In this document: piece by piece, positions 1 through 64,000 of the stretch
How the letters are laid out: every line of letters starts with the position of its first letter
How positions within the stretch are numbered: position 1 is the stretch's first letter
Source: a virus
Virus record (IMG/VR): IMGVR_UViG_3300010412_000019
Location: 1-64,000 of that record
Reading direction: 5' to 3' (one strand)
DNA: 64,000 bases
Program-made: the position numbers and the translations under genes
The notes under the pieces: generated by a model
Databases searched by the model: none
The model's input: the letters and a program-made list of their open reading frames with translations, nothing else
What the model was told of the DNA's origin: nothing

Positions 1-1199
1 AAGTTGGTGAAGTCTTCGGCCAAATTGGTAATGGTATCTGGATTGCTATCCACAAAGGACAGATCAGTGTATTCATGCGAGCCTTGGTCAGCAATGAACA
101 GCAAAGGCGTATTAGATGTGTCCTTCTTGACAAGCGATATACCATCGAATGTGGTTGACTCACCGGCCGTGTCCATGTTATTATGAAGGCTTATATAAAT
201 TAAAGTGACACCAGCAGGGATCAGCCCGATATCAACCGTGTTCTTAACGAGTGTCGTACCCAGATCACCTGTATCATAAATTTCATTTGTACCCGGAGCC
301 AAACCAACGGTCACTCTCGTTTCAAGGGCCGAAGCTGTAATCAGGCTGTACCTCAAATAGTAAGCGGTAGACTCTTCAACCTGAACAGCTTGATAGGTGA
401 ACCTTGGCGCAACATTACCAACAGGCTGAGTGATCACAAGTTGACCATTATTGACAATGGTATTGACACCACTATCAGCCGCAAAGTTAGTCTGCCATGA
501 GGTCAATCCGGACGCAAAGTTACCATTGTTAACCAACGTATCACCGATAAGAATCTGTTCACCGGGAAGAAAGTCACCTTCTTTCTCCACGATCTGAATC
601 ACATCATAAGCATTAGACCCACCATAATACAACCCTTCCTGACTCAGTGTTTTACTGTCTTCAACGAATGCAACAGCACCAGAGGTTGTTCCGGTAATGA
701 ACTTATCAACAAGACGATCAACCTTGTAATCAGCTCCGCCACTAAGCTGAGGCGGAATGTTACCAAGGTCATCCTGCAACACTAGAAACTGTGGTGTATA
801 CCACAAGCCATCCGAGCATCTTAGAATGTTGAACTTCGGGTATTTGAAATTAACGGTTGAATCGTACAATGCACCAAACAGAAACTTAAACGACTGTTCG
901 GTACCTTTATTCAGATAGAATGACCTAATGTTTTTAACCAGCAAATCAACGTCGGCAGCAAGCGCATCAGGGAAATTCTTTAGATATTGTGCCTTGAATG
1001 CTTCCTCAAACTGCGGTAAGGTGCAATCAACGTCATTGTAGGCAAGCAAATTAGACAATGCATCATACTGTCCACCTTCTTGATCCATATAGGTGAACAC
1101 CTTCTCCATGAAGGTGATGATTCTAGGGTGATCCTCTACGATATGCGTAGGGAACATCCTCTTGGCTAATAGCATTAATGGTTTCTGGTCGATTGCCAT
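1..1199 (-). CDS. Baseplate-associated structural protein (partial, C-terminus outside window)
   Basis: An open minus-strand frame starts at 1199 with MAIDQKPLML and runs off the window edge, giving about 399 visible residues. The first 120 residues contain the pattern seen at the N terminus of gp7-region structural proteins of marine T4-like phages: an 'F..HI.EDHPRI..FMEKVF' segment, then 'LLAYNDVDCT' and 'YLNKGTEQSFKFLFGALY'. Residues from about 240 onward look like a beta-rich carbohydrate-binding-type domain ('NNGNFASGLTSWQT', 'GESTTFDGISLVKK'). It lies six bases after gp6 in the same operon, so a role in the baseplate wedge or a fibre-attachment protein is likely. The exact T4 counterpart is uncertain. 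Confidence 0.7.
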   Translation of the reverse strand, partial: MAIDQKPLMLLAKRMFPTHIVEDHPRIITFMEKVFTYMDQEGGQYDALSNLLAYNDVDCTLPQFEEAFKAQYLKNFPDALAADVDLLVKNIRSFYLNKGTEQSFKFLFGALYDSTVNFKYPKFNILRCSDGLWYTPQFLVLQDDLGNIPPQLSGGADYKVDRLVDKFITGTTSGAVAFVEDSKTLSQEGLYYGGSNAYDVIQIVEKEGDFLPGEQILIGDTLVNNGNFASGLTSWQTNFAADSGVNTIVNNGQLVITQPVGNVAPRFTYQAVQVEESTAYYLRYSLITASALETRVTVGLAPGTNEIYDTGDLGTTLVKNTVDIGLIPAGVTLIYISLHNNMDTAGESTTFDGISLVKKDTSNTPLLFIADQGSHEYTDLSFVDSNPDTITNLAEDFTN

Positions 1200-1205
1200 T
1201 CTGTA

Positions 1206-2972
1206 TTATCCTCTAACGTCTTTCACCAGCACACTATTGGTTGACAACTGTGCCAGATTATTAAACGCTACTCGTACATCTTTGCTCACCGGTGTTGCCT
1301 GTAGAATGATAGGGGCAAGGCTAAGCATACTTGGATTGAAGCTGGGTAGCGATACCAATCCTGTTACATAATCAATGGTGCCTACTCCACTCTTTGTCAA
1401 TGATCCGTTGATATAGAAGTCTACCTTACCCGTTCCGTTGTCTTTGAATGTCACACTGTTACCACCTGTGTTGGTGTATGCAATAGAGGTGAGACTACCC
1501 GGCACTAATGCATTGTAGAACTTGATCTCGTATGTTCCGGCTGAATTACCTGCTGGCGTGAATGACTTACCCAATACCACATCGGCAAGGCTGGAAATGA
1601 TGGATGCATGGGTGTTGTCCACAGCAGCAAGGAATCGGCTATATTTGAACGATTGCTCATAATCGAACACTTGGTCATCGAAGAATTGTACCACTGTGTT
1701 CTGTACTTGCGTGGTGATATCACTGGCGTTCAATGTGGTCTTATCCTTGTTGTAGGTGACCGTTGTTGTCAGGTTCACTCTAATGTACTCAGGGTCGATA
1801 ATCTCTGGTGTAATACCCACCACTGAGAACTTGTTCAGCACATCCTCTTCGATACTCTTCTTGGTCGTTGGTGATACTAGGTCACCGTACACAGGCGCAA
1901 CGGACACGAACACTTTGCCGTACTCTGGCGGCTCGGCGTCTTCCCCGCCCCATGCATTGATGGCTTTGATGTTGGGGAAGTTCTCCAGCACGGCCGTCTT
2001 GTAATCTTCGATGGTCACAATGCGTTGCTGTCTGGCGTATGATAACGGTGCCAACTGACGAATACTGGTCATGCTCTCTCTATCGGCACCATCACTGACA
2101 GGGGTGATATTGCTTATGCTGAATGATGCGGCGGGATACCCTTCCACACTCTCTGTCAACTCAAACTGGCGTATACCATTTGAAATGGCTCCGGAAGTCA
2201 CTAGGTACTCGGCACTGACGTATTGTCCACCGATTAACGCTTTGCCCACTACGTTGTTACCGAAATACACTTGGACGCCCTCACCATTCTCTTGTAGGAA
2301 ATATGCTTCCGTTGCCGGTCCAATTTCGGTGATCGTCTTCGCATATGCCCATGTGTTGCTAATGGTCGCTCCCTGTGATGCTCTTACCGCTATGGTGAGA
2401 AAATCTGTGTCTACGTTGGCTTGGTCAATGATGAATTCGTCATTGTTGCCTGTTACGCCCCACTCACGGCTAACGAAGGTGCCTTGTGCGACATACACGG
2501 TACCTGACCATGTCCACACATCGGTCCCTTGTTGTGCCACTGTCTGCGGCTGTTTCACCAAGGGGTTGTCTGCATAGGTCACGAACTGGATGGACGACCC
2601 GTCAGGCAGCTTGGACGTAAAGATTACGTTCTTTCCAACGGTCAAAGAGGCTGGTTGTACTGGGTCATCGATATCGAGGGATATTGTAAAGCTTGCACGT
2701 CCCGCTTTTGCTTGACTTGGAAAATATCCTAGTTCTTTTGCAATCGCTGAAACGTTCTTTCTTAACTGAGCAGATTCTAAAAACGATTCACGTAACGCAA
2801 AATTGGCTTGCACACCCACGTAATGGATGAGGTAGGCGCATACATCTATAAGCGTATTAAGGGCTGAACCCGTGAAATCGTAATCTTGAAATTCTGCTTG
2901 GTTGGAAAGAAAGGTGATCAACTCTTCTTTCACCGTATCGAAATCCAATTCTACTGTTGGTAAATTACTCAT
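1206..2972 (-). CDS. 6: Baseplate wedge protein gp6 (baseplate J family)
   Basis: 588 residues, close to T4 gp6 (660). The N-terminal part has the typical gp6/gpJ opening ('LDFDTVKEELITFLSNQ', 'FTGSALNTLIDVCAYL', 'NFALRESFLESAQLRKNV'), followed by a long beta-rich middle and a 'SYARQQRIVTIEDYKTAVLE' segment typical of baseplate J-like proteins. In T4, gp6 dimers with gp7 and gp53 form the wedge ring that changes shape when the tail contracts. It follows gp25 with a 4-base overlap, the conserved 25-6 order. Start chosen at the first Met, which overlaps the gp25 stop. Confidence 0.92.
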   Translation of the reverse strand: MSNLPTVELDFDTVKEELITFLSNQAEFQDYDFTGSALNTLIDVCAYLIHYVGVQANFALRESFLESAQLRKNVSAIAKELGYFPSQAKAGRASFTISLDIDDPVQPASLTVGKNVIFTSKLPDGSSIQFVTYADNPLVKQPQTVAQQGTDVWTWSGTVYVAQGTFVSREWGVTGNNDEFIIDQANVDTDFLTIAVRASQGATISNTWAYAKTITEIGPATEAYFLQENGEGVQVYFGNNVVGKALIGGQYVSAEYLVTSGAISNGIRQFELTESVEGYPAASFSISNITPVSDGADRESMTSIRQLAPLSYARQQRIVTIEDYKTAVLENFPNIKAINAWGGEDAEPPEYGKVFVSVAPVYGDLVSPTTKKSIEEDVLNKFSVVGITPEIIDPEYIRVNLTTTVTYNKDKTTLNASDITTQVQNTVVQFFDDQVFDYEQSFKYSRFLAAVDNTHASIISSLADVVLGKSFTPAGNSAGTYEIKFYNALVPGSLTSIAYTNTGGNSVTFKDNGTGKVDFYINGSLTKSGVGTIDYVTGLVSLPSFNPSMLSLAPIILQATPVSKDVRVAFNNLAQLSTNSVLVKDVRG

Positions 2973-3358
2973 CTTGCTCTCTCTAACACGAAATCAACTG
3001 TGGCTTCTTGCATCAATGCGTAAAGGTAAAGGTCGACTTCTACGTATAATGTGTTGCTTTTATCATCAAACGAACAACGTACATCAACAACGTCGGCACG
3101 TGGCTCAAATGAATCAATGACTGCCTTGATGTTTTCCTTCATTGCAAATTCAACGATGGGTGACCAATTCTCAAATAACAGGCCACGTATGCTTGATCCA
3201 ATCTCAGGATGAAATGGTCGTCCATAGAAATTTGTCAATACAAGATTCTTCACCGATTGCTTAACCGCATTAAGGTCATAAACCTTGTATATGTCTTGCG
3301 TGGTTGCGTTTAACGTCAAGTCAAAATCAATGTCTGTGTATGTTCTTTCTCTTGGCAT
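2969..3358 (-). CDS. 25: Baseplate wedge protein gp25
   Basis: 129 residues, the normal length for gp25-like proteins (T4 gp25 is 132). The signature 'LVLTNFYGRPFHPEIGSSI' followed by 'RGLLFENW' matches the conserved GPW/gp25 core, which in T4 and in type VI secretion (TssE) helps start sheath assembly on the baseplate. Its start overlaps the stop of gp5 by one base and its end overlaps the gp6 start, so the three are translationally coupled. Confidence 0.93.
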   Translation of the reverse strand: MPRERTYTDIDFDLTLNATTQDIYKVYDLNAVKQSVKNLVLTNFYGRPFHPEIGSSIRGLLFENWSPIVEFAMKENIKAVIDSFEPRADVVDVRCSFDDKSNTLYVEVDLYLYALMQEATVDFVLERAR

Positions 3359-4476
3359 TATGCTACGCCCTTGGCGATTGTTGAACCCTGATTAGCAGGT
3401 CCAACGACTGTTGTACTACCAGCAGAGGTCAACGAGGCGCTTACCGCACCACGTACATTGACACTCAGGCCGCTAATACTGATATTCTGTGTGGTGCTTG
3501 ACATGCTCACGGCACCCAATCCTCCGCTGATCTTGGCACCATATTGTGCCTTGACGTTGATATTCTTCATGGAGGTGATATCGATGCCTTTTGCTGCCCA
3601 CATCGAAATCTTGCCGTATGCTTTAATGTCGATATTCTTGTCGGCTTCGACATTGATGTTCTTTGCACGTATGTTTGCGTCACCATCAACGGCAATATTT
3701 AGGTCACCTTTAACCCATAGATTTCTGTCTTTCAACACGAATTCGTATGAATCACCAACGACTTTCAGAACTTCATCGCCGTTCGGGTGCCATTCACGAA
3801 ACGTACCCTTTTTGTGATACCAATGAATACGCTCTTTGCTGGACGTGTCATCGTATTCTTCAACATGTCCCGATTCGGTTGCTCGGACGTGATTGAATGG
3901 ATACTTGGACGCATAAGGTACACTCGGCTCCATGAACGTTTTGCCCTTTGCTGTGCGCTTGGGCGACTGCTCACGATTGCTTTGTTTCTCTTTAACGACC
4001 TGTGGTAGCTTGTCATTACGTGCCAAGCGTGGCATGTCTGACTCTTTCAATGCGTGTCTGTTGGACTCGTTCAATGGGTACTTTCCATTCGGGTCTTGAA
4101 ACCCTATTCCCGAAGCACCAGAAACTTCTTGTGGCACACCCAATAATGTACCAAGATAATACAAATCTTGCAATGATGCACCATCCATTGCAATACCGAT
4201 AACCCATGTGCCTTCAACAACACCCGTTGGAGAAACTCCAATGCCACTCATAGCGGCAGATGTGATGGGTGAGATTGGGTACGCCCAAGGAAGACTGTCA
4301 ACTGGGATGCCTTCACCTGTTGGGTCGTTTTCTGTCAATTTTTCTGAATGATGCCCCAAAATACGCACACGCACACGACCAAGTTTGTACCCGTCTTTTG
4401 CACTTGAATCGTCACGCTCTTCGACGCATCCTATCCAGAAATGTACGTTGGCCCCATGCCATTTGGTGTTTATCAT
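3358..4476 (-). CDS. 5: Baseplate central spike/hub protein gp5, lysozyme-less form
   Basis: 372 residues. Residues 1-120 form the OB-fold type domain ('YKLGRVRVRILGHHS', 'DSLPWAYPISPI', 'GTWVIGIAMDG'). Residues 120-200 are a proline- and charge-rich linker. From about residue 200 the sequence becomes an imperfect short-repeat region rich in N, I, V and K ('NLWVKGDLNIAVDGDANI', 'KNINVEADKNIDIKAYGKI'), the hallmark of the triple-stranded beta-helix needle. T4 gp5 carries a lysozyme domain between the OB fold and the helix. Here there is no room for it, as in many marine T4-like phages, so peptidoglycan penetration must rely on another enzyme. Confidence 0.88.
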   Translation of the reverse strand: MINTKWHGANVHFWIGCVEERDDSSAKDGYKLGRVRVRILGHHSEKLTENDPTGEGIPVDSLPWAYPISPITSAAMSGIGVSPTGVVEGTWVIGIAMDGASLQDLYYLGTLLGVPQEVSGASGIGFQDPNGKYPLNESNRHALKESDMPRLARNDKLPQVVKEKQSNREQSPKRTAKGKTFMEPSVPYASKYPFNHVRATESGHVEEYDDTSSKERIHWYHKKGTFREWHPNGDEVLKVVGDSYEFVLKDRNLWVKGDLNIAVDGDANIRAKNINVEADKNIDIKAYGKISMWAAKGIDITSMKNINVKAQYGAKISGGLGAVSMSSTTQNISISGLSVNVRGAVSASLTSAGSTTVVGPANQGSTIAKGVA

Positions 4477-5666
4477 GTTGCGTACCCATCCTTAATCATT
4501 TCAACCTGACACGTATAGCCAACTGGAGTTATGACATGTTTCATGCGAGACAATACCCATTTACCAGATAGCAGTTTATCTTTCTTACCCTTGCTGTTAA
4601 GAAAATCAAATTGTACAACATCAGCCAACTTCAAATTGGTTGCACGATTCAACTCAACAATGGCTCTTAGTCCTCTGGCTTGGGCTGATCTAATGCGTCT
4701 TTGTGTCGCCCATTCATCAACATGATCATATAGACCCGGTGACTTGGTATCATTGGTCATCATGAATTGTACGTGATTCTCTGGGGCTTCTACTTTCATG
4801 TTGGTAAGCTTTGTAGGGCCAAGATGTTTGAATTTGCCAAATGTTTCTGTATATGTCAGGTCTGTTTCTGTACGCTTTTTAAGTACTTTATCATATGTTA
4901 CCAAACGCCCACCATACATGCCGTTCAATTCATTTTCTAGAACATCGAACATGGGTGAAAAATTGAATTTGGTTGCAAGATACTTGTCTTGATCTTCATC
5001 GCTTTTCGAATCAATGATCTTGTATTCGATTGTAGCGGCTTTATCCTGATCGAACATCTTTGACAATGACTGAAAATGGAACCCATCTCTGTCTTCATAA
5101 AAAAGATAATATGGGTCATTATACTGTGCTGATATAGATGTTCGGGCTATAAAGTCAATGCACTTATACGGGTACCAATTTGGAAACACGTACTTTTCTT
5201 CGTATTTCGTTGCATCAACTGTTTTTAATTCTGCACCACCAAACATGCCGTCAAGAATGCGAGAAACGATACTTGATCCTTTTCCTTCATAAACCTTTCT
5301 AATTCTCTTTGTTCGGTTTGTTTCAGCTTGCAATGATTGTAGGTGTAATCGATACATACGTTGCTCAAGATTACCTTCTGTGAAGTTTGTTAGCTTGAAC
5401 ACCTTCATTACAAACAATATAGGGTCATCTGGTGTTTTACTTACTGACGCCATAGAATTGAAGCGCACAACAAAGTATTCCTCACCGATGATTGGCATCG
5501 CCTCGCGCATGTTAATTGACTCGCCAATATCAATATAGCCAGACATTGAATTGCGAAAGATGTCCTCATAGATGACAATTTGACCGAAACCATCCCACAA
5601 TTCTTGTGTGAGATTGCGCCCTCCAAGAGTAAGAACATCAATTGTTAACGGTGTGATATTAGCCAT
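4473..5666 (-). CDS. 27: Baseplate hub protein, gp27-like
   Basis: 397 residues (T4 gp27 is 391), directly upstream of gp5 with a 4-base overlap. The N-terminal part ('DVLTLGGRNLTQELW', 'FGQIVIYEDIFRNSMSGYIDI') and the later 'MKVFKLTNFTEGNLEQRMYRLHL' resemble the hub proteins that form the trimeric torus on which the gp5 spike sits and which connects to the tail tube. Assignment rests on length, position next to gp5, and these segments; sequence similarity among gp27 proteins is low. Confidence 0.75.
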   Translation of the reverse strand: MANITPLTIDVLTLGGRNLTQELWDGFGQIVIYEDIFRNSMSGYIDIGESINMREAMPIIGEEYFVVRFNSMASVSKTPDDPILFVMKVFKLTNFTEGNLEQRMYRLHLQSLQAETNRTKRIRKVYEGKGSSIVSRILDGMFGGAELKTVDATKYEEKYVFPNWYPYKCIDFIARTSISAQYNDPYYLFYEDRDGFHFQSLSKMFDQDKAATIEYKIIDSKSDEDQDKYLATKFNFSPMFDVLENELNGMYGGRLVTYDKVLKKRTETDLTYTETFGKFKHLGPTKLTNMKVEAPENHVQFMMTNDTKSPGLYDHVDEWATQRRIRSAQARGLRAIVELNRATNLKLADVVQFDFLNSKGKKDKLLSGKWVLSRMKHVITPVGYTCQVEMIKDGYAT

Positions 5667-6168
5667 TGATCAAGTTTTCAATTTCTGTGTCAAGTTTTGT
5701 AATAAGTTCTGGGTATAGAATCTTTATGCGGCGCTTGTCATCATTTAGATTTTCTTCATATTCGATATATGAGATAGCGACAGCACCAATTGGCTTGGTT
5801 GATTCCTGATATTTGATGCCGTCTTTCTCCCAATGACGCACGGCATAATAGCCAGTATCATCGAATTTACCATTGACCACACCCGGCACGCCATAACGCA
5901 TTTCACATAATTCTACTATCTCTTTTGAACTAAGCGGCCAATCGAAAAATGGATCGACCATATCATTCATCAGCAGAATGACATAATTGTAATGAGTCGA
6001 CCCATAGAAGTCAAAGGCAACAGATTCGGGTGTCTCATAGTCTTCTATCTGGTAATAAAAGAATAGGTCTTTATTCTCTTTGATCTCTGGTCGCACAACC
6101 AATGCAACTGACAGATCACGAATGTCTTTGTTGTCATAATTGATAGTTGGAAACTTTGAAAACAACAT
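5659..6168 (-). CDS. 53: Baseplate wedge protein gp53
   Basis: 169 residues. It carries the gp53 signature: 'FFYYQIEDYETPESVAFDFYG' split over residues 35-56, then 'HYNYVILLMNDMVDPFFDWPL' and 'EMRYGVPG'. gp53 clamps gp6 dimers together in the T4 wedge. It overlaps gp27 by 8 bases and starts one base inside the gp48 stop, so it is part of the same baseplate operon. Confidence 0.85.
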   Translation of the reverse strand: MLFSKFPTINYDNKDIRDLSVALVVRPEIKENKDLFFYYQIEDYETPESVAFDFYGSTHYNYVILLMNDMVDPFFDWPLSSKEIVELCEMRYGVPGVVNGKFDDTGYYAVRHWEKDGIKYQESTKPIGAVAISYIEYEENLNDDKRRIKILYPELITKLDTEIENLING

Positions 6169-6878
6169 TAGACCACATAGCCTCCCTTGCCGTCTGTCAG
6201 GTATTTGTCATTTGCACTCTGACGGTAAGCAAGCGTCAATTCTTGCAATTGCAATGACAGAGCCGTTTGTGTCGGGTACCCATCCATGTGTTGTGACCAA
6301 AAGCCGCTAGGCGTGTAGTCTGTTGTGATGTTTGTAATCGCCATCTCTTGCGATTGGAAAATCATCTGTCCCGGTCCGGGTGGGCCTTCCACATTTTGAA
6401 ACTGAAATTCAAGCTTGAATACACAATCACTAACGTCCCATAGCGCCTTTTGTTCAATCAACATCGGGGCGCTTTTAGCTTTCAAAAAGTTGATAGCCTC
6501 CATGAATTCGGATGCTTTCTTGGCCGTTCTTGGTTGCAAGTTAAAATTCAAAGATACTTCACGAAAAGGCAAATCTTGAAACAGCATTACATTGTGTTGG
6601 TTGATACCAATTTTCTTACCAGCCTGTACTGCGGCGGTATATGCGCTTGACTGTAATGCTTGCGCGAGGCCTTGCAAGAATGCCGAGCCTGTTTCGGTTG
6701 TAAATGGGTTTTTAAGTTGAATTAGACCCTTGCTTCCCGGTGTATACCCCATAATACTATTACTCGCTCCAGCCCACATGCCAGCAGATTCCATTCCCCA
6801 TGATCTGTTGAATGAAAAAGCCATAGTTGTTGGTTTAGGGAACGCCGCAATAGCGTCAGGTATTGATGCAATAGCCAT
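6168..6878 (-). CDS. 48: Baseplate tail tube cap protein gp48-like
   Basis: 236 residues, shorter than T4 gp48 (364). The segment 'NVMLFQDLPFREVSLNFNLQP' (residues about 95-115, shown in part) followed by 'FMEAINFLKAKSAPML' is the conserved core of gp48/gp54, the proteins that cap the hub and start tube polymerisation. The N-terminal 'FSFNRSWGMESAGMWAG' and a Gly/Pro-rich stretch ('VEGPPGPGQM') are also seen in distant T4-like relatives. Either gp48 or gp54 is possible; operon position favours gp48. Confidence 0.72.
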   Translation of the reverse strand: MAIASIPDAIAAFPKPTTMAFSFNRSWGMESAGMWAGASNSIMGYTPGSKGLIQLKNPFTTETGSAFLQGLAQALQSSAYTAAVQAGKKIGINQHNVMLFQDLPFREVSLNFNLQPRTAKKASEFMEAINFLKAKSAPMLIEQKALWDVSDCVFKLEFQFQNVEGPPGPGQMIFQSQEMAITNITTDYTPSGFWSQHMDGYPTQTALSLQLQELTLAYRQSANDKYLTDGKGGYVV

Positions 6879-7186
6879 TATCTTCTCGTTATGCTGTTAA
6901 GAAACTGTTTGAGAGCCTGTGTCGGGTCAGATGTGTTTGTCTTACCCGCTTTGGCTTCTGGTCGAAATTTCTTTGTTGATTGATCTTCACTCCACGGGCT
7001 CTTGTTGCGCTCCTGCTTTAGTCGGAACTCAGGTGATGCCACAACTGGACTGTTGACTCTTCGGACTGAAACAAGACGCACAGAGGCATTGCCATTGTCC
7101 GTCAGATCATATATTTTTGTTGATTTAATATCATGACGCTTTTCGGTCGATCTGCGTTTTCTTGTTATTCTGTTTTTATCAGCCAT
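6878..7186 (-). CDS. Small basic protein of the baseplate operon, unknown function
   Basis: 102 residues, strongly basic at the N terminus ('NRITRKRRSTEKRHD') and with a conserved-looking C-terminal tail ('ALKQFLNSITRR'). It is the first gene of the leftward baseplate operon; its stop codon overlaps the gp48-like start by one base. I do not recognise the family. A virion or assembly role is plausible from context only. Confidence 0.6.
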   Translation of the reverse strand: MADKNRITRKRRSTEKRHDIKSTKIYDLTDNGNASVRLVSVRRVNSPVVASPEFRLKQERNKSPWSEDQSTKKFRPEAKAGKTNTSDPTQALKQFLNSITRR

Positions 7187-7207
7187 GTTTAATCCTTAAT
7201 TAAACGT

Positions 7208-7215
7208 CATAAATA
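7208..7215 (+). promoter_or_regulatory. T4-type late promoter, CATAAATA
   Basis: The octamer CATAAATA differs by one base from the T4 late -10 consensus TATAAATA. It lies 18 bases before the gp4 start codon, in the 47-base gap between the leftward and rightward structural operons. The match is direct; its use is inferred. Confidence 0.55.
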
Positions 7216-7233
7216 TTTACCGAGGTTTATGTT

Positions 7234-7686
7234 ATGAATCGATCAGATAGTTGGCTACAAGGACGATATTACCCGGAGAACCCAAGTAAATATAGGGGCA
7301 ATCTAAGAGATATCGTATTTAGATCATCGTATGAATTGAAAATGTTTCGCTATTGCGATCTGTCAGAGAATGTACTTGAGTGGTCATCAGAAGAAACAGT
7401 TGTGCCATACAAGAACCCAATAACAGGCACACAACATCGATACTACATTGACATATACCTAAAACACAGAACAAAAGACGGCCAGATAAAAAAGAAACTA
7501 ATTGAAGTGAAGCCGTCAAAACAGACAAAGCCGCCAGCACTACCCAAGCGCAAGACAAAGAAGTATCTGAAAGAAGTTGAGACTTACGTTGTCAATCAAG
7601 CCAAGTGGAAAGCGGCCGCTAAATATGCCCATAAGCATGGTATGGAATTCGTTGTGTTCACCGAGAAAGAGTTAGGAATCAATTAA
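7234..7686 (+). CDS. 4: Head completion protein gp4 (nuclease-like fold)
   Basis: 150 residues, the same length as T4 gp4. Conserved features align along the protein: 'PENPSKYRGNLRDIVFRSSYE' (about residues 13-33, shown in part), 'EETVVPYKNPITG', 'RYYIDIYLKH', 'LIEVKPSKQTKPP' and 'YVVNQAKWKAAAKYA'. The D..E.K arrangement (ID.Y then IEVKP) is the restriction-endonuclease-type motif of gp4. In T4 the protein is needed to finish the head before tail joining. It is the first gene of the rightward operon. Confidence 0.93.
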   Translation: MNRSDSWLQGRYYPENPSKYRGNLRDIVFRSSYELKMFRYCDLSENVLEWSSEETVVPYKNPITGTQHRYYIDIYLKHRTKDGQIKKKLIEVKPSKQTKPPALPKRKTKKYLKEVETYVVNQAKWKAAAKYAHKHGMEFVVFTEKELGIN

Positions 7687-8276
7687 TGCCTTTAAGATTA
7701 TTCAAAGCATCAGTTCAGGACGTTCAGCGTTCTAATCGATATCTTGTATGGCTTCCCGGTATGCCACCAGACCTTGTTGCTCATTGCATCAACGTAAACA
7801 TTCCCGGAGAACAATATTCAACAGCGGTCAGTTATGATCCACAGATTGGTGAAAATGTCATTCCATGGGAGCTGCCATATGATCTTGTACAGAACGAATG
7901 CACATTGACATTCATGGTCGATCAGTTTTGGCGTATTCGCTCATTCTTTGACAATTGGCGCAAAGAAGTATACGACCCAAAGAGTGGGTTTGGGTATCTA
8001 GGGGATGCAGGTCAGAAGGGATTTCTAGGAGGCGGTACTGGTGGGTATTCTAAAGATGTAAAGATTATAGCATTGTCCCGTCAACACATACCACAATACA
8101 CTGTCACGTTGACTAACGCATACCCGAAATCAATTTCAGACATAAACTTTGATGCCGCGGCACAAAACGCGCCAGCAGTTTTCACTATAGGTCTTGTATA
8201 TGGCGGGCAGGTGACACAAGATACACTTGGATTTGTTTTAGGAAAAATAGGAGTGGCAAGACCACCCGGAATTTAA
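7686..8276 (+). CDS. Tail-tube-fold protein, gp54/gp19-like
   Basis: 196 residues. The layout matches tube-fold proteins: an N-terminal beta segment ('SNRYLVWLPGMP'), 'CINVNIPGEQYS', 'TLTFMVDQFWRIRSFFDNW' in the middle, and the C-terminal strand pair 'QYTVTLTNAYPKSISDINFD' followed by 'AVFTIGLVYGG'. T4 gp19 (163) is the tube subunit and gp54 (320) the tube initiator. Position directly after gp4 and before the hub chaperones suggests a baseplate-proximal tube initiator, but a main tube protein cannot be excluded. It starts on the last base of the gp4 stop codon. Confidence 0.65.
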   Translation: MPLRLFKASVQDVQRSNRYLVWLPGMPPDLVAHCINVNIPGEQYSTAVSYDPQIGENVIPWELPYDLVQNECTLTFMVDQFWRIRSFFDNWRKEVYDPKSGFGYLGDAGQKGFLGGGTGGYSKDVKIIALSRQHIPQYTVTLTNAYPKSISDINFDAAAQNAPAVFTIGLVYGGQVTQDTLGFVLGKIGVARPPGI

Positions 8277-8290
8277 CATGAGGAATGATT

Positions 8291-9016
8291 ATGAACTTAC
8301 CACAACTTAATGCAGTAAAATATGAAGTTAGTTTGCCAGTAAGCAAGCGAACAGTTGAAGTGAGACCATGGCTTATCAGTGAAGAGAAAGCCCTGCTTAT
8401 CGCAAAAGAATCAGAGAAACCAGAAGAAATTGCTTATGCTGTACTGAATATCTTGAAGCAATGTACATTTGATGAAGACATTGAACATATGCCAATTGCA
8501 GACGTTGAATGGATTCTACTAAATGCAAAAGCATATTCATCTGGTGAAATGACCAACCTATTGCTTCGTTGTCAAAGAAAAGGCGATGATGGCGAGAAGT
8601 GTTCTGGTACTACTCCAGTTGAAATCGATTTGCAAAAAGAAGCAAACATCGATGATTTCAAGTTTGATTTTGATAAGACTGTCAAATTAACAGATACAAT
8701 CAGCGTAACACTCAAGAGCCCAAATTTCGGCATCTTTAAGAAATTGCTCACCAGCGATAGTTTTGCTGAAAATACATTCCAAACTATTGCATCGGCAATC
8801 GATTATATCACAGACGATGATGAGGTTATTAAGAATTTCACATTGGATGATGCAATCAAATTCATTGAGTCTATGAACGAGAAGCAATTGAAAGATGTTA
8901 CGGCTGTACTTAATAAGTTCCCGAAATTGATGGTCAGTCACGATTACAAATGCTCAAAGTGTGGAAAGAAGAATAACTTCAAGGTGAGGAACTTCTTCAA
9001 TTTTTTTATGAGTTGA
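8291..9016 (+). CDS. 26: Baseplate hub assembly protein gp26-like (frameshift upstream partner)
   Basis: 241 residues from the ATG at 8291, which has GAGG seven bases upstream; an ATG at 8285 is too close to that site. The N-terminal region ('VKYEVSLPVSKRTVEVRPWL', 'SEEKALLIAKESEKPEEIAYA') is characteristic of the T4 gp26 baseplate family. The C terminus has a zinc-ribbon-like 'CSKCGKKNNF'. The reading frame ends at a TGA just after a run of seven T at 9001-9007, where a -1 shift would continue into the gp51 frame (separate entry). In tailed phages, genes at this place before the tape measure encode tail assembly chaperones. Confidence 0.82.
   Translation: MNLPQLNAVKYEVSLPVSKRTVEVRPWLISEEKALLIAKESEKPEEIAYAVLNILKQCTFDEDIEHMPIADVEWILLNAKAYSSGEMTNLLLRCQRKGDDGEKCSGTTPVEIDLQKEANIDDFKFDFDKTVKLTDTISVTLKSPNFGIFKKLLTSDSFAENTFQTIASAIDYITDDDEVIKNFTLDDAIKFIESMNEKQLKDVTAVLNKFPKLMVSHDYKCSKCGKKNNFKVRNFFNFFMS
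9001..9007 (+). promoter_or_regulatory. Slippery heptamer T_TTT_TTT for -1 ribosomal frameshift
   Basis: Seven T residues are in the X_XXY_YYZ register relative to gp26 (zero-frame codons 9002-9004 and 9005-9007). The zero frame terminates seven bases later, while the -1 frame enters gp51. The heptamer and register are read directly; frameshifting is inferred. Confidence 0.7.
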
Positions 9017-9180
9017 TTTGCCATGATAGAGATATCATAGGTCATTACAAATTATCGTTTGATGTACTGAACAATTCGAAGATATCTCTTGCTGATATAG
9101 AAATGATGAGGCCTTATGAGTTTGAAATATACACGAACCTGCTACTACAGGACATTAAGAAGAAATGCGAGAACAATTAG
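9001..9180 (+). CDS. 51: gp51-like hub assembly catalyst reading frame, reached by -1 frameshift
   Basis: An open frame in -1 phase to gp26 reads FFYELICHDRDIIGHYK, then 'VLNNSKISLADIEMMRPYEF' and 'IYTNLLLQDIKKKCENN' before TAG at 9178-9180. This matches the layout of T4 gp51 (hub assembly catalyst). The frame has no ATG until its last third and no ribosome binding site; the conserved part begins exactly at the slippery T run. It is therefore best read as the C-terminal extension of gp26, giving a fusion of about 297 residues. Independent start at the TTG at 9013 is a weak alternative. Confidence 0.7.
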   Translation, partial: FFYELICHDRDIIGHYKLSFDVLNNSKISLADIEMMRPYEFEIYTNLLLQDIKKKCENN

Positions 9181-11873
9181 AACTCAACCAAGTAACAGAT
9201 AAGCTACTTGAGAAAAACAATCAGGCACTAGAAGATAACACCAAAGCACTTGGTAGTATCACGAAGAGTCTTGGCGCTATGGACCTTAGCAACAAAAAGG
9301 AACTTGGTGCTATCGCCAAGACGCTTGCAGAAATTTCTGAATCAGCAACATCAGGTGGAATCACAGCACAGCAATCAAAAGCCCTTGTTAAGAAATCAAA
9401 CGATACTCTGGCCGTTTTGCAAGATATACAGAAAGACAGTACCAGTGATGGTATTAATGAATTGGTAGAGATTGCAAGCTTTCAGAAGCGATTACTTGAA
9501 AAGGGTAACGAACTAGCAAAAAATACATTAGCAAACCTAGCAGATAAAGCAAAAGATACAGCTAAGTTGCCATTTACAATTGGCCTTGGTATGCTTGCAA
9601 GTGAAATGCCTGCGGTTGCTATGGCACTAAGTGGGTTGAAAAGTTTTGCAGGCGGTGTCAAAGATGTTTGGAATGATTACAGGGAAGATAAAAAAGCACA
9701 GAAAGAACAGCAATTGCAAATAAGTCAAGATAGAAGCCTTAGCAATATTGAGGATGCTTCATTTGATCAAGTAGAAGGTGTTGATGGGGCTGTTGGGTTA
9801 CTAAACCATATCAAGCTTGCTATGCTTTCCCTTGGTAGTTCATTTAGATTCTTCAACCCAGCCGCGAAGAGATTGAAGAGCATTGATGAATCACTACTAG
9901 ACGGTGATGAACATGCTGTACTGCTCAAAGACCTACAATATTATCAAAAGCAATCTGGTGAAATGCTCAGTTGGATGTCAACACAAACAGACACAACAAA
10001 CAGCATATTGCGAGAAGTGAGAGATAATATCGGTGCTTTGCAGATTGCCAATGAAGAAAATATCCCAAAAGAAGAAAGACAGAGAATAACAAAGGAAGAG
10101 AATGACGCAGCAATAGACCAACCGGCTGTTGTATCTGGAGGTAGCAATGTCATCCCGATAAGATTCAATCAAAGCGAAAAGAATGAACAACCGAAGGATG
10201 ATAATAGGGGTGTTGATCCATTTCTTATTCTACAGGGTACTAGACTTAATCTAACTTTGCCAAATCTTGGTAGGGATGAACTTTCTGAACTTTTCGATGA
10301 CCCAGATGCAGCCTCATTCGAAATTAATAGAGAAAGGTTTAAGAGAAAGAAACCAGATTACGTTTCAATGTTGCAGGATTGGTGGCCCGCCGCTAAGGAT
10401 ATTAGTAATGAATTCGCAGATTACCTAGGTGACTATGGTTTCGATAGTTTTACTGACCCCAAATCAATGTATGAAGCCGGTCTTGCCGCTGGTGATGAAT
10501 TCTTTAAGGGTGTCACAGAAATGCTTGAAGACTATGAACTACCTGTTCCACAAACAGATAAGGACTGGAAGAGCGTTATCGATGGAATAGAGCAAGTCTT
10601 CTATAGCTATAATCTACGTCTAGGCTCAAATAATGACGATGCTAATCTTTTGGAAAATATGTTTACTCTTCCAGAATTCATCGAAAAAGCCGCAAAGGGT
10701 CTTGAGGAGATTAGTGGTAATGTTGTCAGCATTGCTCAAGATGTAGATTCGATTGATGATCGAACAGCACAAGACGCACAGGATAAAGAAGAAGAGCGCC
10801 GAGAGGCACTTGATCAACATAAAGATTTATTAAAGGCTCTAGAACAGAGAGATAAAGCGCAAGAGGGCACTAAAGATGATGAGCCCGGATTCTTGAGCAA
10901 ACTGTTTGATGGTCTTGGTATAGATGGCGAAGGTATCATGGGTGCTTTAGCTGGTGCGCTTGGTCTGAAATGGTTGCTCGGCGGAAAGGGCAAAGGACTT
11001 GGTACAGGTGGCTTGCTAAAGAATTTGAAGTTTGGTAAACTGGCCAAAGGTACAGGTATCCTTGGTCTTGTGTTAACTGCTTTTGATGTGATATCTGAAT
11101 CATTTGATGCATATTGGCAAAACCCCGATGCCGGTATAGCACATGCCATTGGTGAAGGTGTAAAAAATACAGCCATTAATATGTGGGATATGTTAAATGA
11201 AATATCAGATGGCATGTGGGACTTTGCATCTGGTTTGACAGGTATTGAAGAAATCAGCAGTGAAAACATTGCAAAAGTAGATGCAAAGATAGCCGAAACT
11301 ATTTCCAATTGGGCTGATAGTGCTATTGGGTTCTGGGATAGAATGCCCGTAGTTGATGTCTGGGATAGAATGCAATTAGGCGTGTCTGACGCTATTGAAT
11401 CCGTAGTTAACAACATTAATAGTATTGGGGATAGCCAGAAGTTGCTTTCAGATACAGTTGCAGCCTCAAGAAAGGAATGGTGGAATAACATCAAAAATGG
11501 AATTAGTGCGTTCTTTGAAGATACTGGAGAATTGATAGTCGATGCAATGCAGTCAGACCCTAATGTAGTATTCGTGGAAACCAATAGAGGATTCTTAGGC
11601 CAAAAGACTATAAGACCACGTAGGGTTTATGGTGCTGATAGTGTAACAGGACCACAACAGAGATATAGTCAAGAGATTCAGGATATCATGAATAATCAAC
11701 GCAGATTACAGGAAGAACAGCGTAGAGCAAGGGATACAGGCCAGAATGGCGGCACGGCTATCATTAGTAACCCAACATACAATAGTTCAAACCAAACGAT
11801 TATTATGCCTAGCAGCCCGGTAGAAACAGACTTCTTAGTGAACAAGATCGACATGAACAATGAGGCTCCGTAA
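9165..11873 (+). CDS. 29: Tape measure / hub length-determining protein (gp29-like)
   Basis: 902 residues. It begins 16 bases before the end of the gp51 frame. The first 300 residues are coiled-coil-like and rich in K, E, Q and N. The middle (about residues 575-700) holds glycine-rich hydrophobic segments ('GIMGALAGALGLKWLLGG', 'GTGILGLVLTAFDVI') of the membrane-active type found in tape measure proteins. The C terminus ends with a short beta-type tail ('TYNSSNQTIIMPSSPVE'). In T4, gp29 occupies the tube lumen and sets tail length. Assigned from size, composition and position after the chaperone pair. Confidence 0.78.
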   Translation: MREQLELNQVTDKLLEKNNQALEDNTKALGSITKSLGAMDLSNKKELGAIAKTLAEISESATSGGITAQQSKALVKKSNDTLAVLQDIQKDSTSDGINELVEIASFQKRLLEKGNELAKNTLANLADKAKDTAKLPFTIGLGMLASEMPAVAMALSGLKSFAGGVKDVWNDYREDKKAQKEQQLQISQDRSLSNIEDASFDQVEGVDGAVGLLNHIKLAMLSLGSSFRFFNPAAKRLKSIDESLLDGDEHAVLLKDLQYYQKQSGEMLSWMSTQTDTTNSILREVRDNIGALQIANEENIPKEERQRITKEENDAAIDQPAVVSGGSNVIPIRFNQSEKNEQPKDDNRGVDPFLILQGTRLNLTLPNLGRDELSELFDDPDAASFEINRERFKRKKPDYVSMLQDWWPAAKDISNEFADYLGDYGFDSFTDPKSMYEAGLAAGDEFFKGVTEMLEDYELPVPQTDKDWKSVIDGIEQVFYSYNLRLGSNNDDANLLENMFTLPEFIEKAAKGLEEISGNVVSIAQDVDSIDDRTAQDAQDKEEERREALDQHKDLLKALEQRDKAQEGTKDDEPGFLSKLFDGLGIDGEGIMGALAGALGLKWLLGGKGKGLGTGGLLKNLKFGKLAKGTGILGLVLTAFDVISESFDAYWQNPDAGIAHAIGEGVKNTAINMWDMLNEISDGMWDFASGLTGIEEISSENIAKVDAKIAETISNWADSAIGFWDRMPVVDVWDRMQLGVSDAIESVVNNINSIGDSQKLLSDTVAASRKEWWNNIKNGISAFFEDTGELIVDAMQSDPNVVFVETNRGFLGQKTIRPRRVYGADSVTGPQQRYSQEIQDIMNNQRRLQEEQRRARDTGQNGGTAIISNPTYNSSNQTIIMPSSPVETDFLVNKIDMNNEAP

Positions 11874-12436
11874 TGGCATTACCGAGTAAAGACAGTTTTT
11901 GGAAAGTCCGAGGCATACCACGCACACGCTTAAAAGATGTGCGTGATGCCAATAAGTGGTTTCTTTCTAAAGCTGATCATGAATTGTCTGACGTTGCTGA
12001 ACCAGAAACAGTGTTCGGCGGCAAGCGCAGGCAGTCAAACATGCCTCAGATCGGCTCAATGTATCTTTGGGGATACTGGGCGAAATGGGATAAGCAACTA
12101 CCGACATGGGATCGATTCCCGCTTGGTTTCGTGTTTGACATTAAAGGCCCGCACTTCTGGGCATTGAACTTCCACTATCTCCCACCACCAATGCGCTACC
12201 AGTTGGGTGCCGCATTGATGAAGGCGAGGATCAAGTCAAAGGGTAGAAAAGAGGACTATCTGAAACTCAGCTATCCAATCATCAAATCAGTAGCTAAGGC
12301 GAAACTATATGACCCATGTGTTAAGCAATATCTGTTTACTCAGATGAGGTCAAAGTTCCATTACATTCATCCAGACGAATGGGCATATGCAACACAGATG
12401 AACGTAGAGAAATGGAGATCAGGTAAGCCGTACTAA
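11873..12436 (+). CDS. Tail hub-region protein, possibly gp28-like
   Basis: 187 residues, starting on the last base of the tape measure stop codon. It has a conserved-looking centre: 'YWAKWDKQLPTWDRFPL' followed by 'FWALNFHYLPPPMRYQL'. This pattern of an LP..D.FPL segment with an LN.HYLPP segment recurs in proteins of T4-like tail operons. T4 gp28 (177) is a hub distal protein encoded beside gp29, and size and position agree. It is the last gene of the rightward operon and overlaps the convergent gene at 12433 by four bases. Confidence 0.55.
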   Translation: MALPSKDSFWKVRGIPRTRLKDVRDANKWFLSKADHELSDVAEPETVFGGKRRQSNMPQIGSMYLWGYWAKWDKQLPTWDRFPLGFVFDIKGPHFWALNFHYLPPPMRYQLGAALMKARIKSKGRKEDYLKLSYPIIKSVAKAKLYDPCVKQYLFTQMRSKFHYIHPDEWAYATQMNVEKWRSGKPY

Positions 12437-12645
12437 ATCTTGCGAATGAATGCTTTTCGTGAGTCAACGACTGTCACCTGTACACCGTCTTTCACTTCTT
12501 CTTCTTCTGGCTTATCTGGAATGTCCATCATGCGTTTGCTTTGGGTTTCTTCCAGCTTTTTAGCCAGTTGATGCATGTCCATGCCGCGCACATATCCAGC
12601 ATCAATTAGACGCTTTGCTTCTTGGTAGTATCTGTGGTCTGCCAT
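12433..12645 (-). CDS. Small hypothetical protein
   Basis: 70 residues with a helical N-terminal half ('YYQEAKRLIDAGYVRGMDMHQL') and an acidic stretch ('PDKPEEEEVKDG'). Convergent with the tail operon. No family recognised. A GGAGA ribosome site lies upstream of 12645. Confidence 0.55.
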   Translation of the reverse strand: MADHRYYQEAKRLIDAGYVRGMDMHQLAKKLEETQSKRMMDIPDKPEEEEVKDGVQVTVVDSRKAFIRKI

Positions 12646-12680
12646 TTCAATAATATCTCCGATTGAAGATATTTACCATA

Positions 12681-12710
12681 AAAAAAAGAGCCGCTATGAA
12701 GCGGCTCTTG
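12681..12710 (-). terminator. Rho-independent terminator
   Basis: A GAGCCGC/GCGGCTC hairpin followed on the minus strand by a run of eight T. The stop codon of the 12694 gene lies in the loop, so the terminator is embedded in the gene end. Confidence 0.85.
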
Positions 12711-13344
12711 TTCTTACATCGTTGATATCTTTTTTACGACATATGGAGAACATTTCATAAGGTCTTTGCCAGACCTCATTATATTTGATCAGATTTGGAT
12801 GTAGCAATATGGAACGAATGAATGGCTTTGTAAACAACTTGCGATTCGTCCATGGGAACACCATAACCCAGTCTGCAATGTGAAGATAATCGGTCCAATT
12901 GAATTTTGGAGCGGTTGTAGCGCCATTCATTCTACTTTCAATATTTCTTCGCAGTGTATCCGCAACATTGGATTTCGAAAGGTCAAACTTTACCATATAT
13001 TGAAATTCATCATTGTTGATACCAGCAACAATATGATCTGGGTTTGTCCTGATAAGATGTTCTAATCGTTCAATGGTGAGAATACTGTTACATGTTCCTC
13101 TTCCAAGAAAAGGCAGTTCAGTTTCAATTTTACACTCTTGGATTTTAATTGAAACGGGGTTAAACCCATCATGTGGCTTACTGGTGTGGTTGTGAACTCC
13201 TCCAGCAAACTCTATGCATACCCTTTCAAGCATTCGATAGTTGTTGCACAGTTTCTTGGTTTCGGCATCATTCTTAAACCCAATCACCCGAAACAGCCTA
13301 TTCGCGCAATCATGCACTTCATTCATTTCAAATTTCATACTCAT
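12694..13344 (-). CDS. Hypothetical protein, 216 residues
   Basis: The start is placed at the ATG at 13344 (MSMKFEMNEV), because the open frame farther upstream runs through the terminator of gp32. Only the body is protein-like: 'VIGFKNDAETKKLCNNYRML', 'KFNWTDYLHIADWVMVFPW'. It sits between two terminators, so it is transcribed from its own promoter or by read-through from gp32. No family recognised. Confidence 0.6.
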   Translation of the reverse strand: MSMKFEMNEVHDCANRLFRVIGFKNDAETKKLCNNYRMLERVCIEFAGGVHNHTSKPHDGFNPVSIKIQECKIETELPFLGRGTCNSILTIERLEHLIRTNPDHIVAGINNDEFQYMVKFDLSKSNVADTLRRNIESRMNGATTAPKFNWTDYLHIADWVMVFPWTNRKLFTKPFIRSILLHPNLIKYNEVWQRPYEMFSICRKKDINDVRTRAAS

Positions 13345-13350
13345 GTTCTC

Positions 13351-13378
13351 AAAAGAGAACCCCGCCGAAGCGGGGTTC
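13351..13378 (-). terminator. Rho-independent terminator with UUCG tetraloop after gp32
   Basis: Nine-base perfect stem GAACCCCGC/GCGGGGTTC with a TTCG loop on the minus strand, followed by TCTTTT. It lies 12 bases after the gp32 stop codon. Confidence 0.88.
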
Positions 13379-13389
13379 GAATACAACTA

Positions 13390-14292
13390 TCAGAAAGGAA
13401 TGTCCTCGTCATCCTCATCATCGAACAGACCTTTCAGTTCATCCTGATCGGCCAGATTCGATGTTGCCGCTGGCTCTGGTGCAGATGCCGCAGGGGCAGA
13501 AGCAGGAGCAGGCGCAGCAGGCTCGCTTGTCGGTTGAGCGGCTTCATGATCAGCAAGACCCAGAACACGAACCAAACGATTCTTCTGATCATCATATGAA
13601 CGGAAGAAGTCTTCACTGGTGAACTCACTCAGATCGTAAAGCTGTTCAGCAACCTTCTCAATCTCTTCATCGCTGTCCAGCATCGGGCCGACCTCTTTGA
13701 ACTCAGAAGAGTCATAGTTGGTCTGACCTTTCACTTTGCGAATCTTCAACGTGAAGTTGGCACCAGTCCACGGGTTGAACGGATCGAAAGGCTTTTCGTC
13801 TTCGAACTCAGGCTTGATAGCCTGCTTGATCTTGTCCATGATCTTCGTTCCATACTGGAACAGAAAGACCTTGCCTTCGTTCTCAGGGTGAGTGGTGTCT
13901 TTCACAACATAGATGTTGGACACGTAACGCAGGGCGCGTTTGCGCTTACGCACGATCTGTTTTACATCGTCAGGTGTGCTGTCCCAGTTGCCATACGGCT
14001 TGACAGTTTCACGGTTCAGTTCACACGCAGGGCACTCTTCTTCCAGCGTGGTACGGCAGTTATTCCAGAACCAGCCATTGAGCCCCTTGAAGCGGTGCGA
14101 GTAGTACTTTACGAAAGGTGGTGTGTCATCACCAGTTGGAAGAAAGCGAATGATTGCATAACCATTGCCCTGATCGTCACGTTCAGGGTAATAGAACCTG
14201 TCATCACCTGTATTCTTCTTGGAAGTGTCGAATTGCTTACCCAGCGCATCGAAATCGGTCTTACGGCGTTTCAGCCCAGCAAATGATCCCAT
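13390..14292 (-). CDS. 32: Single-stranded DNA-binding protein gp32
   Basis: 300 residues (T4 gp32 is 301). It coats single-stranded DNA at replication forks and during recombination. The zinc site is visible: H66, C79, C87 and C90, with the same C-x2-C spacing as T4. The N-terminal basic LAST-type segment ('LKRRKTDFDALGKQF') supports cooperative binding, and the C-terminal tail is Ala/Pro-rich and then highly acidic ('FDDEDDEDIPF'), as needed for partner recruitment. A strong AAGGAG site precedes the start, with a sigma70-like promoter about 75 bases upstream. A terminator follows, so the gene is probably also transcribed on its own at high level. Confidence 0.97.
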   Translation of the reverse strand: MGSFAGLKRRKTDFDALGKQFDTSKKNTGDDRFYYPERDDQGNGYAIIRFLPTGDDTPPFVKYYSHRFKGLNGWFWNNCRTTLEEECPACELNRETVKPYGNWDSTPDDVKQIVRKRKRALRYVSNIYVVKDTTHPENEGKVFLFQYGTKIMDKIKQAIKPEFEDEKPFDPFNPWTGANFTLKIRKVKGQTNYDSSEFKEVGPMLDSDEEIEKVAEQLYDLSEFTSEDFFRSYDDQKNRLVRVLGLADHEAAQPTSEPAAPAPASAPAASAPEPAATSNLADQDELKGLFDDEDDEDIPF

Positions 14293-14365
14293 TTGTAGTC
14301 TCCTTGTGTGTTTAGCCTTGTTCGGGGTTCACCCATCTTTTGGCTTCTATCGGTTGATTTATGAC

Positions 14366-14395
14366 ATAATATCACATTGCATGAATATCAGTCAA
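14366..14395 (-). promoter_or_regulatory. Sigma70-type promoter for gene 32
   Basis: On the minus strand TTGACT (14395-14390) and TATTAT (14371-14366) are separated by 18 bases, upstream of gp32. The -35 box overlaps the end of gene 59. Confidence 0.6.
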
Positions 14396-14997
14396 GGACT
14401 ATTTAGTAAGTTTCGCTTCGTCAAAACACGATACAGTTCTGTATCTCTGGCGAACTCATTCTCTAACACGGATGAGTACTTTTTGACTTTCTTTGATGTT
14501 TGATCCCAAATCGGGTCATTAGCCAACAACATGTCATATTCATCAATCATGCCAGTCAATCGGCCAAGTATCGCAAAAGTCTCAATCTGTAAATGCCCAC
14601 CCAGAAACAACCTCAGTACATGAGGATGTTGACCAGATTCTATAACACGAAAGATTTGTTTGAGAGTCAACCCACGTTCATCCTGATATTGCTTGATGGC
14701 GCGTAGGTCGTCTTCGTATACTTCTGGAAGTCTTACCATCTTGCGCTTCCAGTCATACCACGCCTCTTTCGTCATGTTGCCAACCCAAGTGTTACCCACT
14801 AGAAAATTGGCGATGTAAAATTCGTGTAATTGTTTTGTGTTGAGTGCCCGACTCATACGAAAGAACCATTTCTTGTCCTTTCGCTCTTCATAGTTACCAG
14901 AACGGACTCTACCCATGTACTTGTAATAGTCATACGATGGGCGTTCAAAGTGCGCCTTAATAGCGCAATACTCCATGTAGGCTTCGCTTGCTTTCAT
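14392..14997 (-). CDS. 59: Replicative helicase loader gp59
   Basis: 201 residues (T4 gp59 is 217). In T4 it binds fork DNA and gp32 and loads the gp41 helicase. Typical features: the N-terminal 'YMEYCAIKAHFERPSYDYYK' and 'YMGRVRSGNYEERKDKKWFF', and the mid-protein 'EFYIANFLVGNTWVGNM'. It lies directly upstream of gene 32, matching the functional pairing of the two proteins. Confidence 0.93.
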   Translation of the reverse strand: MKASEAYMEYCAIKAHFERPSYDYYKYMGRVRSGNYEERKDKKWFFRMSRALNTKQLHEFYIANFLVGNTWVGNMTKEAWYDWKRKMVRLPEVYEDDLRAIKQYQDERGLTLKQIFRVIESGQHPHVLRLFLGGHLQIETFAILGRLTGMIDEYDMLLANDPIWDQTSKKVKKYSSVLENEFARDTELYRVLTKRNLLNSP

Positions 14998-15191
14998 TAG
15001 AAATCAAATGAGTGATTAGGCAATGCCTCTTCTTCCCAACAATGTGTTACTCTCACTTCAAGCCAGCCCTTGACAAACCCATGTTCATCCTGAGGCAGAC
15101 CATCAAGAGAATCGTATACGTCCTGTTCGATATCCACAATTGACTCTGCGGAATATTCATTATTCAAAATGATGTTCTTTTTGGTAATCAC
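14997..15191 (-). CDS. Small acidic hypothetical protein
   Basis: 64 residues, acidic ('SIVDIEQDVYDSLDGLPQDE'). Its stop overlaps the gp59 start (TAATG), so the two are coupled. No family recognised. Confidence 0.55.
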   Translation of the reverse strand: MITKKNIILNNEYSAESIVDIEQDVYDSLDGLPQDEHGFVKGWLEVRVTHCWEEEALPNHSFDF

Positions 15192-15406
15192 CCTGCTCTC
15201 ACCTTTATCGTAAAGTCAATGAATATCTTCTCGGCGAAATTCATTGGGTCGTGCATCTGTCTGTACTCTTCCGAGTAAGACCATTTGTAATTGTATGACT
15301 CGCACAGGTAGCGAATGTCATCTATGAAGGACTTCACCTTCTCCACGTCCATTTCGAATGCTGGTGCGTTCGGGTCGGTCGTGTCCCGATACTTCATCAT
15401 CGCCAT
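15188..15406 (-). CDS. Small hypothetical protein
   Basis: 72 residues with a regular helical look ('VEKVKSFIDDIRYLCESYNY'). It overlaps the next gene by 4 bases and the previous small frame (15318-15527) by 89 bases, an unusually long overlap. Confidence 0.5.
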   Translation of the reverse strand: MAMMKYRDTTDPNAPAFEMDVEKVKSFIDDIRYLCESYNYKWSYSEEYRQMHDPMNFAEKIFIDFTIKVRAG

Positions 15407-15527
15407 CGTTGATCACTTCTACATCATAGCCAAATAGGTAAGACATTTTGCGAACCTCGCCCACAATAATGTCAATTAGATCATTACGACCACGGTTCTG
15501 GTCGTTGCGTGTCAGTTTTATAATCAT
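15318..15527 (-). CDS. Small hypothetical protein with long C-terminal overlap
   Basis: 69 residues. The first 45 ('MIIKLTRNDQNRGRND', 'IIVGEVRKMSYLFGYDVEV') look like a real domain. The last 24 are of low-complexity, shadow-like composition and lie inside the next gene. An alternative is that the true gene is truncated or that the stop region has been altered. Confidence 0.4.
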   Translation of the reverse strand: MIIKLTRNDQNRGRNDLIDIIVGEVRKMSYLFGYDVEVINDGDDEVSGHDRPERTSIRNGRGEGEVLHR

Positions 15528-15796
15528 AGAGGTAAAGCAACACCCGGCTTCTCAATACCAGTCTCATAGGCTAGTCGTTGTTTCAGTCCGGGTGTAATAA
15601 GCTTTGGTACTTGATCAGGGTCAAGCTGGTGTTCTTCCACCATATGCATCAATGCGTCAAGCAATGAATACCCCTCATCTTTGTGGAGTCGCTCAACTTG
15701 CATTGAAAAGGTAACGGGTGTATTGCGTAATGTTTCACCGCCTTCACCAGTAAGTTCTGAAATAAGCTGTTGTTGAATCTGTTTTAGCATAGCCAT
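15524..15796 (-). CDS. Possible late transcription coactivator gp33-like
   Basis: The start is taken at MAMLKQIQQQ (15796); a longer frame upstream is out of phase inside the preceding zinc-finger gene. The 90 residues contain 'YSLLDALMHMVEEHQLDPDQ' and 'PKLITPGLKQRLAYETG', a layout like the C-terminal half of gp33-type proteins ('EAI...CE.HGLEPE.VA.LI...LK.KL'). In T4, gp33 bridges RNA polymerase and the sliding clamp to activate late promoters. Candidate late promoters exist in this genome, so such a protein is expected, but the match is modest. Confidence 0.45.
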   Translation of the reverse strand: MAMLKQIQQQLISELTGEGGETLRNTPVTFSMQVERLHKDEGYSLLDALMHMVEEHQLDPDQVPKLITPGLKQRLAYETGIEKPGVALPL

Positions 15797-16040
15797 ATTT
15801 ATCTTTTGTCTCACACATCGGGCCATGGCACTCGCAACGTGGGCAGCCAACACCATGTGTTTCATGCCAGTCTTCACCATCTTCACTGATCCACTCGCCA
15901 CTTACCCACTCGTATTCTTCCATGTCGTATTGACAGAAGGGACACTGTGCTGGTGTTTCAACTGATAGTTCATCGATACTGATAGGTGTCATCCCACCAG
16001 TCATACCGAGAACCCATCGATTAAAGAATTCCCTGATCAT
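15744..16040 (-). CDS. Lar-like zinc-finger protein
   Basis: 98 residues with 'CPFCQYDMEEYEW' and 'GVGCPRCECHGPMCET' pairs followed by a Trp at the end. This is the layout of the Lar restriction-alleviation family (CPFC...C..C...W). In E. coli, Lar weakens type I restriction. Function here is inferred from the pattern only. It overlaps ThyX by four bases. Confidence 0.55.
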   Translation of the reverse strand: MIREFFNRWVLGMTGGMTPISIDELSVETPAQCPFCQYDMEEYEWVSGEWISEDGEDWHETHGVGCPRCECHGPMCETKDKYGYAKTDSTTAYFRTYW

Positions 16041-16708
16041 AATGTTGCCTTGAAATGCTTTGTAGCCAGAGGTACAATCGGCTCAATCAGTTTCAGCATT
16101 GCCTCAGCGTACACACGAATTTCGTACTGTGCATGTTCATGAAGACGCAAACGCAGAAAGTGAAACAGGTTGTGCAGATCGACGCTGGCAAACATGTGAG
16201 AATACGTACCGACTGGCAATACTGATCGTGCCAGTTCTCTTGGGCAACCCTGATTGATCAGACGCTTGTAAATCTTGGTTGATTTCTCATTTGCAATATC
16301 AATAGCCATCTGAATGGCAAGAGCCTCGGCGTGTTGCTCGGCCGTACGCATTTGCTTGTTGTCTTTCGATTGTGTGGTGATTTGCGACTCTTCCGGAATG
16401 TAATATTCACCCGGAAGTTCAGCATAGCGAGCCGACACCTCATTGTAAGACCAAGTGCGGTGGCGATGCCACTGCCTGAACACAAAGATCGGTGCTTTTA
16501 CCTCAAATGTGAATTGCACAGCCTCAAAGGGAGAGGTGTGGCGATTACGCATCAGGTAACCAATCAGCTTGTCATCTTCTTCTCTTGCAGGAGCGTTATA
16601 TGAAACTCTTGCCGCCCTGCTAATAGACAGGTCAGAACCCATGTGGTCAACCAGTCTAACGAATCCATGATCTAATACCTTTACTATGTTCTCGGCTTCA
16701 TCGGCCAT
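16037..16708 (-). CDS. thyX: Flavin-dependent thymidylate synthase ThyX
   Basis: 223 residues. The ThyX motif RHRx7S is present at R82-H83-R84 and S92 ('HRHRTWSYNEVSARYAEL'), with the supporting 'NRHTSPFEAVQFTFEVKAP' upstream and 'GCPRELARSVLPVGTYS' downstream. It makes dTMP from dUMP using methylene-tetrahydrofolate and reduced FAD. It supports phage DNA synthesis together with MazG, GMP reductase and the DHH phosphoesterase in the same operon. Confidence 0.95.
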   Translation of the reverse strand: MADEAENIVKVLDHGFVRLVDHMGSDLSISRAARVSYNAPAREEDDKLIGYLMRNRHTSPFEAVQFTFEVKAPIFVFRQWHRHRTWSYNEVSARYAELPGEYYIPEESQITTQSKDNKQMRTAEQHAEALAIQMAIDIANEKSTKIYKRLINQGCPRELARSVLPVGTYSHMFASVDLHNLFHFLRLRLHEHAQYEIRVYAEAMLKLIEPIVPLATKHFKATL

Positions 16709-16947
16709 GATCTATCCTCTATGTCTTGTTTAGTAATGAGTGCCGTGATCGGCATCCAATGTGTTGCTTCGTAGGGCTCGCAGAAACCTAGCTGGCCAAT
16801 GATCATTCCTCTTCGGCCGTCTTCTGGTCGATAGTATCTTCCGACATAAACCTTTTCAAACGGCTCAAACCAGTATGCAATGGTCTGTTCATTTTCTGGC
16901 CAAGAAGACTGATCATCGGTGAATTCTATCCAGTCAATTGGTTTCAT
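16684..16947 (-). CDS. DUF551-like small protein
   Basis: 87 residues with the DUF551 layout: 'DWIEFTDDQSSWPENEQTI' at the start and 'FCEPYEATHWMPI' toward the end (THWMP is the hallmark). Function unknown; common in phages. Confidence 0.6.
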   Translation of the reverse strand: MKPIDWIEFTDDQSSWPENEQTIAYWFEPFEKVYVGRYYRPEDGRRGMIIGQLGFCEPYEATHWMPITALITKQDIEDRSWPMKPRT

Positions 16948-17218
16948 TTACAGCCTCGCTTAATCTTTCGCCAATACGACCACGTTGGTACTTGATAATC
17001 TCATATGCAGCCTTCATTGCATGATCATTGACATGCGCCCTGCATAGCCTGTATTTTGTTTTGCATCGTTCACATTCAGCCCATAGATCAACATGAATAC
17101 GCTGAATGTTATCGGTGTAGCCACCCTTCATCGTGACATACTCTTCACCGGGCGAATACCACCCTTTTCTATTGCGATAGGGTAACTTATGGCCAAACCA
17201 TTTGCAAATAAGACTCAT
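16934..17218 (-). CDS. Small zinc-binding protein, DUF1660-like
   Basis: 94 residues: 'MSLICKWFGHKLP' at the N terminus and 'LWAECERCKTKYRLCRAH' later give Cys/His pairs that could bind zinc. Unknown function. Overlaps both neighbours, so part of the ThyX-DHH operon. Confidence 0.5.
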   Translation of the reverse strand: MSLICKWFGHKLPYRNRKGWYSPGEEYVTMKGGYTDNIQRIHVDLWAECERCKTKYRLCRAHVNDHAMKAAYEIIKYQRGRIGERLSEAVNETN

Positions 17219-18168
17219 GCGGCACTCCTGATTGCTTCATCTTCCTCGTAGAGAAGGTCAACAATCTCATTCAGTGATAAATCTTCGGCAAAGGTGATAC
17301 CGCCAGCAGAAGCGTGTCCACCAGCGGATTGCACCAAATTGGGGTGGCGAGTAGGTAAGTCTTTAATGCCATTGTTGACATTGAAAGATGGGTCAGAGTC
17401 TTTGATACGGACACTGACATTGTGTTTTGAGAAGTCTGGTGATATGATGTAGAATACATCGCCATCCATGTAGCTTGTCACAAAATTGATAGCTTTAGAC
17501 TCAGAGATTACAACAACCTTTGAACCAGACTCCATTTCTTCAACTGTTGCGTTTTCGATAACGTTCTGACGCTGTTGTTTCAACCCCTCATGCCACTGTA
17601 ACTCGGCATCGGTGAAACCTTTCAGCCCGTCTTTGAATCGCGCACGGAAATCGTCCATGTGAAGATTCCAGAACAGGTCGTTCATCATCACACTTTGTTC
17701 CCATCGCTTGTTTTCTGTCTTCCACATGTCGTATGTGTTGACAGCATTCATGAATGCATCAAGCCATGATGTGCGTTGAGCGCCTTTGTTTCGTGCGCCA
17801 TCCATCCACATCAAAGCTGTTGATGAAAATTCAAGATCGAAATGAAACTCAAAGCTACCCTCAGCCGGGTGATATGGGTTATCAGCGTACTTACTGAATT
17901 CTTCTGACGATTCATGATGGTCGTAGTAAATCACATTCGGGAATGCGAACATTGCCAGCAGCAAATCTTCCTCTTCAATCTTGAGGTCAGCAATGACAAT
18001 GGTGTCAATCTTCTTGTAGTATTGACCAATCAGATAGCCCAATGAGGCACGAATCTTGCCGTAACCTTGGTGCTTTCGATCCACTACATTCCAAATATGA
18101 TCAGACAGAACCGAACACCCGGCACCATCAAGATCATAATGCGATAAAAGTACTACATCGCGTTTCAT
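17215..18168 (-). CDS. DHH-family phosphoesterase (NrnA/RecJ-like)
   Basis: 317 residues from the ATG at 18168, chosen because AGGAAG lies five bases upstream and because it overlaps the lipoprotein stop (ATGA). Motifs: 'SHYDLDGAG' (D12 and D14), 'YYDHHESS' (D83-H84-H85), and a C-terminal DHHA1-type 'SAGGHASAGGI'. This family cleaves small oligonucleotides or phosphate esters using two Mn ions. A role in recycling nanoRNA from degraded host nucleic acid is likely; a RecJ-like exonuclease role is possible. Confidence 0.85.
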   Translation of the reverse strand: MKRDVVLLSHYDLDGAGCSVLSDHIWNVVDRKHQGYGKIRASLGYLIGQYYKKIDTIVIADLKIEEEDLLLAMFAFPNVIYYDHHESSEEFSKYADNPYHPAEGSFEFHFDLEFSSTALMWMDGARNKGAQRTSWLDAFMNAVNTYDMWKTENKRWEQSVMMNDLFWNLHMDDFRARFKDGLKGFTDAELQWHEGLKQQRQNVIENATVEEMESGSKVVVISESKAINFVTSYMDGDVFYIISPDFSKHNVSVRIKDSDPSFNVNNGIKDLPTRHPNLVQSAGGHASAGGITFAEDLSLNEIVDLLYEEDEAIRSAA

Positions 18169-18311
18169 TTGTCTTCCTCGACCACTAACATACAATTATG
18201 AGTCAGGCGGGGGTCAGATAACGTCCCGCCTGAATACACATAACACTTCGCATTTGGGAGTGTAGCACACCCAGACAGCAAACACAAGAGGATTATGAGG
18301 ATGAACCTCAC
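18165..18311 (-). CDS. Small lipoprotein, GTG start
   Basis: 48 residues starting at GTG (18311) with GGAG eight bases upstream. The GTG overlaps the stop of the upstream gene (GTGA), and its own TGA overlaps the DHH start, so it is tightly coupled on both sides. The N terminus is a lipoprotein signal: 'RFILIILLCLLSGCATLP', lipobox L-S-G-C. The remaining 33 residues carry two more Cys. An outer-membrane or periplasmic role in lysis or exclusion is possible; nothing more can be said. Confidence 0.72.
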   Translation of the reverse strand: MRFILIILLCLLSGCATLPNAKCYVYSGGTLSDPRLTHNCMLVVEEDK

Positions 18312-18550
18312 ACTCGCTTCTCCAGCAGTTTGATTTCGTGGTCCGCAAGTTCGATCTTGTACTTGCGAAGAAGTTGAAGGTTTTCGGAAGTCGGCGTACC
18401 ACCGAACTTACGAAGTACCTTGGTTGACAGAAGCGCGGTAATCGCTTCATCTGTGGTTGCAGACTTCCAAGCCTGCAATTGAGTTTTGAGATTGGCAAGC
18501 GCCACCGAGCGCCTACGCAACTTCGCCGCACGATCATTACGCATGATCAT
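18308..18550 (-). CDS. Small basic hypothetical protein
   Basis: 80 residues, rich in R, K and L, mostly helical ('AAKLRRRSVALANLKTQLQAW'), ending 'ADHEIKLLEKRV'. Its stop overlaps the lipoprotein GTG. No family recognised. Confidence 0.55.
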   Translation of the reverse strand: MIMRNDRAAKLRRRSVALANLKTQLQAWKSATTDEAITALLSTKVLRKFGGTPTSENLQLLRKYKIELADHEIKLLEKRV

Positions 18551-18582
18551 CCTCCATTGAGTAGTTAAGTTAAAATTTCAAT

Positions 18583-19212
18583 TTAGCCTTTAATCGCATC
18601 AAGTACACGACCAAACACACCCTTCTTAGGTGGGGGTGGTGGGGGTGCAGACTTGGCCAGTTCAGCCTCTTCCTGCTGTTTCAGCCAATGCTTGCGAGCC
18701 ATGATCATTTGCACGATCAGTTGCTTTTCTGTCTGAATTTCAGCACCACGGCGAATCAGCTTACGCAACTCATCAAGATCACTCTGCGAAGCATGAAGCG
18801 GGTACAACTGCAACAGGATTTCAATTTCATCCATGCGAGACTTGATCTGTTCATGTTCAGCCTCGGACAGCTTCAACATATCGGTGAACATTTCAATCTG
18901 CCATGCAGGGTCAGACTCCCAATCGGGATGCTTCTCTCTGAGAGATTGACGAACAGGGTACAGGTCTTCTGGTTCTGTTGTGTCTACCTCTGGTTCAGCG
19001 TCAACATCAGGTACATTGTATTCAATCTCCCTGACTTCGACGTTAGCGGCTTTACCGTCACGCTCTTCAAGCTGATCTGGTGTTTCCAGTTCACGAAGAG
19101 AAGCCGTTGCCGGGTCTGGCCCTTCTGGTTGTTTAGGAATGACTAGACCGCTGCCCAACTCTTCAAAAGTATCTGGGACGAAAGCGGTAGCCTTTGTCTT
19201 CTTCTTTGTCAC
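18583..19212 (-). CDS. Hypothetical protein with acidic N-terminus and proline run
   Basis: 209 residues. An acidic N-terminal half ('VPDVDAEPEVDTTEPEDLYP') is followed by a helical coiled-coil-like region ('MLKLSEAEHEQIKSRMDEIEI') and a Pro run near the C terminus ('SAPPPPPPKKG'). It overlaps GMP reductase by four bases. No enzymatic motif seen; an adaptor or host-interaction role is possible. Confidence 0.55.
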   Translation of the reverse strand: MTKKKTKATAFVPDTFEELGSGLVIPKQPEGPDPATASLRELETPDQLEERDGKAANVEVREIEYNVPDVDAEPEVDTTEPEDLYPVRQSLREKHPDWESDPAWQIEMFTDMLKLSEAEHEQIKSRMDEIEILLQLYPLHASQSDLDELRKLIRRGAEIQTEKQLIVQMIMARKHWLKQQEEAELAKSAPPPPPPKKGVFGRVLDAIKG

Positions 19213-20354
19213 GAAAAACTCCCGTTCAATTGTTCATGTGTTAGTACAAAGGTAGCACACTTCGGCATATCTTTCAACCTAGCAGCACCAATGTATGTCA
19301 TGGTGGATCGAATACCACCAAGAATCTCTGTCATCGTATGGCGAACATCACCACGCCAAGGAACAACAACTTCTTTACCTTCTGAGGCACGATACGTCTT
19401 CTTTTCACCATAATGCTCAAGTTGAGCCTCGGTTGAAGACATACCATGGAACTTCATACCAACACGTTTTGAGTAGGCAAAACGTTCAGGGCGAAGTCCC
19501 AGTTCAGAAGCGGCAACGTGTCGATCTGGGTGAGGTGCCAAATCAATTGGCATTTCTGACCCATCATCGAATACCACATCACCATCACACTCTTCATGCC
19601 CAGCAAGCATACCGCCGAGCATCACGAAATCAGCACCAGCGGCAAATGCTTTTGCAACATCACCGGGACAGGTGCAGCCACCGTCAGCACAAATCATACC
19701 ACCGAGTCCATGTGCAGCATCGGCACATTCATCGATAGCGGAAAGTTGAGGGTAACCGACTCCAGTCATCTTGCGTGTGGTGCAGACGGAGCCGGGCCCA
19801 ATACCCACTTTGACGATATCAGCACCAGAAATGATCAACTGTTCGGTCATTTCATACGTGGCGACATTGCCAGCCATGATAATCGACCCATTGAATAGAT
19901 GCCTGACAAACTGGACGTACTCGGCAAACTTCTCAGTATAGCCATTTGCTACGTCAATGCAGATTTTGGGCTTCCATGTTGGGTTGTTAGTCTCGGCTTT
20001 GATTCGATGTTCGATTCGTTGTAGTCTTTCAATCTCACCATCGCGCATACCAATTGAGAACCATGTGTTATATGGCAAACGCTCTTTCGAGAATTCGACC
20101 AATTGATCCTCGGTATAGAATTTATGCAATGCGGTCATGCAATTGAACTTATCAAGTGCCCGAGACATTGCAAATGTACCAGTGTGATCCATATTCGCAG
20201 CAATGATCGGAACTCCCTTCCATTCAACATGCGAATGCTTGAATTTCATTTGCCGACTCAGATCAACGTCCCTTGATGGTAACGCTGATCGTTTAGGCTT
20301 TATGAACACATTATGAAAAGACAGGCCCTTTCGGCAGCCACAATCAAGTCTCAT
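19209..20354 (-). CDS. guaC: GMP reductase
   Basis: 381 residues (E. coli GuaC is 347). It converts GMP to IMP with NADPH. The catalytic loop '[20 protein letters not shown]' has the active Cys at 191, '[12 protein letters not shown]' and '[19 protein letters not shown]' align closely with the enterobacterial enzyme, and 'MTALHKFYT' replaces the usual AVHKHYS. An insert of about 30 residues ('[20 protein letters not shown]') after the flap region is not in E. coli GuaC. It would rebalance purines from degraded host RNA toward adenine nucleotides. Confidence 0.93.
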
Positions 20355-20683
20355 CTGTCATCACCAGACCCGTGGAGTGTTCCACGTTCACGGCGACCCA
20401 ACAGCTTATCAATATTGGTCAATGCGACCTCTTCAAGCGTCAGGCCGAATTCATGTGCTTCTGCGGTAATGTACCACAGCACATCGCCCAGTTCTTTGCA
20501 AATGGCCGCTTTGTCTTCTTCGTTCCATTCGCCATTCTTGTCACGTTGAATCTTCTTGATCTTCTCAGCAACCTCACCAGCCTCACCAGTCAACCCAAGT
20601 ACAGGGTAAATGATGTTGTTACCAATGTTCGGGTAACGGGCAGTCTTATCGATCAGTTCAGCATATTCATTAAAAGTCAGCAT
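20351..20683 (-). CDS. MazG-like nucleoside triphosphate pyrophosphohydrolase
   Basis: 110 residues from the ATG at 20683, with GAGG five bases upstream. The longer upstream frame runs through a zinc-ribbon gene and is rejected. The EExxE...ExxD metal site is visible in 'GLTGEAGEVAEKIKKIQRD' and 'CKELGDVLWYITAEAHEFGL'. Such enzymes hydrolyse (d)NTPs or ppGpp-linked substrates; in phages they are thought to adjust nucleotide pools or alarmone response. Overlaps GuaC by four bases. Confidence 0.85.
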   Translation of the reverse strand: MLTFNEYAELIDKTARYPNIGNNIIYPVLGLTGEAGEVAEKIKKIQRDKNGEWNEEDKAAICKELGDVLWYITAEAHEFGLTLEEVALTNIDKLLGRRERGTLHGSGDDR

Positions 20684-20690
20684 GTCATCC

Positions 20691-20924
20691 TCATTTTGTG
20701 CCGGGTGCATAGGGCCCACCTTCATTGTCGCTGGCTTGATTCTTCTTTCCCTGATTCGCAGCACACACTCCACAGAAAGAAGCCCACGGTGCGTTGCCGC
20801 TACCGCAGGCTGGACAAATCCATCCTCTGATTGAAGGGGTGTTGACGGGATAATCTCTCCCGAAAGGAAACGCAGAGCATGTGCCTCCGCGCATACAAGC
20901 ACCAGTACAAAAACATGTTCCCAT
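20691..20924 (-). CDS. Small zinc-ribbon protein
   Basis: 77 residues. 'WICPACGSGNAPWASFCGVC' is a RanBP2/double-zinc-ribbon type finger (two CxxC pairs); the N terminus has further Cys ('MGTCFCTGACMRGGTC'). Function unknown. Confidence 0.55.
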   Translation of the reverse strand: MGTCFCTGACMRGGTCSAFPFGRDYPVNTPSIRGWICPACGSGNAPWASFCGVCAANQGKKNQASDNEGGPYAPGTK

Positions 20925-20951
20925 GTGTCACCTCAAATTTGGTATAGGGTA

Positions 20952-21251
20952 CTACACTTCCCAGCCGAGATTCAACTCCGGGTTGAGTCTTTTTCTTGTG
21001 TAGCGACCCCATGTTTCCGCTAGAACAGCTTCAAGATTCTTGATACCCACAAATTCAGGGTTCTCGGTTGAGCGTTTTGCACAGTAGAGAATCACCTGAC
21101 CATTGTGGCGAATAAACCATCCATCATTGTCTTCATCGATATGCTTACCGAGAATTGGAATGTTCAACTCTGAGTCTTTAATCTGAGCGCCAGTGATGAA
21201 CAGCTTCGGGTCATTGTGGATGTCTAGAATTCTGTCTAGTATTTCGGTCAT
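20952..21251 (-). CDS. Hypothetical protein
   Basis: 99 residues, mixed alpha/beta composition ('ILDRILDIHNDPKLFITGA', 'GWFIRHNGQVILYCAK'). Directly follows the 21252 gene without a gap. No family recognised. Confidence 0.55.
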   Translation of the reverse strand: MTEILDRILDIHNDPKLFITGAQIKDSELNIPILGKHIDEDNDGWFIRHNGQVILYCAKRSTENPEFVGIKNLEAVLAETWGRYTRKRLNPELNLGWEV

Positions 21252-21557
21252 TTACTTCGGTACCTGTCCGGGCCTTGCAATCTGAATGCTTGAAGTCACT
21301 TCCATGTAAGCGTCTTCAAGTTCTTTCGGCAGCTTGTAGGATACAACGTAGTCAGCCGAACCGAACTCAAATTCTTCGGTCGTTGAATACGGGCACCACT
21401 TCAAGAAGCGAATCATTTCCTGACCCTGTTGATTCGGGTGAGGGTGTGTTACAGGTACGACTGGTCGGCGAATAACGTAATCACCAGCAGGACGTTCCTC
21501 AACAAGTTCGGCAAAGATATCTTCACCTGAGCGCATTCTAAAGCCAATAACATTCAT
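21252..21557 (-). CDS. Conserved phage protein, possible Sm-like fold
   Basis: 101 residues. The pattern 'IGFRMRSGEDIFAELVEE' followed by 'YVIRRPVVPV', 'FLKWCPYS' and 'YVVSYKLPKELEDAYMEVTS' is one I associate with a small protein family common in T4-like marine phages, with a beta-barrel Sm/LSm-like layout. If so it may bind RNA. That is an inference from the pattern only. Confidence 0.5.
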   Translation of the reverse strand: MNVIGFRMRSGEDIFAELVEERPAGDYVIRRPVVPVTHPHPNQQGQEMIRFLKWCPYSTTEEFEFGSADYVVSYKLPKELEDAYMEVTSSIQIARPGQVPK

Positions 21558-21579
21558 AACAATCTCCTGTTTTCAATAT

Positions 21580-22011
21580 TTAGTCCGTGTAAAAGATGTG
21601 GTTGTCTATCTGTATATTCATCGTAACGCTTTTAGTCCAATGGGGTGGGTCAATCTTATCGTTGTGGTAATACAACGATCCACCTGTAATATCAACGGGG
21701 ATAATCATAGTGAGCAAAGAAACCCATTCTGATTCTGCAAGTGCAACCCGTTCAAGTTTGCTGTTATTCTTCGGCAGTGGTTCTGGAAGACCGTCCCAGT
21801 AATACGAAAATTGACCACGTTCACGAACAACCCTACAGAAACCGTCTGGCCATCGGCCATCGATTACTCTGTTGCGTATGACATTGGCAACTGATAGTTT
21901 ACCAATTACGCTTTGATTGCCCGCCTCATAATATACAGCTTCCGTCAAACAATGTAACTGAGTCTGGTTAACGGAAAACAACCAGACCAGCAGGCTTAAA
22001 AGAAAACTCAT
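21580..22011 (-). CDS. SleB-type cell wall hydrolase (candidate endolysin)
   Basis: 143 residues. The hydrophobic N terminus ('MSFLLSLLVWLFSV') is a signal or signal-anchor, followed by the SleB/CwlJ core: 'LTEAVYYEAGNQS', 'KLSVANVIRNRVIDGRWPDG', 'CRVVRERGQFSYYWDG' and a closing 'HIFYTD'. The Glu residues in AVYYEAG are the presumed catalytic acids. SleB-family proteins are muralytic (transglycosylase-like or amidase). As gp5 lacks lysozyme here, this is the best candidate for the lysis or entry murein hydrolase; the signal would allow Sec-dependent export (SAR-type). Confidence 0.8.
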   Translation of the reverse strand: MSFLLSLLVWLFSVNQTQLHCLTEAVYYEAGNQSVIGKLSVANVIRNRVIDGRWPDGFCRVVRERGQFSYYWDGLPEPLPKNNSKLERVALAESEWVSLLTMIIPVDITGGSLYYHNDKIDPPHWTKSVTMNIQIDNHIFYTD

Positions 22012-22655
22012 GCATTTCTGTCCATCCAGTGAATGAAAACGACACGCTCCCCTGATCTTATGCGCGCCACACCGTGGGACGTTTTATCGGCAGTTGGGTA
22101 CATGATAGATTCCTCAACATGCTTGAAATTCGTCACCACAGGTACGATATTGGGCAGGTTCCAATTCACCATCTGATCCTCGGTATGCGCTTCAAGAAAC
22201 ATTGTGTTCTTTTTACGCTCCGCAGGGTCGTCAGACCAATGTGACTTACCCACCAATAACGAATGGTCATCAAAGATTATCATTTCCCCGCCTTCGCATT
22301 CATGTTGCTCTAGCAGGGTAACGACAGTTAGCGTACCGGGTCTGTCTGGATGCATCTTTGCAAAAGCGCCCGGTTTGTAACGCAAAATACTATGGTATGT
22401 AGTTCTCAGGCCTATTTGCCTGTCCAGCTTTAATAGATGGCTGTTAATCTCAGCATCCAAGAATGTCTTGTATCGGTCTGTACCGAATACATTTGCCGAT
22501 CTAAGACAGTCTGAATGCACCAACTCATTCGCATCCTTCTTTCTACGCAGAAGGTCTAGAAAACCCTCTGGGTAGAAATTGTCGAAGCGAATGAGTTTTG
22601 TTTGTGAAAGTTTGTCTAGTCTTTCTCTATTGAGCGGCAGTTGTAGATTTAGCAT
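22008..22655 (-). CDS. 2-oxoglutarate/Fe(II)-dependent dioxygenase (prolyl 4-hydroxylase-like)
   Basis: 215 residues. The double-stranded beta-helix core is visible: 'YHSILRYKPGAFAKMHPDRP' gives the HxD pair, 'TLTVVTLLEQHECEGGEMII' the central strands, 'TSHGVARIRSGERVVFIHWM' the distal His and Arg for Fe and 2-oxoglutarate. Related PKHD/P4H-type enzymes are common in marine myoviruses. Substrate unknown (protein side chain or nucleic acid base). Overlaps the lysin gene by four bases. Confidence 0.8.
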   Translation of the reverse strand: MLNLQLPLNRERLDKLSQTKLIRFDNFYPEGFLDLLRRKKDANELVHSDCLRSANVFGTDRYKTFLDAEINSHLLKLDRQIGLRTTYHSILRYKPGAFAKMHPDRPGTLTVVTLLEQHECEGGEMIIFDDHSLLVGKSHWSDDPAERKKNTMFLEAHTEDQMVNWNLPNIVPVVTNFKHVEESIMYPTADKTSHGVARIRSGERVVFIHWMDRNA

Positions 22656-23028
22656 TGTCAGCAGCCATTTTCTCGTTGGCTATCTCATTCAACTGCTCGG
22701 CGTATTTGCAGAGCCGAGGATAGCCACCCTTTGAATTCTTCGGGGCTTTCGTCCACTTTTCAAGACGCCACTTGTCACCCTTCGCGTAACCAAGATTGCC
22801 CCATTTCTTCCAATACTTAGCCGTGATAGAACCGCTGTGAGCATCGGCACCAGTGAACCCAATGCCGTTGTTGTGGTTGGTGATATTCGAAGATTGTTCA
22901 TCTTTGTTCTGCCGCATGAAGAGCGACCAGAGTGCCCGACCAACAACCGTTTCGACATATTCATGACCGTACTTGTCAACATCAAGCATGTCTTTGAGCA
23001 GGTCTTTTGTCACAAGTGTCTTCATCAA
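22627..23028 (-). CDS. Hypothetical protein
   Basis: 133 residues. 'YVETVVGRALWSLFMRQNKD', 'NNGIGFTGADAHSGSITAKYW' and 'CKYAEQLNEIANEKMA' are the clearest segments. Seen-type layout of small phage proteins of unknown function. Overlaps the dioxygenase start by 29 bases. Confidence 0.55.
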   Translation of the reverse strand: MMKTLVTKDLLKDMLDVDKYGHEYVETVVGRALWSLFMRQNKDEQSSNITNHNNGIGFTGADAHSGSITAKYWKKWGNLGYAKGDKWRLEKWTKAPKNSKGGYPRLCKYAEQLNEIANEKMAADNAKSTTAAQ

Positions 23029-23034
23029 TAAAAC

Positions 23035-23256
23035 CTATGCGTCATTGTTTTCAATTACGTCAGCAGCCGCAACCAGATGATTCAGCGCATGACCCATTTC
23101 GAACAGGGCACCGTGAAGTACATCGTCGGCATCATCTTGCGGCTCTTCCCAGTTTTCATAAACCGTTTCAAGAGCGGCAAGAGAATTCTTCAAGGCGATC
23201 ATCTTTGCCCTGAAATTCTCGCGGTGCATGTCCATCCTATCAGCGTATGTCAACAT
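23035..23256 (-). CDS. Small helical hypothetical protein
   Basis: 73 residues, helical ('NFRAKMIALKNSLAALETVY') with an acidic centre ('EEPQDDADDVLHG'). Overlaps the next gene by one base. Confidence 0.5.
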   Translation of the reverse strand: MLTYADRMDMHRENFRAKMIALKNSLAALETVYENWEEPQDDADDVLHGALFEMGHALNHLVAAADVIENNDA

Positions 23257-23528
23257 CAGTCATCCTCAAAGATGGTGTCGGCGTCATCTGCGCCGTAACC
23301 GCGATCTTCCCGATCAAGCATCATTGCGCTCAACGGGACCAAATCGACTACCCTTGCGTAGTCCCCATTGCGAAAATCGACACGGTACGGGGTGACCTTC
23401 TTCACATTGCCCGGGCCGTTGTCGATAAACCTATCAAGCATCTTCAAGGCGTCAGTCTTTAACGTCTTGAAGAAAGAATCTTTGCTGCGCGTATCAGCGT
23501 GGTAGTATTCAATTCTGTACATTAGCAA
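23256..23528 (-). CDS. Small hypothetical protein
   Basis: 90 residues, charged, with an acidic C terminus ('GADDADTIFEDD'). No family recognised; coupled to the downstream gene. Confidence 0.5.
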   Translation of the reverse strand: MLMYRIEYYHADTRSKDSFFKTLKTDALKMLDRFIDNGPGNVKKVTPYRVDFRNGDYARVVDLVPLSAMMLDREDRGYGADDADTIFEDD

Positions 23529-23604
23529 CTCATCAAGTAGTTTGAAATTACCGAAAACTGCCCGTAGTGCCTAGCGACTAGACCAGATGCAAACAGAAAC
23601 AGTT

Positions 23605-23799
23605 TCAATCGTCACCATCGCAGTAATTGTAACCAACAACATCTTCGATGAATGCATGTTTCATCAGCCGAAACTGAGTATCCATGTAAGCATTGTCAGA
23701 TGCCAGAATGTAGTTAAAAGCAAGCGAAATCGCCAGCAACAGCAGCAGGACGATTCTGCTAACGCTCTTGTCTCTCAAAAAGTCAATCTTTTTACTCAT
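23605..23799 (-). CDS. Small single-span membrane protein
   Basis: 64 residues from ATG 23799 (MSKKIDFLRDK). One transmembrane segment ('IVLLLLLAISLAFNYIL') preceded by a basic stretch, so N-in topology with about 30 residues outside. Could be a small holin, pinholin or inner-membrane regulator; it follows two genes encoding a pseudopilin and another membrane microprotein. Confidence 0.55.
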   Translation of the reverse strand: MSKKIDFLRDKSVSRIVLLLLLAISLAFNYILASDNAYMDTQFRLMKHAFIEDVVGYNYCDGDD

Positions 23800-23866
23800 G
23801 GCAAGAGTATTATAACAACTCTGGAGAACATTGCAACCACTTTGCGCCAAAGCGAATGATGTATTT

Positions 23867-23968
23867 TCAACGCAGGAATGAAAATACACCAAACATGCAA
23901 TCCAACATGAGCAAAATTACCGCCAATGCAATCACAAGTTCAAGATAATTGCTCGTTTTTAGTCTCAT
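23867..23968 (-). CDS. Membrane microprotein coupled to the pseudopilin gene
   Basis: 33 residues (MRLKTSNYLELVIALA...), one predicted membrane segment ('LELVIALAVILLMLDCMFG'). Its ATG overlaps the pseudopilin TGA (ATGA), which supports translation by coupling. Function unknown. Confidence 0.5.
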   Translation of the reverse strand: MRLKTSNYLELVIALAVILLMLDCMFGVFSFLR

Positions 23969-24240
23969 TCAATAACGATGGCCGTTGTTTCTTTGCGTTT
24001 GCTAGTGCAAGCGCCAGCAAAGATGATTTGACCATCAACCTCCCAATATCCATCTCCGATGGGTTTCGGCGTCCCTTTTGTCACTTCGTTGAACACCTCA
24101 GTGTTCTCAAGATTACAAATCGTGCGTGTTTCAAACGTCTTGCCACTGTCTTTGACCGCCGAGATAACCAGTGAAGCCAGTATGGCAACAATGGCAATGA
24201 CGATCATCAATTCGATCAATGTGAACCCGTTGCGTTTCAT
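23965..24240 (-). CDS. Type IV pilin-like protein (class III N-terminal methylation motif)
   Basis: 91 residues. It begins MKRNGFTLIELMIVIAIVAI: a basic leader, G5 before F6 at the prepilin peptidase site, and Glu at mature position 5, followed by the hydrophobic N-terminal helix. The short remainder has two Cys ('TICNLENTE', 'FAGACTSK') that could form the pilin disulphide, and 'GYWEVDGQIIFAGAC' resembles pseudopilin beta strands. It would need the host prepilin peptidase. At 91 residues it is shorter than major pilins and nearer minor pseudopilins. A phage-encoded pilin is unusual; it may interfere with host pili used as receptors or with type II secretion. Confidence 0.8.
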   Translation of the reverse strand: MKRNGFTLIELMIVIAIVAILASLVISAVKDSGKTFETRTICNLENTEVFNEVTKGTPKPIGDGYWEVDGQIIFAGACTSKRKETTAIVIE

Positions 24241-24515
24241 GCGAAAGTATCCTTCAAGTACGCCTTTGCTTCATCGACCGAGCGGCAAACGTGCGTGTTT
24301 GTCCTGTTGGAACTTACGGTCATGAACTTCGGCCCATAAATCTCAACAACCCCATCAAGGGTGCGAGCCCTACAAAACGTCACCGAACGAATTGACCTAC
24401 CATCTTTCGTAGCATGTTTCCCGGTAAGGACGCCATATACTTCATCCAAACCAAGCTCCCGTAGGTAGTTAGCCAACTCGTTTTGTATGTCTTCTCGTAC
24501 CGACATATCACTCAC
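24237..24515 (-). CDS. Hypothetical protein
   Basis: 92 residues of alpha/beta type ('NELANYLRELGLDEVYGVLTG', shown across the limit of one helix and strand; 'EIYGPKFMTVSSN'). Overlaps the pseudopilin start by four bases. No family recognised. Confidence 0.5.
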   Translation of the reverse strand: MSDMSVREDIQNELANYLRELGLDEVYGVLTGKHATKDGRSIRSVTFCRARTLDGVVEIYGPKFMTVSSNRTNTHVCRSVDEAKAYLKDTFA

Positions 24516-24696
24516 TCACAGGTAACCAGTCACACGGCCCTTCAACTTCAAGAACCTCCCAGTTCGGCCCAAACAGCAGCCGCGCATTCACTTTGGCATC
24601 GATCTGGCTTTCAGCGTCAAGAAACCACTGGGTATAGCTGCCAGACTTGTCACCAATACGGCGCAGGCGAACGTAAAAGCGTTTCAGATTAAGCAT
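24508..24696 (-). CDS. Small hypothetical protein
   Basis: 62 residues from ATG 24696 (MLNLKRFYVRL), chosen because GGAG lies upstream; the longer frame starts at TTG. Pattern 'RFYVRLRRIGDKSGSYTQWF' then 'DAKVNARLLFGPNWEVLEVE' is beta-alpha-beta-like. Function unknown. Confidence 0.5.
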   Translation of the reverse strand: MLNLKRFYVRLRRIGDKSGSYTQWFLDAESQIDAKVNARLLFGPNWEVLEVEGPCDWLPVSE

Positions 24697-24940
24697 CGGT
24701 ACGTGTTCTCCACTGATCAACCGTCATACGGTACATCTGTTCATTTTCGCCAAGTTCTTTACGCACCTTGGCGTTCCATATCGCACAACATTCTTTCGGG
24801 TCTAGACCCTTGGCAGCTTCGTTGATTGCTGCCCATGAATCTTGCCCACGGGCCCATACTCGGAAGTCATCTGAGTATGAATACGTCAAGTCATGTGCAT
24901 TAACAAGTTCTTTGAATTTTTCAAGTTTAGCGGTCATCAT
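24689..24940 (-). CDS. Small hypothetical protein
   Basis: 83 residues: 'FKELVNAHDLTYSYSDDFRV', 'ARGQDSWAAINEAAKGLDP' and 'CCAIWNAKVRKELG' suggest a helical fold. Similar short proteins occur in phage accessory regions; function unknown. Confidence 0.5.
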   Translation of the reverse strand: MMTAKLEKFKELVNAHDLTYSYSDDFRVWARGQDSWAAINEAAKGLDPKECCAIWNAKVRKELGENEQMYRMTVDQWRTRTDA

Positions 24941-24980
24941 TTACTCCTCCCGCCATTTTACAGCACTTAGGCTGTGTAGG

Positions 24981-25166
24981 TCAAGGTTTCATATTTGCTC
25001 CATTCAGTTTTTCATAGTAGTCAACAACAGCTACAAGACCGAACAGTACAAGCGATTGCAGACCTTCGAATAACGCACCCGGATGGGCATGTGTTGCAGC
25101 ATAAAGCTGAAAGAATGCCATGGTCAGAAACCATGCCATGAAGAATCTATTTGTGTCGAATCTCAT
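24981..25166 (-). CDS. Small membrane protein, two spans
   Basis: 61 residues with two hydrophobic segments ('FFMAWFLTMAFFQLYAA' and 'LQSLVLFGLVAVVDYY'). Holin-like size and topology, but no holin family is recognised. Overlaps the next gene by four bases. Confidence 0.5.
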   Translation of the reverse strand: MRFDTNRFFMAWFLTMAFFQLYAATHAHPGALFEGLQSLVLFGLVAVVDYYEKLNGANMKP

Positions 25167-25378
25167 TTCGAATACATTTCCACCATGTCGAATCGAATGC
25201 AGAATTCAAACAGGGAGACCAACTCAAATTGAGTCAATCGACCTACGTTGAAATCACGCAGAAAGCCCTTGCCAGCATACTCGCCTTGCCAAGGGTGATT
25301 GGCAAGGCGAGTATGCTTACCAATCATGTCTGCAATTCTTTTGCTCATTGTCTCACAAGCGTTATCCATGTGCGTCAA
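25163..25378 (-). CDS. Small hypothetical protein carrying an 18-bp inverted repeat
   Basis: 71 residues. The coding sequence contains a perfect 18-bp inverted repeat at 25274-25317 that encodes 'HTRLANHPWQGEYAG'. Protein composition is ordinary ('LTQFELVSLFEFCIRFD'). Function unknown. Confidence 0.5.
   Translation of the reverse strand: MTHMDNACETMSKRIADMIGKHTRLANHPWQGEYAGKGFLRDFNVGRLTQFELVSLFEFCIRFDMVEMYSK
25274..25317. repeat. Perfect 18-bp inverted repeat inside a gene
   Basis: Arms 25274-25291 and 25300-25317 are exact reverse complements (AGCATACTCGCCTTGCCA and its complement) with an 8-base spacer. The RNA would form a very stable hairpin in the middle of a reading frame. No T run follows, so it is not a standard terminator. 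Confidence 0.9.
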
Positions 25379-25385
25379 TTACCTC

Positions 25386-25643
25386 TCATGCGCCCGCCAC
25401 AGCCTTCAAAGTTGCAGTGTAGCCATCAAGTTCAATGGCGGTTGCCCAGATTTCATGTAAATCCGGGTGACGATCACGCAACCGGCCAGCATCGAATGCC
25501 AGTTGCACCACATCTTCATTGCTTGCGTTCTCGGCGGCACGCCAAGAACCCATGCAATCGTAACCAATCTCACACCAGATCGATTCTGCGACCCGGCGAA
25601 GCGTTGTCAGTTCAATCTTGTTCAGTACGCTCATTTCAAGCAC
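25386..25643 (-). CDS. Hypothetical protein
   Basis: 85 residues, largely helical ('TLRRVAESIWCEIGYDC', 'LAFDAGRLRDRHPDLHEIWA'). Overlaps the neighbour by 13 bases. No family recognised. Confidence 0.5.
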   Translation of the reverse strand: MLEMSVLNKIELTTLRRVAESIWCEIGYDCMGSWRAAENASNEDVVQLAFDAGRLRDRHPDLHEIWATAIELDGYTATLKAVAGA

Positions 25644-25858
25644 CCGACAGGCAGCAGAACCTTGACGAAAGCGTTGAAAGAATTCGGGGCATACCTGAAA
25701 TGGACAACAGCGTGTGTACCGTTGTTGACCACTTCTGCAACGACACCGACACAGGTCATTACTATGTCAGCCACCGCAGAACTCATGTTGAAGTCAAGTT
25801 CAAGATTGTCCCTTGAACCAGAAAAAGAAACTTTGTCGCCTCTTGCGAACATTAACAC
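25631..25858 (-). CDS. Small beta-rich hypothetical protein
   Basis: 75 residues: 'FARGDKVSFSGSRDNLELDF' and 'GVVAEVVNNGTHAVVHFRY' have the look of a small SH3-like or OB-like barrel. Function unknown. Confidence 0.5.
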   Translation of the reverse strand: MLMFARGDKVSFSGSRDNLELDFNMSSAVADIVMTCVGVVAEVVNNGTHAVVHFRYAPNSFNAFVKVLLPVGCLK

Positions 25859-26058
25859 GCTACTCCCAGTTCATTCATACGAGCAACAACAGCCGCATCA
25901 AACTCGGCGTTTGCGGCATCAAAAGCGTTCATCGCTTCACTCAGTTCTTCCCTCGTTTCAGCGTTACTCGCCATCAGAGCAAAAGCGGCAGCTTTCGCGT
26001 GGAGAGATTTGACGCTTTCGTGGTTCAGAACGTCTTTTTCGAAGTCAAAACTATTCAT
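25852..26058 (-). CDS. Small helical hypothetical protein
   Basis: 68 residues, Ala-rich helices ('AAAFALMASNAETREELSEA', 'DAANAEFDAAVVARMNELG'). Follows the terminator of the 26221 gene, so it must start from its own promoter or from read-through. Confidence 0.5.
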   Translation of the reverse strand: MNSFDFEKDVLNHESVKSLHAKAAAFALMASNAETREELSEAMNAFDAANAEFDAAVVARMNELGVAC

Positions 26059-26145
26059 TTCTTACCTCTGTTCTACAATGATATTATGCCACGTCCGGGA
26101 AAGGAGTGCAACCCCTATTTCACTCGTTTTGGCGCAAATATTGGG

Positions 26146-26171
26146 TAAAAAATACCCCGCCGGAGCGGGGT
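26146..26171 (-). terminator. Rho-independent terminator
   Basis: ACCCCGC/GCGGGGT stem with a TCCG loop, followed on the minus strand by ATTTTTTA. Ends transcription of the 26221-27252 gene. Confidence 0.82.
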
Positions 26172-26220
26172 TATTGAGAGAGAAGAGACAAAGTAAAGCT
26201 TGTTTTTATTGTCGGAAAAC

Positions 26221-27252
26221 TCAGAATGCAGATTTATCCAGTACGTGGAAACCCTTACCCCAAGTCGCTTTATTCCCGTAGAAGCGGAGCGTATCTTTGG
26301 CCTCAAATACCTCGTTTTCCAGCTTTCGCAGGTCTTCGATTGTGGCAACTTCGATAGCGTCCGCAACACTGACATGAATGCTGTCCGTCCAGTCATTGTT
26401 GACAATCCACTCCCTACGTGCGGCGAACGGCAATGCTCGTTGCTGTAGGTCCTGTGGGTAGTTCAGATACGACCATAGGTCGACCGCATCTAGAATGCGA
26501 ACAGAGATTGTCTCCGCTTCAAGTTCGCCCATCTGGAACTTTGCAAAGACAGCATTTGAAGTGGCGGTATTACCGATCTTGCTCTTGTCTTTTGTCATGC
26601 CTAGACATACAGCAGACAGGGCGACATTTCGCAGTTTTGAGAAAATCGGGATAAACGCCGAATTGATTTTATCTGGTAGCACTAGACCATGCCCACGGTC
26701 ATCGACAAACTTGAAGTTGCCATTACCGTTGATTACCACTCTGATTTCATGTCCCGGCGTCTGGCGCACGATGGTTCCGGGAAATTGCAAATCGGGAAGC
26801 GACAAAGCTTTTGGCTGGCGATCAGCAAAGGTTTCATCACGTTTGATATCCGGGAAGGCTCGCTGAATGTCTTCAAGCGGGATGCGTAGATTGATCTGGT
26901 GTTGCAATGCTCTTGATAGTACCTCAGCATCGCGGTCCTGCAACTTGTTCAGAATGTCAACAACAAACTTGAATTTTGTTGCAGATGAAATAAGGCGGCC
27001 GTTCAGTCGTTGCTCAAGCAACCCGATAGCCGAATTAAGTTCCATGCCACCATTGCGATTTCTGCGATACTTGGGAAGCCCGCCGATTTCGAAATTCCAG
27101 CGGTAGTCATAGAGAAGTTTCAGAAGAGAAACTAGATTAGGTTGATCCTTGTTAGCCCAGATGACAGCCATCTTCACAGCCGGGTCTCTTGAGCCTTCAA
27201 TCATTTCGACCATCTGGTCAACGTATCGGTAGCGGTACTTCATATCGTCCAA
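26221..27252 (-). CDS. DNA ligase-like protein lacking the catalytic lysine motif
   Basis: 343 residues. The layout matches the N-terminal and adenylation domains of T4-type ATP DNA ligase: a helical region with 'AEVLSRALQHQINLRIPLED' and 'IQRAFPDI' (compare T4 'LRRVMMRDLECGASVSI' and 'VWPGL'), and later 'ISVRILDAVDLWSYLNYP' with 'LPFAARREWI' (compare 'MKFQVWDYVPLVEIY' and 'LPAFRLKYDVRF'). At the expected KxDG position the sequence is 'IVRQTPGHEIRV', so the nucleophilic Lys and the Asp are absent, and motif III is not recognisable. I infer a catalytically dead ligase homologue, perhaps a nick-binding or scaffold protein. The resemblance is by eye and needs a profile comparison. Confidence 0.5.
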   Translation of the reverse strand: MDDMKYRYRYVDQMVEMIEGSRDPAVKMAVIWANKDQPNLVSLLKLLYDYRWNFEIGGLPKYRRNRNGGMELNSAIGLLEQRLNGRLISSATKFKFVVDILNKLQDRDAEVLSRALQHQINLRIPLEDIQRAFPDIKRDETFADRQPKALSLPDLQFPGTIVRQTPGHEIRVVINGNGNFKFVDDRGHGLVLPDKINSAFIPIFSKLRNVALSAVCLGMTKDKSKIGNTATSNAVFAKFQMGELEAETISVRILDAVDLWSYLNYPQDLQQRALPFAARREWIVNNDWTDSIHVSVADAIEVATIEDLRKLENEVFEAKDTLRFYGNKATWGKGFHVLDKSAF

Positions 27253-27255
27253 TTT

Positions 27256-27435
27256 TCACTCCAATTCAGGTTTTATTTCTTGCGTAATGTATTTACGATA
27301 CTCGTTGTTTGTCATCCAAACCGAGTTCGCCACACTGACAATGGGAGCGCCACATTTTAAGCACTTCGATGAACGGTGTGCATGGCTTGTCTTATGTGTG
27401 AATACATCTGGCTCATGTTTACATTCTGTTGTCAT
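27256..27435 (-). CDS. Small zinc-finger protein
   Basis: 59 residues (MTTECKHEPDVFTHK...). Cys and His pairs ('CKHEPDVFTHK' and 'KCLKCGAPI') suggest one zinc site. ATG overlaps the stop of the upstream DUF4338 gene (ATGA). It ends three bases before the ligase-like gene. Function unknown. Confidence 0.6.
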   Translation of the reverse strand: MTTECKHEPDVFTHKTSHAHRSSKCLKCGAPIVSVANSVWMTNNEYRKYITQEIKPELE

Positions 27436-28694
27436 CGACCTACCTGTGGAAGATATTTATCTTTGATTGTCGGCCAATCATTGAATAACATATCATCGTA
27501 AAACAGGACCTCATCAATCGTTTCGCCTCGTTCAACGAGGTTACGAATGCGCTTCCCTGCATACTTCGATTTCCACAGTTCAGTCATAGTACCAATAGAA
27601 TTGTCGAATCTGCGTACCAGTTGATCCTCGGCAATCTCGCCTCTCAAAAATTCATTGGTGTTAGTATATAGTGGGCAAAAATAAATGCCACGTTGATGAC
27701 CCGTAATGTAGTCTTTTCCACTGAAACCGAATTGTCGGTAAGTGTAGTTCAAAGAACGGTTGATGTGGTCACGTTTGACTTTGACACCATTTGGGTCAGT
27801 TGCATGATACCACTCCCAATACTTGCGAGTCTCTTTCCACTTGAGCCATTCACGAATCTCAGCGTAAAGCTGTGGGTTCGGACGGGCAATCGATGAACCC
27901 ATAGACTTGCCGAGTTTCTTCCAGTACTTCAACCCGGTATATTGAGAATATGAGCCATAAAAGCTTGTTGTCGATAATCCAACAAGAGGATCACCGTACA
28001 AGTCGCGCCAATCTTCTTGCACTTGGTCGGTTACAAGAAGAAGAGATAACAGCTTCCCACCAACATAATTGTAACCAAGAGGCTGAGTAGGAACGATGAT
28101 ACTACCGACTGAGGTGTAGTTAATCTGACCGGAGTTCCTCTGCTCTCTCGTCCATCCGATTGCTTTGTCTCGGCAGGCCACATCAAGATAGTCAGACGAT
28201 AGGTTAAGCGTTCCCAGATACTTTTCAGTCTTTCGATCACGGACAACATAATAAAGGTTTCTCCCAATGTTGTTGTTATTCTCACCCGTTGAAGTAAACA
28301 ACCTCAACGCATTGAAAACACCATTCCACTTGGTGTTTTTGTTAGTCAATAACAGTTCTGGCTCAAGATCAAGATAGTCATCTGGTGACTCTGGGACCCA
28401 GATTTCAGACTTAACATGACGCTCAGTAACCAGACTCTTCTCTACCACCCAGTTACGCTGGCCGAATAGATTTGTCTGCACCTTTGGTTCGTAAATGTCA
28501 TGAAGCTGGTTGTACTTGCGTTCAAGCATGTACTCTTGAATAGGCTGCTCTTTGGTGTTCGCTAGAAATACACGAATGCGTTCACCAAGCGCCTCTTCTT
28601 CTTCTGGAGTAAAAGACCTGAATTCTTGTTCAGCCTTCCACGCTTCGAAATTCTCATCGAACCATGGTTCAAGATGTTGCAGTTTTGGCTTCAT
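27432..28694 (-). CDS. DUF4338 / DruA-like protein
   Basis: 420 residues. The DUF4338 signature is spread over the middle: 'LYYVVRDRKTEKYLGTLNLS', 'CRDKAIGWTREQRNSGQINY', 'LGYNYVGGKLLSLLL', 'DWRDLYGDPLVGLSTTSFYG' and 'QYTGLKYWKKLGKSMGSS'. DUF4338 is the family of DruA, a component of the Druantia anti-phage system, and stand-alone members occur in T4-like phages. Biochemical role unknown. Compared with DruA, the C-terminal extension is long (about 130 residues). Neighbours are the ligase-like gene, a SLOG gene and RNase H. Confidence 0.65.
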   Translation of the reverse strand: MKPKLQHLEPWFDENFEAWKAEQEFRSFTPEEEEALGERIRVFLANTKEQPIQEYMLERKYNQLHDIYEPKVQTNLFGQRNWVVEKSLVTERHVKSEIWVPESPDDYLDLEPELLLTNKNTKWNGVFNALRLFTSTGENNNNIGRNLYYVVRDRKTEKYLGTLNLSSDYLDVACRDKAIGWTREQRNSGQINYTSVGSIIVPTQPLGYNYVGGKLLSLLLVTDQVQEDWRDLYGDPLVGLSTTSFYGSYSQYTGLKYWKKLGKSMGSSIARPNPQLYAEIREWLKWKETRKYWEWYHATDPNGVKVKRDHINRSLNYTYRQFGFSGKDYITGHQRGIYFCPLYTNTNEFLRGEIAEDQLVRRFDNSIGTMTELWKSKYAGKRIRNLVERGETIDEVLFYDDMLFNDWPTIKDKYLPQVGR

Positions 28695-29149
28695 TAATAA
28701 TTACCGCGCAAGGTCCATTTGACACCAACAATGCCGAGTGACTTGTCGGTGATTTTATTCACATATGACTGGTCATCAAGCATCGTTACTTCACCCTTAA
28801 CTCTGCTCAAGAAAATGTTAGGCTGCTCACCTCGGTCGAATTCAAGCTTCAACAGCCAGCGGGCCAGCGCATGAAGAAATTTCTCAACCTCTTTCAACTG
28901 CTCATCATTCAGCGGGTAGCCCGTTTCAATGAATTCTTGGCCGAGTTTGAAAAAGATTTCAGGCCCGTAGATAAAATCTTCCATGACATACTCTTCCGCT
29001 TTGACAAAAGTTGTTTGCGTCAAGTCACCGGGTCTGACAGTTGTAGGGGCGCAGACAAAGAAGTTGCGTTCTGGATAGTTGATGTTGAACCAATCAATCA
29101 GAGGTTGAGTGAACACCACTTCCATTTTCATACCATCGAAATTAAGCAT
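28694..29149 (-). CDS. Hypothetical protein
   Basis: 151 residues from ATG 29149 (MLNFDGMKMEVVF); the longer frame overlaps the SLOG gene out of phase and is rejected. 'PLIDWFNINYPERNFFVCAP', 'IYGPEIFFKLGQEFIETG', 'EKFLHALARWLLKLEFDRGE'. Coupled to the DUF4338 gene by a one-base overlap. No family recognised. Confidence 0.55.
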   Translation of the reverse strand: MLNFDGMKMEVVFTQPLIDWFNINYPERNFFVCAPTTVRPGDLTQTTFVKAEEYVMEDFIYGPEIFFKLGQEFIETGYPLNDEQLKEVEKFLHALARWLLKLEFDRGEQPNIFLSRVKGEVTMLDDQSYVNKITDKSLGIVGVKWTLRGNY

Positions 29150-29600
29150 TGTTTTCCATCTCCCTTGTGCCATCGTAATGAAAGATGCCTGTTCTGACAC
29201 CATTCTTGAGGGCATAGTTAATCGTGTACCACGTGCCCCCTTTCGACCTGTTTTTGTGATATGGGAAACCAACAAGCATATCGGACTCGTCAACGATCTT
29301 GCGATTTCGCGCAAAATACGTCAAAGGTGGTCGATATTCATCACATTCGAAAAAGGCACGCAATTTCTCATCTTTTGGTGGGTGACAGATGATCTTACAT
29401 TCAGGGTGTAATTCACGAATGATTGCAGATACCTCTTCATCCGCACCAACGCAATCGCCTTGGTGAAATTCAATCAATCTGTAATTTCGACCCCAAAAGC
29501 GTTTCTCAAGCCATGCCCTGATATGGGCTTCTTGCTCGGTGCTAATGCCGTATCTGGTGCCAGTGACACCTAAACGCAAGTCAACTATTCCATCCGTCAT
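29142..29600 (-). CDS. SLOG/DprA-like Rossmann protein
   Basis: 152 residues from ATG 29600, with AGGA nine bases upstream. Rossmann features: 'LRLGVTGTRYGISTEQEAHI' at the N terminus, 'FHQGDCVGADEEVSAIIREL', 'KIICHPPKDEKLRAFF', then 'TYFARNRKIVDESDMLVGFP' and 'SKGGTWYTINYALKNG'. The GDCxGAD and RN..IV...D..V elements are typical of SLOG (YspA/DUF2493-like) proteins that bind nucleotide-derived ligands such as ADP-ribose-type molecules. A role in sensing or binding nucleotide signals is plausible. Confidence 0.72.
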   Translation of the reverse strand: MTDGIVDLRLGVTGTRYGISTEQEAHIRAWLEKRFWGRNYRLIEFHQGDCVGADEEVSAIIRELHPECKIICHPPKDEKLRAFFECDEYRPPLTYFARNRKIVDESDMLVGFPYHKNRSKGGTWYTINYALKNGVRTGIFHYDGTREMENNA

Positions 29601-30459
29601 TTTTAAAATCCTGTAATTGATCCATCCAGCGAGTGATACCACGGCCAGCGAAGTAACCGTAAAGATTACCCGATGCCTTTGGCGGCTCTTTCATAGCTTC
29701 AAGAATCTTTGAAGCCTGCTCATCTGGAACTTTCGACATGTCAAGCATACGCTGGTTGAAGCTGTAACGCTCAAGCATGTCTTGGTTGCAGAAGAATAGC
29801 GGGCTGGCAGCAGCCGACCACTTCTTCTTGTTCTCATTTGAAATCGAAGTCTGACGGGCACCTTCGGTCATGAAGGTATCGGCGTGAGACATGATATTAG
29901 GTATGCCGTCTTTCTTGTCACCGGTGATGATCTTTAAGCGCAACCAGCGGGCTGGGTCTTTTTCGATGATTTCACGGCGGCGAATAACGTCATACTGGCT
30001 AACGTTTTTGTAAATTTGCAGTTGCTTGTAGTCACCGTCAGGTGAAATGATCATGTGTGGTTCGTCTTTGTAATTGTGTACGATCACACCAATAGCATCG
30101 TCAGCCTCAACACCTTCAATGTCAACGACCTTCCAGCCAAATGCATTTTCACATGCTTCAAGAATGTCCTCACCATTATCGAAGAAAGCTTTCCAGTCCA
30201 TAGTGCGATCCATGGGCTTGCGATTCTTCTTGTAGTTCGGGAATTCAGTTTCGCGCCAATACGGCTTTCGGTCAACACAGATAACCATCGCGCCGTACTT
30301 TTTGCGATACGCAACGTTGACCATACGCAGTGTATTCAACATACGAAAATGCTGAATTTCACTGACGGTAACGTTTTCAGGAATGTCGCCCTTGCTCATA
30401 GATGCCACGGCGGAGTGGGCGCAAGAAATAAGCACCGGGCTAAAATCGACAAGTATCAT
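29581..30459 (-). CDS. rnh: RNase H / 5'-flap endonuclease (T4 Rnh type)
   Basis: 292 residues (T4 RNase H is 305). It removes RNA primers and 5' flaps from lagging-strand DNA. Metal-binding acidic residues are visible: 'ILVDFSPVLI' at the N terminus, 'VICVDRKPYWRETEFPNYKK' (substrate Arg/Tyr), 'VDIEGVEADDAIGVIVHNY' and 'MIISPDGDYKQLQ', 'KIITGDKKDGIPNI'. The order is that of FEN-1/T4 RNase H nucleases. It overlaps the SLOG start by 20 bases. Confidence 0.93.
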   Translation of the reverse strand: MILVDFSPVLISCAHSAVASMSKGDIPENVTVSEIQHFRMLNTLRMVNVAYRKKYGAMVICVDRKPYWRETEFPNYKKNRKPMDRTMDWKAFFDNGEDILEACENAFGWKVVDIEGVEADDAIGVIVHNYKDEPHMIISPDGDYKQLQIYKNVSQYDVIRRREIIEKDPARWLRLKIITGDKKDGIPNIMSHADTFMTEGARQTSISNENKKKWSAAASPLFFCNQDMLERYSFNQRMLDMSKVPDEQASKILEAMKEPPKASGNLYGYFAGRGITRWMDQLQDFKNDGWNS

Positions 30460-30462
30460 AAT

Positions 30463-30816
30463 TTACCTATGCCAACTGCCTTTTATGCAGTGTTTCAACT
30501 CATGTCCCCAAGTTTCCAATTCAGTGTTGCCATCTGACTTCTTTACGAAGATATCACACGATGACACTTTGCCAGTATTGGGGTTAACTGACATTACCGA
30601 GTAACCAAGAAGATCAGCACCACGGTCTTTGTCGTTTTTACGCAACGACTCGACCGCCTTGTTCATTTCTTGGTGTGTGTCAAAACGATGAACACGAATC
30701 GTAAACGGCTCACCGCCGTATCGAAAGCGTTCATCGTTCAAATCTCTTGGTTTCTGATCACACGCAGGTATGATCAGCAACAATGCCATTATAGCAGATA
30801 ATGAATATCGTTTCAT
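30463..30816 (-). CDS. Lipoprotein with HExxH motif
   Basis: 117 residues from ATG 30816 (MKRYSLSAIMALLLIIPACDQ): signal and lipobox I-P-A-C. Near the C terminus 'ETWGHELKHCIKGSWHR' contains HELKH, the zincin zinc-binding motif, with another His downstream. This suggests a small metalloprotease-like lipoprotein exposed in the periplasm, or a structural zinc site. The body ('FTIRVHRFDTHQEMNKAVES') has no recognised domain. Confidence 0.6.
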   Translation of the reverse strand: MKRYSLSAIMALLLIIPACDQKPRDLNDERFRYGGEPFTIRVHRFDTHQEMNKAVESLRKNDKDRGADLLGYSVMSVNPNTGKVSSCDIFVKKSDGNTELETWGHELKHCIKGSWHR

Positions 30817-31010
30817 CCAAAAATTGGCGTGTGCGCGGCATTCCACTTATGCACAGCCTGCTCCTTAGTCTGACATGCGGGGCTTGAGTTCCCACAATTA
30901 CGGCAAGTAAGCATGAAACGTGGTTCATTGTATACTTGAATCTCATTAAACTCAACCTGCTCATTCATCGAACAGGTACAATTCTGTAAGTTATAGCCTT
31001 CAACGATCAT
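30813..31010 (-). CDS. Lar-like zinc-finger protein
   Basis: 65 residues: 'NCTCSMNEQ', 'FMLTCRNCGNSSPACQTKEQ' and 'AVHKWNAAH' follow the Lar-family layout (C..C, then the EA...WN signature). The second Lar-like gene in the window. A restriction-alleviation role is inferred from the family. Confidence 0.55.
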   Translation of the reverse strand: MIVEGYNLQNCTCSMNEQVEFNEIQVYNEPRFMLTCRNCGNSSPACQTKEQAVHKWNAAHTPIFG

Positions 31011-31312
31011 TGTGAATGTTCTCCAATCAATTTCGCAGAAGCCTCAATATCGGCTTTCTGTTTCTGATAATCTCTCAGTAAGTCTTGCGGGTAACCGATC
31101 ATCGAATTACACAGGTATTGACCTTCTGGTTCTATCTGAGAAGCACACACCTGCCAATCTGCCATTTTCTGAGTAGTCACCTCAAGTTGATGGGTTGACT
31201 CGTTCAAATGCTCAACGGCCGTAATGAATCTGTGATGATCGAACAGCATGTATCCATAGATACCCGTCATTATTACAATGGCAGCAAGCAGCCCCTTTCG
31301 AATGAAACTCAT
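31007..31312 (-). CDS. Membrane-anchored coiled-coil protein (possible inner-membrane spanin)
   Basis: 101 residues from ATG 31312 with AAGGAG upstream. One N-terminal membrane span ('LLAAIVIMTGIYGYMLF') and a periplasmic helical region ('AVEHLNESTHQLEVTTQKMA', 'LLRDYQKQKADIEASAK'). This is i-spanin (Rz) topology. A lipoprotein gene lies two genes downstream, but it carries HExxH and is not a typical Rz1. Confidence 0.5.
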   Translation of the reverse strand: MSFIRKGLLAAIVIMTGIYGYMLFDHHRFITAVEHLNESTHQLEVTTQKMADWQVCASQIEPEGQYLCNSMIGYPQDLLRDYQKQKADIEASAKLIGEHSQ

Positions 31313-31488
31313 TTTATCTCCTTCTGTGTCAACCACAGCATCTTGTTATCTTTGCAGACAAGTGATGCTGGCTGGTTTGCTCGTTGACAGCAGTTAGGAT
31401 CATTTCTGAGAACGACCCATCCACTCGCCCCATATTGTTTGACGATTTCTTTCAATCTGTCAGTGATAGGGTTGATTGTAATTCTCAT
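31309..31488 (-). CDS. Small hypothetical protein of a three-copy family
   Basis: 59 residues from ATG 31488, six bases downstream of the GTG-initiated frame and with GGAGG upstream. 'ITDRLKEIVKQYGASGWVV' resembles segments of the proteins at 57252 and 58112 ('TARLKQLIREHGDIWEI' and 'AAQVIRQYGDIWKV'). Function unknown. Confidence 0.55.
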   Translation of the reverse strand: MRITINPITDRLKEIVKQYGASGWVVLRNDPNCCQRANQPASLVCKDNKMLWLTQKEIK

Positions 31489-31506
31489 AGTCACCTCCGG
31501 GATGTA

Positions 31507-31540
31507 GACCCGTGTGACTATTTTACATCACCGACGGGTC
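31507..31540 (-). promoter_or_regulatory. Hairpin in leader of the 31488 gene
   Basis: GACCCGT...ACGGGTC (31534-31540 and 31507-31513) with an inner GTGA/TCAC pair, forming an 11-bp interrupted stem just upstream of the GGAGG site. No T run. Could be a processing or translational control element. Confidence 0.4.
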
Positions 31541-31653
31541 GAAGTCAAGTATCGTCTTAGCCACTCTTCTCTGGTTTGCAGGCGAATCATACCAAGCTGA
31601 AACGCAGGCGTGAAAGGAAGAGTCAGCATATTGAGTATTGTTTTTATGTCCAT
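31528..31653 (-). CDS. Possible microprotein
   Basis: 41 residues (MDIKTILNMLTLPFTPAFQLG...), basic C terminus. AGGT lies about 12 bases upstream, a weak site. Coding status uncertain. Confidence 0.35.
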   Translation of the reverse strand: MDIKTILNMLTLPFTPAFQLGMIRLQTREEWLRRYLTSTRR

Positions 31654-32065
31654 AGCTTTATTTACCTGTATAGAAACTGCCATGGTATTTGCTGAGAAAA
31701 ATTCTCGATTTTTTAGTAATCTACTTATATTGTTACTAATGATATTAAGATTAGTATAAGGTATAAGCCCTTGATTTTAGTGTGGTGGATTTGCACATTA
31801 AGTCGAAGCTATGACAGTAATATGCGCGTAGTACGCTATTAAATTGCTAAGATCACTCTTCTGTTGTTTTTACGCCATTATGAATCAATGACTTACAGGG
31901 CGAAAATTACTAGTGTTGTTTAAAATGATGCTAGTACACAAGATAAGAATACGCTTTAGATATCAATAACTTATATAGCACAATATTGGGAAGCTATATC
32001 AATTAAGACGTATAAACCGAGTGTTAATTTTAACGCGGAAATTTTTCTTGTGCGAATAGGGCAAA
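31654..32065. other. AT-rich non-coding stretch, about 410 bases
   Basis: No convincing gene is seen on either strand. It contains one copy (31883-31896) of a 14-base motif AATCAATGACTTAC that recurs in variant form at 40534-40547 and 40608-40621. AT-rich promoter-like boxes are present, but no unique promoter can be named. Confidence 0.5.
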
Positions 32066-32998
32066 CTACCTGCCAATTAGCAGGCGCACGGATTTTGAGA
32101 ACTTCCCGGCTTCGTCGTCTTGCACCCTGCTTTTCTCTGTCGATTCGGCTAGCATGTGCAGACGTTCTTTCTTCGCCTTTTCGTAATCCATGTAAGAACC
32201 AACATGCTCAAAGTTGTGCCCCTTGTCGCGGCGAGCATAGAAGTCTTCTTCGGATAGGGTGAAATAGTGGTTCAATTGAAATATCTTAGTGTCTGACTTC
32301 CAGATATCAAAGCTTCGCCTGTCAACGGGCTCTTTGTTTTCGGTGTAGCCGAAAACCCTGTTGTTTCGCAACTGATAGATATGCGGGGTTACAATTCTAA
32401 TGACTTCCATTGGGTCAACGATTGACTTCCAATTGAAGAGTTTCGGGAAAGTGTCAGGCTCGGGTGGGAATGGCATTCTCTTGGTGAAGTTTTCGATCAC
32501 CAAGCCACTTGGTCGTTTCTTGAACCCGTTTGTGCCGAACATGTACCACGGGATGATAATTGCAGGTAGGTCGGAGTAGTCAGCCAATGCTTCGACTAGA
32601 TTACCCTTTCGTGAAAACAGGAATTCATCAAGATCGATGAATGTCATCCATCTCCAAAGATGCCCAAATGTTGCTATTGCATGGGCATATGCATACGTCA
32701 ATCGCTTTGGAGAACCAGCGGCATTAACGTTGATAAAGTCTGACCATGGTATAAGCGTCACCAACCCCTGATCGACGTATTTCTGTACAATTTCATTGCT
32801 TCTGTCTTGGCTGCGGTCATCATACAGATAGATGTGTTCGACCCCCGCCAGAATATGAAAAGGTATCCACTCGTTCAGCAAATACTCTTCATTGCGGTAG
32901 ATCGCCACAGCCGCAAGGGTACGATGCCCCTTGCGGCTGAGCGTGTTTTGGACGGGAACGCCTGCTCTATGCGGGCATTCTTGGCAAAGCTTATCCAC
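32066..32998 (-). CDS. Glycosyltransferase family 92 / DUF23-like
   Basis: 310 residues, GTG start at 32998. GT-A fold features: 'AVAIYRNEEYLLNEWIPFHI', 'AGVEHIYLYDDRSQDRSNEI', 'FGHLWRWMTFIDLDEFLFSR' (D-x-D metal motif), and a C-terminal 'QLNHYFTLSEEDFYARRDKG'. Family 92 enzymes transfer sugars, often galactose, to glycans. The substrate here is unknown. It could act with the UDP-galactopyranose mutase at 37026. Confidence 0.85.
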   Translation of the reverse strand: MDKLCQECPHRAGVPVQNTLSRKGHRTLAAVAIYRNEEYLLNEWIPFHILAGVEHIYLYDDRSQDRSNEIVQKYVDQGLVTLIPWSDFINVNAAGSPKRLTYAYAHAIATFGHLWRWMTFIDLDEFLFSRKGNLVEALADYSDLPAIIIPWYMFGTNGFKKRPSGLVIENFTKRMPFPPEPDTFPKLFNWKSIVDPMEVIRIVTPHIYQLRNNRVFGYTENKEPVDRRSFDIWKSDTKIFQLNHYFTLSEEDFYARRDKGHNFEHVGSYMDYEKAKKERLHMLAESTEKSRVQDDEAGKFSKSVRLLIGR

Positions 32999-33134
32999 CC
33001 TTTTTGCGCTTCTTCAACCAGCTATCAAACGCCATTGCTGATAGCATGATTGTCAAAACGGTCATGGTAGAAAAGATCACAGCCACGAATGTATCCACAA
33101 CGTCCTGAGACATGTAGGTGATCGATGCGTCCAT
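32991..33134 (-). CDS. Small single-span membrane protein
   Basis: 47 residues (MDASITYMSQDVVDTF...), start ATG 33134 with GGAGG five bases upstream. One span ('VAVIFSTMTVLTIMLSAMA') and a basic tail ('WLKKRKKGG'), so N-out/C-in. Its end overlaps the glycosyltransferase start by 8 bases. Confidence 0.68.
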   Translation of the reverse strand: MDASITYMSQDVVDTFVAVIFSTMTVLTIMLSAMAFDSWLKKRKKGG

Positions 33135-33143
33135 AGTACCTCC

Positions 33144-34556
33144 TTAAAGCAACGCTTTCGCCGCCTCTGAGCGAACATTAACAAAGGATGTGTAACGATC
33201 CTCAAAGGGGCGGTTCATGTAGACCAATTCCATCATATTCGACTCTTCATAGTCAACCGAATCAGTCAGGTTAATAGTGCGAAACTTCTTGGTTACACGA
33301 TTCTGAACAAGCGTTAAGCGTCCACGCTTCGATGCCTTGCCCGGTGCTTCTTTCCACACATCATGCCAAGTGCCACCAATCTCAACAGCGGAGCACTTCA
33401 TAGCAAATTTGTATGTGTCTCGGTCTACTTTCTGTAGAGTACCAGCACCCATGCCAAAGGCAATGTTGCTTGCGGACAGTTTACGAGCCTTCATGTTCTC
33501 AAGAATCTGGCGCATTGAATCGACCGTGATTCCGTCACCCTGAATAACTCGCACATGATCTGGAAGGACTTTGTAACCCTTGCTGTTTTCTGTATAACCG
33601 AATTTCTCCATCAGAATTTCGATGACTTCAATCGGCACAACAAGCGGGTCACCTGAGTCTGGGCGTACAACAACCGTACCCCCGCTTTTCTCAACCGCTT
33701 CTTTCAGGTCTTCTCCCCAATAAATTTCGGCAGCCTTATATATGTCATAAGAGTCCGACACACAAGCAAGTATCTTGCCCGGCCCACCAAACTGGGTGAT
33801 CATGTTGGCAAAAGCATCACGTTCACGATCTTTACCCCATGAAGTGATGGTTGAGTGTTCCGAAGCTGGGATTGAGAATCCCGGCATGTCACCACCATAA
33901 TACTTCATTGCAGCAAGCGCACCAGCAACAGTGTCAGTACCAGAAAAGTTCACCAAGTGAGCCATGCCTCCGATCTGTGCTGATTCATGCGAAGAGACAC
34001 CACGGGCACCAAAATCATGCAACTTGAATGCCAGTTCAGCAAAATCATAGTCAGCCGTTTCATCCATGTACTTCTTCAAGATTTCTTTGGCTCGCAACCC
34101 ATTCGAAGCGATTGAGGTTGGGTACCAAATTGCCCTGAGAAAAGCGGTTTCGATGTACGAAGTCAACCAGAAGCAACGTGGGTCAGTGACTTCAACGGAA
34201 GCCAGAATGTGGCTCAATGGTACGGCTGTACCTTCTCGCACCGCACGAATCTTCAATGGCAGGTAACCGTCATACTTGTTGACGATGTAGCGCCAGCCGT
34301 CTTCATTGAATTCGAAGCCATGTGCTTCAACCAGCGGCTTGGCCTGATCAATGTCTTCATGTGTAATCGGGGTAGACAGATATTCTTTGATGAATGCCTG
34401 CAAGCCGAAGAAGACTACTCTTGGATTCTCCCAATCCAGATTTGTACCACGGGCTTCGACGTAAGAAAACTGGTTCGTTGTGCCCGGTGGGTACTGTTTG
34501 TAGTGAGAAAACTTGTAAGAATCGGTATTAAGAATAAGGTTGTTAATTGCGTTCAT
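33144..34556 (-). CDS. nadV: Nicotinamide phosphoribosyltransferase (Nampt/NadV)
   Basis: 470 residues from ATG 34556; AGGAG is eight bases upstream, and an ATG six bases earlier is too close. It makes NMN from nicotinamide and PRPP. Family features along the protein: 'DSYKFSHYKQYPPGT', 'HDFGARGVSSHESAQIGG', 'NFSGTDTVAGALAAMKYYGG', 'SIPASEHSTITSWG', 'VVRPDSGDPLVVP', 'VIQGDGITVDSM', 'FGMGAGTLQKVDRDTYKF'. With the NadM-Nudix gene next to it, it forms a complete two-step route from nicotinamide to NAD+. Such phage modules (NARP2) are known to restore NAD+ depleted by bacterial defences. Confidence 0.96.
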   Translation of the reverse strand: MNAINNLILNTDSYKFSHYKQYPPGTTNQFSYVEARGTNLDWENPRVVFFGLQAFIKEYLSTPITHEDIDQAKPLVEAHGFEFNEDGWRYIVNKYDGYLPLKIRAVREGTAVPLSHILASVEVTDPRCFWLTSYIETAFLRAIWYPTSIASNGLRAKEILKKYMDETADYDFAELAFKLHDFGARGVSSHESAQIGGMAHLVNFSGTDTVAGALAAMKYYGGDMPGFSIPASEHSTITSWGKDRERDAFANMITQFGGPGKILACVSDSYDIYKAAEIYWGEDLKEAVEKSGGTVVVRPDSGDPLVVPIEVIEILMEKFGYTENSKGYKVLPDHVRVIQGDGITVDSMRQILENMKARKLSASNIAFGMGAGTLQKVDRDTYKFAMKCSAVEIGGTWHDVWKEAPGKASKRGRLTLVQNRVTKKFRTINLTDSVDYEESNMMELVYMNRPFEDRYTSFVNVRSEAAKALL

Positions 34557-34558
34557 GA

Positions 34559-34574
34559 CCATAACTCCTATGTG
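34559..34574. repeat. 16-bp direct repeat in NAD gene leader, copy 1
   Basis: CCATAACTCCTATGTG is identical at 34559-34574 and 35819-35834, each covering the ribosome binding site of a NAD+ synthesis gene. The shared leader suggests coordinated translation control or recent duplication of the leader. Confidence 0.8.
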
Positions 34575-34589
34575 TCATTGTAGCGTGAA

Positions 34590-35816
34590 TTAAAGTCTGG
34601 AAGTCATGTATTCGATCATGTCCAGATGATCCTCAAAGATTTCGTCACGCATTTCCAAAATCTTATCAAGCGGGAACCACCATGCAACGACGGCATCATC
34701 ACCGCCCTTGACTCTTGGCCTGCTCTGTGTCGGGTCAAGCACAAATGAATAAACCATTGAGACTGTCGTACCACGGCTTGATCGGCCGGGGTAATCAAAC
34801 ATCTTCTCTTCTTTCACTGAACCGCGAAGTACCTTTTCTGGTACGGCGATCTTCGTTTCCTCTTTGAGTTCACGAATGCATGAATCAAAGAAACGCTCAT
34901 CCTTGCCTTTGAAACCACCCGGCAACGCCCACAGACCCTTACCGGGTGCTTCACCTCGGCGGATCATGAGTATTTCGTCACCGTGAATGACAACGGCATC
35001 GGTTGTCAAAAACTGTACAGGGAACGGACCAACCTGAGTCTTTTCCTTGTAGTCTTTGATGAATTCCCATTCCTCACGCAAGTCTTCATAGTGGTTCTGA
35101 TCCCACTCAAGAAGCGTGTTGTAAGTTTTGGGATGTAGGTTGCTCTTGGCAAATGACAGCTTGCCAGAAAACCACAGATCACGAATGTCCGTGGCTGAAA
35201 TGGGGTGATCGTTATTTGAGTCACCCACCCATGCGCCAATGTCAACCAAATCCCAGCTTGCGAAATGGTTCAGGTAATAGCTTGATTCATCTTTTTCGTG
35301 ACCCAGTACACAAACGCGGCACGAATTCGACTCTTCAATGAGGTCTCTGTAGTTTTTGATTTTCTGTGAGACATGGGTAAATGCTCCGTGTAGGTGAAGG
35401 TAGTTGTCCATCACATGATCTGTGACTTCACCAAACTCTTTTTCAAGTTCAGCTTTGACACCTTCAATTGCGTCTTTGAGAAGCGACCTCTTATAGTCAA
35501 GAATGTCATCAACACAAGACGCAACCTCACGCTTCACACGCCTGAACCACTCCTGCTCCATGTAGAACGTGTCTTCTACACTGACGAAGGTGTGATTGCC
35601 GTAATCCGATCCCAGAACGTCATACAGAACATCATCAATCATTTTGATGCGTTCATCAGCCGAGAATGGATTTTTCGATGTGGAGGGTTTGTTTGCGGAG
35701 CCGATGACACAGACGAATGAGTCTGCTATCTCAACGGCTTTCTTGAAAACGGGGATATGCCCGTTATGGATGGGCTGAAATCGCCCGATAATCACTGCGA
35801 GGTCGTATCTCTTCAT
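34590..35816 (-). CDS. nadM: Bifunctional NMN adenylyltransferase / Nudix hydrolase (NadM-Nudix)
   Basis: 408 residues from ATG 35816, AGGAG eight bases upstream. The N-terminal domain has the nucleotidyltransferase motif 'GRFQPIHNGH' (residues 11-20) and 'NPFSADERIKMI', and a late 'SATDIRDLWFSGKLS' (ISxxxIR-type). The C-terminal domain (from about residue 265) has a Nudix box: 'GGFKGKDERFFDSCIRELKE' then 'ETKI'. The first domain joins NMN and ATP to NAD+; the second may clear ADP-ribose. The same fusion is known from cyanobacteria, Francisella and phages. Confidence 0.95.
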   Translation of the reverse strand: MKRYDLAVIIGRFQPIHNGHIPVFKKAVEIADSFVCVIGSANKPSTSKNPFSADERIKMIDDVLYDVLGSDYGNHTFVSVEDTFYMEQEWFRRVKREVASCVDDILDYKRSLLKDAIEGVKAELEKEFGEVTDHVMDNYLHLHGAFTHVSQKIKNYRDLIEESNSCRVCVLGHEKDESSYYLNHFASWDLVDIGAWVGDSNNDHPISATDIRDLWFSGKLSFAKSNLHPKTYNTLLEWDQNHYEDLREEWEFIKDYKEKTQVGPFPVQFLTTDAVVIHGDEILMIRRGEAPGKGLWALPGGFKGKDERFFDSCIRELKEETKIAVPEKVLRGSVKEEKMFDYPGRSSRGTTVSMVYSFVLDPTQSRPRVKGGDDAVVAWWFPLDKILEMRDEIFEDHLDMIEYMTSRL

Positions 35817-35818
35817 CG

Positions 35819-35834
35819 CCATAACTCCTATGTG
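35819..35834. repeat. 16-bp direct repeat in NAD gene leader, copy 2
   Basis: Second copy of CCATAACTCCTATGTG, upstream of the NadM-Nudix gene. Confidence 0.8.
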
Positions 35835-35892
35835 CATGAATAGAGTTTTCTATTTAAGTAAATTGTAGGACACTTTTAACCCAGTGTCAAGG

Positions 35893-35918
35893 GCGAAAAG
35901 CCGCCCGAAGGCGGCTTT
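35893..35918 (-). terminator. Rho-independent terminator with UUCG loop
   Basis: AAAGCCGCC/GGCGGCTTT, TTCG loop on the minus strand, then TCG. It lies just after the Fn3 gene and before the NAD module. Confidence 0.82.
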
Positions 35919-35938
35919 CCTTGAACCCCTTAATTCAA

Positions 35939-36310
35939 TTAAGCGGTTGTGTCGTTTGCTTCCGGTGCGGCACCAAGAGCAGGGGTCTCTTCAACGGCCG
36001 TAACACGGTAGTAGTACGGGGTTGCAGTAACAAGACCAGAATCGGCATAAGCCTCAGCCGAAGCGTCAACGATATCAATCAAGACATAGCTTGTGTTATC
36101 GGGTGTTGAGCGTTCAATCTGAACTTTCACACCAGCGGCCTGACCAACTGGGTTGGTCCAAGCAAGGTCCATTGCAGTAGCACCGTTAGCAGTAGCGGTC
36201 AGACCAGTGACAGCCAAAGGAAGTTGTGCTAGGGCATCATCAGAAGCGGCTTTACGACCGGCGCGGGTCGAAAGATTGTCCATGCGGAATCGGTTAAATG
36301 CTTTGCTCAT
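35939..36310 (-). CDS. Small virion-type protein with fibronectin III-like domain
   Basis: 123 residues. After a basic N terminus ('FNRFRMDNLSTRAGRKAA') comes a single Ig-like/Fn3 domain: 'VTGLTATANGATAMDLAWTN', 'VKVQIERSTPDNTSYVLID' and 'DSGLVTATPYYYRVTAVEE'. It has a perfect T4-type late promoter 33 bases upstream and its own terminator, so it is a stand-alone, probably strongly expressed late gene. This fits a capsid or tail decoration protein. Confidence 0.7.
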   Translation of the reverse strand: MSKAFNRFRMDNLSTRAGRKAASDDALAQLPLAVTGLTATANGATAMDLAWTNPVGQAAGVKVQIERSTPDNTSYVLIDIVDASAEAYADSGLVTATPYYYRVTAVEETPALGAAPEANDTTA

Positions 36311-36342
36311 TTTTTTATCCTATAGTTTGGGGTTCTATGGTG

Positions 36343-36350
36343 TATTTATA
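36343..36350 (-). promoter_or_regulatory. T4-type late promoter TATAAATA
   Basis: Perfect TATAAATA on the minus strand, 33 bases before the Fn3 gene start. Confidence 0.75.
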
Positions 36351-36378
36351 TATTTTTGATTTTACGGATTTCTAAATT

Positions 36379-36470
36379 TGGTTGTCGTGCTAGGATTCGA
36401 ACCTAGACCATCCGCTAATCTGGCGGGAACAGGGTATAAGCCTGCTGTGCTACCTTTACACCACACGACA
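36379..36470 (-). tRNA. tRNA with anticodon UAU and long variable arm
   Basis: 92 bases including encoded CCA. Acceptor TGTCGTG/CACGACA, A73, T-arm CTAGG-TTCGAAT-CCTAG, anticodon arm GCAGG-CTTATAC-CCTGT. The variable region is about 22 bases and can form CCGC/GCGG. UAU would read AUA (Ile), but a long variable arm is normally a Leu, Ser or Tyr feature, so the charged amino acid is uncertain. Confidence 0.75.
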
Positions 36471-36476
36471 ATAAAC

Positions 36477-36547
36477 TGGTAGTGATACTTGGTAACGCTC
36501 CAAGCTGATCTGGCTTATGAAACCTGACTGGTCCTTGACCTATCACT
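36477..36547 (-). tRNA. tRNA with anticodon CAU, reduced D-arm, atypical T-loop
   Basis: 71 bases with encoded CCA. Perfect 7-bp acceptor (AGTGATA/TATCACT) and 5-bp T-stem, but the T-loop is AGCGTTA instead of TTCRANY, and the D-arm is GGTC-AAG-GACC. Anticodon loop TTCATAA. Could be elongator Met or Ile(k2C). The upstream glycosylase gene ends inside it at 36515. Confidence 0.6.
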
Positions 36548-37018
36548 ATTAAACCACTTTGGGGTCTCTCTGTTTTTCCAAGTCGCAATGTGTGCCTTTG
36601 CGACCTGATAGTATTTACGATATGCTGAAACAGCATCACCTTCAACTTTGCATTCATCAGGCATACACTGTGGAAACGGTGTCAGACCAACGTTAGGCAA
36701 TTCTGGTACGTTACCTAGTGCAATTGCTTTTTCTGCAAAGGTCTTGTGCGTCTTACCATATCTATGCGTGTATTCATGGCACAATTCAACGAATAGTCTG
36801 TAAGCCCATTCATAATTAGCCTTCGATTCACGCACCCACTTTGCACACGGATGATTGGTATGCGTCTTACGATAAAGCAACGGCGCTATTGGCGACTCTG
36901 CTACATGGTGTGCTGTGGATAAAAGTTGCGCCGTTTCGACAATCATTTTTACAACATGACGGTCATTGTGAAGCTTGGCAGCAACATCCGGGTTTTCGTC
37001 AAGTATGAATATGTTCAT
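36515..37018 (-). CDS. Pyrimidine dimer DNA glycosylase-like protein
   Basis: 167 residues from ATG 37018 (MNIFILDENPDVAAKLHNDR). The pattern 'DRHVVKMIVETAQLLSTAHH', 'YRKTHTNHPCAKWVRESKAN' and 'LCHEYTHRYGKTHKT' matches the phage pyrimidine-dimer glycosylase family (PF03013 type) related to T4 DenV. It would excise UV photoproducts. Its last 33 bases overlap a tRNA gene on the same strand, so the C-terminal residues are encoded by tRNA sequence. Confidence 0.75.
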   Translation of the reverse strand: MNIFILDENPDVAAKLHNDRHVVKMIVETAQLLSTAHHVAESPIAPLLYRKTHTNHPCAKWVRESKANYEWAYRLFVELCHEYTHRYGKTHKTFAEKAIALGNVPELPNVGLTPFPQCMPDECKVEGDAVSAYRKYYQVAKAHIATWKNRETPKWFNSDRSRTSQVS

Positions 37019-37025
37019 GCGGCGA

Positions 37026-38117
37026 TTATACCACAAAGTCACTCGCCACGGCAAGGGCTTCTTTAATCGCTACATCCATGTCTATGTACCTGTATGACCC
37101 CAACCTGCCGAGAAATGTCACATGACGAATTTTGGCAGCCAACTCTTCATACTGCCTCAATTGTTCTTTTTCATCCACTAGACGAATCGGGTAAAACGGA
37201 GTGTCTTTTTCACCACACTCTCTGCTAAACTCTTTGTGGATGATTGTGTTGTCATGATTCTCCCATGGTGCAAAGTGCTTGTGTTCAACAATGCGCGTCC
37301 ATGGTACTTGAAGGTTAGCGTAATTCATGACAGCCACCCCTTGATAATCGTTTTGGTGTTTCTCAAATTGAAAATCAAGCGTTCTGTAGGCTAGTCTTCC
37401 ATACTTGTAGCCAAAATAAGCATCAAGCGGGCCGGTCCAAAACGTATGATCGTACCCAGCTTTAACGAAGGAGTCAACGGGGGTATTGAGAAAGACCCTG
37501 ATATTGTCATGGTCAAGCATTCTCTGAACTACCTTCGTATAACCATCTTCGGGCATACCCTGAAAACGGTGGTAGAAATAGTTGTCATCGTAATTGAAAC
37601 GAAATGGCAACCTGAGTATGATATGTGCTGGCAAGTCTCGCGGATGGCGATCCCATTGCTTCATCGTATACTCTTCGATGAAGTAGGCATACATCTTTGA
37701 ACCGACCAGCTTGATTGCTTGCTCTTCCATATTCTTCGGCTCTATGATTCCCTCGGTCTGACTGTTCAGGAATTCCCTAGCCTCAGACGGAGACATTGCT
37801 TTACCGAAAAACTGGTTGATCGTGTGAAGATTGATCGGCAGACTGTACACCTCATCATCAAGTACACATTTGCACCTGTGAATATATGGGCGAAAGAAGC
37901 CGAATCGATTGATGAATGACCACACCTCACGATTGTCTGTGTGGAAGATATGTGGCCCGTATTTGTGAATCATGATGCCATCCTCACGCTCAGTATGACA
38001 CATACCAGCTACATGAGAACGTGATTCATAAACATCAACGGCGATATTTCTTTCGGCAAGTTTTCTGGCGATTGTCGCACCAGACAGGCCTGCCCCGATC
38101 ACTGCTACTGTTTTCAT
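37026..38117 (-). CDS. glf: UDP-galactopyranose mutase
   Basis: 363 residues. FAD-binding Rossmann start 'VAVIGAGLSGATIARKLAER' with 'DVYESRSHVAGMCHTE', the UGM signature 'MIHKYGPHIFHTDNREVWSF', 'PINLHTINQFFGKAMSP' and 'YIEEYT'-like 'FIEEYTMKQWDRHPRDLP', then 'RFQGMPEDGYTKVVQRML'. It interconverts UDP-Galp and UDP-Galf. A source of galactofuranose implies that the phage remodels a host surface glycan or decorates its own virion or DNA. Possible partners are the glycosyltransferase at 32066 and the sialyltransferase-like protein at 46731. Confidence 0.95.
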   Translation of the reverse strand: MKTVAVIGAGLSGATIARKLAERNIAVDVYESRSHVAGMCHTEREDGIMIHKYGPHIFHTDNREVWSFINRFGFFRPYIHRCKCVLDDEVYSLPINLHTINQFFGKAMSPSEAREFLNSQTEGIIEPKNMEEQAIKLVGSKMYAYFIEEYTMKQWDRHPRDLPAHIILRLPFRFNYDDNYFYHRFQGMPEDGYTKVVQRMLDHDNIRVFLNTPVDSFVKAGYDHTFWTGPLDAYFGYKYGRLAYRTLDFQFEKHQNDYQGVAVMNYANLQVPWTRIVEHKHFAPWENHDNTIIHKEFSRECGEKDTPFYPIRLVDEKEQLRQYEELAAKIRHVTFLGRLGSYRYIDMDVAIKEALAVASDFVV

Positions 38118-38158
38118 AATTTATACTGAGTTTATCCCAGTTTACCACGGTTTATGTT

Positions 38159-38245
38159 TGGCGGAGGACAGTGTACTCGAAACACAACCGTTTCCGATCC
38201 CACCGTTTAGCAAACGGGTCTGGTACCCTGACCAGTTTATCCTCC
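38159..38245 (-). tRNA. tRNA-Ser(GCU)
   Basis: 87 bases with CCA; acceptor GGAGGAT/GTCCTCC, G73, anticodon loop TTGCTAA (GCT), long variable arm as expected for Ser. Confidence 0.88.
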
Positions 38246-38249
38246 GTTG

Positions 38250-39221
38250 TTATTGCCAAGCAAGACACCCTTCACATTTGGTGCCCTTGATATTCTCTTC
38301 AATGTGTGCCTGTCGTATCTTCTGAAACTCTTCTGAGTTCCACGCTTCCATGAATGACTGGTTGTGCAGATTGCCAACGACAAATCGACCGTCAGCATCA
38401 AATCCGCAGAATGATACATCACCATTTGCGCGAATATGACCTTCTGTAAACACGTTCCAGCATGGAATCGGCGGCACTTTGTTATCGGCGCGCCCCATAT
38501 TACCTGCGGTTGGGTTCACACCGATAATCTCTTGTTCGGACTGGCTTGCAACGTCACCCATAGAGTAAAGAGGCAACCAGTAATGCGAGTCTCTAGGACC
38601 CGTTAGAATTGAGTTTACCCAATCCACGATTTCTTGCATACGCTCACCTTGTTCGCCATCATAACGAATCGATGAAACAGAAATCATGCAATCATAACCA
38701 CCTTCGTCACGAACCTTAACAGCCGATTCAAGATTTCGAAGTGAGGCATCAAACAACGCCTCTTTCACACCCGTAATCTCTTTGAATCGTTCTCTGGTCG
38801 ATGTGATGCTGAACTTCAACGAATCAAGCCCAGCATCAAACAGACCCTTTGCAACTTCGGGAGTGCAACGTGATCCGTTTGTGGTCAGAAAGACGTAAGG
38901 AATCCCAATCTCTTTGGCAGCTTTACATGCCTGCATTGTCAATTCAGGATTCATCAAAGATTCACCCAGATAGAACAAACCGATTTCTTCAACCCCCGCA
39001 TCGTACATTTCTTGCACGATACGCTTAAAGAATTCTAACTCCATACATTCCTTCATATTGGGCTGTTTGACACGCTGAGAAAGCGCACAAAACGAGCACC
39101 TATAGTTGCAGACGGGTGAGAGTTCAATCTTCACCGACTTCGGCGCAGGAATGACAGTGTTCAGATATTCACTCGGGATTTTGGTAATTCGGTCGATTCT
39201 AACTGTGATAGTGTCTTTCAT
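38250..39221 (-). CDS. Radical SAM/SPASM-domain protein
   Basis: 323 residues. The radical SAM cluster motif CxxxCxxC is C38, C42, C45 ('SPVCNYRCSFCALS'). 'GLFYLGESLMNPELTMQACK' and 'YVFLTTNGSRCTPEVAKGLF' are typical of the TIM-barrel. The C-terminal SPASM region has 'IPCWNVFTEGHIRANGDVSF', 'CGFDADGRFVVGNL' and a final 'CEGCLAWQ', binding auxiliary Fe-S. Substrate unknown; SPASM proteins often modify peptides or sugars. First of three radical SAM genes in the tRNA region. Confidence 0.88.
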   Translation of the reverse strand: MKDTITVRIDRITKIPSEYLNTVIPAPKSVKIELSPVCNYRCSFCALSQRVKQPNMKECMELEFFKRIVQEMYDAGVEEIGLFYLGESLMNPELTMQACKAAKEIGIPYVFLTTNGSRCTPEVAKGLFDAGLDSLKFSITSTRERFKEITGVKEALFDASLRNLESAVKVRDEGGYDCMISVSSIRYDGEQGERMQEIVDWVNSILTGPRDSHYWLPLYSMGDVASQSEQEIIGVNPTAGNMGRADNKVPPIPCWNVFTEGHIRANGDVSFCGFDADGRFVVGNLHNQSFMEAWNSEEFQKIRQAHIEENIKGTKCEGCLAWQ

Positions 39222-39242
39222 GATTTTCCCATATTGTATAGA

Positions 39243-39329
39243 TCAATGCAAAAGAGGCATAATTGCTGAGAAGTATGCAAATGCAACAAGGGCGGTTGTG
39301 AAGCCCTGTACTACCATTCTAACTCTCAT
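39243..39329 (-). CDS. Membrane microprotein
   Basis: 28 residues (MRVRMVVQGFTTALVAFAYF...), start ATG 39329 with AGGAG eight bases upstream. One short hydrophobic span. A good ribosome site supports it being real. Confidence 0.5.
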   Translation of the reverse strand: MRVRMVVQGFTTALVAFAYFSAIMPLLH

Positions 39330-39396
39330 TGTAACTCTCCTATTTAACCTAGTTTAAAATGTATCACAAAAGACAACATTTAGTTTACTAACACGC

Positions 39397-39448
39397 AAAA
39401 AAATAAACTAACATTGCTGGTGTTAGTATGCAGCAAAATGTTAGTTTA
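39397..39448 (-). terminator. Rho-independent terminator after tRNA-Leu(CAA)
   Basis: Minus strand TAAACTAACATT/AATGTTAGTTTA 12-bp stem with an inner GCTG/CAGC pair, followed by seven T. Confidence 0.85.
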
Positions 39449-39452
39449 GTGT

Positions 39453-39539
39453 TGGTACGGATAGTAGGACTTGCACCTACACGCCACGGGGGACACAGAC
39501 TCTTGAGGACTGCGCGTCTACTGATTCCGCCATATCCGC
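39453..39539 (-). tRNA. tRNA-Leu(CAA)
   Basis: 87 bases with CCA; acceptor GCGGATA/TATCCGT, A73, anticodon loop CTCAAGA, long variable arm; a T-T mismatch in the anticodon stem; T-loop TGCAAGT. Confidence 0.85.
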
Positions 39540-39544
39540 ATAAT

Positions 39545-39784
39545 TTAGCTACACGACCATTGCCATGGTCCGTATATCGGGTACCACAAGCTAACTGATC
39601 TTGGTGGTACAACAAATGTGTAATAGTTGTATTGATCACGAATGAAACAGCTAACGGGTCTGGGTAGTGTATTTGTTATTCTGACAATCGGCTGCCCATA
39701 TGCATTCTGCCCCATTTGCGGGCCAACTTGTGCATCGGCAACAGTTGCAAACATCAGAAGCAACACAAGAAGTAGTTTCTTCAT
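39545..39784 (-). CDS. Small secreted protein
   Basis: 79 residues with a clear signal peptide ('MKKLLLVLLLMFATVADAQ', A-D-A cleavage). The mature part is rich in Tyr, Pro and Trp ('PYYYT'-like 'RDQYNYYTFVVPPRSVSLWY') with two Cys ('SCFIRD', 'WSCS'). Function unknown. It overlaps the next gene's stop by four bases. Confidence 0.62.
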   Translation of the reverse strand: MKKLLLVLLLMFATVADAQVGPQMGQNAYGQPIVRITNTLPRPVSCFIRDQYNYYTFVVPPRSVSLWYPIYGPWQWSCS

Positions 39785-40086
39785 TGATTGCTCCTTAGCC
39801 CCATGATTCGGTTTCTCTCATCTTCAAGAAACTCAAGCTGGCGCTGCCTTGCTTCGTAATCCATTTCCTCATCAACGGTCAGATCATGACCTTCTTCAAT
39901 CAGCTTTTTATATGAGCGAACATGGTACTCAATCATATCATATTGAAGATTGATGTACTGGCGCTCAGATATTTCTCGGTGCATGTACCGAGTATCGATC
40001 CACATTGCTGTGGTCGCTACCATCGCTAGAAGAGGCGTGGCAGCAATAACGGCATGCCACCATTTTGAAATGTTTACGGTGATCAT
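39781..40086 (-). CDS. Membrane-anchored coiled-coil protein
   Basis: 101 residues: one N-terminal span ('HAVIAATPLLAMVATTAMW') and a long helical, charged periplasmic part ('DEEMDYEARQRQLEFLEDER'). Topology is that of an inner-membrane spanin; the coupled secreted protein at 39545 could be its partner, though that one lacks a lipobox. Confidence 0.5.
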   Translation of the reverse strand: MITVNISKWWHAVIAATPLLAMVATTAMWIDTRYMHREISERQYINLQYDMIEYHVRSYKKLIEEGHDLTVDEEMDYEARQRQLEFLEDERNRIMGLRSNQ

Positions 40087-40099
40087 GCCATTATTTAGC

Positions 40100-40182
40100 T
40101 GGTACGGGTAGTAGGCTTCGAACCTACACTCCTAAGAACAGGGGCTTAAATCCTGCGCGTCTGCCAATTCCGCCATACCCGC
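40100..40182 (-). tRNA. tRNA-Leu(UAA)
   Basis: 83 bases with CCA; GCGGGTA/TACCCGT, A73, anticodon loop TTTAAGC, long variable arm, T-loop TTCGAAG. Confidence 0.88.
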
Positions 40183-40188
40183 AAAAGT

Positions 40189-40274
40189 TGGTACCCTCCA
40201 CAGGACTTGCACCTGCACGCCACTGGGACACGGACTTCTAAGGACCGCGCGTCTACTAATTCCGCCAAGAGGGC
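40189..40274 (-). tRNA. tRNA-Leu(UAG)
   Basis: 86 bases with CCA; GCCCTCT/GGAGGGT, A73, anticodon loop CTTAGAA, long variable arm, T-loop TGCAAGT; T-T mismatch in anticodon stem as in the CAA tRNA. Confidence 0.86.
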
Positions 40275-40283
40275 ATAGACTAT

Positions 40284-40469
40284 TTAAGCGTGAAGTTCGA
40301 ACTTATGGGTATCTTCGATCTTCTCAACCACTTTCTTTTCGCCAGCTTCAAGACCAATCTTCGCAATGAAGTAGATTCCGACGAATGGAAGAGCGATTGC
40401 ATACGCTAAACCAATAAAAGGTGAGACTAGAAATAATGCAATATTCTTCATACGTGTTAACACTGTCAT
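40284..40469 (-). CDS. Small membrane protein
   Basis: 61 residues. Two overlapping hydrophobic segments ('IALFLVSPFIGLAYAIALPF', 'VGIYFIAKIGLE') and a charged tail. AAGGAG lies immediately before ATG 40469; ATG 40451 is an alternative start. Similar in size and character to the plus-strand gene at 40996. Confidence 0.55.
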   Translation of the reverse strand: MTVLTRMKNIALFLVSPFIGLAYAIALPFVGIYFIAKIGLEAGEKKVVEKIEDTHKFELHA

Positions 40470-40526
40470 TCTCCTTGAAAGGTATACCCACCCTATGGAG
40501 ATGCAAGAATCGTGCTAACTTATTGC

Positions 40527-40551
40527 CGTTATAAATCAGTGACTTATAACG
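40527..40551. repeat. Palindrome with repeated motif
   Basis: CGTTATAA and TTATAACG (40527-40534, 40544-40551) flank AATCAGTGACTTAT, which recurs in variant form at 31883 and 40608. Possible operator or promoter element. Confidence 0.45.
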
Positions 40552-40635
40552 CTATTTCTCACCCATTGTACATTTTTTCTGTACATCATACAGGTATTTC
40601 TCAATTAATTCAATGACTTAACCTGTATATTTTTT

Positions 40636-40709
40636 TGGTAGCAGGTGCGGTACTGCCCCGCATTCTCAGACTTATCAGGTCTGTGTTTTACTGTTTAAAC
40701 TAGCCTGCT
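40636..40709 (-). tRNA. tRNA-Ile(GAU)
   Basis: 74 bases with CCA; acceptor AGCAGGC/ACCTGCT, A73, anticodon arm CAGAC-CTGATAA-GTCTG. T-loop GGCAGTA departs from the consensus. Confidence 0.75.
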
Positions 40710-40716
40710 ATGAATT

Positions 40717-40791
40717 TGGTTGCGGGAGTGGGGATCGAACCCACGATCTTTAGCTTATGAGGCTAACGAGATACCTCTTCTCCATCCCGCG
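40717..40791 (-). tRNA. Initiator-like tRNA-fMet(CAU)
   Basis: 75 bases with CCA. The first pair is a C1-A72 mismatch (CGCGGGA/TCCCGCA), the main feature of bacterial initiator tRNA; A73; anticodon loop CTCATAA. Only part of the three G-C anticodon pairs is kept (TTAGC/GCTAA). T-loop TTCGATC. Confidence 0.82.
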
Positions 40792-40826
40792 ATAATTCTT
40801 ACTCTGACGCCGTTCAAGTACGCCTC

Positions 40827-40892
40827 ACTCGGTGCGAGTAACACCTAGCTACGTTTCGCAGTAGCGCGGTGGGCTCAAGATTCACTCAGCCC
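40827..40892 (-). ncRNA. Structured non-coding segment, three hairpins
   Basis: Consecutive hairpins ACTCG/CGAGT (40827-40839), GCTAC/GTAGC (40848-40865) and GGGCT/AGCCC (40871-40892) sit between tRNA-fMet and the plus-strand membrane gene. No tRNA fold fits. It could be a stable RNA like T4 RNA C/D or a complex terminator. Confidence 0.45.
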
Positions 40893-40955
40893 GTAATCCA
40901 TCCATTATATAGTAGGTTTCTGGTGTATGTCAACAACTTTTTTAGGAAAACCACT

Positions 40956-40981
40956 TGGTGTTATATATACCTATAACACCA
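40956..40981. promoter_or_regulatory. Palindromic operator-like element
   Basis: TGGTGTTATA-TATACC-TATAACACCA: 10-bp perfect arms, six-base spacer, 14 bases before the start codon and overlapping the leader of the only plus-strand gene in this region. Confidence 0.55.
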
Positions 40982-40995
40982 CCAAGGAGACACAA

Positions 40996-41211
40996 ATGAA
41001 ATTTCTAGAAGTTCTCGGTCTTACTTTTCTAGTCATGTTGGCTATCATTCTCGTACCGCTCAGCCTTGCAATTGGGCTAAAGATTCTTGAAGTAGCACTT
41101 GGTCTCCTGATCGCCACAATCGCTTTGCTGATTCCTCTCGCAATTCTGGCTGTACCCTTTTCTCTGCTCTTTCTGTTCTTTCGATGGGTGTACAGAAAGC
41201 TTAGACAATAA
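40996..41211 (+). CDS. Small hydrophobic membrane protein (holin-like)
   Basis: 71 residues from ATG 40996 with AAGGAG upstream; the upstream in-frame Met at 40927 lacks a site. Two to three hydrophobic segments ('GLTFLVMLAIILVPLSLAIG', 'LGLLIATIALLIPLAILAV') and a basic tail ('RWVYRKLRQ'). Size and topology fit a small holin or antiholin. It is the only plus-strand gene between 12436 and 64000, and it has a palindrome over its leader, suggesting separate control. Confidence 0.65.
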   Translation: MKFLEVLGLTFLVMLAIILVPLSLAIGLKILEVALGLLIATIALLIPLAILAVPFSLLFLFFRWVYRKLRQ

Positions 41212-41287
41212 TGGCGTTACTGGACGGACTTGAACCGACATTCCCCAGCTTGAGAGGCTGGTCGCCTAACCATTAGCAGACAGTAAC
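41212..41287 (-). tRNA. tRNA-Glu(CUC)
   Basis: 76 bases with CCA; GTTACTG/CAGTAAC, G73, anticodon loop CTCTCAA, T-loop TTCAAGT. Confidence 0.88.
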
Positions 41288-41288
41288 G

Positions 41289-42242
41289 TTAACCTGAAAT
41301 GCAGTGCTTACAAATTGGGTTCTCAGCATACCCACCGCGAAAATGAAGGGCGCGCAATGCGTTCATCTTCTCACTGTTCCAAGCTTGATAAATCGTGTCA
41401 GTATCGACATGGCCAATTGGCATCAACTGACCTGAAAATGTGCAACATGGCAGAATATCACCATTTGCGCCTATCACAACTTGCTTGAATGGAAAACTGC
41501 ATTTGAATTCAGCCCCATCTTCAAGCGACCCCGACTCATAGCCGGGTACACCATGTCTTCGCTGAAACCCGATTGAGTCAGCAACCCAACTCCAACTGGC
41601 CATAAAGTCTTCCGACTCATGTTGGTTGATTTCAGTCTCTAGGAAGTTGACTCGCAACTTCGGGAAATTACCAGCACCGCGAATCTCCAGAAATCGATGA
41701 ATGTTCTCAACGATTCGGTTGAAATGCTTGCTGTGGCGAATCTTCAAAAATGTCTCAGGTGTCGTTGCATCTAGGCTCACCATCAACTTGCTCAGACCCG
41801 CATCGATCAATCGGCGCGACATGTCTTCTGTCAGAAGCAACCCATTGGTCGCAAAGTAGACATTCAGTACACCTTTCGATTTCGCATATTTGATGTACTC
41901 TGGTAAATCCTTGTTCAAAAGTGGCTCATTGATGTGGTTGAGTTTGATGCTACACAGCCCGTACTCAGCACTTTCATCGATCACCTTCTTGAACTTATCA
42001 AAGGTCAAAAACCGCTTTTCGACCTTCTCCTTTCCGTGCGTACAAAATGAGCATTTCATCTGGCAGGTGCTATTCAGTCCGAAATCTATCTGAACAGGAA
42101 AGTCACCACACTCAAGATTTGAAGCCGCATTGTATTTGCGTCTGAATTCGTACCAACGATCCAACTCTAGTGTATTCGGCGGGTCTTCAAAAAACGCACG
42201 GTTTGTCACCGCCGTCATTTCTGTCTTACGAAATATTTTCAT
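41289..42242 (-). CDS. Radical SAM/SPASM-domain protein
   Basis: 317 residues. CxxxCxxC at C60, C64, C67 ('NSTCQMKCSFCTHGKEKVEK'), 'LNHINEPLLNKDLPEYIKYA', 'NVYFATNGLLLTEDMSRRLI'. SPASM part: 'FKCSFPFKQVVIGANGDILP', 'CCTFSGQLMPIGHVD', 'AWNSEKMNALRALHF' and 'PICKHCISG'. Closest in layout to SPASM enzymes that act on peptides or on cofactors. It ends one base after tRNA-Glu begins. Substrate unknown. Confidence 0.88.
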   Translation of the reverse strand: MKIFRKTEMTAVTNRAFFEDPPNTLELDRWYEFRRKYNAASNLECGDFPVQIDFGLNSTCQMKCSFCTHGKEKVEKRFLTFDKFKKVIDESAEYGLCSIKLNHINEPLLNKDLPEYIKYAKSKGVLNVYFATNGLLLTEDMSRRLIDAGLSKLMVSLDATTPETFLKIRHSKHFNRIVENIHRFLEIRGAGNFPKLRVNFLETEINQHESEDFMASWSWVADSIGFQRRHGVPGYESGSLEDGAEFKCSFPFKQVVIGANGDILPCCTFSGQLMPIGHVDTDTIYQAWNSEKMNALRALHFRGGYAENPICKHCISG

Positions 42243-42281
42243 TACCAGCGAATATATCTTTTCATTCTTGGAGAAAGCGAA

Positions 42282-42482
42282 TCAACTATTCTTCCTTATC
42301 CAATCATCAACGGCTTTATCCCATTTTTGAGTTTTCTTAGACTCCAATCCAGAAAGTGATCGATCAGATTTTCTACCACCACCCTTGATGAACTTGTTCT
42401 TTCCAGAATGAACATCAGGGGTATTCCAAGAATCTAAATTGTTTTTTCGCGTAAGGTCGCTTTTGCGTTTATTCATACTCAT
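42282..42482 (-). CDS. Small basic hypothetical protein
   Basis: 66 residues, rich in K, S and N ('NKRKSDLTRKNNLDSW', 'KFIKGGGRKSDRSLSGLE'), no hydrophobic core; probably disordered and nucleic-acid-binding. Confidence 0.5.
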   Translation of the reverse strand: MSMNKRKSDLTRKNNLDSWNTPDVHSGKNKFIKGGGRKSDRSLSGLESKKTQKWDKAVDDWIRKNS

Positions 42483-42519
42483 ATATGAAGTTTACCACAA
42501 AAATGATTGTTATGTCAAT

Positions 42520-42594
42520 TGGCAGCCCCGGCTGGATTTGCACCAGCATCACTCGGGTCAGAGCCGAGTATTCTGACTGTTGAACTACAGGGCA
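42520..42594 (-). tRNA. tRNA-Gln(CUG)
   Basis: 75 bases with CCA; weak first pair T1-T72, then GCCCTG/CGGGGC, G73, anticodon loop CTCTGAC. A weak first pair and G73 are Gln identity features. Confidence 0.84.
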
Positions 42595-42600
42595 ATAATT

Positions 42601-42677
42601 TGGGGTGATTGGTGGGAATTGCACCCACATAATACGGGTCACAGCCGTACACATTTACTTCCTCTGCCACAATCACC
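42601..42677 (-). tRNA. tRNA-His(GUG)
   Basis: 77 bases with CCA; extra G at -1, GTGATTG/CAATCAC, C73, anticodon loop CTGTGAC. Confidence 0.88.
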
Positions 42678-42683
42678 ATTGTC

Positions 42684-42757
42684 TGGCAGCCCAGATAGGA
42701 ATCGAACCTATACCTGACAGCTTCAAAGGCTGGTGCTCTACTTTAAGCTACTGGGCA
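42684..42757 (-). tRNA. tRNA-Gln(UUG)
   Basis: 74 bases with CCA; T1-T72 then GCCCAG/CTGGGC, G73, anticodon loop CTTTGAA, T-loop TTCGATT. Confidence 0.87.
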
Positions 42758-42758
42758 A

Positions 42759-43001
42759 TTATACGTTTACGTTTTTATCTAGGGCAACGGGTACTTCTAC
42801 CTTGTGACTCATTGCCGATTCTTGCAGTTTGCGTAACTGGTAATTCTTCCAGCCATCGACACCAAGAGGAGCGCCAATAACAGCACTCGCTAGGATGATC
42901 CAAGAGTCCCCTGTAATTTTATCAAACCATAGAAAAAAACTGGCAAGAAAAATTGTGATCAGTGGTAGAATAAACTTTATTTTTACTTCATCCATTTTCA
43001 T
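42759..43001 (-). CDS. Small membrane protein (holin-like)
   Basis: 80 residues: two spans ('ILPLITIFLASFFLWF' and 'SWIILASAVIGAPLGVDGW') with a charged C-terminal tail. Class II holin-like topology; no family recognised. Begins after a short gap from tRNA-Val and ends two bases before tRNA-Gln. Confidence 0.55.
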   Translation of the reverse strand: MKMDEVKIKFILPLITIFLASFFLWFDKITGDSWIILASAVIGAPLGVDGWKNYQLRKLQESAMSHKVEVPVALDKNVNV

Positions 43002-43016
43002 AGGCGTCTTCTAAAT

Positions 43017-43088
43017 TGGTACCTCGTCTAGGTAACGCTCCCAGCAGGTCAGCTTTGTAAGAGCCGACTGTGCCCTTGCACCCGAGGC
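43017..43088 (-). tRNA. tRNA-Val(UAC), reduced D-arm and atypical T-loop
   Basis: 72 bases with CCA. Acceptor GCCTCGG/ACGAGGT with one mismatch, anticodon loop CTTACAA, D-arm GTGC-AAGG-GCAC with a four-base loop, T-loop AGCGTTA (same as the CAU tRNA at 36477). Confidence 0.7.
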
Positions 43089-43102
43089 ATAAAATCTGAC
43101 AT

Positions 43103-43177
43103 TGGACACGGTGGACGGGGTTGCACCGTCATAACTGGGGTTGCAATCCAGCGCATTCCTGACTCTGCCACACCGTG
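43103..43177 (-). tRNA. tRNA-Cys(GCA)
   Basis: 75 bases with CCA; CACGGTG/CACCGTG, T73 as in bacterial Cys tRNA, anticodon loop TTGCAAC, T-loop TGCAACC. Confidence 0.85.
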
Positions 43178-44863
43178 TTATTTCTCTACCAAGTATAGCA
43201 CGTTTTTATGCTTGATTACAAGCCCATCTAAAGCTGTATCATCTAGCACCTGAAACGCTTCTTTATACGTGTTCAATATTGGCTTTCTCGCCACATTAAA
43301 AGATGTATTCAACAATACATTGCCATCAACATGGGTCAATAATTCATACATCAATTTCGTTTGTTTCTTATTGTTGACGACCTGCAATCTAGCAGTACCA
43401 TCAACGTGCGTGATCGATTCATATTTTTCTCTGTACTGTTCGCGCACCCAAACCGTGAACCCCATTACATCAAGATTGTCATAATGCGCCGCTTCGAAAA
43501 TACGCTCGGCATCAACATCGCGGCACATGGGGGCAAATGGGCGATACCATTCACGATTCTTAATCACGTTGATTTTATCTTTCATGCCTTTTATCGAAGC
43601 ATTTGCGATAATCGAACGGTTTCCTAAAGCACGTTTACCCAGTTCATGCGGGCCCTGCACAACTCCGAAAATCATACCAGCATTAAGTTTATCGGTGATT
43701 TTTCTAACGTCACGGACCTTCTGTACTTTTCGACCATTGCAAAACTCTTCGAAACGATCTTGGTCTTGAATCTCAATACCACCATAATTAAAGTTCTGTA
43801 TCACATTCGGGCTCATATCTGCTCCCTGCAATGCAGCCGCAGAGAATAAAGCACCCAATACAATACCGCAATCATCCGGGTTAGGTGGGACGTAAACTTT
43901 TAGCCTAGGGAATCTTTCTTGTACAGCTTGATTGGCAATAACATTCAAACCACCGCCACCGGACAAGCACAAATTCCCACCACCTTCATTCACGATGAAT
44001 TTCAAATAACGCTTTACTTGAGCGCATAGTTCATCAGTGAATGCGTTCTGAATCGCGCAGGCAATATTCGCCTGCTCCTCAAACGATAACTCTTTGTCTA
44101 ATGTAGTCAAGAAACCAAAACGTGCATTCCAATAAACAGTCTTGGCAATCTCACTCTTCATTGTTCCGTAGCTACTCAAGCCCATCAACTTACCAGCGAA
44201 CCCATGGATGGCGTTCCACATCAATCGATAGTTATCACCAACCCCACAATTATTGATAATGGGTAGATATCGACCAGCTTGGCCATAGAATGTGCATATT
44301 GACATTCTCTGATCGACTTTCTGTATGATATTAAGCTTTTTGATAAACTTGATAGGTTCTTTTCTATTGGCTGCAAGAAACAGCCCATTTGAACCCTTGT
44401 CACCATAACCATCGTTGACCATCATTACTGCTTTTTCAAATGGTGATTGATAAAACGCACTGGCCGCATGTGACCTATGATGATCGAATGCTATGGTTTT
44501 TCTGACTCCATATGTTCTAGTCAGATAATCAGTGTATCTAAAAAACTTGTATGGAACCTTAACATCAAAATCTTCGAATTTATGGAACGTATTCACTTTC
44601 CATTTTCGTGCATATGAAGCATCCCATGGACGGGCGAACAGATCAAAATCACGTATGCCCGTAATAGGGTATACGAAATCATGCATGGCCGTGTCAACAT
44701 CTTCGAAGACCTTTTGGTCTTTGCCTTCTGTTACAAGCTTTCTGGTGTCATAAAACTTCTCACCGAATATCTTTTCAAATTCGAATATCCAGTATTTGTT
44801 CTGTTCAACAGAATAGACACCTAGTGTAGTATCATGAGAGTCGGTAAATGATAAAATGTTCAT
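43178..44863 (-). CDS. Carbamoyltransferase, NodU/TobZ family
   Basis: 561 residues from ATG 44863; an ATG at 44881 directly abuts tRNA-Lys and lacks a site. N-terminal Kae1-like domain: 'ILSFTDSHDTTLGVYSVE', 'IAFDHHRSHAASAFYQSPFE', 'VMMVNDGYGDKGSNGLFLA', 'GFAGKLMGLSSYG', 'LCLSGGGGLNVIANQ'. C-terminal YrdC-like carbamoyladenylate domain: 'VVQGPHELGKRALGNRSI', 'VIKNREWYRPFAPM', 'LLNTSFNVARKPILNTYKEA'. These enzymes make carbamoyl-AMP from carbamoyl phosphate and ATP and transfer the carbamoyl group to a hydroxyl. Known acceptors include Nod factors and antibiotics, and some phage-type members act on 5-hydroxymethylcytosine. The acceptor here is unknown. Confidence 0.93.
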   Translation of the reverse strand: MNILSFTDSHDTTLGVYSVEQNKYWIFEFEKIFGEKFYDTRKLVTEGKDQKVFEDVDTAMHDFVYPITGIRDFDLFARPWDASYARKWKVNTFHKFEDFDVKVPYKFFRYTDYLTRTYGVRKTIAFDHHRSHAASAFYQSPFEKAVMMVNDGYGDKGSNGLFLAANRKEPIKFIKKLNIIQKVDQRMSICTFYGQAGRYLPIINNCGVGDNYRLMWNAIHGFAGKLMGLSSYGTMKSEIAKTVYWNARFGFLTTLDKELSFEEQANIACAIQNAFTDELCAQVKRYLKFIVNEGGGNLCLSGGGGLNVIANQAVQERFPRLKVYVPPNPDDCGIVLGALFSAAALQGADMSPNVIQNFNYGGIEIQDQDRFEEFCNGRKVQKVRDVRKITDKLNAGMIFGVVQGPHELGKRALGNRSIIANASIKGMKDKINVIKNREWYRPFAPMCRDVDAERIFEAAHYDNLDVMGFTVWVREQYREKYESITHVDGTARLQVVNNKKQTKLMYELLTHVDGNVLLNTSFNVARKPILNTYKEAFQVLDDTALDGLVIKHKNVLYLVEK

Positions 44864-44885
44864 ACTGATATTTACCGACATAATT

Positions 44886-44960
44886 TGGTGGGTCCTCAGG
44901 GATTCGAACCCCGACCGTTCTGGTTAAGAGCCAGATGTACTGCCGTTATACGAAAGACCC
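44886..44960 (-). tRNA. tRNA-Lys(CUU)
   Basis: 75 bases with CCA; GGGTCTT/AGGACCC, A73, anticodon loop CTCTTAA, T-loop TTCGAAT. Confidence 0.9.
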
Positions 44961-44964
44961 AAAT

Positions 44965-45040
44965 TGGCGGGTGTTCTAGGAATCGAACCTAGCTTCAACG
45001 GTTAACAGCCGTTTGCTTGCACCAGACTAGCTACACACCC
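44965..45040 (-). tRNA. tRNA-Asn(GUU)
   Basis: 76 bases with CCA; GGGTGTG/AACACCC, G73, anticodon loop CTGTTAA, T-loop TTCGATT. Confidence 0.9.
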
Positions 45041-45046
45041 ATTGTT

Positions 45047-45129
45047 TGGTGGCGCATTATAGAATCGAACTACTAGGTCGTAGACCTCCCGGGTTACAGC
45101 CGGTTAAGACTCCCACTTCTCGATACGCC
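45047..45129 (-). tRNA. tRNA-Tyr(GUA)
   Basis: 83 bases with CCA; GGCGTAT/ATGCGCC, A73, anticodon loop CTGTAAC, long variable arm as expected for Tyr. Confidence 0.86.
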
Positions 45130-45130
45130 A

Positions 45131-46252
45131 TTATACAAATTCAATACGGTTCTCTGACGTTTTCAAATAGTCAACGATATTTTGACCCATTAGATCGTAA
45201 CCGTATTTGTTTAGAAATCTACCTCTGACAATCAATTGCTCATCTTTCAAATTGTTCTTTTTGATGACGCTATCAATGTCACTTATCATCCACAACCCGG
45301 CGCAACTAATGTTACCACCGAATGCTTCATTTTCAACTTTCAGCACAACGTTTTCAACGTAGTGTTTTTCACCAGCCTCTAGTATTTTAGGCTTTATCCT
45401 ATCATAAGCCGACGATGAAGTCAGCCAGAAGATTCGCTTTTGATCTTTGTATTTCTCTGTCAGTTGATCAATCTTGTCAAAGTCATATTCAAGTGGCTTA
45501 TCAGGACGCTCCGTATAATTAACGGTCATCTGATATTTCTTGCTCATTGCTTCTGCAAATGCAGCCATTTCAACTGGGTTAACATACAGTTCTTTGACGA
45601 CCTCTGGTTTAGTGTATCTTGTCCAGCTTGCATGTGTCATGCCAAGAAAATCAAAACCAAGTTTCTTTGATGCTCTAACTGATCGTTCAAGATCATCATA
45701 TCCAACCAAGGCTGGCATTGCAATCATTCGAAGACCCACTTTGATACCATGTTTCATCAACAATGGTATTGATTTCATGGCTGTGTCGTAGTGCTTATCT
45801 TTCAGCTTGAAGATGTACTTCCAATACTCTCGGTCGAATGAGTGTATTGATATGGGCATCTTGACTGGCTTGAAATCAGCCAACCTGACAATCTTTTCTT
45901 CTGTACACAACGACCCGTTTGTTGCAATCGTCAGGATGTTCTTTGGGTACTTTGCGCGAATGACGCTCAATATGTCAAACACCTTTGGGTGCGTGAATAC
46001 TTCACCTTCGCTTAGTTTGCCCGTGATAGCTTCGTTCAGTAGAAACTCGCCGGGGTAATTCGGGTTCATCGCCCAGATGACTTTTTCAATCTCTTCAACT
46101 GGTCGGTGTCTTGTTCGATGAACCTCAAATGGGTTCGTGTGATTCGAACAGAAAAGGCACTGAGCGTTACATGCCGATGTAATAGGGAGAACACCCGGCG
46201 CGTTACCAGACTCTAGGTGTTCAAAGAAGTAATCGGAAAATTCGCGTAACAT
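45131..46252 (-). CDS. Radical SAM protein with DUF512-like C-terminal domain
   Basis: 373 residues. CxxxCxxC at C28, C32, C35 ('TSACNAQCLFCSNHTNPFEV'), 'GEVFTHPKVFDILSVIRAKY', 'NILTIATNGSLCTEEKIVRL'. The C-terminal 70 residues ('VVLKVENEAFGGNISCAGLW', 'IKKNNLKDEQLIVRGRFL') resemble DUF512, where the pattern is N..FG..I.V.GL...D....L. DUF512 radical SAM proteins are bacterial proteins of unknown function, so this phage member may offer context. It starts beside the end of tRNA-Gly and ends one base after tRNA-Tyr begins. Confidence 0.8.
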   Translation of the reverse strand: MLREFSDYFFEHLESGNAPGVLPITSACNAQCLFCSNHTNPFEVHRTRHRPVEEIEKVIWAMNPNYPGEFLLNEAITGKLSEGEVFTHPKVFDILSVIRAKYPKNILTIATNGSLCTEEKIVRLADFKPVKMPISIHSFDREYWKYIFKLKDKHYDTAMKSIPLLMKHGIKVGLRMIAMPALVGYDDLERSVRASKKLGFDFLGMTHASWTRYTKPEVVKELYVNPVEMAAFAEAMSKKYQMTVNYTERPDKPLEYDFDKIDQLTEKYKDQKRIFWLTSSSAYDRIKPKILEAGEKHYVENVVLKVENEAFGGNISCAGLWMISDIDSVIKKNNLKDEQLIVRGRFLNKYGYDLMGQNIVDYLKTSENRIEFV

Positions 46253-46256
46253 GCCT

Positions 46257-46264
46257 TATTTATA
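46257..46264 (-). promoter_or_regulatory. T4-type late promoter TATAAATA
   Basis: Perfect TATAAATA on the minus strand between tRNA-Gly(UCC) and the radical SAM gene, only five bases before its start codon. It may drive a leaderless or internally started late transcript, or be fortuitous. Confidence 0.5.
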
Positions 46265-46266
46265 TC

Positions 46267-46340
46267 TGGAGCGGGTAGGGAGAATCGAACTCCACTCTCT
46301 ACAGCTTGGAAGGCTGAGGACATACCTCATGCTTACCCGC
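46267..46340 (-). tRNA. tRNA-Gly(UCC)
   Basis: 74 bases with CCA; GCGGGTA/TACCCGC, T73, anticodon loop CTTCCAA, T-loop TTCGATT. The upstream gene's stop lies in its acceptor stem. Confidence 0.9.
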
Positions 46341-46650
46341 TAAATTTTTCGATGAAATCCTTGTAATCGATACGATTAACAACATCACCAAATTTTTCTT
46401 TCAACTGACTATAGATTCCAGCATTGTTCATTCGCAACGTTTCTGAATCCTTGCGGCAACGATACACGCTACCCGATTCGCCGATGAAGTCATAATAGTC
46501 ATCACCTTCTTCGACTTTATCAATCCCCGAATTCATTCTCCAAGAATCGCCGTCTAGGTAACCCCCAGACCATCCAGCAAGGATTTTGTAAAACGTATCT
46601 TCACCCTCTGGTGAGATTTCAAGAATAACCCAATTATCTGGTGTGTACAT
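46333..46650 (-). CDS. Hypothetical protein ending inside tRNA-Gly
   Basis: 105 residues, acidic and aromatic ('NWVILEISPEGEDTFYKILA', 'GDDYYDFIGESGSVYRC'). The TAA stop at 46333-46335 falls in the 5' acceptor strand of tRNA-Gly. No family recognised. Confidence 0.55.
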   Translation of the reverse strand: MYTPDNWVILEISPEGEDTFYKILAGWSGGYLDGDSWRMNSGIDKVEEGDDYYDFIGESGSVYRCRKDSETLRMNNAGIYSQLKEKFGDVVNRIDYKDFIEKFSG

Positions 46651-46668
46651 AATGTAGTTCCTAAAATC

Positions 46669-46745
46669 TGGTAGGACGCGAGGGATTCGAACCCACTATC
46701 GACTGGTTAAAAGCCAGTTGCTTATGCCTATTAAGCTTCCGTCCT
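46669..46745 (-). tRNA. tRNA-Lys(UUU)
   Basis: 77 bases with CCA; AGGACGG/GCGTCCT, A73, anticodon loop CTTTTAA, T-loop TTCGAAT. Confidence 0.89.
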
Positions 46746-47531
46746 ATGTTCATAAATTTCTGTAATTTCTGGTCGATTCTTCTCAGCAATCTTCTTCAAG
46801 ATATCAACTGGGATTTTATTCACATCATGACTGTGAAAGTGAATCTTCTTCTCTTCTATCAGCCGTTCAACGTATGCAATTTCTCTTGCTGAATGAATTT
46901 GACTTGCAGCCCCATTAAGACTGGATACAGGGACGTGCCAGCTATACGAAACCTTATCATCAATCCCTTGCTTAAACTTGAAGCCCATTTGCTGAAAATC
47001 GAAACCAATCAAATGAACCTCGGCTTGTGTTTTAATTCTGTTTAGAAACCAATCAAGACAATACACGCCTTGAGATACACGATTGGTTCTGTTGATGTGT
47101 TCCCTACCACCATTAATTCGGGAAAGTGAATTCATCATACCACCAATATGCTCTGTCAAAAAGTAGTCTCGGTAGACTTGAAATCTATCGGACATCATCA
47201 CTTTTCGAAAAGCTACATCCCTTGAGTCTGAATACAATCCTAATTGAATGTACCCAAATGCTTTGAATTTCACATGTTCAAAGTCTCTAAAGTTTCCGGT
47301 TCTCAGAACACCGAAGAACCACATATCTGTTTTTCTGCCAATGTACCTTACAAGATCGTCTGTCGGAACACCTTTGCCAAATCTAACAACAAAGTCAAAT
47401 GAATCGATAAACTCACCATTCTCTTCATTCAGAATCCCCGGAGAGTTACCAACAAGAATTACTTTCTTGCCAGCGACGGCTTTCTTTAACCGATTTAACC
47501 AGATTCCATTGGCGTGATCATTATACATCAA
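46731..47531 (-). CDS. Glycosyltransferase family 29-like (sialyltransferase-like)
   Basis: 266 residues. The first half has a sialylmotif-L-like segment: 'KVILVGNSPGILNEENGEFI', 'DSFDFVVRFGKGVPTDD', 'YIGRKTDMWFFGVLRTG' (compare VGNS...G..ID..D.V.R......Y...VG.RT). The second half has 'RVSQGVYCLDWFLNR' and 'EVHLIGFDFQQMGFK', like sialylmotif S. Predicted to transfer a sugar from a CMP- or similar donor. Its last 15 bases lie within tRNA-Lys. Confidence 0.65.
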   Translation of the reverse strand: MMYNDHANGIWLNRLKKAVAGKKVILVGNSPGILNEENGEFIDSFDFVVRFGKGVPTDDLVRYIGRKTDMWFFGVLRTGNFRDFEHVKFKAFGYIQLGLYSDSRDVAFRKVMMSDRFQVYRDYFLTEHIGGMMNSLSRINGGREHINRTNRVSQGVYCLDWFLNRIKTQAEVHLIGFDFQQMGFKFKQGIDDKVSYSWHVPVSSLNGAASQIHSAREIAYVERLIEEKKIHFHSHDVNKIPVDILKKIAEKNRPEITEIYEHRTEA

Positions 47532-48207
47532 AAGTCCCCATTTTCATTCTGTCAACAATGGTCTTCTGCGTGTATTCTTCATACAAGTAGATGAAGTTGC
47601 TCCAACGTTTTGTTATTTTTTCATGCCAGTATTCAACGGGCTTTACAGAACAATGGAAGTTCTCACCATCCGAAAAAGACCTCAACGCTTCTTGACCAGA
47701 TATCGTAAACAAAACAAGACTGTTGTCATCTGTGTATTTCTTGATATCATCAAGCACGTAATCAATTGAGTCTTCTGGAACATGCTCTAAAACATCACAG
47801 CAAGTAACAATATCAAATTTGATATCAGGTGGCTTCTTACTGAAAGGCGGGTATGCCGGGTCGTAACACCAATAGCATTGAATGTACCCACGCATATACC
47901 CATAAAAGTCTGTTCTTTCGGTGATAAATGTTTTTTCTTGATTGGCCTTACCTCTTCGATACAGATGCGCTCCGGCACCAGAACCATAATCAAGAATTGT
48001 CACGCCGCGCTTCAAAACAACATGTGTGTAGTATTTGATTGCAGGGGCAAATGTGGTAAACGTGTGAAACCCAGTAAAAGGCGTATCGATTATTGATCGG
48101 CCAGCTATGGTCGAAATTTCTTTCGTGTCATACCTGTCTTCATGTAGGTATGCATCTGAACCATCATGTATTTTCTTGTACTTGTCAATATACTTTTGAA
48201 GGTTCAT
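47521..48207 (-). CDS. Class I SAM methyltransferase, paralogue 1
   Basis: 228 residues. Motif I 'VTILDYGSGAGAHLY', motif IV-V 'KFDIVTCCDVLEHVPEDSID', 'YVLDDIKKYTDDNSLVLFTI'. It shares with the proteins at 49369 and 49986 the same N terminus ('KYIDKYKKIHDGSD'), the 'CYDPAYPPF' segment and 'SFSDGENFHCSVKP'. The three form a tandem-derived family. Substrate unknown; a small-molecule or glycan O- or N-methyltransferase is likely. Confidence 0.82.
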   Translation of the reverse strand: MNLQKYIDKYKKIHDGSDAYLHEDRYDTKEISTIAGRSIIDTPFTGFHTFTTFAPAIKYYTHVVLKRGVTILDYGSGAGAHLYRRGKANQEKTFITERTDFYGYMRGYIQCYWCYDPAYPPFSKKPPDIKFDIVTCCDVLEHVPEDSIDYVLDDIKKYTDDNSLVLFTISGQEALRSFSDGENFHCSVKPVEYWHEKITKRWSNFIYLYEEYTQKTIVDRMKMGTFDV

Positions 48208-48390
48208 AATAATTCAATCGGGGGTGTTTGGTTGATTCTAGTTTGCATAAATGTTCACCTCAGGCTACTTATTTATGTAACAATTCGTCGGTCCACTTTC
48301 GCCTTTCGGTACCCCCGAAAACCGTTGACCTGTCTTTCTGCATTGGGCGGGGTCTAATACCCCTAATTAATCACCATTCAGACCTATTCT
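48208..48390. other. Leader region with late-promoter-like octamer
   Basis: No gene seen. Contains CATAAATA on the minus strand (48270-48277), 63 bases upstream of methyltransferase 1, and several short hairpin-forming runs (for example GGGGT/ACCCC). Confidence 0.45.
48270..48277 (-). promoter_or_regulatory. Late-promoter-like CATAAATA
   Basis: One mismatch to the T4 late consensus, 63 bases upstream of the methyltransferase start. Confidence 0.5.
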
Positions 48391-48460
48391 CTGCCGAGAG
48401 GAATCGAACCTCTTTCTCCGCATTCTAAGTGCGGTGTGTTAGCCAGTACACTACAGGCAA
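48391..48460 (-). tRNA. Degenerate or unusual tRNA, anticodon UAG
   Basis: Good D-arm, anticodon arm (CCGCA-CTTAGAA-TGCGG) and T-arm (AGAGG-TTCGATT-CCTCT), but the acceptor pairs only with a bulged T (TTGCC-T-G with CGGCA) and no CCA is encoded. Short variable loop, so not a normal Leu tRNA despite the UAG anticodon. May be a pseudogene. Confidence 0.5.
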
Positions 48461-48722
48461 CTAAGCTTGAATGTAGACCAATGGTCTTCGAAAAACTCAG
48501 TTTGACTCTCCGGGTCAATACGGTCATCGCATATCTCCCACCTCACTAGGTGGACGCATTCCTTATGCTATAACCCATCAACAAGTCACATATAAATCAT
48601 ATCTATTAAATATTAAGCATCTATAAAATTAAATAATAACTATCATCTAACCATATTCTAAATTGAACATTTTAGTTTCCTTAGTCATTACTATCATTAT
48701 CTCTACATTATAAGAGATAATC
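48461..48722. other. AT-rich spacer with hairpins between tRNAs
   Basis: No reading frame of note. Hairpins: TTGAC/GTCAA near 48510, CCACCT/AGGTGG at about 48538-48553, and TTATCTCT/AGAGATAA at 48697-48720, the last directly after tRNA-Gly. Possible processing or termination elements, or a stable RNA. Confidence 0.45.
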
Positions 48723-48795
48723 TGGAGCGGGGGACAGGACTTGCACCTGTGCTTGCTGGTGGGCACCAGCCGTGCTGCTACTACACTACCCCTGC
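48723..48795 (-). tRNA. tRNA-Gly with contracted anticodon loop
   Basis: 73 bases with CCA; GCAGGGG/TCCCCGC-type acceptor, T73. The anticodon stem GCTGG/CCAGC leaves a six-base loop TGCCCA, one base short; GCC or CCC would both be Gly. Confidence 0.65.
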
Positions 48796-48799
48796 ATTC

Positions 48800-48876
48800 T
48801 GGAGCGACCACCGAGATTCGAACTCGGACCTCAACGTTGGCAACGTCATGTACTAACCGTTAAATACTATGGTCGC
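48800..48876 (-). tRNA. tRNA-Gly(GCC)
   Basis: 77 bases with CCA; GCGACCA/TGGTCGC, T73, anticodon loop TTGCCAA, T-loop TTCGAAT. Confidence 0.89.
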
Positions 48877-48882
48877 AAAATT

Positions 48883-48958
48883 TGGTGGAAAGTAATGGAT
48901 TCGAACCACTGACACATCGGGCTTCAACCGATTGCTCTACCGCTGGAGCTAACTTTCC
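48883..48958 (-). tRNA. tRNA-Phe(GAA)
   Basis: 76 bases with CCA; GGAAAGT/ACTTTCC, A73, anticodon loop TTGAAGC, T-loop TTCGAAT. Confidence 0.89.
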
Positions 48959-48965
48959 AAAAATC

Positions 48966-49039
48966 TGGCAGACCAACTAGGATTCGAACCCAGAACAAAC
49001 GGGTTGGAGCCGTTTATGTTACCGTTACACCATTGATCT
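48966..49039 (-). tRNA. tRNA-Trp(CCA)
   Basis: 74 bases with CCA; AGATCAA/TTGGTCT, G73, anticodon loop CTCCAAC, T-loop TTCGAAT. Confidence 0.89.
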
Positions 49040-49040
49040 G

Positions 49041-49244
49041 TTATTCTATGATTGGCATGGGCACACTGGCCTGCATGTACCAATCTGGAGCTGTCGGCTC
49101 CGTATTCTTTGCATTGAAGTCATCTGAAAACTTCTTTGCCTTGTCGTAATCATCAACTTCGAAGCGTTCAACGAAATCGACTCTGCGACCCCATCCACGC
49201 TCAAACTCCCATACGACAACTTTCCAACCTTTGAATCCCGACAT
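49041..49244 (-). CDS. Small hypothetical protein
   Basis: 67 residues: 'FKGWKVVVWEFERGWGRRVD' and 'YDKAKKFSDDFNAKNTEP', a common small phage-protein layout. AAGGAG lies upstream. Ends one base after tRNA-Trp begins. Function unknown. Confidence 0.58.
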   Translation of the reverse strand: MSGFKGWKVVVWEFERGWGRRVDFVERFEVDDYDKAKKFSDDFNAKNTEPTAPDWYMQASVPMPIIE

Positions 49245-49300
49245 AACTTTCTCCTTCTGGAGTATCAGTGTACATCACTTTATATCAAGAGTCAACAATT

Positions 49301-49377
49301 TGGTGGACCGTGAGAGAATCGAACTCTACAAGACAGTTTCCTTGCAAGGGAGACCCGCTGACCCACAGCTACAGCCC
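49301..49377 (-). tRNA. tRNA-Ala(UGC)
   Basis: 77 bases with CCA; GGGCTGT/ACGGTCC, A73, anticodon loop CTTGCAA, T-loop TTCGATT. Confidence 0.85.
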
Positions 49378-49989
49378 ATATGTAAATTTTGTTTGTCTTC
49401 TCACACCATTCTCTTGTCTGGTGTATACAAAGATCAAATTTTCAAATCTAGGTCGAAGAATGTTCTTCCATTCATTACTGGTTTTTAGTGTACAGTGAAA
49501 GTTTTCACCGTCGGAGAACGATTGGTATGAAGGTTCCCCGCATGTACTCACACCTAAAAAACCAGAATCAGATACAAAACTTCTGATATCATCAAGCACA
49601 AAATTTAGTGCTTCTTCGGGTATATGCTCAACAACATCGGCACAGATTACGAAATCATATTGACCCGTTGGCCGAACATCAAACCCCGGTAATGCTGGGT
49701 CATATGAACACCAGCTTCGTATATTCATAGGGTGCGTGAAAAAGTGCCTATATGTTGCCAGTGGTTGACCGCAGCCATAGTCAAGTATGGAAATAGGTCT
49801 GCCTAGTTTCTCCGATACTCTAAGAATATCACCGCGAAATTTTGACCAACCCTGCCAGCCTGACATTGAATTTTGTTTGCCTTTGATGACATAAGCCTTA
49901 TCAAGCTTAACGGGTGCAGACCTTTTGTAGAAGTCTTCCGCCGTGTGTATCTTGCGATACTTTTCAATGTACTCTTCTAGCTTACTCAT
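49369..49989 (-). CDS. Class I SAM methyltransferase, paralogue 2
   Basis: 206 residues. Motif I 'ISILDYGCGQPLATYRHFF', then 'YDPALPGFDVRPTGQYDFVI', 'CADVVEHIPEEALNFVLDDI', 'QSFSDGENFHCTLKT'. Close to paralogue 3 (shared 'YDPA.PGFD.RP.G..DF.ICADVVEHIPEEAL'). The TAG stop falls in the tRNA-Ala acceptor stem. Substrate unknown. Confidence 0.82.
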   Translation of the reverse strand: MSKLEEYIEKYRKIHTAEDFYKRSAPVKLDKAYVIKGKQNSMSGWQGWSKFRGDILRVSEKLGRPISILDYGCGQPLATYRHFFTHPMNIRSWCSYDPALPGFDVRPTGQYDFVICADVVEHIPEEALNFVLDDIRSFVSDSGFLGVSTCGEPSYQSFSDGENFHCTLKTSNEWKNILRPRFENLIFVYTRQENGVRRQTKFTYGL

Positions 49990-50624
49990 TTGAAGAAAGG
50001 ACCATACAACGCCCGCACTTCTCGTTTTCTCCCAGTACCATCATCACTCTCAGACGTATAAATGAAAATGATATTCTTGAATTTTGCTGAAAGAATACTT
50101 CTCCATTCATCAAGACTTTTCATGGTGCAATGTAAATTCTCGCCATCTAGAAATGCTTTATGGGCTTTATCCCCTGTCGTTGCAATCGCAATAACACCAT
50201 CGTCTTCTAGGTAGCTTCGCATATCATCAAGCACCCATTCAAGTGCTTCTTCTGGTATATGTTCAACCACATCAGCGCAAATGATGAAATCAAATTTACC
50301 AATTGGCCTGATATCAAAACCCGGTACGGCTGGGTCATATGAAGACCATGTTCGTATCAACATCTGGTTGGATTTGAAATACCTCCAAGTACCGAGAGGT
50401 CGACCGCAACCATAATCAAGTACTGAAATTGGGTAGCCCTTCTTTTCAGAAACAATTTTCACATATCGATTGAATTTCTTTTTACCCTGATACCCACTCA
50501 TCACATCATCACCGACATTACGCTCTTCGGGTTTTTGATCTTTATATGGGTAAAGCTGTAAGAAATTTTCTTCTTTAGTGTGAAGCTTGCGGTATTTCTC
50601 AATATATTCGTTCAGCTTATCCAA
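49986..50624 (-). CDS. Class I SAM methyltransferase, paralogue 3
   Basis: 212 residues. 'ISVLDYGCGRPLGTWRYFKS', 'YDPAVPGFDIRPIGKFDFII', 'CADVVEHIPEEALEWVLDDM', 'KAFLDGENLHCTMKSLDEW'. Overlaps paralogue 2 by four bases. Adjacent duplication followed by divergence suggests the three act on different positions of one substrate. Confidence 0.82.
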   Translation of the reverse strand: MDKLNEYIEKYRKLHTKEENFLQLYPYKDQKPEERNVGDDVMSGYQGKKKFNRYVKIVSEKKGYPISVLDYGCGRPLGTWRYFKSNQMLIRTWSSYDPAVPGFDIRPIGKFDFIICADVVEHIPEEALEWVLDDMRSYLEDDGVIAIATTGDKAHKAFLDGENLHCTMKSLDEWRSILSAKFKNIIFIYTSESDDGTGRKREVRALYGPFFK

Positions 50625-50670
50625 GTTTTATACCTCAGTTTTCCGACATAACTCAGTTTTTTCTGAGGTA

Positions 50671-50678
50671 TATTTATG
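50671..50678 (-). promoter_or_regulatory. Late-promoter-like CATAAATA
   Basis: CATAAATA on the minus strand between tRNA-Asp and methyltransferase 3, 47 bases before the start; a CTCAG/CTGAG hairpin lies in the leader. Confidence 0.5.
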
Positions 50679-50755
50679 TGGCGGAGTATAGCGGATTCGA
50701 ACCGCTCATCTCACCCGTGACAGGGGCGAATCTTCACCTAGCAGACCCATACTCC
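50679..50755 (-). tRNA. tRNA-Asp(GUC)
   Basis: 77 bases with CCA; GGAGTAT/ATACTCC, G73, anticodon loop CTGTCAC, T-loop TTCGAAT. Confidence 0.89.
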
Positions 50756-50757
50756 GA

Positions 50758-50803
50758 AGGCGTGTTGTTATAGCGGTTACACGCTCCGCTGTTACCAACG
50801 CAT
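50758..50803 (-). ncRNA. Long hairpin between tRNA-Asp and tRNA-Glu
   Basis: GCGTGTTGTTATAGCGG pairs with CCGCTGTTACCAACGC (wobbles and one bulge) around a nine-base loop. Not a tRNA. May guide processing of the tRNA precursor. Confidence 0.4.
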
Positions 50804-50804
50804 C

Positions 50805-50882
50805 TGGTAGACTAGATGGGACTCGAACCCATATTTCTCGGCTTGAAAGGCCGGTCGCCTATTCCAATTAGCAGACTAGTCC
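50805..50882 (-). tRNA. tRNA-Glu(UUC)
   Basis: 78 bases with CCA; GGACTAG/CTAGTCT, A73 (Glu tRNAs usually have G73), anticodon loop CTTTCAA, T-loop TTCGAGT. Confidence 0.83.
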
Positions 50883-50888
50883 ATTGTT

Positions 50889-50968
50889 TGGCACGCCCGG
50901 CAAGAATCGAACTCGCATGTTTCCAATTAACCTTTCGACTGGTTCGTAGCCAGAGGGTATACGGACGT
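50889..50968 (-). tRNA. Non-canonical tRNA-Arg(ACG), anticodon arm displaced
   Basis: 80 bases with CCA; acceptor ACGTCCG/CGGGCGT, G73, T-arm GCGAG-TTCGATT-CTTGC are normal. The only anticodon arm (CTGG-CTACGAA-CCAG, textbook Arg loop) starts at base 16, with no D-arm before it. It is followed by 22 bases (TCGAAAGGTTAATTGG...) before the T-arm. See findings. Confidence 0.65.
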
Positions 50969-50978
50969 ATTGTTTGTT

Positions 50979-51042
50979 GCGGTGTCTCCCCTGTTATAGT
51001 ACAGGCGAACTATGTTGACCTCCAGTGCCAACCAGACACCGC
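50979..51042 (-). ncRNA. tRNA-like element without CCA
   Basis: Nine-bp closing stem GCGGTGTCT/AGACACCGC enclosing GTTGGC/GTCAAC and CCTGT/ACAGG hairpins. Size of a small tRNA, but no CCA, no TTC T-loop and no U33 anticodon loop. Possibly a degenerate tRNA or a stable RNA. Confidence 0.45.
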
Positions 51043-51050
51043 TGGAAAAT

Positions 51051-51130
51051 TGGCACCCCCGGAAAGATTCGAACTCTCATGCATCCATTTACCCTTTCTA
51101 GTGCTTAGAAGGCACAGGGGATACGAGGGC
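51051..51130 (-). tRNA. Non-canonical tRNA-Arg(UCU), anticodon arm displaced
   Basis: 80 bases with CCA, same unusual architecture as the ACG tRNA: acceptor GCCCTCG/CGGGGGT, then TATCCCCT, anticodon arm GTGC-CTTCTAA-GCAC at bases 16-30, a 22-base segment (TAGAAAGGGTAAATGG...), T-arm GAGAG-TTCGAAT-CTTTC, G73. Confidence 0.65.
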
Positions 51131-51141
51131 ATTTAGTTTAA

Positions 51142-51231
51142 TGGCGGAGGCTGAGAGGATCGAACTCCCACAACGTTTTACCGTCATCGCCGGGTTCAAA
51201 CCGGGTAAGCACGCCAGCCTTGCGAGCCTCC
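51142..51231 (-). tRNA. tRNA-Ser(UGA)
   Basis: 90 bases with CCA; GGAGGCT/AGCCTCC, G73, anticodon loop TTTGAAC, long variable arm. Confidence 0.88.
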
Positions 51232-51236
51232 GAAAT

Positions 51237-51878
51237 TCATTTTATTTTACGGCCTTTTCTCCAACCATCTGGGATAGGGTCGTTTTTACTAATCTTTTTT
51301 GATTCATGATTGTTTGTTATCCACATAGTACCAAACGAACCATTATTTGCACCTAATCTTTTTGTGGCACCTTTTGCTATTTTTTGTTTAGATTCTTCTG
51401 TATGGTGCATACCCTTGAATGTACCTTCTGGGTATTTTTCTTGCAGTTTCTTATTCCCAAGTTTTGCATTTTCCCTTATTAGAAAACGAAATTCGGGGTC
51501 ATTATCATATTTCTTACGCCAAAGTTTTTGACGATCTTTAGCAGACATTAAAGAATTCAAACGTTTTTCTGTTAAAAACTTTTCTGGGTTATTATTGATA
51601 TAATCAAACCCACCAAAACCGCCTTCTTTCAAATTGTAACCATTTGGGTCATTAAGGTTGACCAATTTAGCTTCCATGTAAAACATATCAGACGGGTTAT
51701 TGAAAACCTCAAGAATCTCTTTCTCAAAATTTTCAACACCATATTTTTTAATGGCTCGCTTAATGAGTAAACCGCTACCCATATAACCATCATCAAGATC
51801 ATAGGTCTTATGACAACCAATATAGATTTTGCCATTGATCTTATTTACTATTTTATAAACAGTGTATTTTACATCCAT
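51237..51878 (-). CDS. GIY-YIG homing endonuclease
   Basis: 213 residues. Catalytic domain at the N terminus: 'YTVYKIVNKINGKIYIGCHK' (GIY-YIG as V-Y.. and Y-I-G), 'AIKKYGVENFEKEILEVFNN' and 'YMEAKLVNLNDPNGYNLKEG' (catalytic Glu and Asn). The C-terminal half has basic DNA-binding repeats ('HTEESKQKIAKGATKRLG', NUMOD3-like). It is more AT-rich than its neighbours and sits between tRNA-Ser and tRNA-Pro, as expected for a free-standing homing gene that invaded the tRNA array. Confidence 0.88.
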   Translation of the reverse strand: MDVKYTVYKIVNKINGKIYIGCHKTYDLDDGYMGSGLLIKRAIKKYGVENFEKEILEVFNNPSDMFYMEAKLVNLNDPNGYNLKEGGFGGFDYINNNPEKFLTEKRLNSLMSAKDRQKLWRKKYDNDPEFRFLIRENAKLGNKKLQEKYPEGTFKGMHHTEESKQKIAKGATKRLGANNGSFGTMWITNNHESKKISKNDPIPDGWRKGRKIK

Positions 51879-51924
51879 ACACCTATATAGTAAAGTTCGA
51901 ATCTCTCTAAGTGAGATTCAAATG

Positions 51925-51999
51925 TCAGGATGGTAGGATTCGAACCTACGTGACTTCTGGTCCCAAACCAGACGCTTGGCCAAACTAAGCTACACCCTG
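51925..51999 (-). tRNA. tRNA-Pro(UGG)
   Basis: About 75 bases; CAGGGTG/CATCCTG (C1-G72, Pro feature), A73, anticodon loop TTTGGGA, T-loop TTCGAAT. CCA not encoded. Confidence 0.87.
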
Positions 52000-52043
52000 A
52001 AATTCACTTGTTCGATATTCTTCACTGTTCAGTAAAGATGAAC

Positions 52044-52077
52044 AAAAAAATGAACAAGGCAACGATGAACGATGCCT
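52044..52077 (-). terminator. Rho-independent terminator at end of the large ncRNA
   Basis: AGGCATCG/CG-TTGCCT hairpin with a T-T mismatch and a TTCAT loop, followed after six bases by seven T on the minus strand. Confidence 0.68.
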
Positions 52078-52505
52078 CAACTCTTTGTACCCTTGGTACA
52101 TGAGATTTAGTTTAATTTAATGCACGTTTGTCTAGTCTAAGTAGACAAAAATGCACTAAAGTAAACTGAAAAGGCTGAGATTACACCCTCAACAACCCCG
52201 CTTTCGTTCCCGTACCGATCAGTTGCTACACTTCACGTTAAGAACTTATCCACCCCTCAGAGAGAGGTACGAAGTCATGGTTACCGTTTTTAAAGTCAGG
52301 CAGTAGACTTGTCACAGCAGAGATTTCAGCATTACAATTCCTGTCAACCTTGCGGGCTGTAAAGGTGCGCTAACACCACCACTCACTTTCACACTAACCA
52401 GCGTCCACCTTGCGAGTTTCTTCTGGCCCTGATTCCCTTGCGGGTCAGGGGTTAAACCATTTCTCTCTTACTGCCGAGGCGGTCTTTGCATTTTTAGTCT
52501 TTGAG

Positions 52506-52573
52506 GCTAAATCGGGAGTTGAACCCGAACTCTATCATCCAAATTGACATGCGCTACCATTACGCAATTTAGC
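52506..52573 (-). tRNA. tRNA-like domain embedded in the large ncRNA, anticodon UUG
   Basis: Acceptor GCTAAAT/ATTTAGC (7 bp), D-arm with TAATGGTA loop, anticodon arm TGTCA-ATTTGGA-TGATA, T-arm TCGGG-TTCAACT-CCCGA. The 3' side continues CTCA, so CCA is not encoded. Could be a released tRNA-Gln or a purely structural module. Confidence 0.65.
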
Positions 52574-53344
52574 AAAACCTACCTCGATGAGCCGCCTCTG
52601 TCGCTTCATGCCCTTTTGAGGCACAAAATACAACCCACCGAATGTCCTTTCACCCGCTAAGGCTACTTTGAACCGTATCTCAAGACCACGGCATCCCTAC
52701 CGCAACCTATCGTACTGCGCCACAGCTTTTACCCGCTAAGGCTCTAACCGTAACACTACCCTTTGACTCTTGGTAATCGGTAAGTTTGCGTGTGTCTAGC
52801 TGGTTGCTATCCCAGCAGGTCTTCGGTCACCGTCGGCCCCCTCAGACTCTTCAACACCTCACCTTCTTACCGTAACTCACCCGGAGGTAAGTCTACTTAA
52901 CGAAGTCTCGGCTTGCTTGCTTGACCATTGCTGGCGCGGGTGCGTAGGCTTCACCGCTTTCCCCACCTTTCGATGGGATTATCTTATGGAGTACAAGCAC
53001 CCCATTTCTTAAAACAAACATGAAAATCTACAATCAGACGAAGGTAAACCCTTCAATCAGGCGAAGACTTTAATGTTTGTTCTAAGACCATCGCCGGGGG
53101 CACCCACTCTGGGGTCGCTTGAGCGTCCCGCGCACGGTGCGTTGCACATTTGCGCTGGGTGCCCCCAACAACGATTTAGAAATCCGTATTGTTAAAACAG
53201 AACCGTTAGTGTCTCGTATCCGAACTGGGTAGACATTTCGCCCGCCCGACTTTCTAACGCTTTACTCTGTTGCCTCTTCTCTCAATCAGAAGTCCATCTT
53301 AATGCATTTCGCAATAGTCTGTCAACCCCTGATCCAAACTTTTT

Positions 53345-53415
53345 TGGTACGCTCGGAAGGATTCGAACCTTCGACGGTGATCTTAGGAGGATCACCTGCA
53401 TCCACTGCCAAGCGT
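53345..53415 (-). tRNA. tRNA-Arg(CCU), short D-loop
   Basis: 71 bases with CCA; ACGCTTG/CGAGCGT, A73, anticodon loop CTCCTAA, T-loop TTCGAAT; D-arm GCA-GTGGA-TGC with a five-base loop. Confidence 0.82.
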
Positions 53416-53416
53416 G

Positions 53417-54091
53417 TCATAAAAACTTAGGCAGATATCCAAAATTGTCAAAATCTACCTTGTACGTGGTATAGACGATTTCAGCAAACTCTGGCTTGTC
53501 TCTATACCAATCGAAGTTCATTGAATAATACGTGTCATCAACGTCTTCGATGTAATTCATTGTAACCGGGTGCCCAATTTCACGCATCACTTTGTTCAAG
53601 TTTTCTTGGCGAACAACCCGTGTCACTCTTTTAAGCGGTATGCCCTTCAAAAAGTAAGAGCATGGCTTAGGGAAGGGAAACAAACCCCCACCCATTGGAC
53701 TAGAAAGTTGAAACGAATGGTTATCAATCCTTCTAAGTCTACCAGCTTTCAAGATTAACAAGTAATCTTCAAAACTCAGGTCAAGTGGTCTTAGTTCTGA
53801 AAGCGAAGGTCTTGTACCACCTCTTGCTTTCACTTTCTCCATTGTATCTTCGGCTAAAGAACCAATACCCATCAACTTGTTATAAAACAATCTCCACTGA
53901 CTCTGTAATCGTGTGTACGGGTGTCGAACCGAAATGTACAACTTACGATCACCGAGCAAACTTGGGTCAACATTATGCCAAGTGTCACTGTTCTGTTCAA
54001 GGATATCATGTCGCCCTATCGCACCAAGAATTGTCTTAGTGCCCGTTCTGGGCGGTGTTATCCAAGCTTCATTATCACCTACCAAATGCAT
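53417..54091 (-). CDS. Sulfotransferase-like protein, paralogue 1
   Basis: 224 residues. The N-terminal 'AWITPPRTGTKTILGAI' is a 5'-phosphosulfate (PAPS) loop, and 'LYISVRHPYTRLQSQWRLFY' is the 3'-phosphate-binding motif with Arg and Ser. 'RVTRVVRQENLNKVMREIG' is the usual later segment. Predicted to move sulfate from PAPS to a sugar or other hydroxyl. Its 'MHLVGDNEAWI' start is shared with the gene at 54171. It begins 15 bases after tRNA-Thr(GGU) ends. Confidence 0.78.
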   Translation of the reverse strand: MHLVGDNEAWITPPRTGTKTILGAIGRHDILEQNSDTWHNVDPSLLGDRKLYISVRHPYTRLQSQWRLFYNKLMGIGSLAEDTMEKVKARGGTRPSLSELRPLDLSFEDYLLILKAGRLRRIDNHSFQLSSPMGGGLFPFPKPCSYFLKGIPLKRVTRVVRQENLNKVMREIGHPVTMNYIEDVDDTYYSMNFDWYRDKPEFAEIVYTTYKVDFDNFGYLPKFL

Positions 54092-54105
54092 AATGTACCC
54101 ATATC

Positions 54106-54180
54106 TGGTGCTCCCATCAGGATTCGAACCTGCGACTGATCACTACCAATGATCTGTTTTACCACCTAAACTATAAGAGC
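54106..54180 (-). tRNA. tRNA-Thr(GGU)
   Basis: 75 bases with CCA; GCTCTTA/TGGGAGC, A73, anticodon loop TTGGTAG, T-loop TTCGAAT. The stop codon of the sulfotransferase 2 gene lies inside it. Confidence 0.86.
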
Positions 54181-54764
54181 GCATACCCGAAATTTCTAAA
54201 ATCTCTTGCGTACACCTTATTGATCACCTTGATACAATCTGGGTGTTTGTCGAACCATTCAAGATTCAACTCTGATCGTTCTCCCCAACCATGCGTTTTT
54301 GGCAGGTCACATGGGAGACCGACCGACTCTAAATCTTCTTGCAGGTGCTCAAATCGGATGAACTTCGCCACCTTATCAAGCCTGCAAACGAAATCTTTGT
54401 CTTCAAGATACCTAGTCAAATATAACGGGTACTTGATTGTGTTGAACCTACATTCATGTATTGTCCAACAATCAAAATTGTTGTTTCGTAGGTTGACCAA
54501 ATCCATAACATATTCTTCAAAAGTTCTGCTACGGACAATTCTAGGATCAACCCTATGTAACACTCTCCAAAAACTCTGTATTCGTGTATATGGGCTTCGA
54601 ATGTTCATATACAACTTTCGACCGCCCAGAATATCAAGGTCTATACCACTGTGCTTGAGATTCCACCCAACAAAGTACTTGTGCCTTTCTATCAGTTTAA
54701 GCGTATATCTGGCCGCTGTTCGATGCGGTACAATCCACGCTTCATTTTCTCCCACTAAATGCAT
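54171..54764 (-). CDS. Sulfotransferase-like protein, paralogue 2
   Basis: 197 residues. 'MHLVGENEAWIVPHRTAARY' corresponds to the PAPS loop of paralogue 1, but GTGK-type residues are replaced (RTAARY). 'LYMNIRSPYTRIQSFWRVLH' keeps the 3'-phosphate motif. Either a divergent active enzyme or one with altered donor. TAG stop overlaps tRNA-Thr(GGU). Confidence 0.7.
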   Translation of the reverse strand: MHLVGENEAWIVPHRTAARYTLKLIERHKYFVGWNLKHSGIDLDILGGRKLYMNIRSPYTRIQSFWRVLHRVDPRIVRSRTFEEYVMDLVNLRNNNFDCWTIHECRFNTIKYPLYLTRYLEDKDFVCRLDKVAKFIRFEHLQEDLESVGLPCDLPKTHGWGERSELNLEWFDKHPDCIKVINKVYARDFRNFGYALL

Positions 54765-54774
54765 AATTTCAATT

Positions 54775-54850
54775 TGGTGCCGAAAGTAGGACTTGAACCC
54801 ACAACCTGACGCTTACAAGGCGACTGCACTGCCAATTGTGCTATTTCGGC
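54775..54850 (-). tRNA. tRNA-Thr(UGU)
   Basis: 76 bases with CCA; GCCGAAA/TTTCGGC, A73, anticodon loop CTTGTAA, T-loop TTCAAGT. Confidence 0.88.
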
Positions 54851-54857
54851 AAATGTT

Positions 54858-54935
54858 TGGAGCCGTCACTGCGGAATCAAACCCAGTTAATGGTGCTTAC
54901 GAGACACCCGCTTCAATCGGCAAAGCTTTGACGGC
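54858..54935 (-). tRNA. tRNA-Thr(CGU)
   Basis: 78 bases with CCA; GCCGTCA/TGACGGC, T73 (unusual for Thr), anticodon arm GGTGT-CTCGTAA-GCACC, T-loop TTTGATT with a bulged T-stem. Confidence 0.78.
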
Positions 54936-55119
54936 TTAGTAAATCCTCATCAATAATCGGTTCGCGGCGGCGGTTGCTAAAGGTGCGATTGCCGCGGCAG
55001 TATTCGCAAGAGCCGCCGTGACGGCAGCCCCAATCAAAACGGCGAGAATCGTAGTAAGGTGAACGATGGTCGCCGTTGCGAGAACGGTTACGGTTCTCAA
55101 AGTGGCTATCAAAAGACAT
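54913..55119 (-). CDS. Small Arg/Cys-rich protein overlapping tRNA-Thr
   Basis: 68 residues: 'FENRNRSRNGDHRSPYYDSR', then a Cys/His cluster 'WGCRHGGSCEYCRGN'. The last 23 coding bases lie within tRNA-Thr(CGU). Probably nucleic-acid- or zinc-binding; function unknown. Confidence 0.52.
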   Translation of the reverse strand: MSFDSHFENRNRSRNGDHRSPYYDSRRFDWGCRHGGSCEYCRGNRTFSNRRREPIIDEDLLSRQSFAD

Positions 55120-55148
55120 TTCGCTTCTCCTGTTGTTAAGCTAATGTC

Positions 55149-55337
55149 TCATAAGTTTTCTCCTACGTCAAGGTAAACTTCGTCTATTCGTGTTTCAGTG
55201 TGATCGTCAGCAGGGTAAACACTCAACCAGTCTTCGATCCACTCTGCGGCTTCTTCTCTCGTTTTTCTGAGACCTTCTTTTCTCTTGCTCTCAGTCCACC
55301 AGAAGATAGACGCTTTGTAAAACTTTCGCATTACCAA
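55149..55337 (-). CDS. Small hypothetical protein
   Basis: 62 residues, helical and charged ('WTESKRKEGLRKTREEAAEW'), with an acidic C terminus. Overlaps the next gene by 7 bases. Unknown function. Confidence 0.5.
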   Translation of the reverse strand: MVMRKFYKASIFWWTESKRKEGLRKTREEAAEWIEDWLSVYPADDHTETRIDEVYLDVGENL

Positions 55338-55540
55338 TCCCGAGGACGAAATGCGCCGTCAAAGTCAGCATACGCATCAACACAGTATGCTTCGTGAGCC
55401 ATCAGCGTAGAACCAATCTCTTCGTTCTCAGCAGCCACGGCGCACGTTGAACACTCACCATCTGACAGTTCAAAGAACGTCAGCAGTTCATTACCACAGG
55501 CACAAAAGCCTGAATCACTCGCAAAATTACAACTCATCAC
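55331..55540 (-). CDS. Small Cys-rich protein
   Basis: 69 residues with CxC and CxxC pairs ('DSGFCACGNELLTFFE', 'GECSTCAVAAENEE'), a likely zinc ribbon, and an acidic second half. Unknown function. Confidence 0.52.
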   Translation of the reverse strand: MMSCNFASDSGFCACGNELLTFFELSDGECSTCAVAAENEEIGSTLMAHEAYCVDAYADFDGAFRPRDW

Positions 55541-55821
55541 ATACTCCAGTATGCTTCACTCGCAACCGAACAACTGTAGGGGGTGTTGATGCTCTCTTCG
55601 ACCATCGTGCCCGTCATCAGGTTCTTGACCATGTGAGTCTTTTCGATGTTGGCGTAGTAATCGCCACTCTCAGCATAGTCATAGTCGTTTTCAGGGTCAG
55701 ACTTCTTCAACCGTGTCACTGCGGCTTTCGCAGCACCCTCAGTTGCGTACACCATGTGGGCGAACGAACCGGGCTTTTTGTACAGTCTTGAAGTCTCAAA
55801 ATTGAAAACAACGTAACTCAT
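55537..55821 (-). CDS. Hypothetical phage protein (SYVVFN type)
   Basis: 94 residues from ATG 55821 with GAGAGG upstream. 'MSYVVFNFETSRLYKKPGSF', 'VYATEGAAKAAVTRLKK' and 'AESGDYYANIEKTHMVKNLM' match a layout common in phage accessory regions. Function unknown. Confidence 0.6.
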   Translation of the reverse strand: MSYVVFNFETSRLYKKPGSFAHMVYATEGAAKAAVTRLKKSDPENDYDYAESGDYYANIEKTHMVKNLMTGTMVEESINTPYSCSVASEAYWSM

Positions 55822-55953
55822 TTCAGTACCTCTCAATCACATCAACAAGTATAGTGTACAGTGGTACTGGGTAAATTGCAAGCTTTTTTACACTCGCTTT
55901 GGCGCATTTGTTGGGTTATTTTTACCCAGTTGATCGCCTTTAGAGTGCCCCAT

Positions 55954-55992
55954 AAAAAAAGCCTCGGAGAATTTCTTCGTCCGAGGCTTTTT
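55954..55992 (-). terminator. Rho-independent terminator, bidirectional form
   Basis: AAAAAGCCTCGGA/TCCGAGGCTTTTT long stem with T runs on both strands. Confidence 0.88.
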
Positions 55993-56019
55993 AAATGGGG
56001 AAGGTATAATTACTCGGAC

Positions 56020-56136
56020 TTAGGTTGCTGCCCCCGTATCAACAGAATTTGCAAACCAATACGGGCCACTGGTGGTTCGGGGAGCCGATTCCACGCAATG
56101 TTGTGTTGATTTTAGTCTTAGAGTAATCATGTTCAT
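56020..56136 (-). CDS. Microprotein followed by a terminator
   Basis: 38 residues (MNMITLRLKSTQHCVESAPR...), ending 'SGPYWFANSVDTGAAT'. AGGT lies upstream and a strong terminator follows within 30 bases, so it may be a small separately transcribed gene. Confidence 0.42.
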   Translation of the reverse strand: MNMITLRLKSTQHCVESAPRTTSGPYWFANSVDTGAAT

Positions 56137-56178
56137 TTTTTGTTACCTGTACTGGTATATAGTAACTTTTTGGTCTTT

Positions 56179-56481
56179 TCAATCAATAAATTTCAAACTT
56201 TTTTCGTTTTCTTCGGACATTTCCAGTTCTAATCTTTCAAATGCCTTTTGGGGTACATGATAGCCCGTTTCAGCCAATTCGCACAGCCGCATATAGCACT
56301 GTTCAATTGTGTCATCATGAAACGTCTGGCCCGCCAACGGTAAACCAATGGGTTGATACTCATCTGTCTTTCCTTCTACCAATTTACTTTTTGCGATGTG
56401 AGTAGCGAACCCGCCGTATACATGAGCGTACACATAAACATCAGACTTACCACCATCTGAACTAAATCTGCAATAACTCAT
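56179..56481 (-). CDS. Conserved small phage protein (MSYCRFSS family)
   Basis: 100 residues. The opening 'MSYCRFSSDGGKSDVYVYAH' followed by 'GGFATHIA' is a pattern I associate with a widespread phage protein family of unknown function. Confidence 0.62.
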   Translation of the reverse strand: MSYCRFSSDGGKSDVYVYAHVYGGFATHIAKSKLVEGKTDEYQPIGLPLAGQTFHDDTIEQCYMRLCELAETGYHVPQKAFERLELEMSEENEKSLKFID

Positions 56482-56483
56482 TT

Positions 56484-56708
56484 TTACGTCCTGTGGAACG
56501 TGTCAGGGTACTCAGTTTCAAGACCCGGACCTACCACCTTTACCTTGTACGGGTGATAGAACTCAACACCACCCGGAATAGCGTGTCGATAAACTCCGCT
56601 GTTGATGATGGCTTGACCATGTGCGATTGCCGCGGCCATGTCATCCAATTCGTACTCATAGTAGCCATGGGCTACGTAAGTTTTGACTTTATATTTACCT
56701 TCACTCAT
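56484..56708 (-). CDS. Small hypothetical protein
   Basis: 74 residues: 'KVKTYVAHGYYEYELDDMAA', 'GGVEFYHPYKVKVVGPGLET'. Beta-rich; unknown function. Coupled to neighbours. Confidence 0.5.
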   Translation of the reverse strand: MSEGKYKVKTYVAHGYYEYELDDMAAAIAHGQAIINSGVYRHAIPGGVEFYHPYKVKVVGPGLETEYPDTFHRT

Positions 56709-56944
56709 TTCGGTGCCCTGTTTTTCTTGCCATTACAAGAACCGGTCGGGAAAGTCTTGTTGTCGCCCTTACCCTTCTGCCATGCTACACGTTGCTGGCG
56801 GTTGGTGAAACGAGTAGACCACGTGCCATCTTTATGCTCACGCCTTGTCTTACCACCACGAACATGTTCACATTCTTGGTATTGCAGTTCAGCACAAGCC
56901 GAGCATACTTTACCCGCCTTGCTCCAGTTCTCACGGTCTGTCAT
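56705..56944 (-). CDS. Small basic zinc-binding protein
   Basis: 79 residues, 'KVCSACAELQYQECEHVRGG' gives Cys/His ligands, with a strongly basic C-terminal half ('FTNRQQRVAWQKGKGDNK'). Possibly DNA- or RNA-binding. Confidence 0.5.
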   Translation of the reverse strand: MTDRENWSKAGKVCSACAELQYQECEHVRGGKTRREHKDGTWSTRFTNRQQRVAWQKGKGDNKTFPTGSCNGKKNRAPK

Positions 56945-57252
56945 TTTGTTTCCTTCAATAGTTTGTTACGGAAAAGAAAGTCTGTAATTCCCATTGCAAA
57001 AAGGTCCAATTCTTCGTGACCTTTCTTGCTTGCCAGTGAAGTCAGTTTCAACTTCGCTTCGATGGCGTGTAGCACTTCATGAATCATGATATGCCAACGC
57101 TCAAATTCATCAGGTGTGTCATTGACGGTAATCAGCCGTGCGTATTCGTCATATGAACCCCACTCACCATGTTCACTCGGACAACCTTTTTGATACTGTA
57201 CATCGTGTGTAACACCCAGAACATTCAGCTTCCGAGGCTTAGGTTTGCTCAT
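56941..57252 (-). CDS. Zincin-like protein, ImmA/IrrE-type HExxH
   Basis: 103 residues. 'HIMIHEVLHAIEAKLKLTSL' contains HEVLH, and 'GHEELDLFAMGITDFLF' follows with an Asp/Glu in the place of the third ligand. Size and layout resemble the minimal metallopeptidase domain of phage ImmA/IrrE-like and SprT-like proteins. Proteolysis of a repressor or host factor is possible. Confidence 0.6.
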   Translation of the reverse strand: MSKPKPRKLNVLGVTHDVQYQKGCPSEHGEWGSYDEYARLITVNDTPDEFERWHIMIHEVLHAIEAKLKLTSLASKKGHEELDLFAMGITDFLFRNKLLKETK

Positions 57253-57446
57253 TACAAATCCTCAATGTCATCAGGACGCACATTGCGAAAGTGGCGACCA
57301 TCTTTTGAACGAATCCCGAAACCATTGTCATTGTTGAAACACTGCATAGGTTCGGGGCCATGTTCGATCTCCCAGATATCACCGTGTTCTCTGATCAACT
57401 GTTTCAACCGAGCGGTGTTGGGAAGAAGCCTTGCTAGATTCTTCAT
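57252..57446 (-). CDS. Small hypothetical protein of a three-copy family
   Basis: 64 residues: 'PNTARLKQLIREHGDIWEIE' resembles the start of the proteins at 58112 and 31309. Unknown function. Confidence 0.52.
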   Translation of the reverse strand: MKNLARLLPNTARLKQLIREHGDIWEIEHGPEPMQCFNNDNGFGIRSKDGRHFRNVRPDDIEDL

Positions 57447-57512
57447 GCCACCATTCTAAGGGATATTGAGGGCTGTGTCAAGCCCCCCATTTCTGAGGGG
57501 CTTGCCCGCCGC

Positions 57513-58115
57513 TCAGCCGCCCTCCGAAGCCTGTTCTTCCTCAGAAATCACCTGAGGAAATGCAAATAATGGTCGGTCGTCACCCTGTGTCCAGTAGGTG
57601 TTGTAATGTTGCAACATCATTGCATTGCATACAACATGTGCCGAATGTAACTCACCTGATTCATTGTCAACATCATCACATTCGAAGTGGTACTTGATAT
57701 GCCGCATCATGCAGGCAATACAGACCGACCAGTTCATACCAGTTGCCCAGTTAAACGGTGCGTATTTTCGCAGGCCGAAGTCCCAGACACGAATGACATT
57801 CTCAAGCGAACTCAAAAGAGTAACACGATCCGAGCCACCCTGTTTCGCCCAATTGTAAGCCACCGAGTATTTCAGTAGCGTGTACGTATCGATCAAACCG
57901 ATTTGGAAAGAAGCGAGGTACCCGGTCATGGGCACCTCGTTCATGTAGTCTGCCATTTGCAGAATTTCTTGCTCATCTTCCATCAATGCTTGAATCTGTG
58001 GAAGAGGCATCAGTTCCCATTTCGGCTTGCCACCGTTTGCTCTGGCACCCGTCCCCATTTCTTTTGAGGCTACATCACCGACTGCCATATCCCAACGAGG
58101 CTCTTTCGTCATCAC
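57513..58115 (-). CDS. dATP/dGTP diphosphohydrolase-like (DUF5664) protein
   Basis: 200 residues. 'GARANGGKPKWELMPLPQIQ' at the N terminus, 'RVWDFGLRKYAPFNWATGMN' and 'CIACMMRHIKYHFECDDVDN' with 'ESGELHSAHVVCNAMML' form the family pattern (KY...NW, RH, D.ESG..H..H). Related phage enzymes hydrolyse dATP or dGTP and adjust nucleotide pools, in some phages supporting modified bases. The His/Asp/Glu metal site is present in the order expected. Confidence 0.75.
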   Translation of the reverse strand: MMTKEPRWDMAVGDVASKEMGTGARANGGKPKWELMPLPQIQALMEDEQEILQMADYMNEVPMTGYLASFQIGLIDTYTLLKYSVAYNWAKQGGSDRVTLLSSLENVIRVWDFGLRKYAPFNWATGMNWSVCIACMMRHIKYHFECDDVDNESGELHSAHVVCNAMMLQHYNTYWTQGDDRPLFAFPQVISEEEQASEGG

Positions 58116-58405
58116 GCCCTCCCGAATTTATGTTCGGTGCATTCAAAATCAGGGTCGTTGTTTTCAAGAATCCAACGGGAACCAGCACTTGGGATAGTGC
58201 TTGGCGGTACGTAGTTCTCACCCAAGTTCTCACGCGGATTTCGCGTAGTCTGCGGCATGGGTGAAATGTACAGGTGGGGCTTCCTTGACTGGAAGTAATA
58301 CAAATCAGGCTTTTCAATCTTCTGGTGAACTTTCCAGATATCACCATACTGACGAATTACCTGCGCGGCTTTTGCCGTGATAGGCTCAAGTTTGACAAAT
58401 TTCAC
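58112..58405 (-). CDS. Hypothetical protein of a three-copy family
   Basis: 97 residues; the N-terminal half ('PITAKAAQVIRQYGDIWKVH') matches the 57252 and 31309 proteins, the second half is unique. Overlaps DUF5664 by four bases. Confidence 0.52.
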   Translation of the reverse strand: MKFVKLEPITAKAAQVIRQYGDIWKVHQKIEKPDLYYFQSRKPHLYISPMPQTTRNPRENLGENYVPPSTIPSAGSRWILENNDPDFECTEHKFGRA

Positions 58406-58439
58406 AAAATGTCTCCATCATATAATTGAAAGGGAAGTC

Positions 58440-58586
58440 TTACCCTTGGAAGTCGTTTTTGTCTTCCTTCGATGTAAGACCCTTGAATTTCGAAACTACC
58501 AAGTCAGATAGTTTCTTCGCCCATGCTGGCTGAGGGGTTGCCCACCCAACCATTAGTGCGACAAAAATCATTAGTACAGTCCACAT
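58440..58586 (-). CDS. Small membrane or exported protein
   Basis: 48 residues from ATG 58586 with AAGGA eight bases upstream. The N terminus ('MWTVLMIFVALMVGWATP' then 'QPAWA') looks like a signal sequence with A-W-A cleavage, followed by a charged tail ('KFKGLTSKEDKNDFQG'). Confidence 0.55.
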   Translation of the reverse strand: MWTVLMIFVALMVGWATPQPAWAKKLSDLVVSKFKGLTSKEDKNDFQG

Positions 58587-58717
58587 TTTATTATCCTTCT
58601 ATTTTTCGTAATATTCAGTCATAAAATTCAGTAGCCCATTTGGGTAATAAGGCTGGGCTAGACCTCAGATGGGGTTAGGCTGCGAGAGGCAGCACCTCAC
58701 CATCAAAAAATGCATCG

Positions 58718-58918
58718 TTAGCAGCATTTAATTTTAGTTTCGTCAGAGTTACGGTCTGTTGCTACACCGCATTGTCCATCTATTTTCTGACCCAAGTCGA
58801 TTCCAGAGTCACCCCCATCAGAAACACACTTACCGCAACCTGTACCCATCAACAAAATTAGTGCTGGGTCTTTTTCAATGTCGCTTTCAGTAATCTCGTT
58901 ACAAATACAAAGGTACAT
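58718..58918 (-). CDS. Bfd-like [2Fe-2S] protein
   Basis: 66 residues. 'MYLCICNEITESDIEKD' and 'GTGCGKCVSDGGDSG' give the four-Cys pattern CxC...CxxC of BFD-type [2Fe-2S] domains (bacterioferritin-associated ferredoxin). The last part with extra Cys ('KIKCC') is not typical. It could be an electron carrier for iron enzymes such as the oxygenase or the radical SAM proteins. Confidence 0.65.
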   Translation of the reverse strand: MYLCICNEITESDIEKDPALILLMGTGCGKCVSDGGDSGIDLGQKIDGQCGVATDRNSDETKIKCC

Positions 58919-58925
58919 GTGTTTT

Positions 58926-59117
58926 TGGTGGAGGTGGGGAGATTCGAACTCCCGTCCTCAAGCCGTATCGTCAATATCATACAATGATAAATTCAAAAGA
59001 GCGTGTTGGTGGGGATTCTAGGTTGCCTCTTACCGCGCCTCGCCGTCCTAGCACTGGGGCTGACCAACATCACTCTATTTCAATTATGGTAATACACTCA
59101 GAGATTCGTTGCAACCT
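58926..59117 (-). ncRNA. tmRNA-like 3' domain (T-arm and CCA end)
   Basis: The minus strand ends in GGACGGGAGTTCGAATCTCC and CCACCTCCACCA-type sequence: a T-arm preceded by GGAC as in tmRNA, then an acceptor strand and CCA. No good acceptor partner is seen nearby; the best is GAGGT at about 59112. A large hairpin (CTAGG/CCTAG within TGTTGGT/ACCAACA) fills the middle. No tag reading frame was found. It may be a reduced or partial tmRNA, or a remnant. Confidence 0.45.
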
Positions 59118-59594
59118 CTATTCGCAGGGTATCGGCTGCGTTAGGCGATTCAATACAAGATCACTGGAACAGCCAATGCACCACGGTATTGCCGTGTTTG
59201 GGTCGAGCATTCTATCCGCATCTAATGAAATATCAAGTGCGACTAGTAGCCTACCCTCTTCGTCCATTTCCAGTGTCATATCACCAACATTCAGTTGCGG
59301 CTTCGGCCATTCTGGAGTTGTGATAGTTTCATGAATTGACAATGAACTACCATCATTTGCTCCAACGGCAATAAAGAATTGCTTACCGTAGGCTTTTGCT
59401 CCAGACCAATAATCCCAGTTTGTTCCATATGTGTACAGGTAAGCTACAATTAGGTCATCAGTCACTTCAATGCTGATTCCCTCACCAGAACGTTCTGGGC
59501 TGTACCATGAACCAGTTACACATGAATCCAAAGCTACGGCATTGCCCGCAAATAAAAAGAGAGTCGCAAAAAGCGTCAAAATAAAGTGTTTCAT
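59118..59594 (-). CDS. Secreted protein with GxWYxPxxxGxG motif
   Basis: 158 residues. Signal peptide 'MKHFILTLFATLFLFAGNAV' with A-V-A-L before D; mature start 'DSCVTGSWYSPERSGEGISI'. The G.WY.P..SG.G...E motif is common in exported proteins of gammaproteobacteria of unknown function. Four Cys ('SCVTG', 'WCIGCSS', 'PCE') suggest disulphides. Probably acquired from a host. Its start codon lies in the 3' arm of a 13-bp hairpin (next entry), implying translational control. Confidence 0.75.
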   Translation of the reverse strand: MKHFILTLFATLFLFAGNAVALDSCVTGSWYSPERSGEGISIEVTDDLIVAYLYTYGTNWDYWSGAKAYGKQFFIAVGANDGSSLSIHETITTPEWPKPQLNVGDMTLEMDEEGRLLVALDISLDADRMLDPNTAIPWCIGCSSDLVLNRLTQPIPCE

Positions 59595-59632
59595 ATACAG
59601 TCCCTCCAGATTTACTGTCGGGACTATATATG
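59592..59632 (-). promoter_or_regulatory. Start-codon-sequestering hairpin
   Basis: In the minus-strand RNA, CATATATAGTCCC (59632-59620) pairs with GGGACTGTATATG (59604-59592) with a single U-G pair; the last three bases of the 3' arm are the ATG start codon, and the GGAGG site is at the loop-stem junction. Confidence 0.8.
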
Positions 59633-59653
59633 CACTTTACTTCTAACTAGAAC

Positions 59654-60916
59654 TCAATCTCTTTTGTAGTCTTTCGGCGTACCATCACGCTCAAGTTCAG
59701 AACCTCGGCAGAACAGCGGCTTGGTCTTAGACCATGCTGCCGTATTTTCACCGTGGCGCTCATCCCATGCGCTATTCGGGTCGCGTCTTGCGTTCATGTT
59801 ATCGCTCAGATCGTCATCAATCTCTTCGCGTGGAACCCAACCCGGAATCGGCGCGGCATAGCCGTAATCGATTCGATTGGCCTTGTAGCACATTGTACGC
59901 CACAGGTCATACTTGAAGCTTGCCGAATTGAACTTCATCACAGCCTGAGGCAAAGCCCAATGTGGATGATTGATCACCCACCAGATTCGATGATAGTTCG
60001 GCTCTGCAACGGGGATACCGCCAACAGACTTCTTACCATTGACATACGGTGCCTGCTGGCGCTCTTTCGGGTTCGAAATCAGCGGGTACAGCCAAGTCTT
60101 GGCACCAGCAATCGCAGGACCAAAACCAGCGGTCTGAGCAACAACACCCATCCAGCGGTAATACTCTTTCTCTTCTTCCGTAAACGGAACTTCTGGGTCA
60201 AGAGCAAAATGACCAACGCCTTCTTTCTTGTACTTCGCTTCATTTGCGCCGTAAAAATCAAAGGTCGGGAACATGAAACGCCACTGGTCAAGAGCATGAC
60301 CCATCATAGCAATAATGCGGGTCGTCGTACCAGTCTTAGCAGCCGCCTCGGCGGTATGCGTCAAAAAGTAATTGGCAGTTTCACGCTGGTTGCGAATCAC
60401 AAATGCGCCGTTAGAACGGGCCCTTGAAAGACCAAGAGTTTCTTTCGCAAATGCAAGTTCATTTCTGAAACCAAGGTTGGTAATCTCTTTCACCATTGAA
60501 CGTGGCAGCTTACCAAATTCACCCATTGGAGCTTCCCACCAGCCATCAAGTTCAACAGCTTCGGGTGGTGACAGTTGGAACGTAACTTTTTCACGTTCAG
60601 GTACTTTGTTGTCAAGTCTATTACCATCGGCGTCAAAGTTGTCACCATCGGCAAACTTCTTCAACTTGGCAATACGATCAGCAAGCCACAGATTGAAACC
60701 TTTCTCAAGCTGTGCTTCAAGTTCAGCAATCAAGGCTTCAAGTTCCTCAAGGTCGCTCAACTCTTCTGGTTCGGCGTCTTCGGGTGGAAGTTCGGTGTCA
60801 GCAAATGAGTCATCGACCGCCGGTGCCTCGTCAGTTGCTAAATTAGCAGCAATCTTTTCCTGTAGTTCAGTATCCATAGGATCAACAGGACGTTCACATG
60901 TTGGACAGTTTTCCAT
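59654..60916 (-). CDS. Large hypothetical protein with N-terminal zinc motif
   Basis: 420 residues. It starts 'MENCPTCERPVDPMD' (CxxC), has an acidic coiled-coil-like region at about 45-100 ('LEELEALIAELEAQLEKGFN'), and a larger C-terminal part rich in Trp and Tyr ('YHRIWWVINHPHWALPQAVM', 'EYYRWMGVVAQTAGFGPA'). No family recognised. Its stand-alone position after a terminator suggests separate expression. Confidence 0.6.
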   Translation of the reverse strand: MENCPTCERPVDPMDTELQEKIAANLATDEAPAVDDSFADTELPPEDAEPEELSDLEELEALIAELEAQLEKGFNLWLADRIAKLKKFADGDNFDADGNRLDNKVPEREKVTFQLSPPEAVELDGWWEAPMGEFGKLPRSMVKEITNLGFRNELAFAKETLGLSRARSNGAFVIRNQRETANYFLTHTAEAAAKTGTTTRIIAMMGHALDQWRFMFPTFDFYGANEAKYKKEGVGHFALDPEVPFTEEEKEYYRWMGVVAQTAGFGPAIAGAKTWLYPLISNPKERQQAPYVNGKKSVGGIPVAEPNYHRIWWVINHPHWALPQAVMKFNSASFKYDLWRTMCYKANRIDYGYAAPIPGWVPREEIDDDLSDNMNARRDPNSAWDERHGENTAAWSKTKPLFCRGSELERDGTPKDYKRD

Positions 60917-60920
60917 TAAA

Positions 60921-60952
60921 AAAATACCTCAGTAGTAGTTACTAAGGTATTT
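60921..60952 (-). terminator. Rho-independent terminator
   Basis: Minus strand AATACCTTAGTA/TACTGAGGTATT stem followed by T7; ends the HD gene transcript, directly before the next start codon. Confidence 0.75.
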
Positions 60953-60976
60953 AGTGCTCCAACACTCTTTTACATT

Positions 60977-61501
60977 TTATGACAAACCGATGGCGTCTTT
61001 TGCGTTCATCACAGCTTCGATTGCTTTTTCACGAAGCATTGCGTGACCCTTGGTCAGTGAATTGACAAGTGCTTCCTGTTCGATCAGGTACACTTTTGCG
61101 AAACGTGGATCATGATCAACGATATCAGCAGTGTTTGACAGCACATCAGCCAGCTTGATCGTCTGGGCTCGTTCACAGCCATTTGCATAGTGAACACGAT
61201 CCATTTCTTTGCGGATTTCACGATTACCGTCTTCTTTCTTTGACGGCTTCGTGACCATCATCACAAGATCGGCAATCTCATCACCAAACTTGGTACGAAT
61301 CTCGGCTTCTGTCACGGGCGTATCTTCAACAACATCGTGTAGAATTGCCGCGGCTGTCGCTGGCGTATCCTGCAAAACGGACCACACAATCTGACCCACC
61401 TCAATCGGGTGGAAGATGTATGGCTCGCCTGAGTACTTGCGCGTCTGCCCCTCATGGGCTTTCGTCGCAAACTCAATTACTTGATAAAGAAAATCATTCA
61501 T
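60977..61501 (-). CDS. HD-domain alarmone hydrolase-like protein (Mesh1/SpoT type)
   Basis: 174 residues. 'KAHEGQTRKYSGEPYIFHPI' with H31, 'AAAILHDVVEDTPVTEAEI' with H55-D56 and E59-D60, and 'AQTIKLADVLSNTADIVDHD' carry the HD metal site and the ED pair of (p)ppGpp hydrolases. Length fits small alarmone hydrolases. It could lower ppGpp during infection and keep host transcription and translation active; other nucleotide substrates are possible. Confidence 0.82.
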   Translation of the reverse strand: MNDFLYQVIEFATKAHEGQTRKYSGEPYIFHPIEVGQIVWSVLQDTPATAAAILHDVVEDTPVTEAEIRTKFGDEIADLVMMVTKPSKKEDGNREIRKEMDRVHYANGCERAQTIKLADVLSNTADIVDHDPRFAKVYLIEQEALVNSLTKGHAMLREKAIEAVMNAKDAIGLS

Positions 61502-61519
61502 GGTTGCATTGTAGGTGGT

Positions 61520-61801
61520 TTAGTTGTCTCTGTCAACCCTTTTATCGGGATAAATGTAACGTTTCTTCGCTTCATAATTCCAGTAAATCTGCCCCCAATA
61601 TGGGTCACAGTACGACCCAATCTGATAGGGGTATTGGCAATATGATGGGTAGGGGTTGTTATTCAGAATGATCATTCCGTTGTCGGGGATGGCGGGGTCG
61701 TTCTGAACTTGCGGTGGTGTTGCACAGGCAATCAATGTACTCAGAATAGCTACAATCGTACCCATTTTGAGAACGTTCATACCCTTTTTGGGAATGTTCA
61801 T
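61520..61801 (-). CDS. Lipoprotein rich in Pro, Tyr and Asn
   Basis: 93 residues, AAGGAG seven bases upstream. Signal with lipobox 'VAILSTLIACATPP' (L-I-A-C). The mature part is rich in Pro/Tyr ('NNNPYPSYCQYPYQIGSYCD'). Could be an outer-membrane spanin or an exclusion lipoprotein; no family recognised. Confidence 0.62.
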   Translation of the reverse strand: MNIPKKGMNVLKMGTIVAILSTLIACATPPQVQNDPAIPDNGMIILNNNPYPSYCQYPYQIGSYCDPYWGQIYWNYEAKKRYIYPDKRVDRDN

Positions 61802-61980
61802 CGTTTTCTCCTTACTGACGGCTTATCGTGGAAGTTAGTGCGTAGCAACCCCGGCGCACTTGGCTTCATAGTCATCACTTGCTCACATTCCGGGCACTTC
61901 GGTTCTTGCTGGTCGCTCCTGTGGACAATCACCTCTTTTTCAAGTCCACAGTATTTGCATTGATAATCAAAGATCGGCAT
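61798..61980 (-). CDS. FmdB-type zinc ribbon protein
   Basis: 60 residues. 'MPIFDYQCKYCGLEKEVIVH' and 'EPKCPECEQVMTMKPSAPG' are the FmdB/CxxC zinc-ribbon pattern, ending in a basic tail. Function unknown; possibly a transcription- or assembly-related accessory protein. Confidence 0.75.
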   Translation of the reverse strand: MPIFDYQCKYCGLEKEVIVHRSDQQEPKCPECEQVMTMKPSAPGLLRTNFHDKPSVRRKR

Positions 61981-62413
61981 TATAGGATAACCTCTCAGTC
62001 ACAATTCTACATCTTTTTGATGGCTCGTTGGTTAGAAAGCTTGCGCGAACTCCCTTGTCATAGGGTGGCTCTTTACCAATCGAATAGTATTGGTCGCAAG
62101 TAGCATCCACTCTTATATTGCGCTTTTCATCCACCAACCACCAGTGAGTAACACCCTCATCGTCTTTCCCATAATAGGGCTGCAAAACACCCGGTTCAAA
62201 CAAATGATAGATGACTTCACTGGCAACGTAACAATGCCCATACATCGGGTTTGTTTCATTGATGGCTCTATATTCTGGTTTAAGTAAATCTGGAGTCAGT
62301 TGACTTTGCACCTGATCAACAGTATACGCATAAACACCAAGCATGGCGTTTACATCTTCATCATTAACGTTAAACAGGGTGTTGACCTGTAACTTCACCA
62401 CTTCATTGTTCAT
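61967..62413 (-). CDS. Protein with Cys-His-Asp triad-like pattern
   Basis: 148 residues. 'NPMYGHCYVASEVIYHLF', 'EGVTHWWLVDEKRNIRVDAT' and 'GVRASFLTNEPSKRCRIVTE' follow a layout common in phage and bacterial proteins, with Cys, His and Asp in papain/transglutaminase order. Catalytic activity is inferred only. Confidence 0.55.
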   Translation of the reverse strand: MNNEVVKLQVNTLFNVNDEDVNAMLGVYAYTVDQVQSQLTPDLLKPEYRAINETNPMYGHCYVASEVIYHLFEPGVLQPYYGKDDEGVTHWWLVDEKRNIRVDATCDQYYSIGKEPPYDKGVRASFLTNEPSKRCRIVTERLSYNADL

Positions 62414-62416
62414 AAT

Positions 62417-63142
62417 TTAGCCGTTTCGTTTGTTGCCGATTGCATCAGAAAAAGCCACCGTCAACGGTAGCAGTTTATCAATCGGAAGGTCGATCATTAG
62501 AACCTTCACTTTCATATTCGGGTCGATCAACATGCTTGATAGAAAGCGGTGATGGCCATCGATAATCTTGAAGTCGGAGCCAGCTACAAAAGTGGACCTC
62601 TGAGTCATGACATTGATGGTCGTCTTGCGTGATTCTGAAACTTGCTTGTCAATCGCCTTGTCGAAATAAATCTGTTGCTGTATAGGTATCAGCTTTTGAA
62701 CTTCAACCTTACCTTTGGTGAACTTCACAACATCATCACGTTTTGATCCATCATGAATTCTTAGGCCGTTCGAAAAGAACTCCTTGGCCTGCTCTCCAGA
62801 AAGACCTTCTGGGAATGGGTTCTCTGCAACTTCATCGGACGAAAAAGGATTCGTGATATCAATTGCGCCTTTTTTCAACAGGTTTTGTAGAAGCGTAACC
62901 TGCCTTGAAATAACTGGCATGTCGCGGCGTTTTGTATGGCCCATCGTTGCGCGAATCTTTGCCTTTTGAAAGTTCTGGTCGAAATTCGGAATCTCTTCCA
63001 GCAAATCTCTACCAACCGAAGCATATTTCTCCATCGCATACGTGCGAGCCTGATCAAGGGTCAGCTTGTGAATCTCAAGCTTGCCGGGTGCAGCACCACC
63101 CTTTTCAACAAACTCGTTTATGTATTCTGCGAATGTTCTCAT
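62417..63142 (-). CDS. ParB/sulfiredoxin-like nuclease-type protein with capsid-targeting-like N-terminus
   Basis: 241 residues. The C-terminal third has 'SDFKIIDGHHRFLSSMLIDP' and 'KVKVLMIDLPIDKLL', the DGHHR motif of ParB-like nuclease domains. The first 11 residues (MRTFAEYINEF) resemble the T4 capsid targeting sequence of internal proteins (MKTYQEFIAE), which is cut by the gp21 protease after Glu. It may be packaged in the head and ejected with the DNA. Confidence 0.68.
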   Translation of the reverse strand: MRTFAEYINEFVEKGGAAPGKLEIHKLTLDQARTYAMEKYASVGRDLLEEIPNFDQNFQKAKIRATMGHTKRRDMPVISRQVTLLQNLLKKGAIDITNPFSSDEVAENPFPEGLSGEQAKEFFSNGLRIHDGSKRDDVVKFTKGKVEVQKLIPIQQQIYFDKAIDKQVSESRKTTINVMTQRSTFVAGSDFKIIDGHHRFLSSMLIDPNMKVKVLMIDLPIDKLLPLTVAFSDAIGNKRNG

Positions 63143-63372
63143 GGCATTACGTAAATGTATTTTGAATATGCAAAGTGTCTCGTTGCTTCTTTCTTGGCCA
63201 GATCATAAGTCGTATAGGTTGACATGTAATGAAAACGATCATCTTGATCATCGGCGTTTGGTTGAGTCGAAAACTTATAACACCCAAGTTTCTTTGGTGG
63301 GCGTCCATGTGTTCTCAAATATGGCCCTTCAAGGAAAACAACTTCCTCCACAAACTCAGCCAACGTTTTCAT
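63139..63372 (-). CDS. Small protein with capsid-targeting-like N-terminus
   Basis: 77 residues. MKTLAEFVEEV at the N terminus matches the same T4-like targeting pattern; the rest ('YKFSTQPNADDQDDRFHYMS', 'TYDLAKKEATRHFAYSK') is an unrecognised small domain. Candidate internal virion protein. Confidence 0.58.
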   Translation of the reverse strand: MKTLAEFVEEVVFLEGPYLRTHGRPPKKLGCYKFSTQPNADDQDDRFHYMSTYTTYDLAKKEATRHFAYSKYIYVMP

Positions 63373-63377
63373 TTTGT

Positions 63378-64000
63378 TTAATCCTTTAGTCGTTTGTCTA
63401 GATATACAACAATTTTCTTATAGAGCCTCTTTGTAACCGCATGACCTGTACCAAAAACTTCAAGGTACATGTCAAAGTGGTTCTCTGGTATTACACCCCT
63501 GCGTGGTCTTTGCAAAAAGGAAATTGCCTTTTGCTTTGATCTTCCGAAGTGGTCTAACAATGCACCTGCAATGTTCCATGCGTGTGCTTCGATTTCATCA
63601 TCGGCTGCCAGATAGGCGGCCGCATTTTTCAATTCGACTTTCTTTAGGTACTTTTGTTTTGCACCAAATTCTTTGAAGCCTCTTGCTCTTGCTTGACTGG
63701 CATGAATCAACTCATGAGAAAGTGTTTCAGCCAAAGCACCAGCTAAATCATCAACACTTTGCTTGGTGTATGCAATAAGTTTCTCTTTCTTGGAGAACAC
63801 TATGTACACTTCAATTATAGGTTCACGCTCGTCCTCTTCGTGATTCTCCTTATCGGTAGCAGGCTCATAGTACCCAATGATACTTGTTTCACCCCTATCA
63901 AGATTCCCTTCTCTAATCGTGGTGAACTTTACCAAATACTTACGGCTGATTGGTCGTAGAGCCTGAGCAACAGCACTAGGCTCTACTTCCTTATCAGCCA
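63378..64000 (-). CDS. Zinc metalloprotease-like protein, partial at window end
   Basis: At least 207 residues; the frame is open to the window edge and no good ATG start is seen within it. 'GALAETLSHELIHASQARAR' contains HELIH, and 'AADDEIEAHAWNIAGALLDH' supplies further His/Glu. A zincin fold of the type found in phage virion-associated or morphogenetic proteases is likely. The true N terminus lies beyond position 64000. Confidence 0.7.
   Translation of the reverse strand, partial: ADKEVEPSAVAQALRPISRKYLVKFTTIREGNLDRGETSIIGYYEPATDKENHEEDEREPIIEVYIVFSKKEKLIAYTKQSVDDLAGALAETLSHELIHASQARARGFKEFGAKQKYLKKVELKNAAAYLAADDEIEAHAWNIAGALLDHFGRSKQKAISFLQRPRRGVIPENHFDMYLEVFGTGHAVTKRLYKKIVVYLDKRLKD

Follow-up and report, generated by a model that had tools for sequence, protein, structure and literature searches.

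We found that the minus strand of the window, by which we mean the whole 64,000-nucleotide stretch of viral DNA that was analyzed, carries a GOLLD RNA of about 845 nt. We consider it likely that this RNA is assembled into a cage, and that the linker of its subgroup holds a tRNA-shaped cassette acting as a tethered, non-charged tRNA mimic, possibly a bait. The features on which the argument draws are the following.

52172 to 52641, minus strand: conserved 3' region of GOLLD, including the linker (RF02032 model positions 1-416, 159.5 bits)
52612 to 53016, minus strand: 5' domain of GOLLD, the putative cap region (nhmmer profile, 114 bits; short blastn matches)
52506 to 52573, minus strand: linker-borne tRNA-like domain with anticodon TTG (Rfam tRNA model, ARAGORN, arm parsing, comparison with the window's tRNA array)
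52538 to 52544, minus strand: anticodon loop ATTTGGA, with the anticodon TTG at 52542-52540 (ARAGORN, arm parsing)
52592 to 52598, minus strand: linker-closing 7-bp helix, 5' strand (covariation in 48 sequences)
52476 to 52482, minus strand: 3' strand of the same 7-bp helix (covariation in 48 sequences)
52173 to 52187, minus strand: terminal hairpin of GOLLD, GGTGTAATCTCAGCC, with a short run of T residues after it (motif conserved in the family, pattern scan; terminator-like site at 52193-52174)
53017 to 53340, minus strand: structured 5' extension with an 11-bp perfect helix (fold z -4.6; beyond the 5'-domain profile match)
53296 to 53325, minus strand: promoter-like site TTGACA-18-TAAGAT just past tRNA-Arg (10 of 12 matches; the count of such sites is near that in shuffles)

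The first-pass annotation had described a giant ornate RNA of the GOLLD type lying in a phage tRNA array, and this identification was borne out. When the stretch was searched with Rfam covariance models, 52172-52641 on the minus strand matched GOLLD (RF02032) with an E value of 7.7e-43 and a score above the cut-off of 150 bits, and the match was recovered again when the whole virus record was searched. The same RF02032 search found GOLLD in none of the control genomes (0/14), and the ROOL covariance model gave no match in the window at the Rfam cut-off. The 5' domain was matched at 53016-52612 (E 1.7e-36) by an nhmmer profile for which 82 relatives supplied their 5' domains, and the neighborhood of 52910-53010 gave short blastn matches to many relatives. 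Taking the 3' match together with a 5' domain that reaches about 53016, we estimate that the RNA spans approximately 53016-52172 on the minus strand, or about 845 nt. The setting is that of a GOLLD RNA: the virus record has 69,520 bases, the window contains 26 other tRNA genes, and a variable linker is present between the 5' and 3' domains, with the cassette occupying the model's unpaired variable stretch. As had been noticed, no gene fits here; the longest frames in the stretch are about 45 amino acids on either strand, and none is a convincing reading frame. A giant RNA class unrelated to GOLLD, which had been raised as a possibility, has next to no probability given the full-model RF02032 match above the cut-off and a 5' domain common to other GOLLDs. 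With these results, we ruled out a new class and conclude, on sequence grounds, that the RNA belongs to the known GOLLD family.

The RNA had originally been drawn as a 1.3-kb transcript (53344-52044) that begins near tRNA-Arg and finishes in a terminator. Its structured character was plain: the 11-bp perfect helix (53156-53166 with 53096-53106) and the loops (two TTAGCGGGT, several CGCAAG/GAAA) are visible directly in the sequence, and both 52642-53340 (z -5.6) and 53017-53340 (z -4.6) fold better than shuffles. The family supports the shorter extent given above rather than the full 1.3 kb. The approximately 320 nt of 53017-53340, which hold the 11-bp helix, lie outside the relatives' 5'-domain profile, and the search of named phages returned nothing that matched them. 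At the other end, the final hairpin of GOLLD itself (52193-52174) provides the clear terminator-like site, such sites being no commoner here than in shuffles, and the far end of the RNA at 52044 is uncertain.

Nucleotide-level relatives of this exact RNA were not found among named phages, so we sought relatives by motif scans. Neither a neighboring protein nor a 21-mer revealed close relatives of the window phage. The GOLLD RNA comes from a T4-like phage, and a search with a baseplate protein returned only T4-like phages with about 35% identity. When the hairpin that ends GOLLD was used to scan viral contigs, 58 loci emerged; 45 records from these loci matched RF02032, most of them without a linker tRNA, and in five relatives a cloverleaf occupied the same position but carried different anticodons. 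Further members came from a scan for the T arm plus a linker motif and from an independent scan that used a motif lying upstream of the linker, and the collected set comprised 82 linker domains, 78 of them non-redundant. The first cassette scan demanded the T-loop motif, and T-loop conservation is thus partly built in for those members. In the independent upstream-motif scan, the cassette was present in 50 of 51 distinct GOLLDs (45 canonical, 5 divergent). Because that motif lies outside the cassette, a GOLLD subtype defined by the tRNA-like cassette seems reasonable, and it is this part of the original suggestion of a new subtype or new class that stands. The RF02032 cut-off was passed by 41 of 45 tested subgroup relatives, and the remaining four had E values of at most 1.6e-32. 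Cultivated carriers above the cut-off were Sinorhizobium phage Phosso, Phaeobacter phage MD18, Mesorhizobium phage Cp1R7A-A1 and Caulobacter CcrMagneto. For MD18, Cp1R7A-A1 and CcrMagneto, the genes that depositors annotated as tRNA-Arg (L436), tRNA-Leu (L437) and tRNA-Lys (L438), respectively, are linker domains of unannotated GOLLDs. The GOLLD of Xanthomonas phage X1, which belongs to this group, shows no cloverleaf in its linker, and a recognizable cloverleaf is likewise missing from one member (L351) and from L014, so the cassette is dispensable in some.

We asked how well the cassette fold is kept across these relatives. The 7-bp helix reported to close over the cloverleaf was paired in 98% of cells over 48 relatives, with changes on both sides at six of its seven pairs. 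When the closing helix and the inner acceptor, D, anticodon and T arms were considered together in the 48 diverse sequences, 97% of cells were paired, and the arms and closing helix covaried: double-change cells numbered 365, whereas shuffles gave 98 +/- 10 and slid versions no more than 59. We conclude from this covariation that the cassette fold is under selection. The acceptor was shortened in the 78 non-redundant domains. From the inside outward, its pairing was.99,.94,.94,.94,.59,.38 and.53, and the chance level obtained by strand swapping for the last three pairs was.41,.37 and.44. Ordinary tRNAs from the same contigs (n = 863) gave.94,.92,.94,.93,.94,.94 and.89. Cassette acceptors are therefore mostly 4-5 bp, with the outer pairs at chance, compared with 7 bp in ordinary tRNAs, and a CCA is encoded in 3 of 78 cassettes as opposed to 93.5% of ordinary tRNAs. 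The same truncation was observed in the set found without tRNA features. The anticodons are diverse (GTT 18, CTT 12, TCT 9, TTT 6, TAG 5, and others). Eleven cassettes have Ser or Leu anticodons with variable loops of 4-5 nt and no long variable arm, and the anticodon loop has 6 or 8 bases in six cassettes.

The window's own domain is a milder case. Its cloverleaf (52506-52573) scored 47.9 bits against RF00005 (cut-off 29), and ARAGORN called tRNA-Gln(TTG) at 52503-52574, in agreement with the cloverleaf first noted there; the D, anticodon and T arms are all present. The acceptor has 6 bp (52568-52573/52506-52511) followed by a U.C mismatch, one pair short of 7 bp, and no CCA is encoded. In the window's array, 15 of 17 parsed tRNAs encode CCA, which can alternatively be added by an enzyme. 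An ordinary tRNA-Gln gene, excised from the GOLLD transcript and used in translation, would account for the tRNA calls by both ARAGORN and Rfam, for the six of seven acceptor pairs kept in the window, and for the tRNA-Arg, tRNA-Leu and tRNA-Lys labels that depositors gave to such domains. We regard this as improbable, because over the 78 relatives the acceptor is truncated and the CCA missing, the Ser/Leu domains are without a long arm and six loops have odd lengths. Moreover, an intact tRNA-Gln(TTG) with CCA is available to the phage at 42684-42757, and excision would split the cage RNA in two. The window copy is the mildest form and among the least changed in the range, so it is the relatives that support the stronger claim about the cassette; this copy could be a recently captured tRNA that still undergoes maturation.

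We compared the cassettes with each other and with array tRNAs. Cassette-to-cassette likeness was.87, compared with.78 between cassettes and array tRNAs, and the nearest array tRNA shared the anticodon in 2 of 82 cassettes. We therefore rejected capture of a neighboring tRNA, as cassettes are not closest to the tRNAs of their own contig or anticodon. Where flank identity was at least.75, the cassette domain differed by.27, which exceeds the scaffold difference. For example, L428 and L433 have flanks that are 96% identical and domains that differ at 11 of 48 positions, and for L207 and L402 the flanks are 93% identical and the domains differ at 15 of 36. The simplest reading of these comparisons is that the cassette is exchanged as a unit.

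Replacement between scaffolds would also be expected if array tRNA genes jump into a permissive linker and then erode, leaving a decaying remnant or passive filler. Four domains (L342, L374, L399 and L351) are visibly degenerate, and a pseudo-tRNA is reported in a mycobacterial GOLLD (PMC6582537). Erosion should cause all arms to decay, whereas pairing stands at 94-99% in the D, anticodon and T arms, double changes are numerous and only the outer acceptor is lost, a uniform end point that erosion leaves unexplained. The closer likeness of cassettes to one another than to array tRNAs, and the rarity of a shared anticodon, also argue against it. We give erosion perhaps one chance in four. The truncated acceptor, missing CCA, diverse anticodons, short-armed Ser/Leu forms and differing domains together point to a modular, non-translating tRNA mimic. 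The insert is usually a swappable cassette of reduced length, and it probably cannot function as a tRNA. The embedded domain is tRNA-like as described, and given the group-wide truncation, the lack of CCA and the exchange between relatives, "tRNA-like cassette" is a better name than "tRNA".

We also considered how the anticodon changes. The GOLLDs of L121 and L202 are 96-99% identical, and their domains are the same save for five of the seven anticodon-loop bases. We found no complementary change elsewhere in the GOLLD of this pair, and with no compensating change we rejected a kissing partner for the variable loop within GOLLD. Among pairs picked by similarity outside the loop, the anticodon differed at 15 of 42 positions compared with 48 of 782 for the rest, as if the anticodon were the fastest-evolving part. 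This difference was gone in pairs picked by scaffold similarity (anticodon.23, rest of the cassette.27), so we make no claim that the anticodon is under diversifying selection. The anticodon of ordinary tRNAs is conserved far more strongly than any other part (2/312 compared with 585/6897). What we claim from these alignments is that the cassette anticodon is not conserved, unlike that of ordinary tRNAs.

An embedded tRNA as such is not new. That some GOLLD RNAs contain a tRNA, as the first-pass annotation mentioned, is already in print: phage tRNAs sometimes sit in the GOLLD linker (PMC12286853), and PMC6582537 describes a Mycobacterium GOLLD within a tRNA cluster that includes a pseudo-tRNA, for which no expression was detected. 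That report, in the part available, concerns a single case and does not describe acceptor truncation or family-wide exchange. The family-wide acceptor truncation and the exchange of the linker domain are the contribution of this analysis; we found no earlier account in the accessible literature, though an earlier mention of truncated acceptors is possible. GOLLD env-38 is 833 nt and forms a 14-mer cage by cryo-EM, with a disordered linker that points into the cage (PMC12286853). The window RNA resembles env-38 in its full 3' model match, its 5' domain, its length (about 845 compared with 833 nt), its variable linker between the domains and its phage tRNA island. It differs in that the env-38 linker is a disordered 42-nt segment, whereas the linker of the cassette subgroup is a closed tRNA-like cassette, and in the approximately 320 nt of extra structured sequence upstream. 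ROOL is similar as a large phage RNA near tRNA islands whose cage likewise has its linker inside (PMC12286853). ROOL is distinct in sequence and structure, in keeping with the absence of a ROOL match. YrlA, a tRNA-mimicking bacterial Y RNA whose partner is Ro/Rsr, also has a tRNA-shaped module within a larger non-coding RNA; this is an analogy only, as both the RNA and its partner are unrelated.

By analogy with the solved 14-mer, an RNA cage would be built with the 5' domain as its cap and the 3' domain as its ring, and the linker would point inward. In the subgroup, the tRNA-like cassette takes the place of a short unstructured loop. A shortened acceptor is expected to interfere with cleavage by RNase P, with 3' processing, with charging and with the binding of EF-Tu, and with poor excision and no charging the cassette would stay tethered in the cage as a mimic. 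Such a mimic might bait host proteins that recognize tRNAs through the elbow and the anticodon loop, above all the anticodon-cutting nucleases of host defense. This is the least certain step, and we advance it tentatively, at rather less than even confidence. Phage tRNAs are known to matter against anticodon nucleases (PMC10264068, PMC11555353); a nuclease partner for the cassette was not found. Counting against the preferred explanation, GOLLD was reportedly dispensable for phage production in L. brevis, as cited in PMC7567579. The fullest form of the proposal, in which a widespread subgroup holds an exchangeable truncated mimic covalently in a nanocage as bait with its anticodon loop matched to the threat, is more doubtful still.

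Alternatively, the cassette could dock GOLLD on ribosomes or tRNA-handling translation factors, for instance to modulate translation late in infection. Ribosomes were bound by GOLLD in pull-downs, as cited in PMC12286853, and U33 (76/82 cassettes) and a purine at position 37 (78/82) are kept, like loops that bind the decoding site. We estimate docking at about one in five, given that the anticodons are not conserved, that the cassette is missing from many GOLLDs and that it would be hidden if the cage is closed.

If the caged domain is a non-translating mimic, as we favor, sequestration or decoy functions would be favored over tRNA supply, and some phage tRNA annotations would be wrong. If it also serves as bait, the annotated tRNAs of Caulobacter Ccr, Phaeobacter MD18 and Mesorhizobium Cp1R7A-A1 would be such mimics. 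Because the Ccr phages are Caulobacter laboratory phages and carry the cassette, the idea is directly testable.

Several other features of the window were observed. The tRNA array (32066-54764, minus strand) is interleaved with genes for sugar and small-molecule modification, including family 92 and sialyl-type glycosyltransferases, UDP-galactopyranose mutase, a radical SAM/SPASM protein, methyltransferases, a carbamoyltransferase and a sulfotransferase-like protein. Within the array, outside GOLLD, a 73-nt "tRNA-Leu(TAG)" (48389-48461, minus strand) has five of seven acceptor pairs, no long variable arm and no CCA; short-armed Leu/Ser/Tyr calls occur in the relatives' arrays too, and some may be parsing errors. 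ARAGORN called a tRNA at 48723-48795 (minus strand) with an anticodon loop of unusual length, the anticodon being read as "cc". A homing endonuclease (51237-51878, minus strand; PHROG 314, E 1e-44) lies just downstream of GOLLD between tRNA genes, and near the array is a phage permuted tmRNA (58584-59018, minus strand; RF04321, 85.8 bits; ARAGORN tag AANDAFFDGEVLPLAA). At 33144-35837 (minus strand), a nicotinamide phosphoribosyltransferase stands beside a protein that combines a cytidylyltransferase-like domain of the NMN adenylyltransferase type with a NUDIX domain. The two genes look like an NAD+ salvage pair, and pairs of this kind have been described as countering NAD+-depleting defenses.
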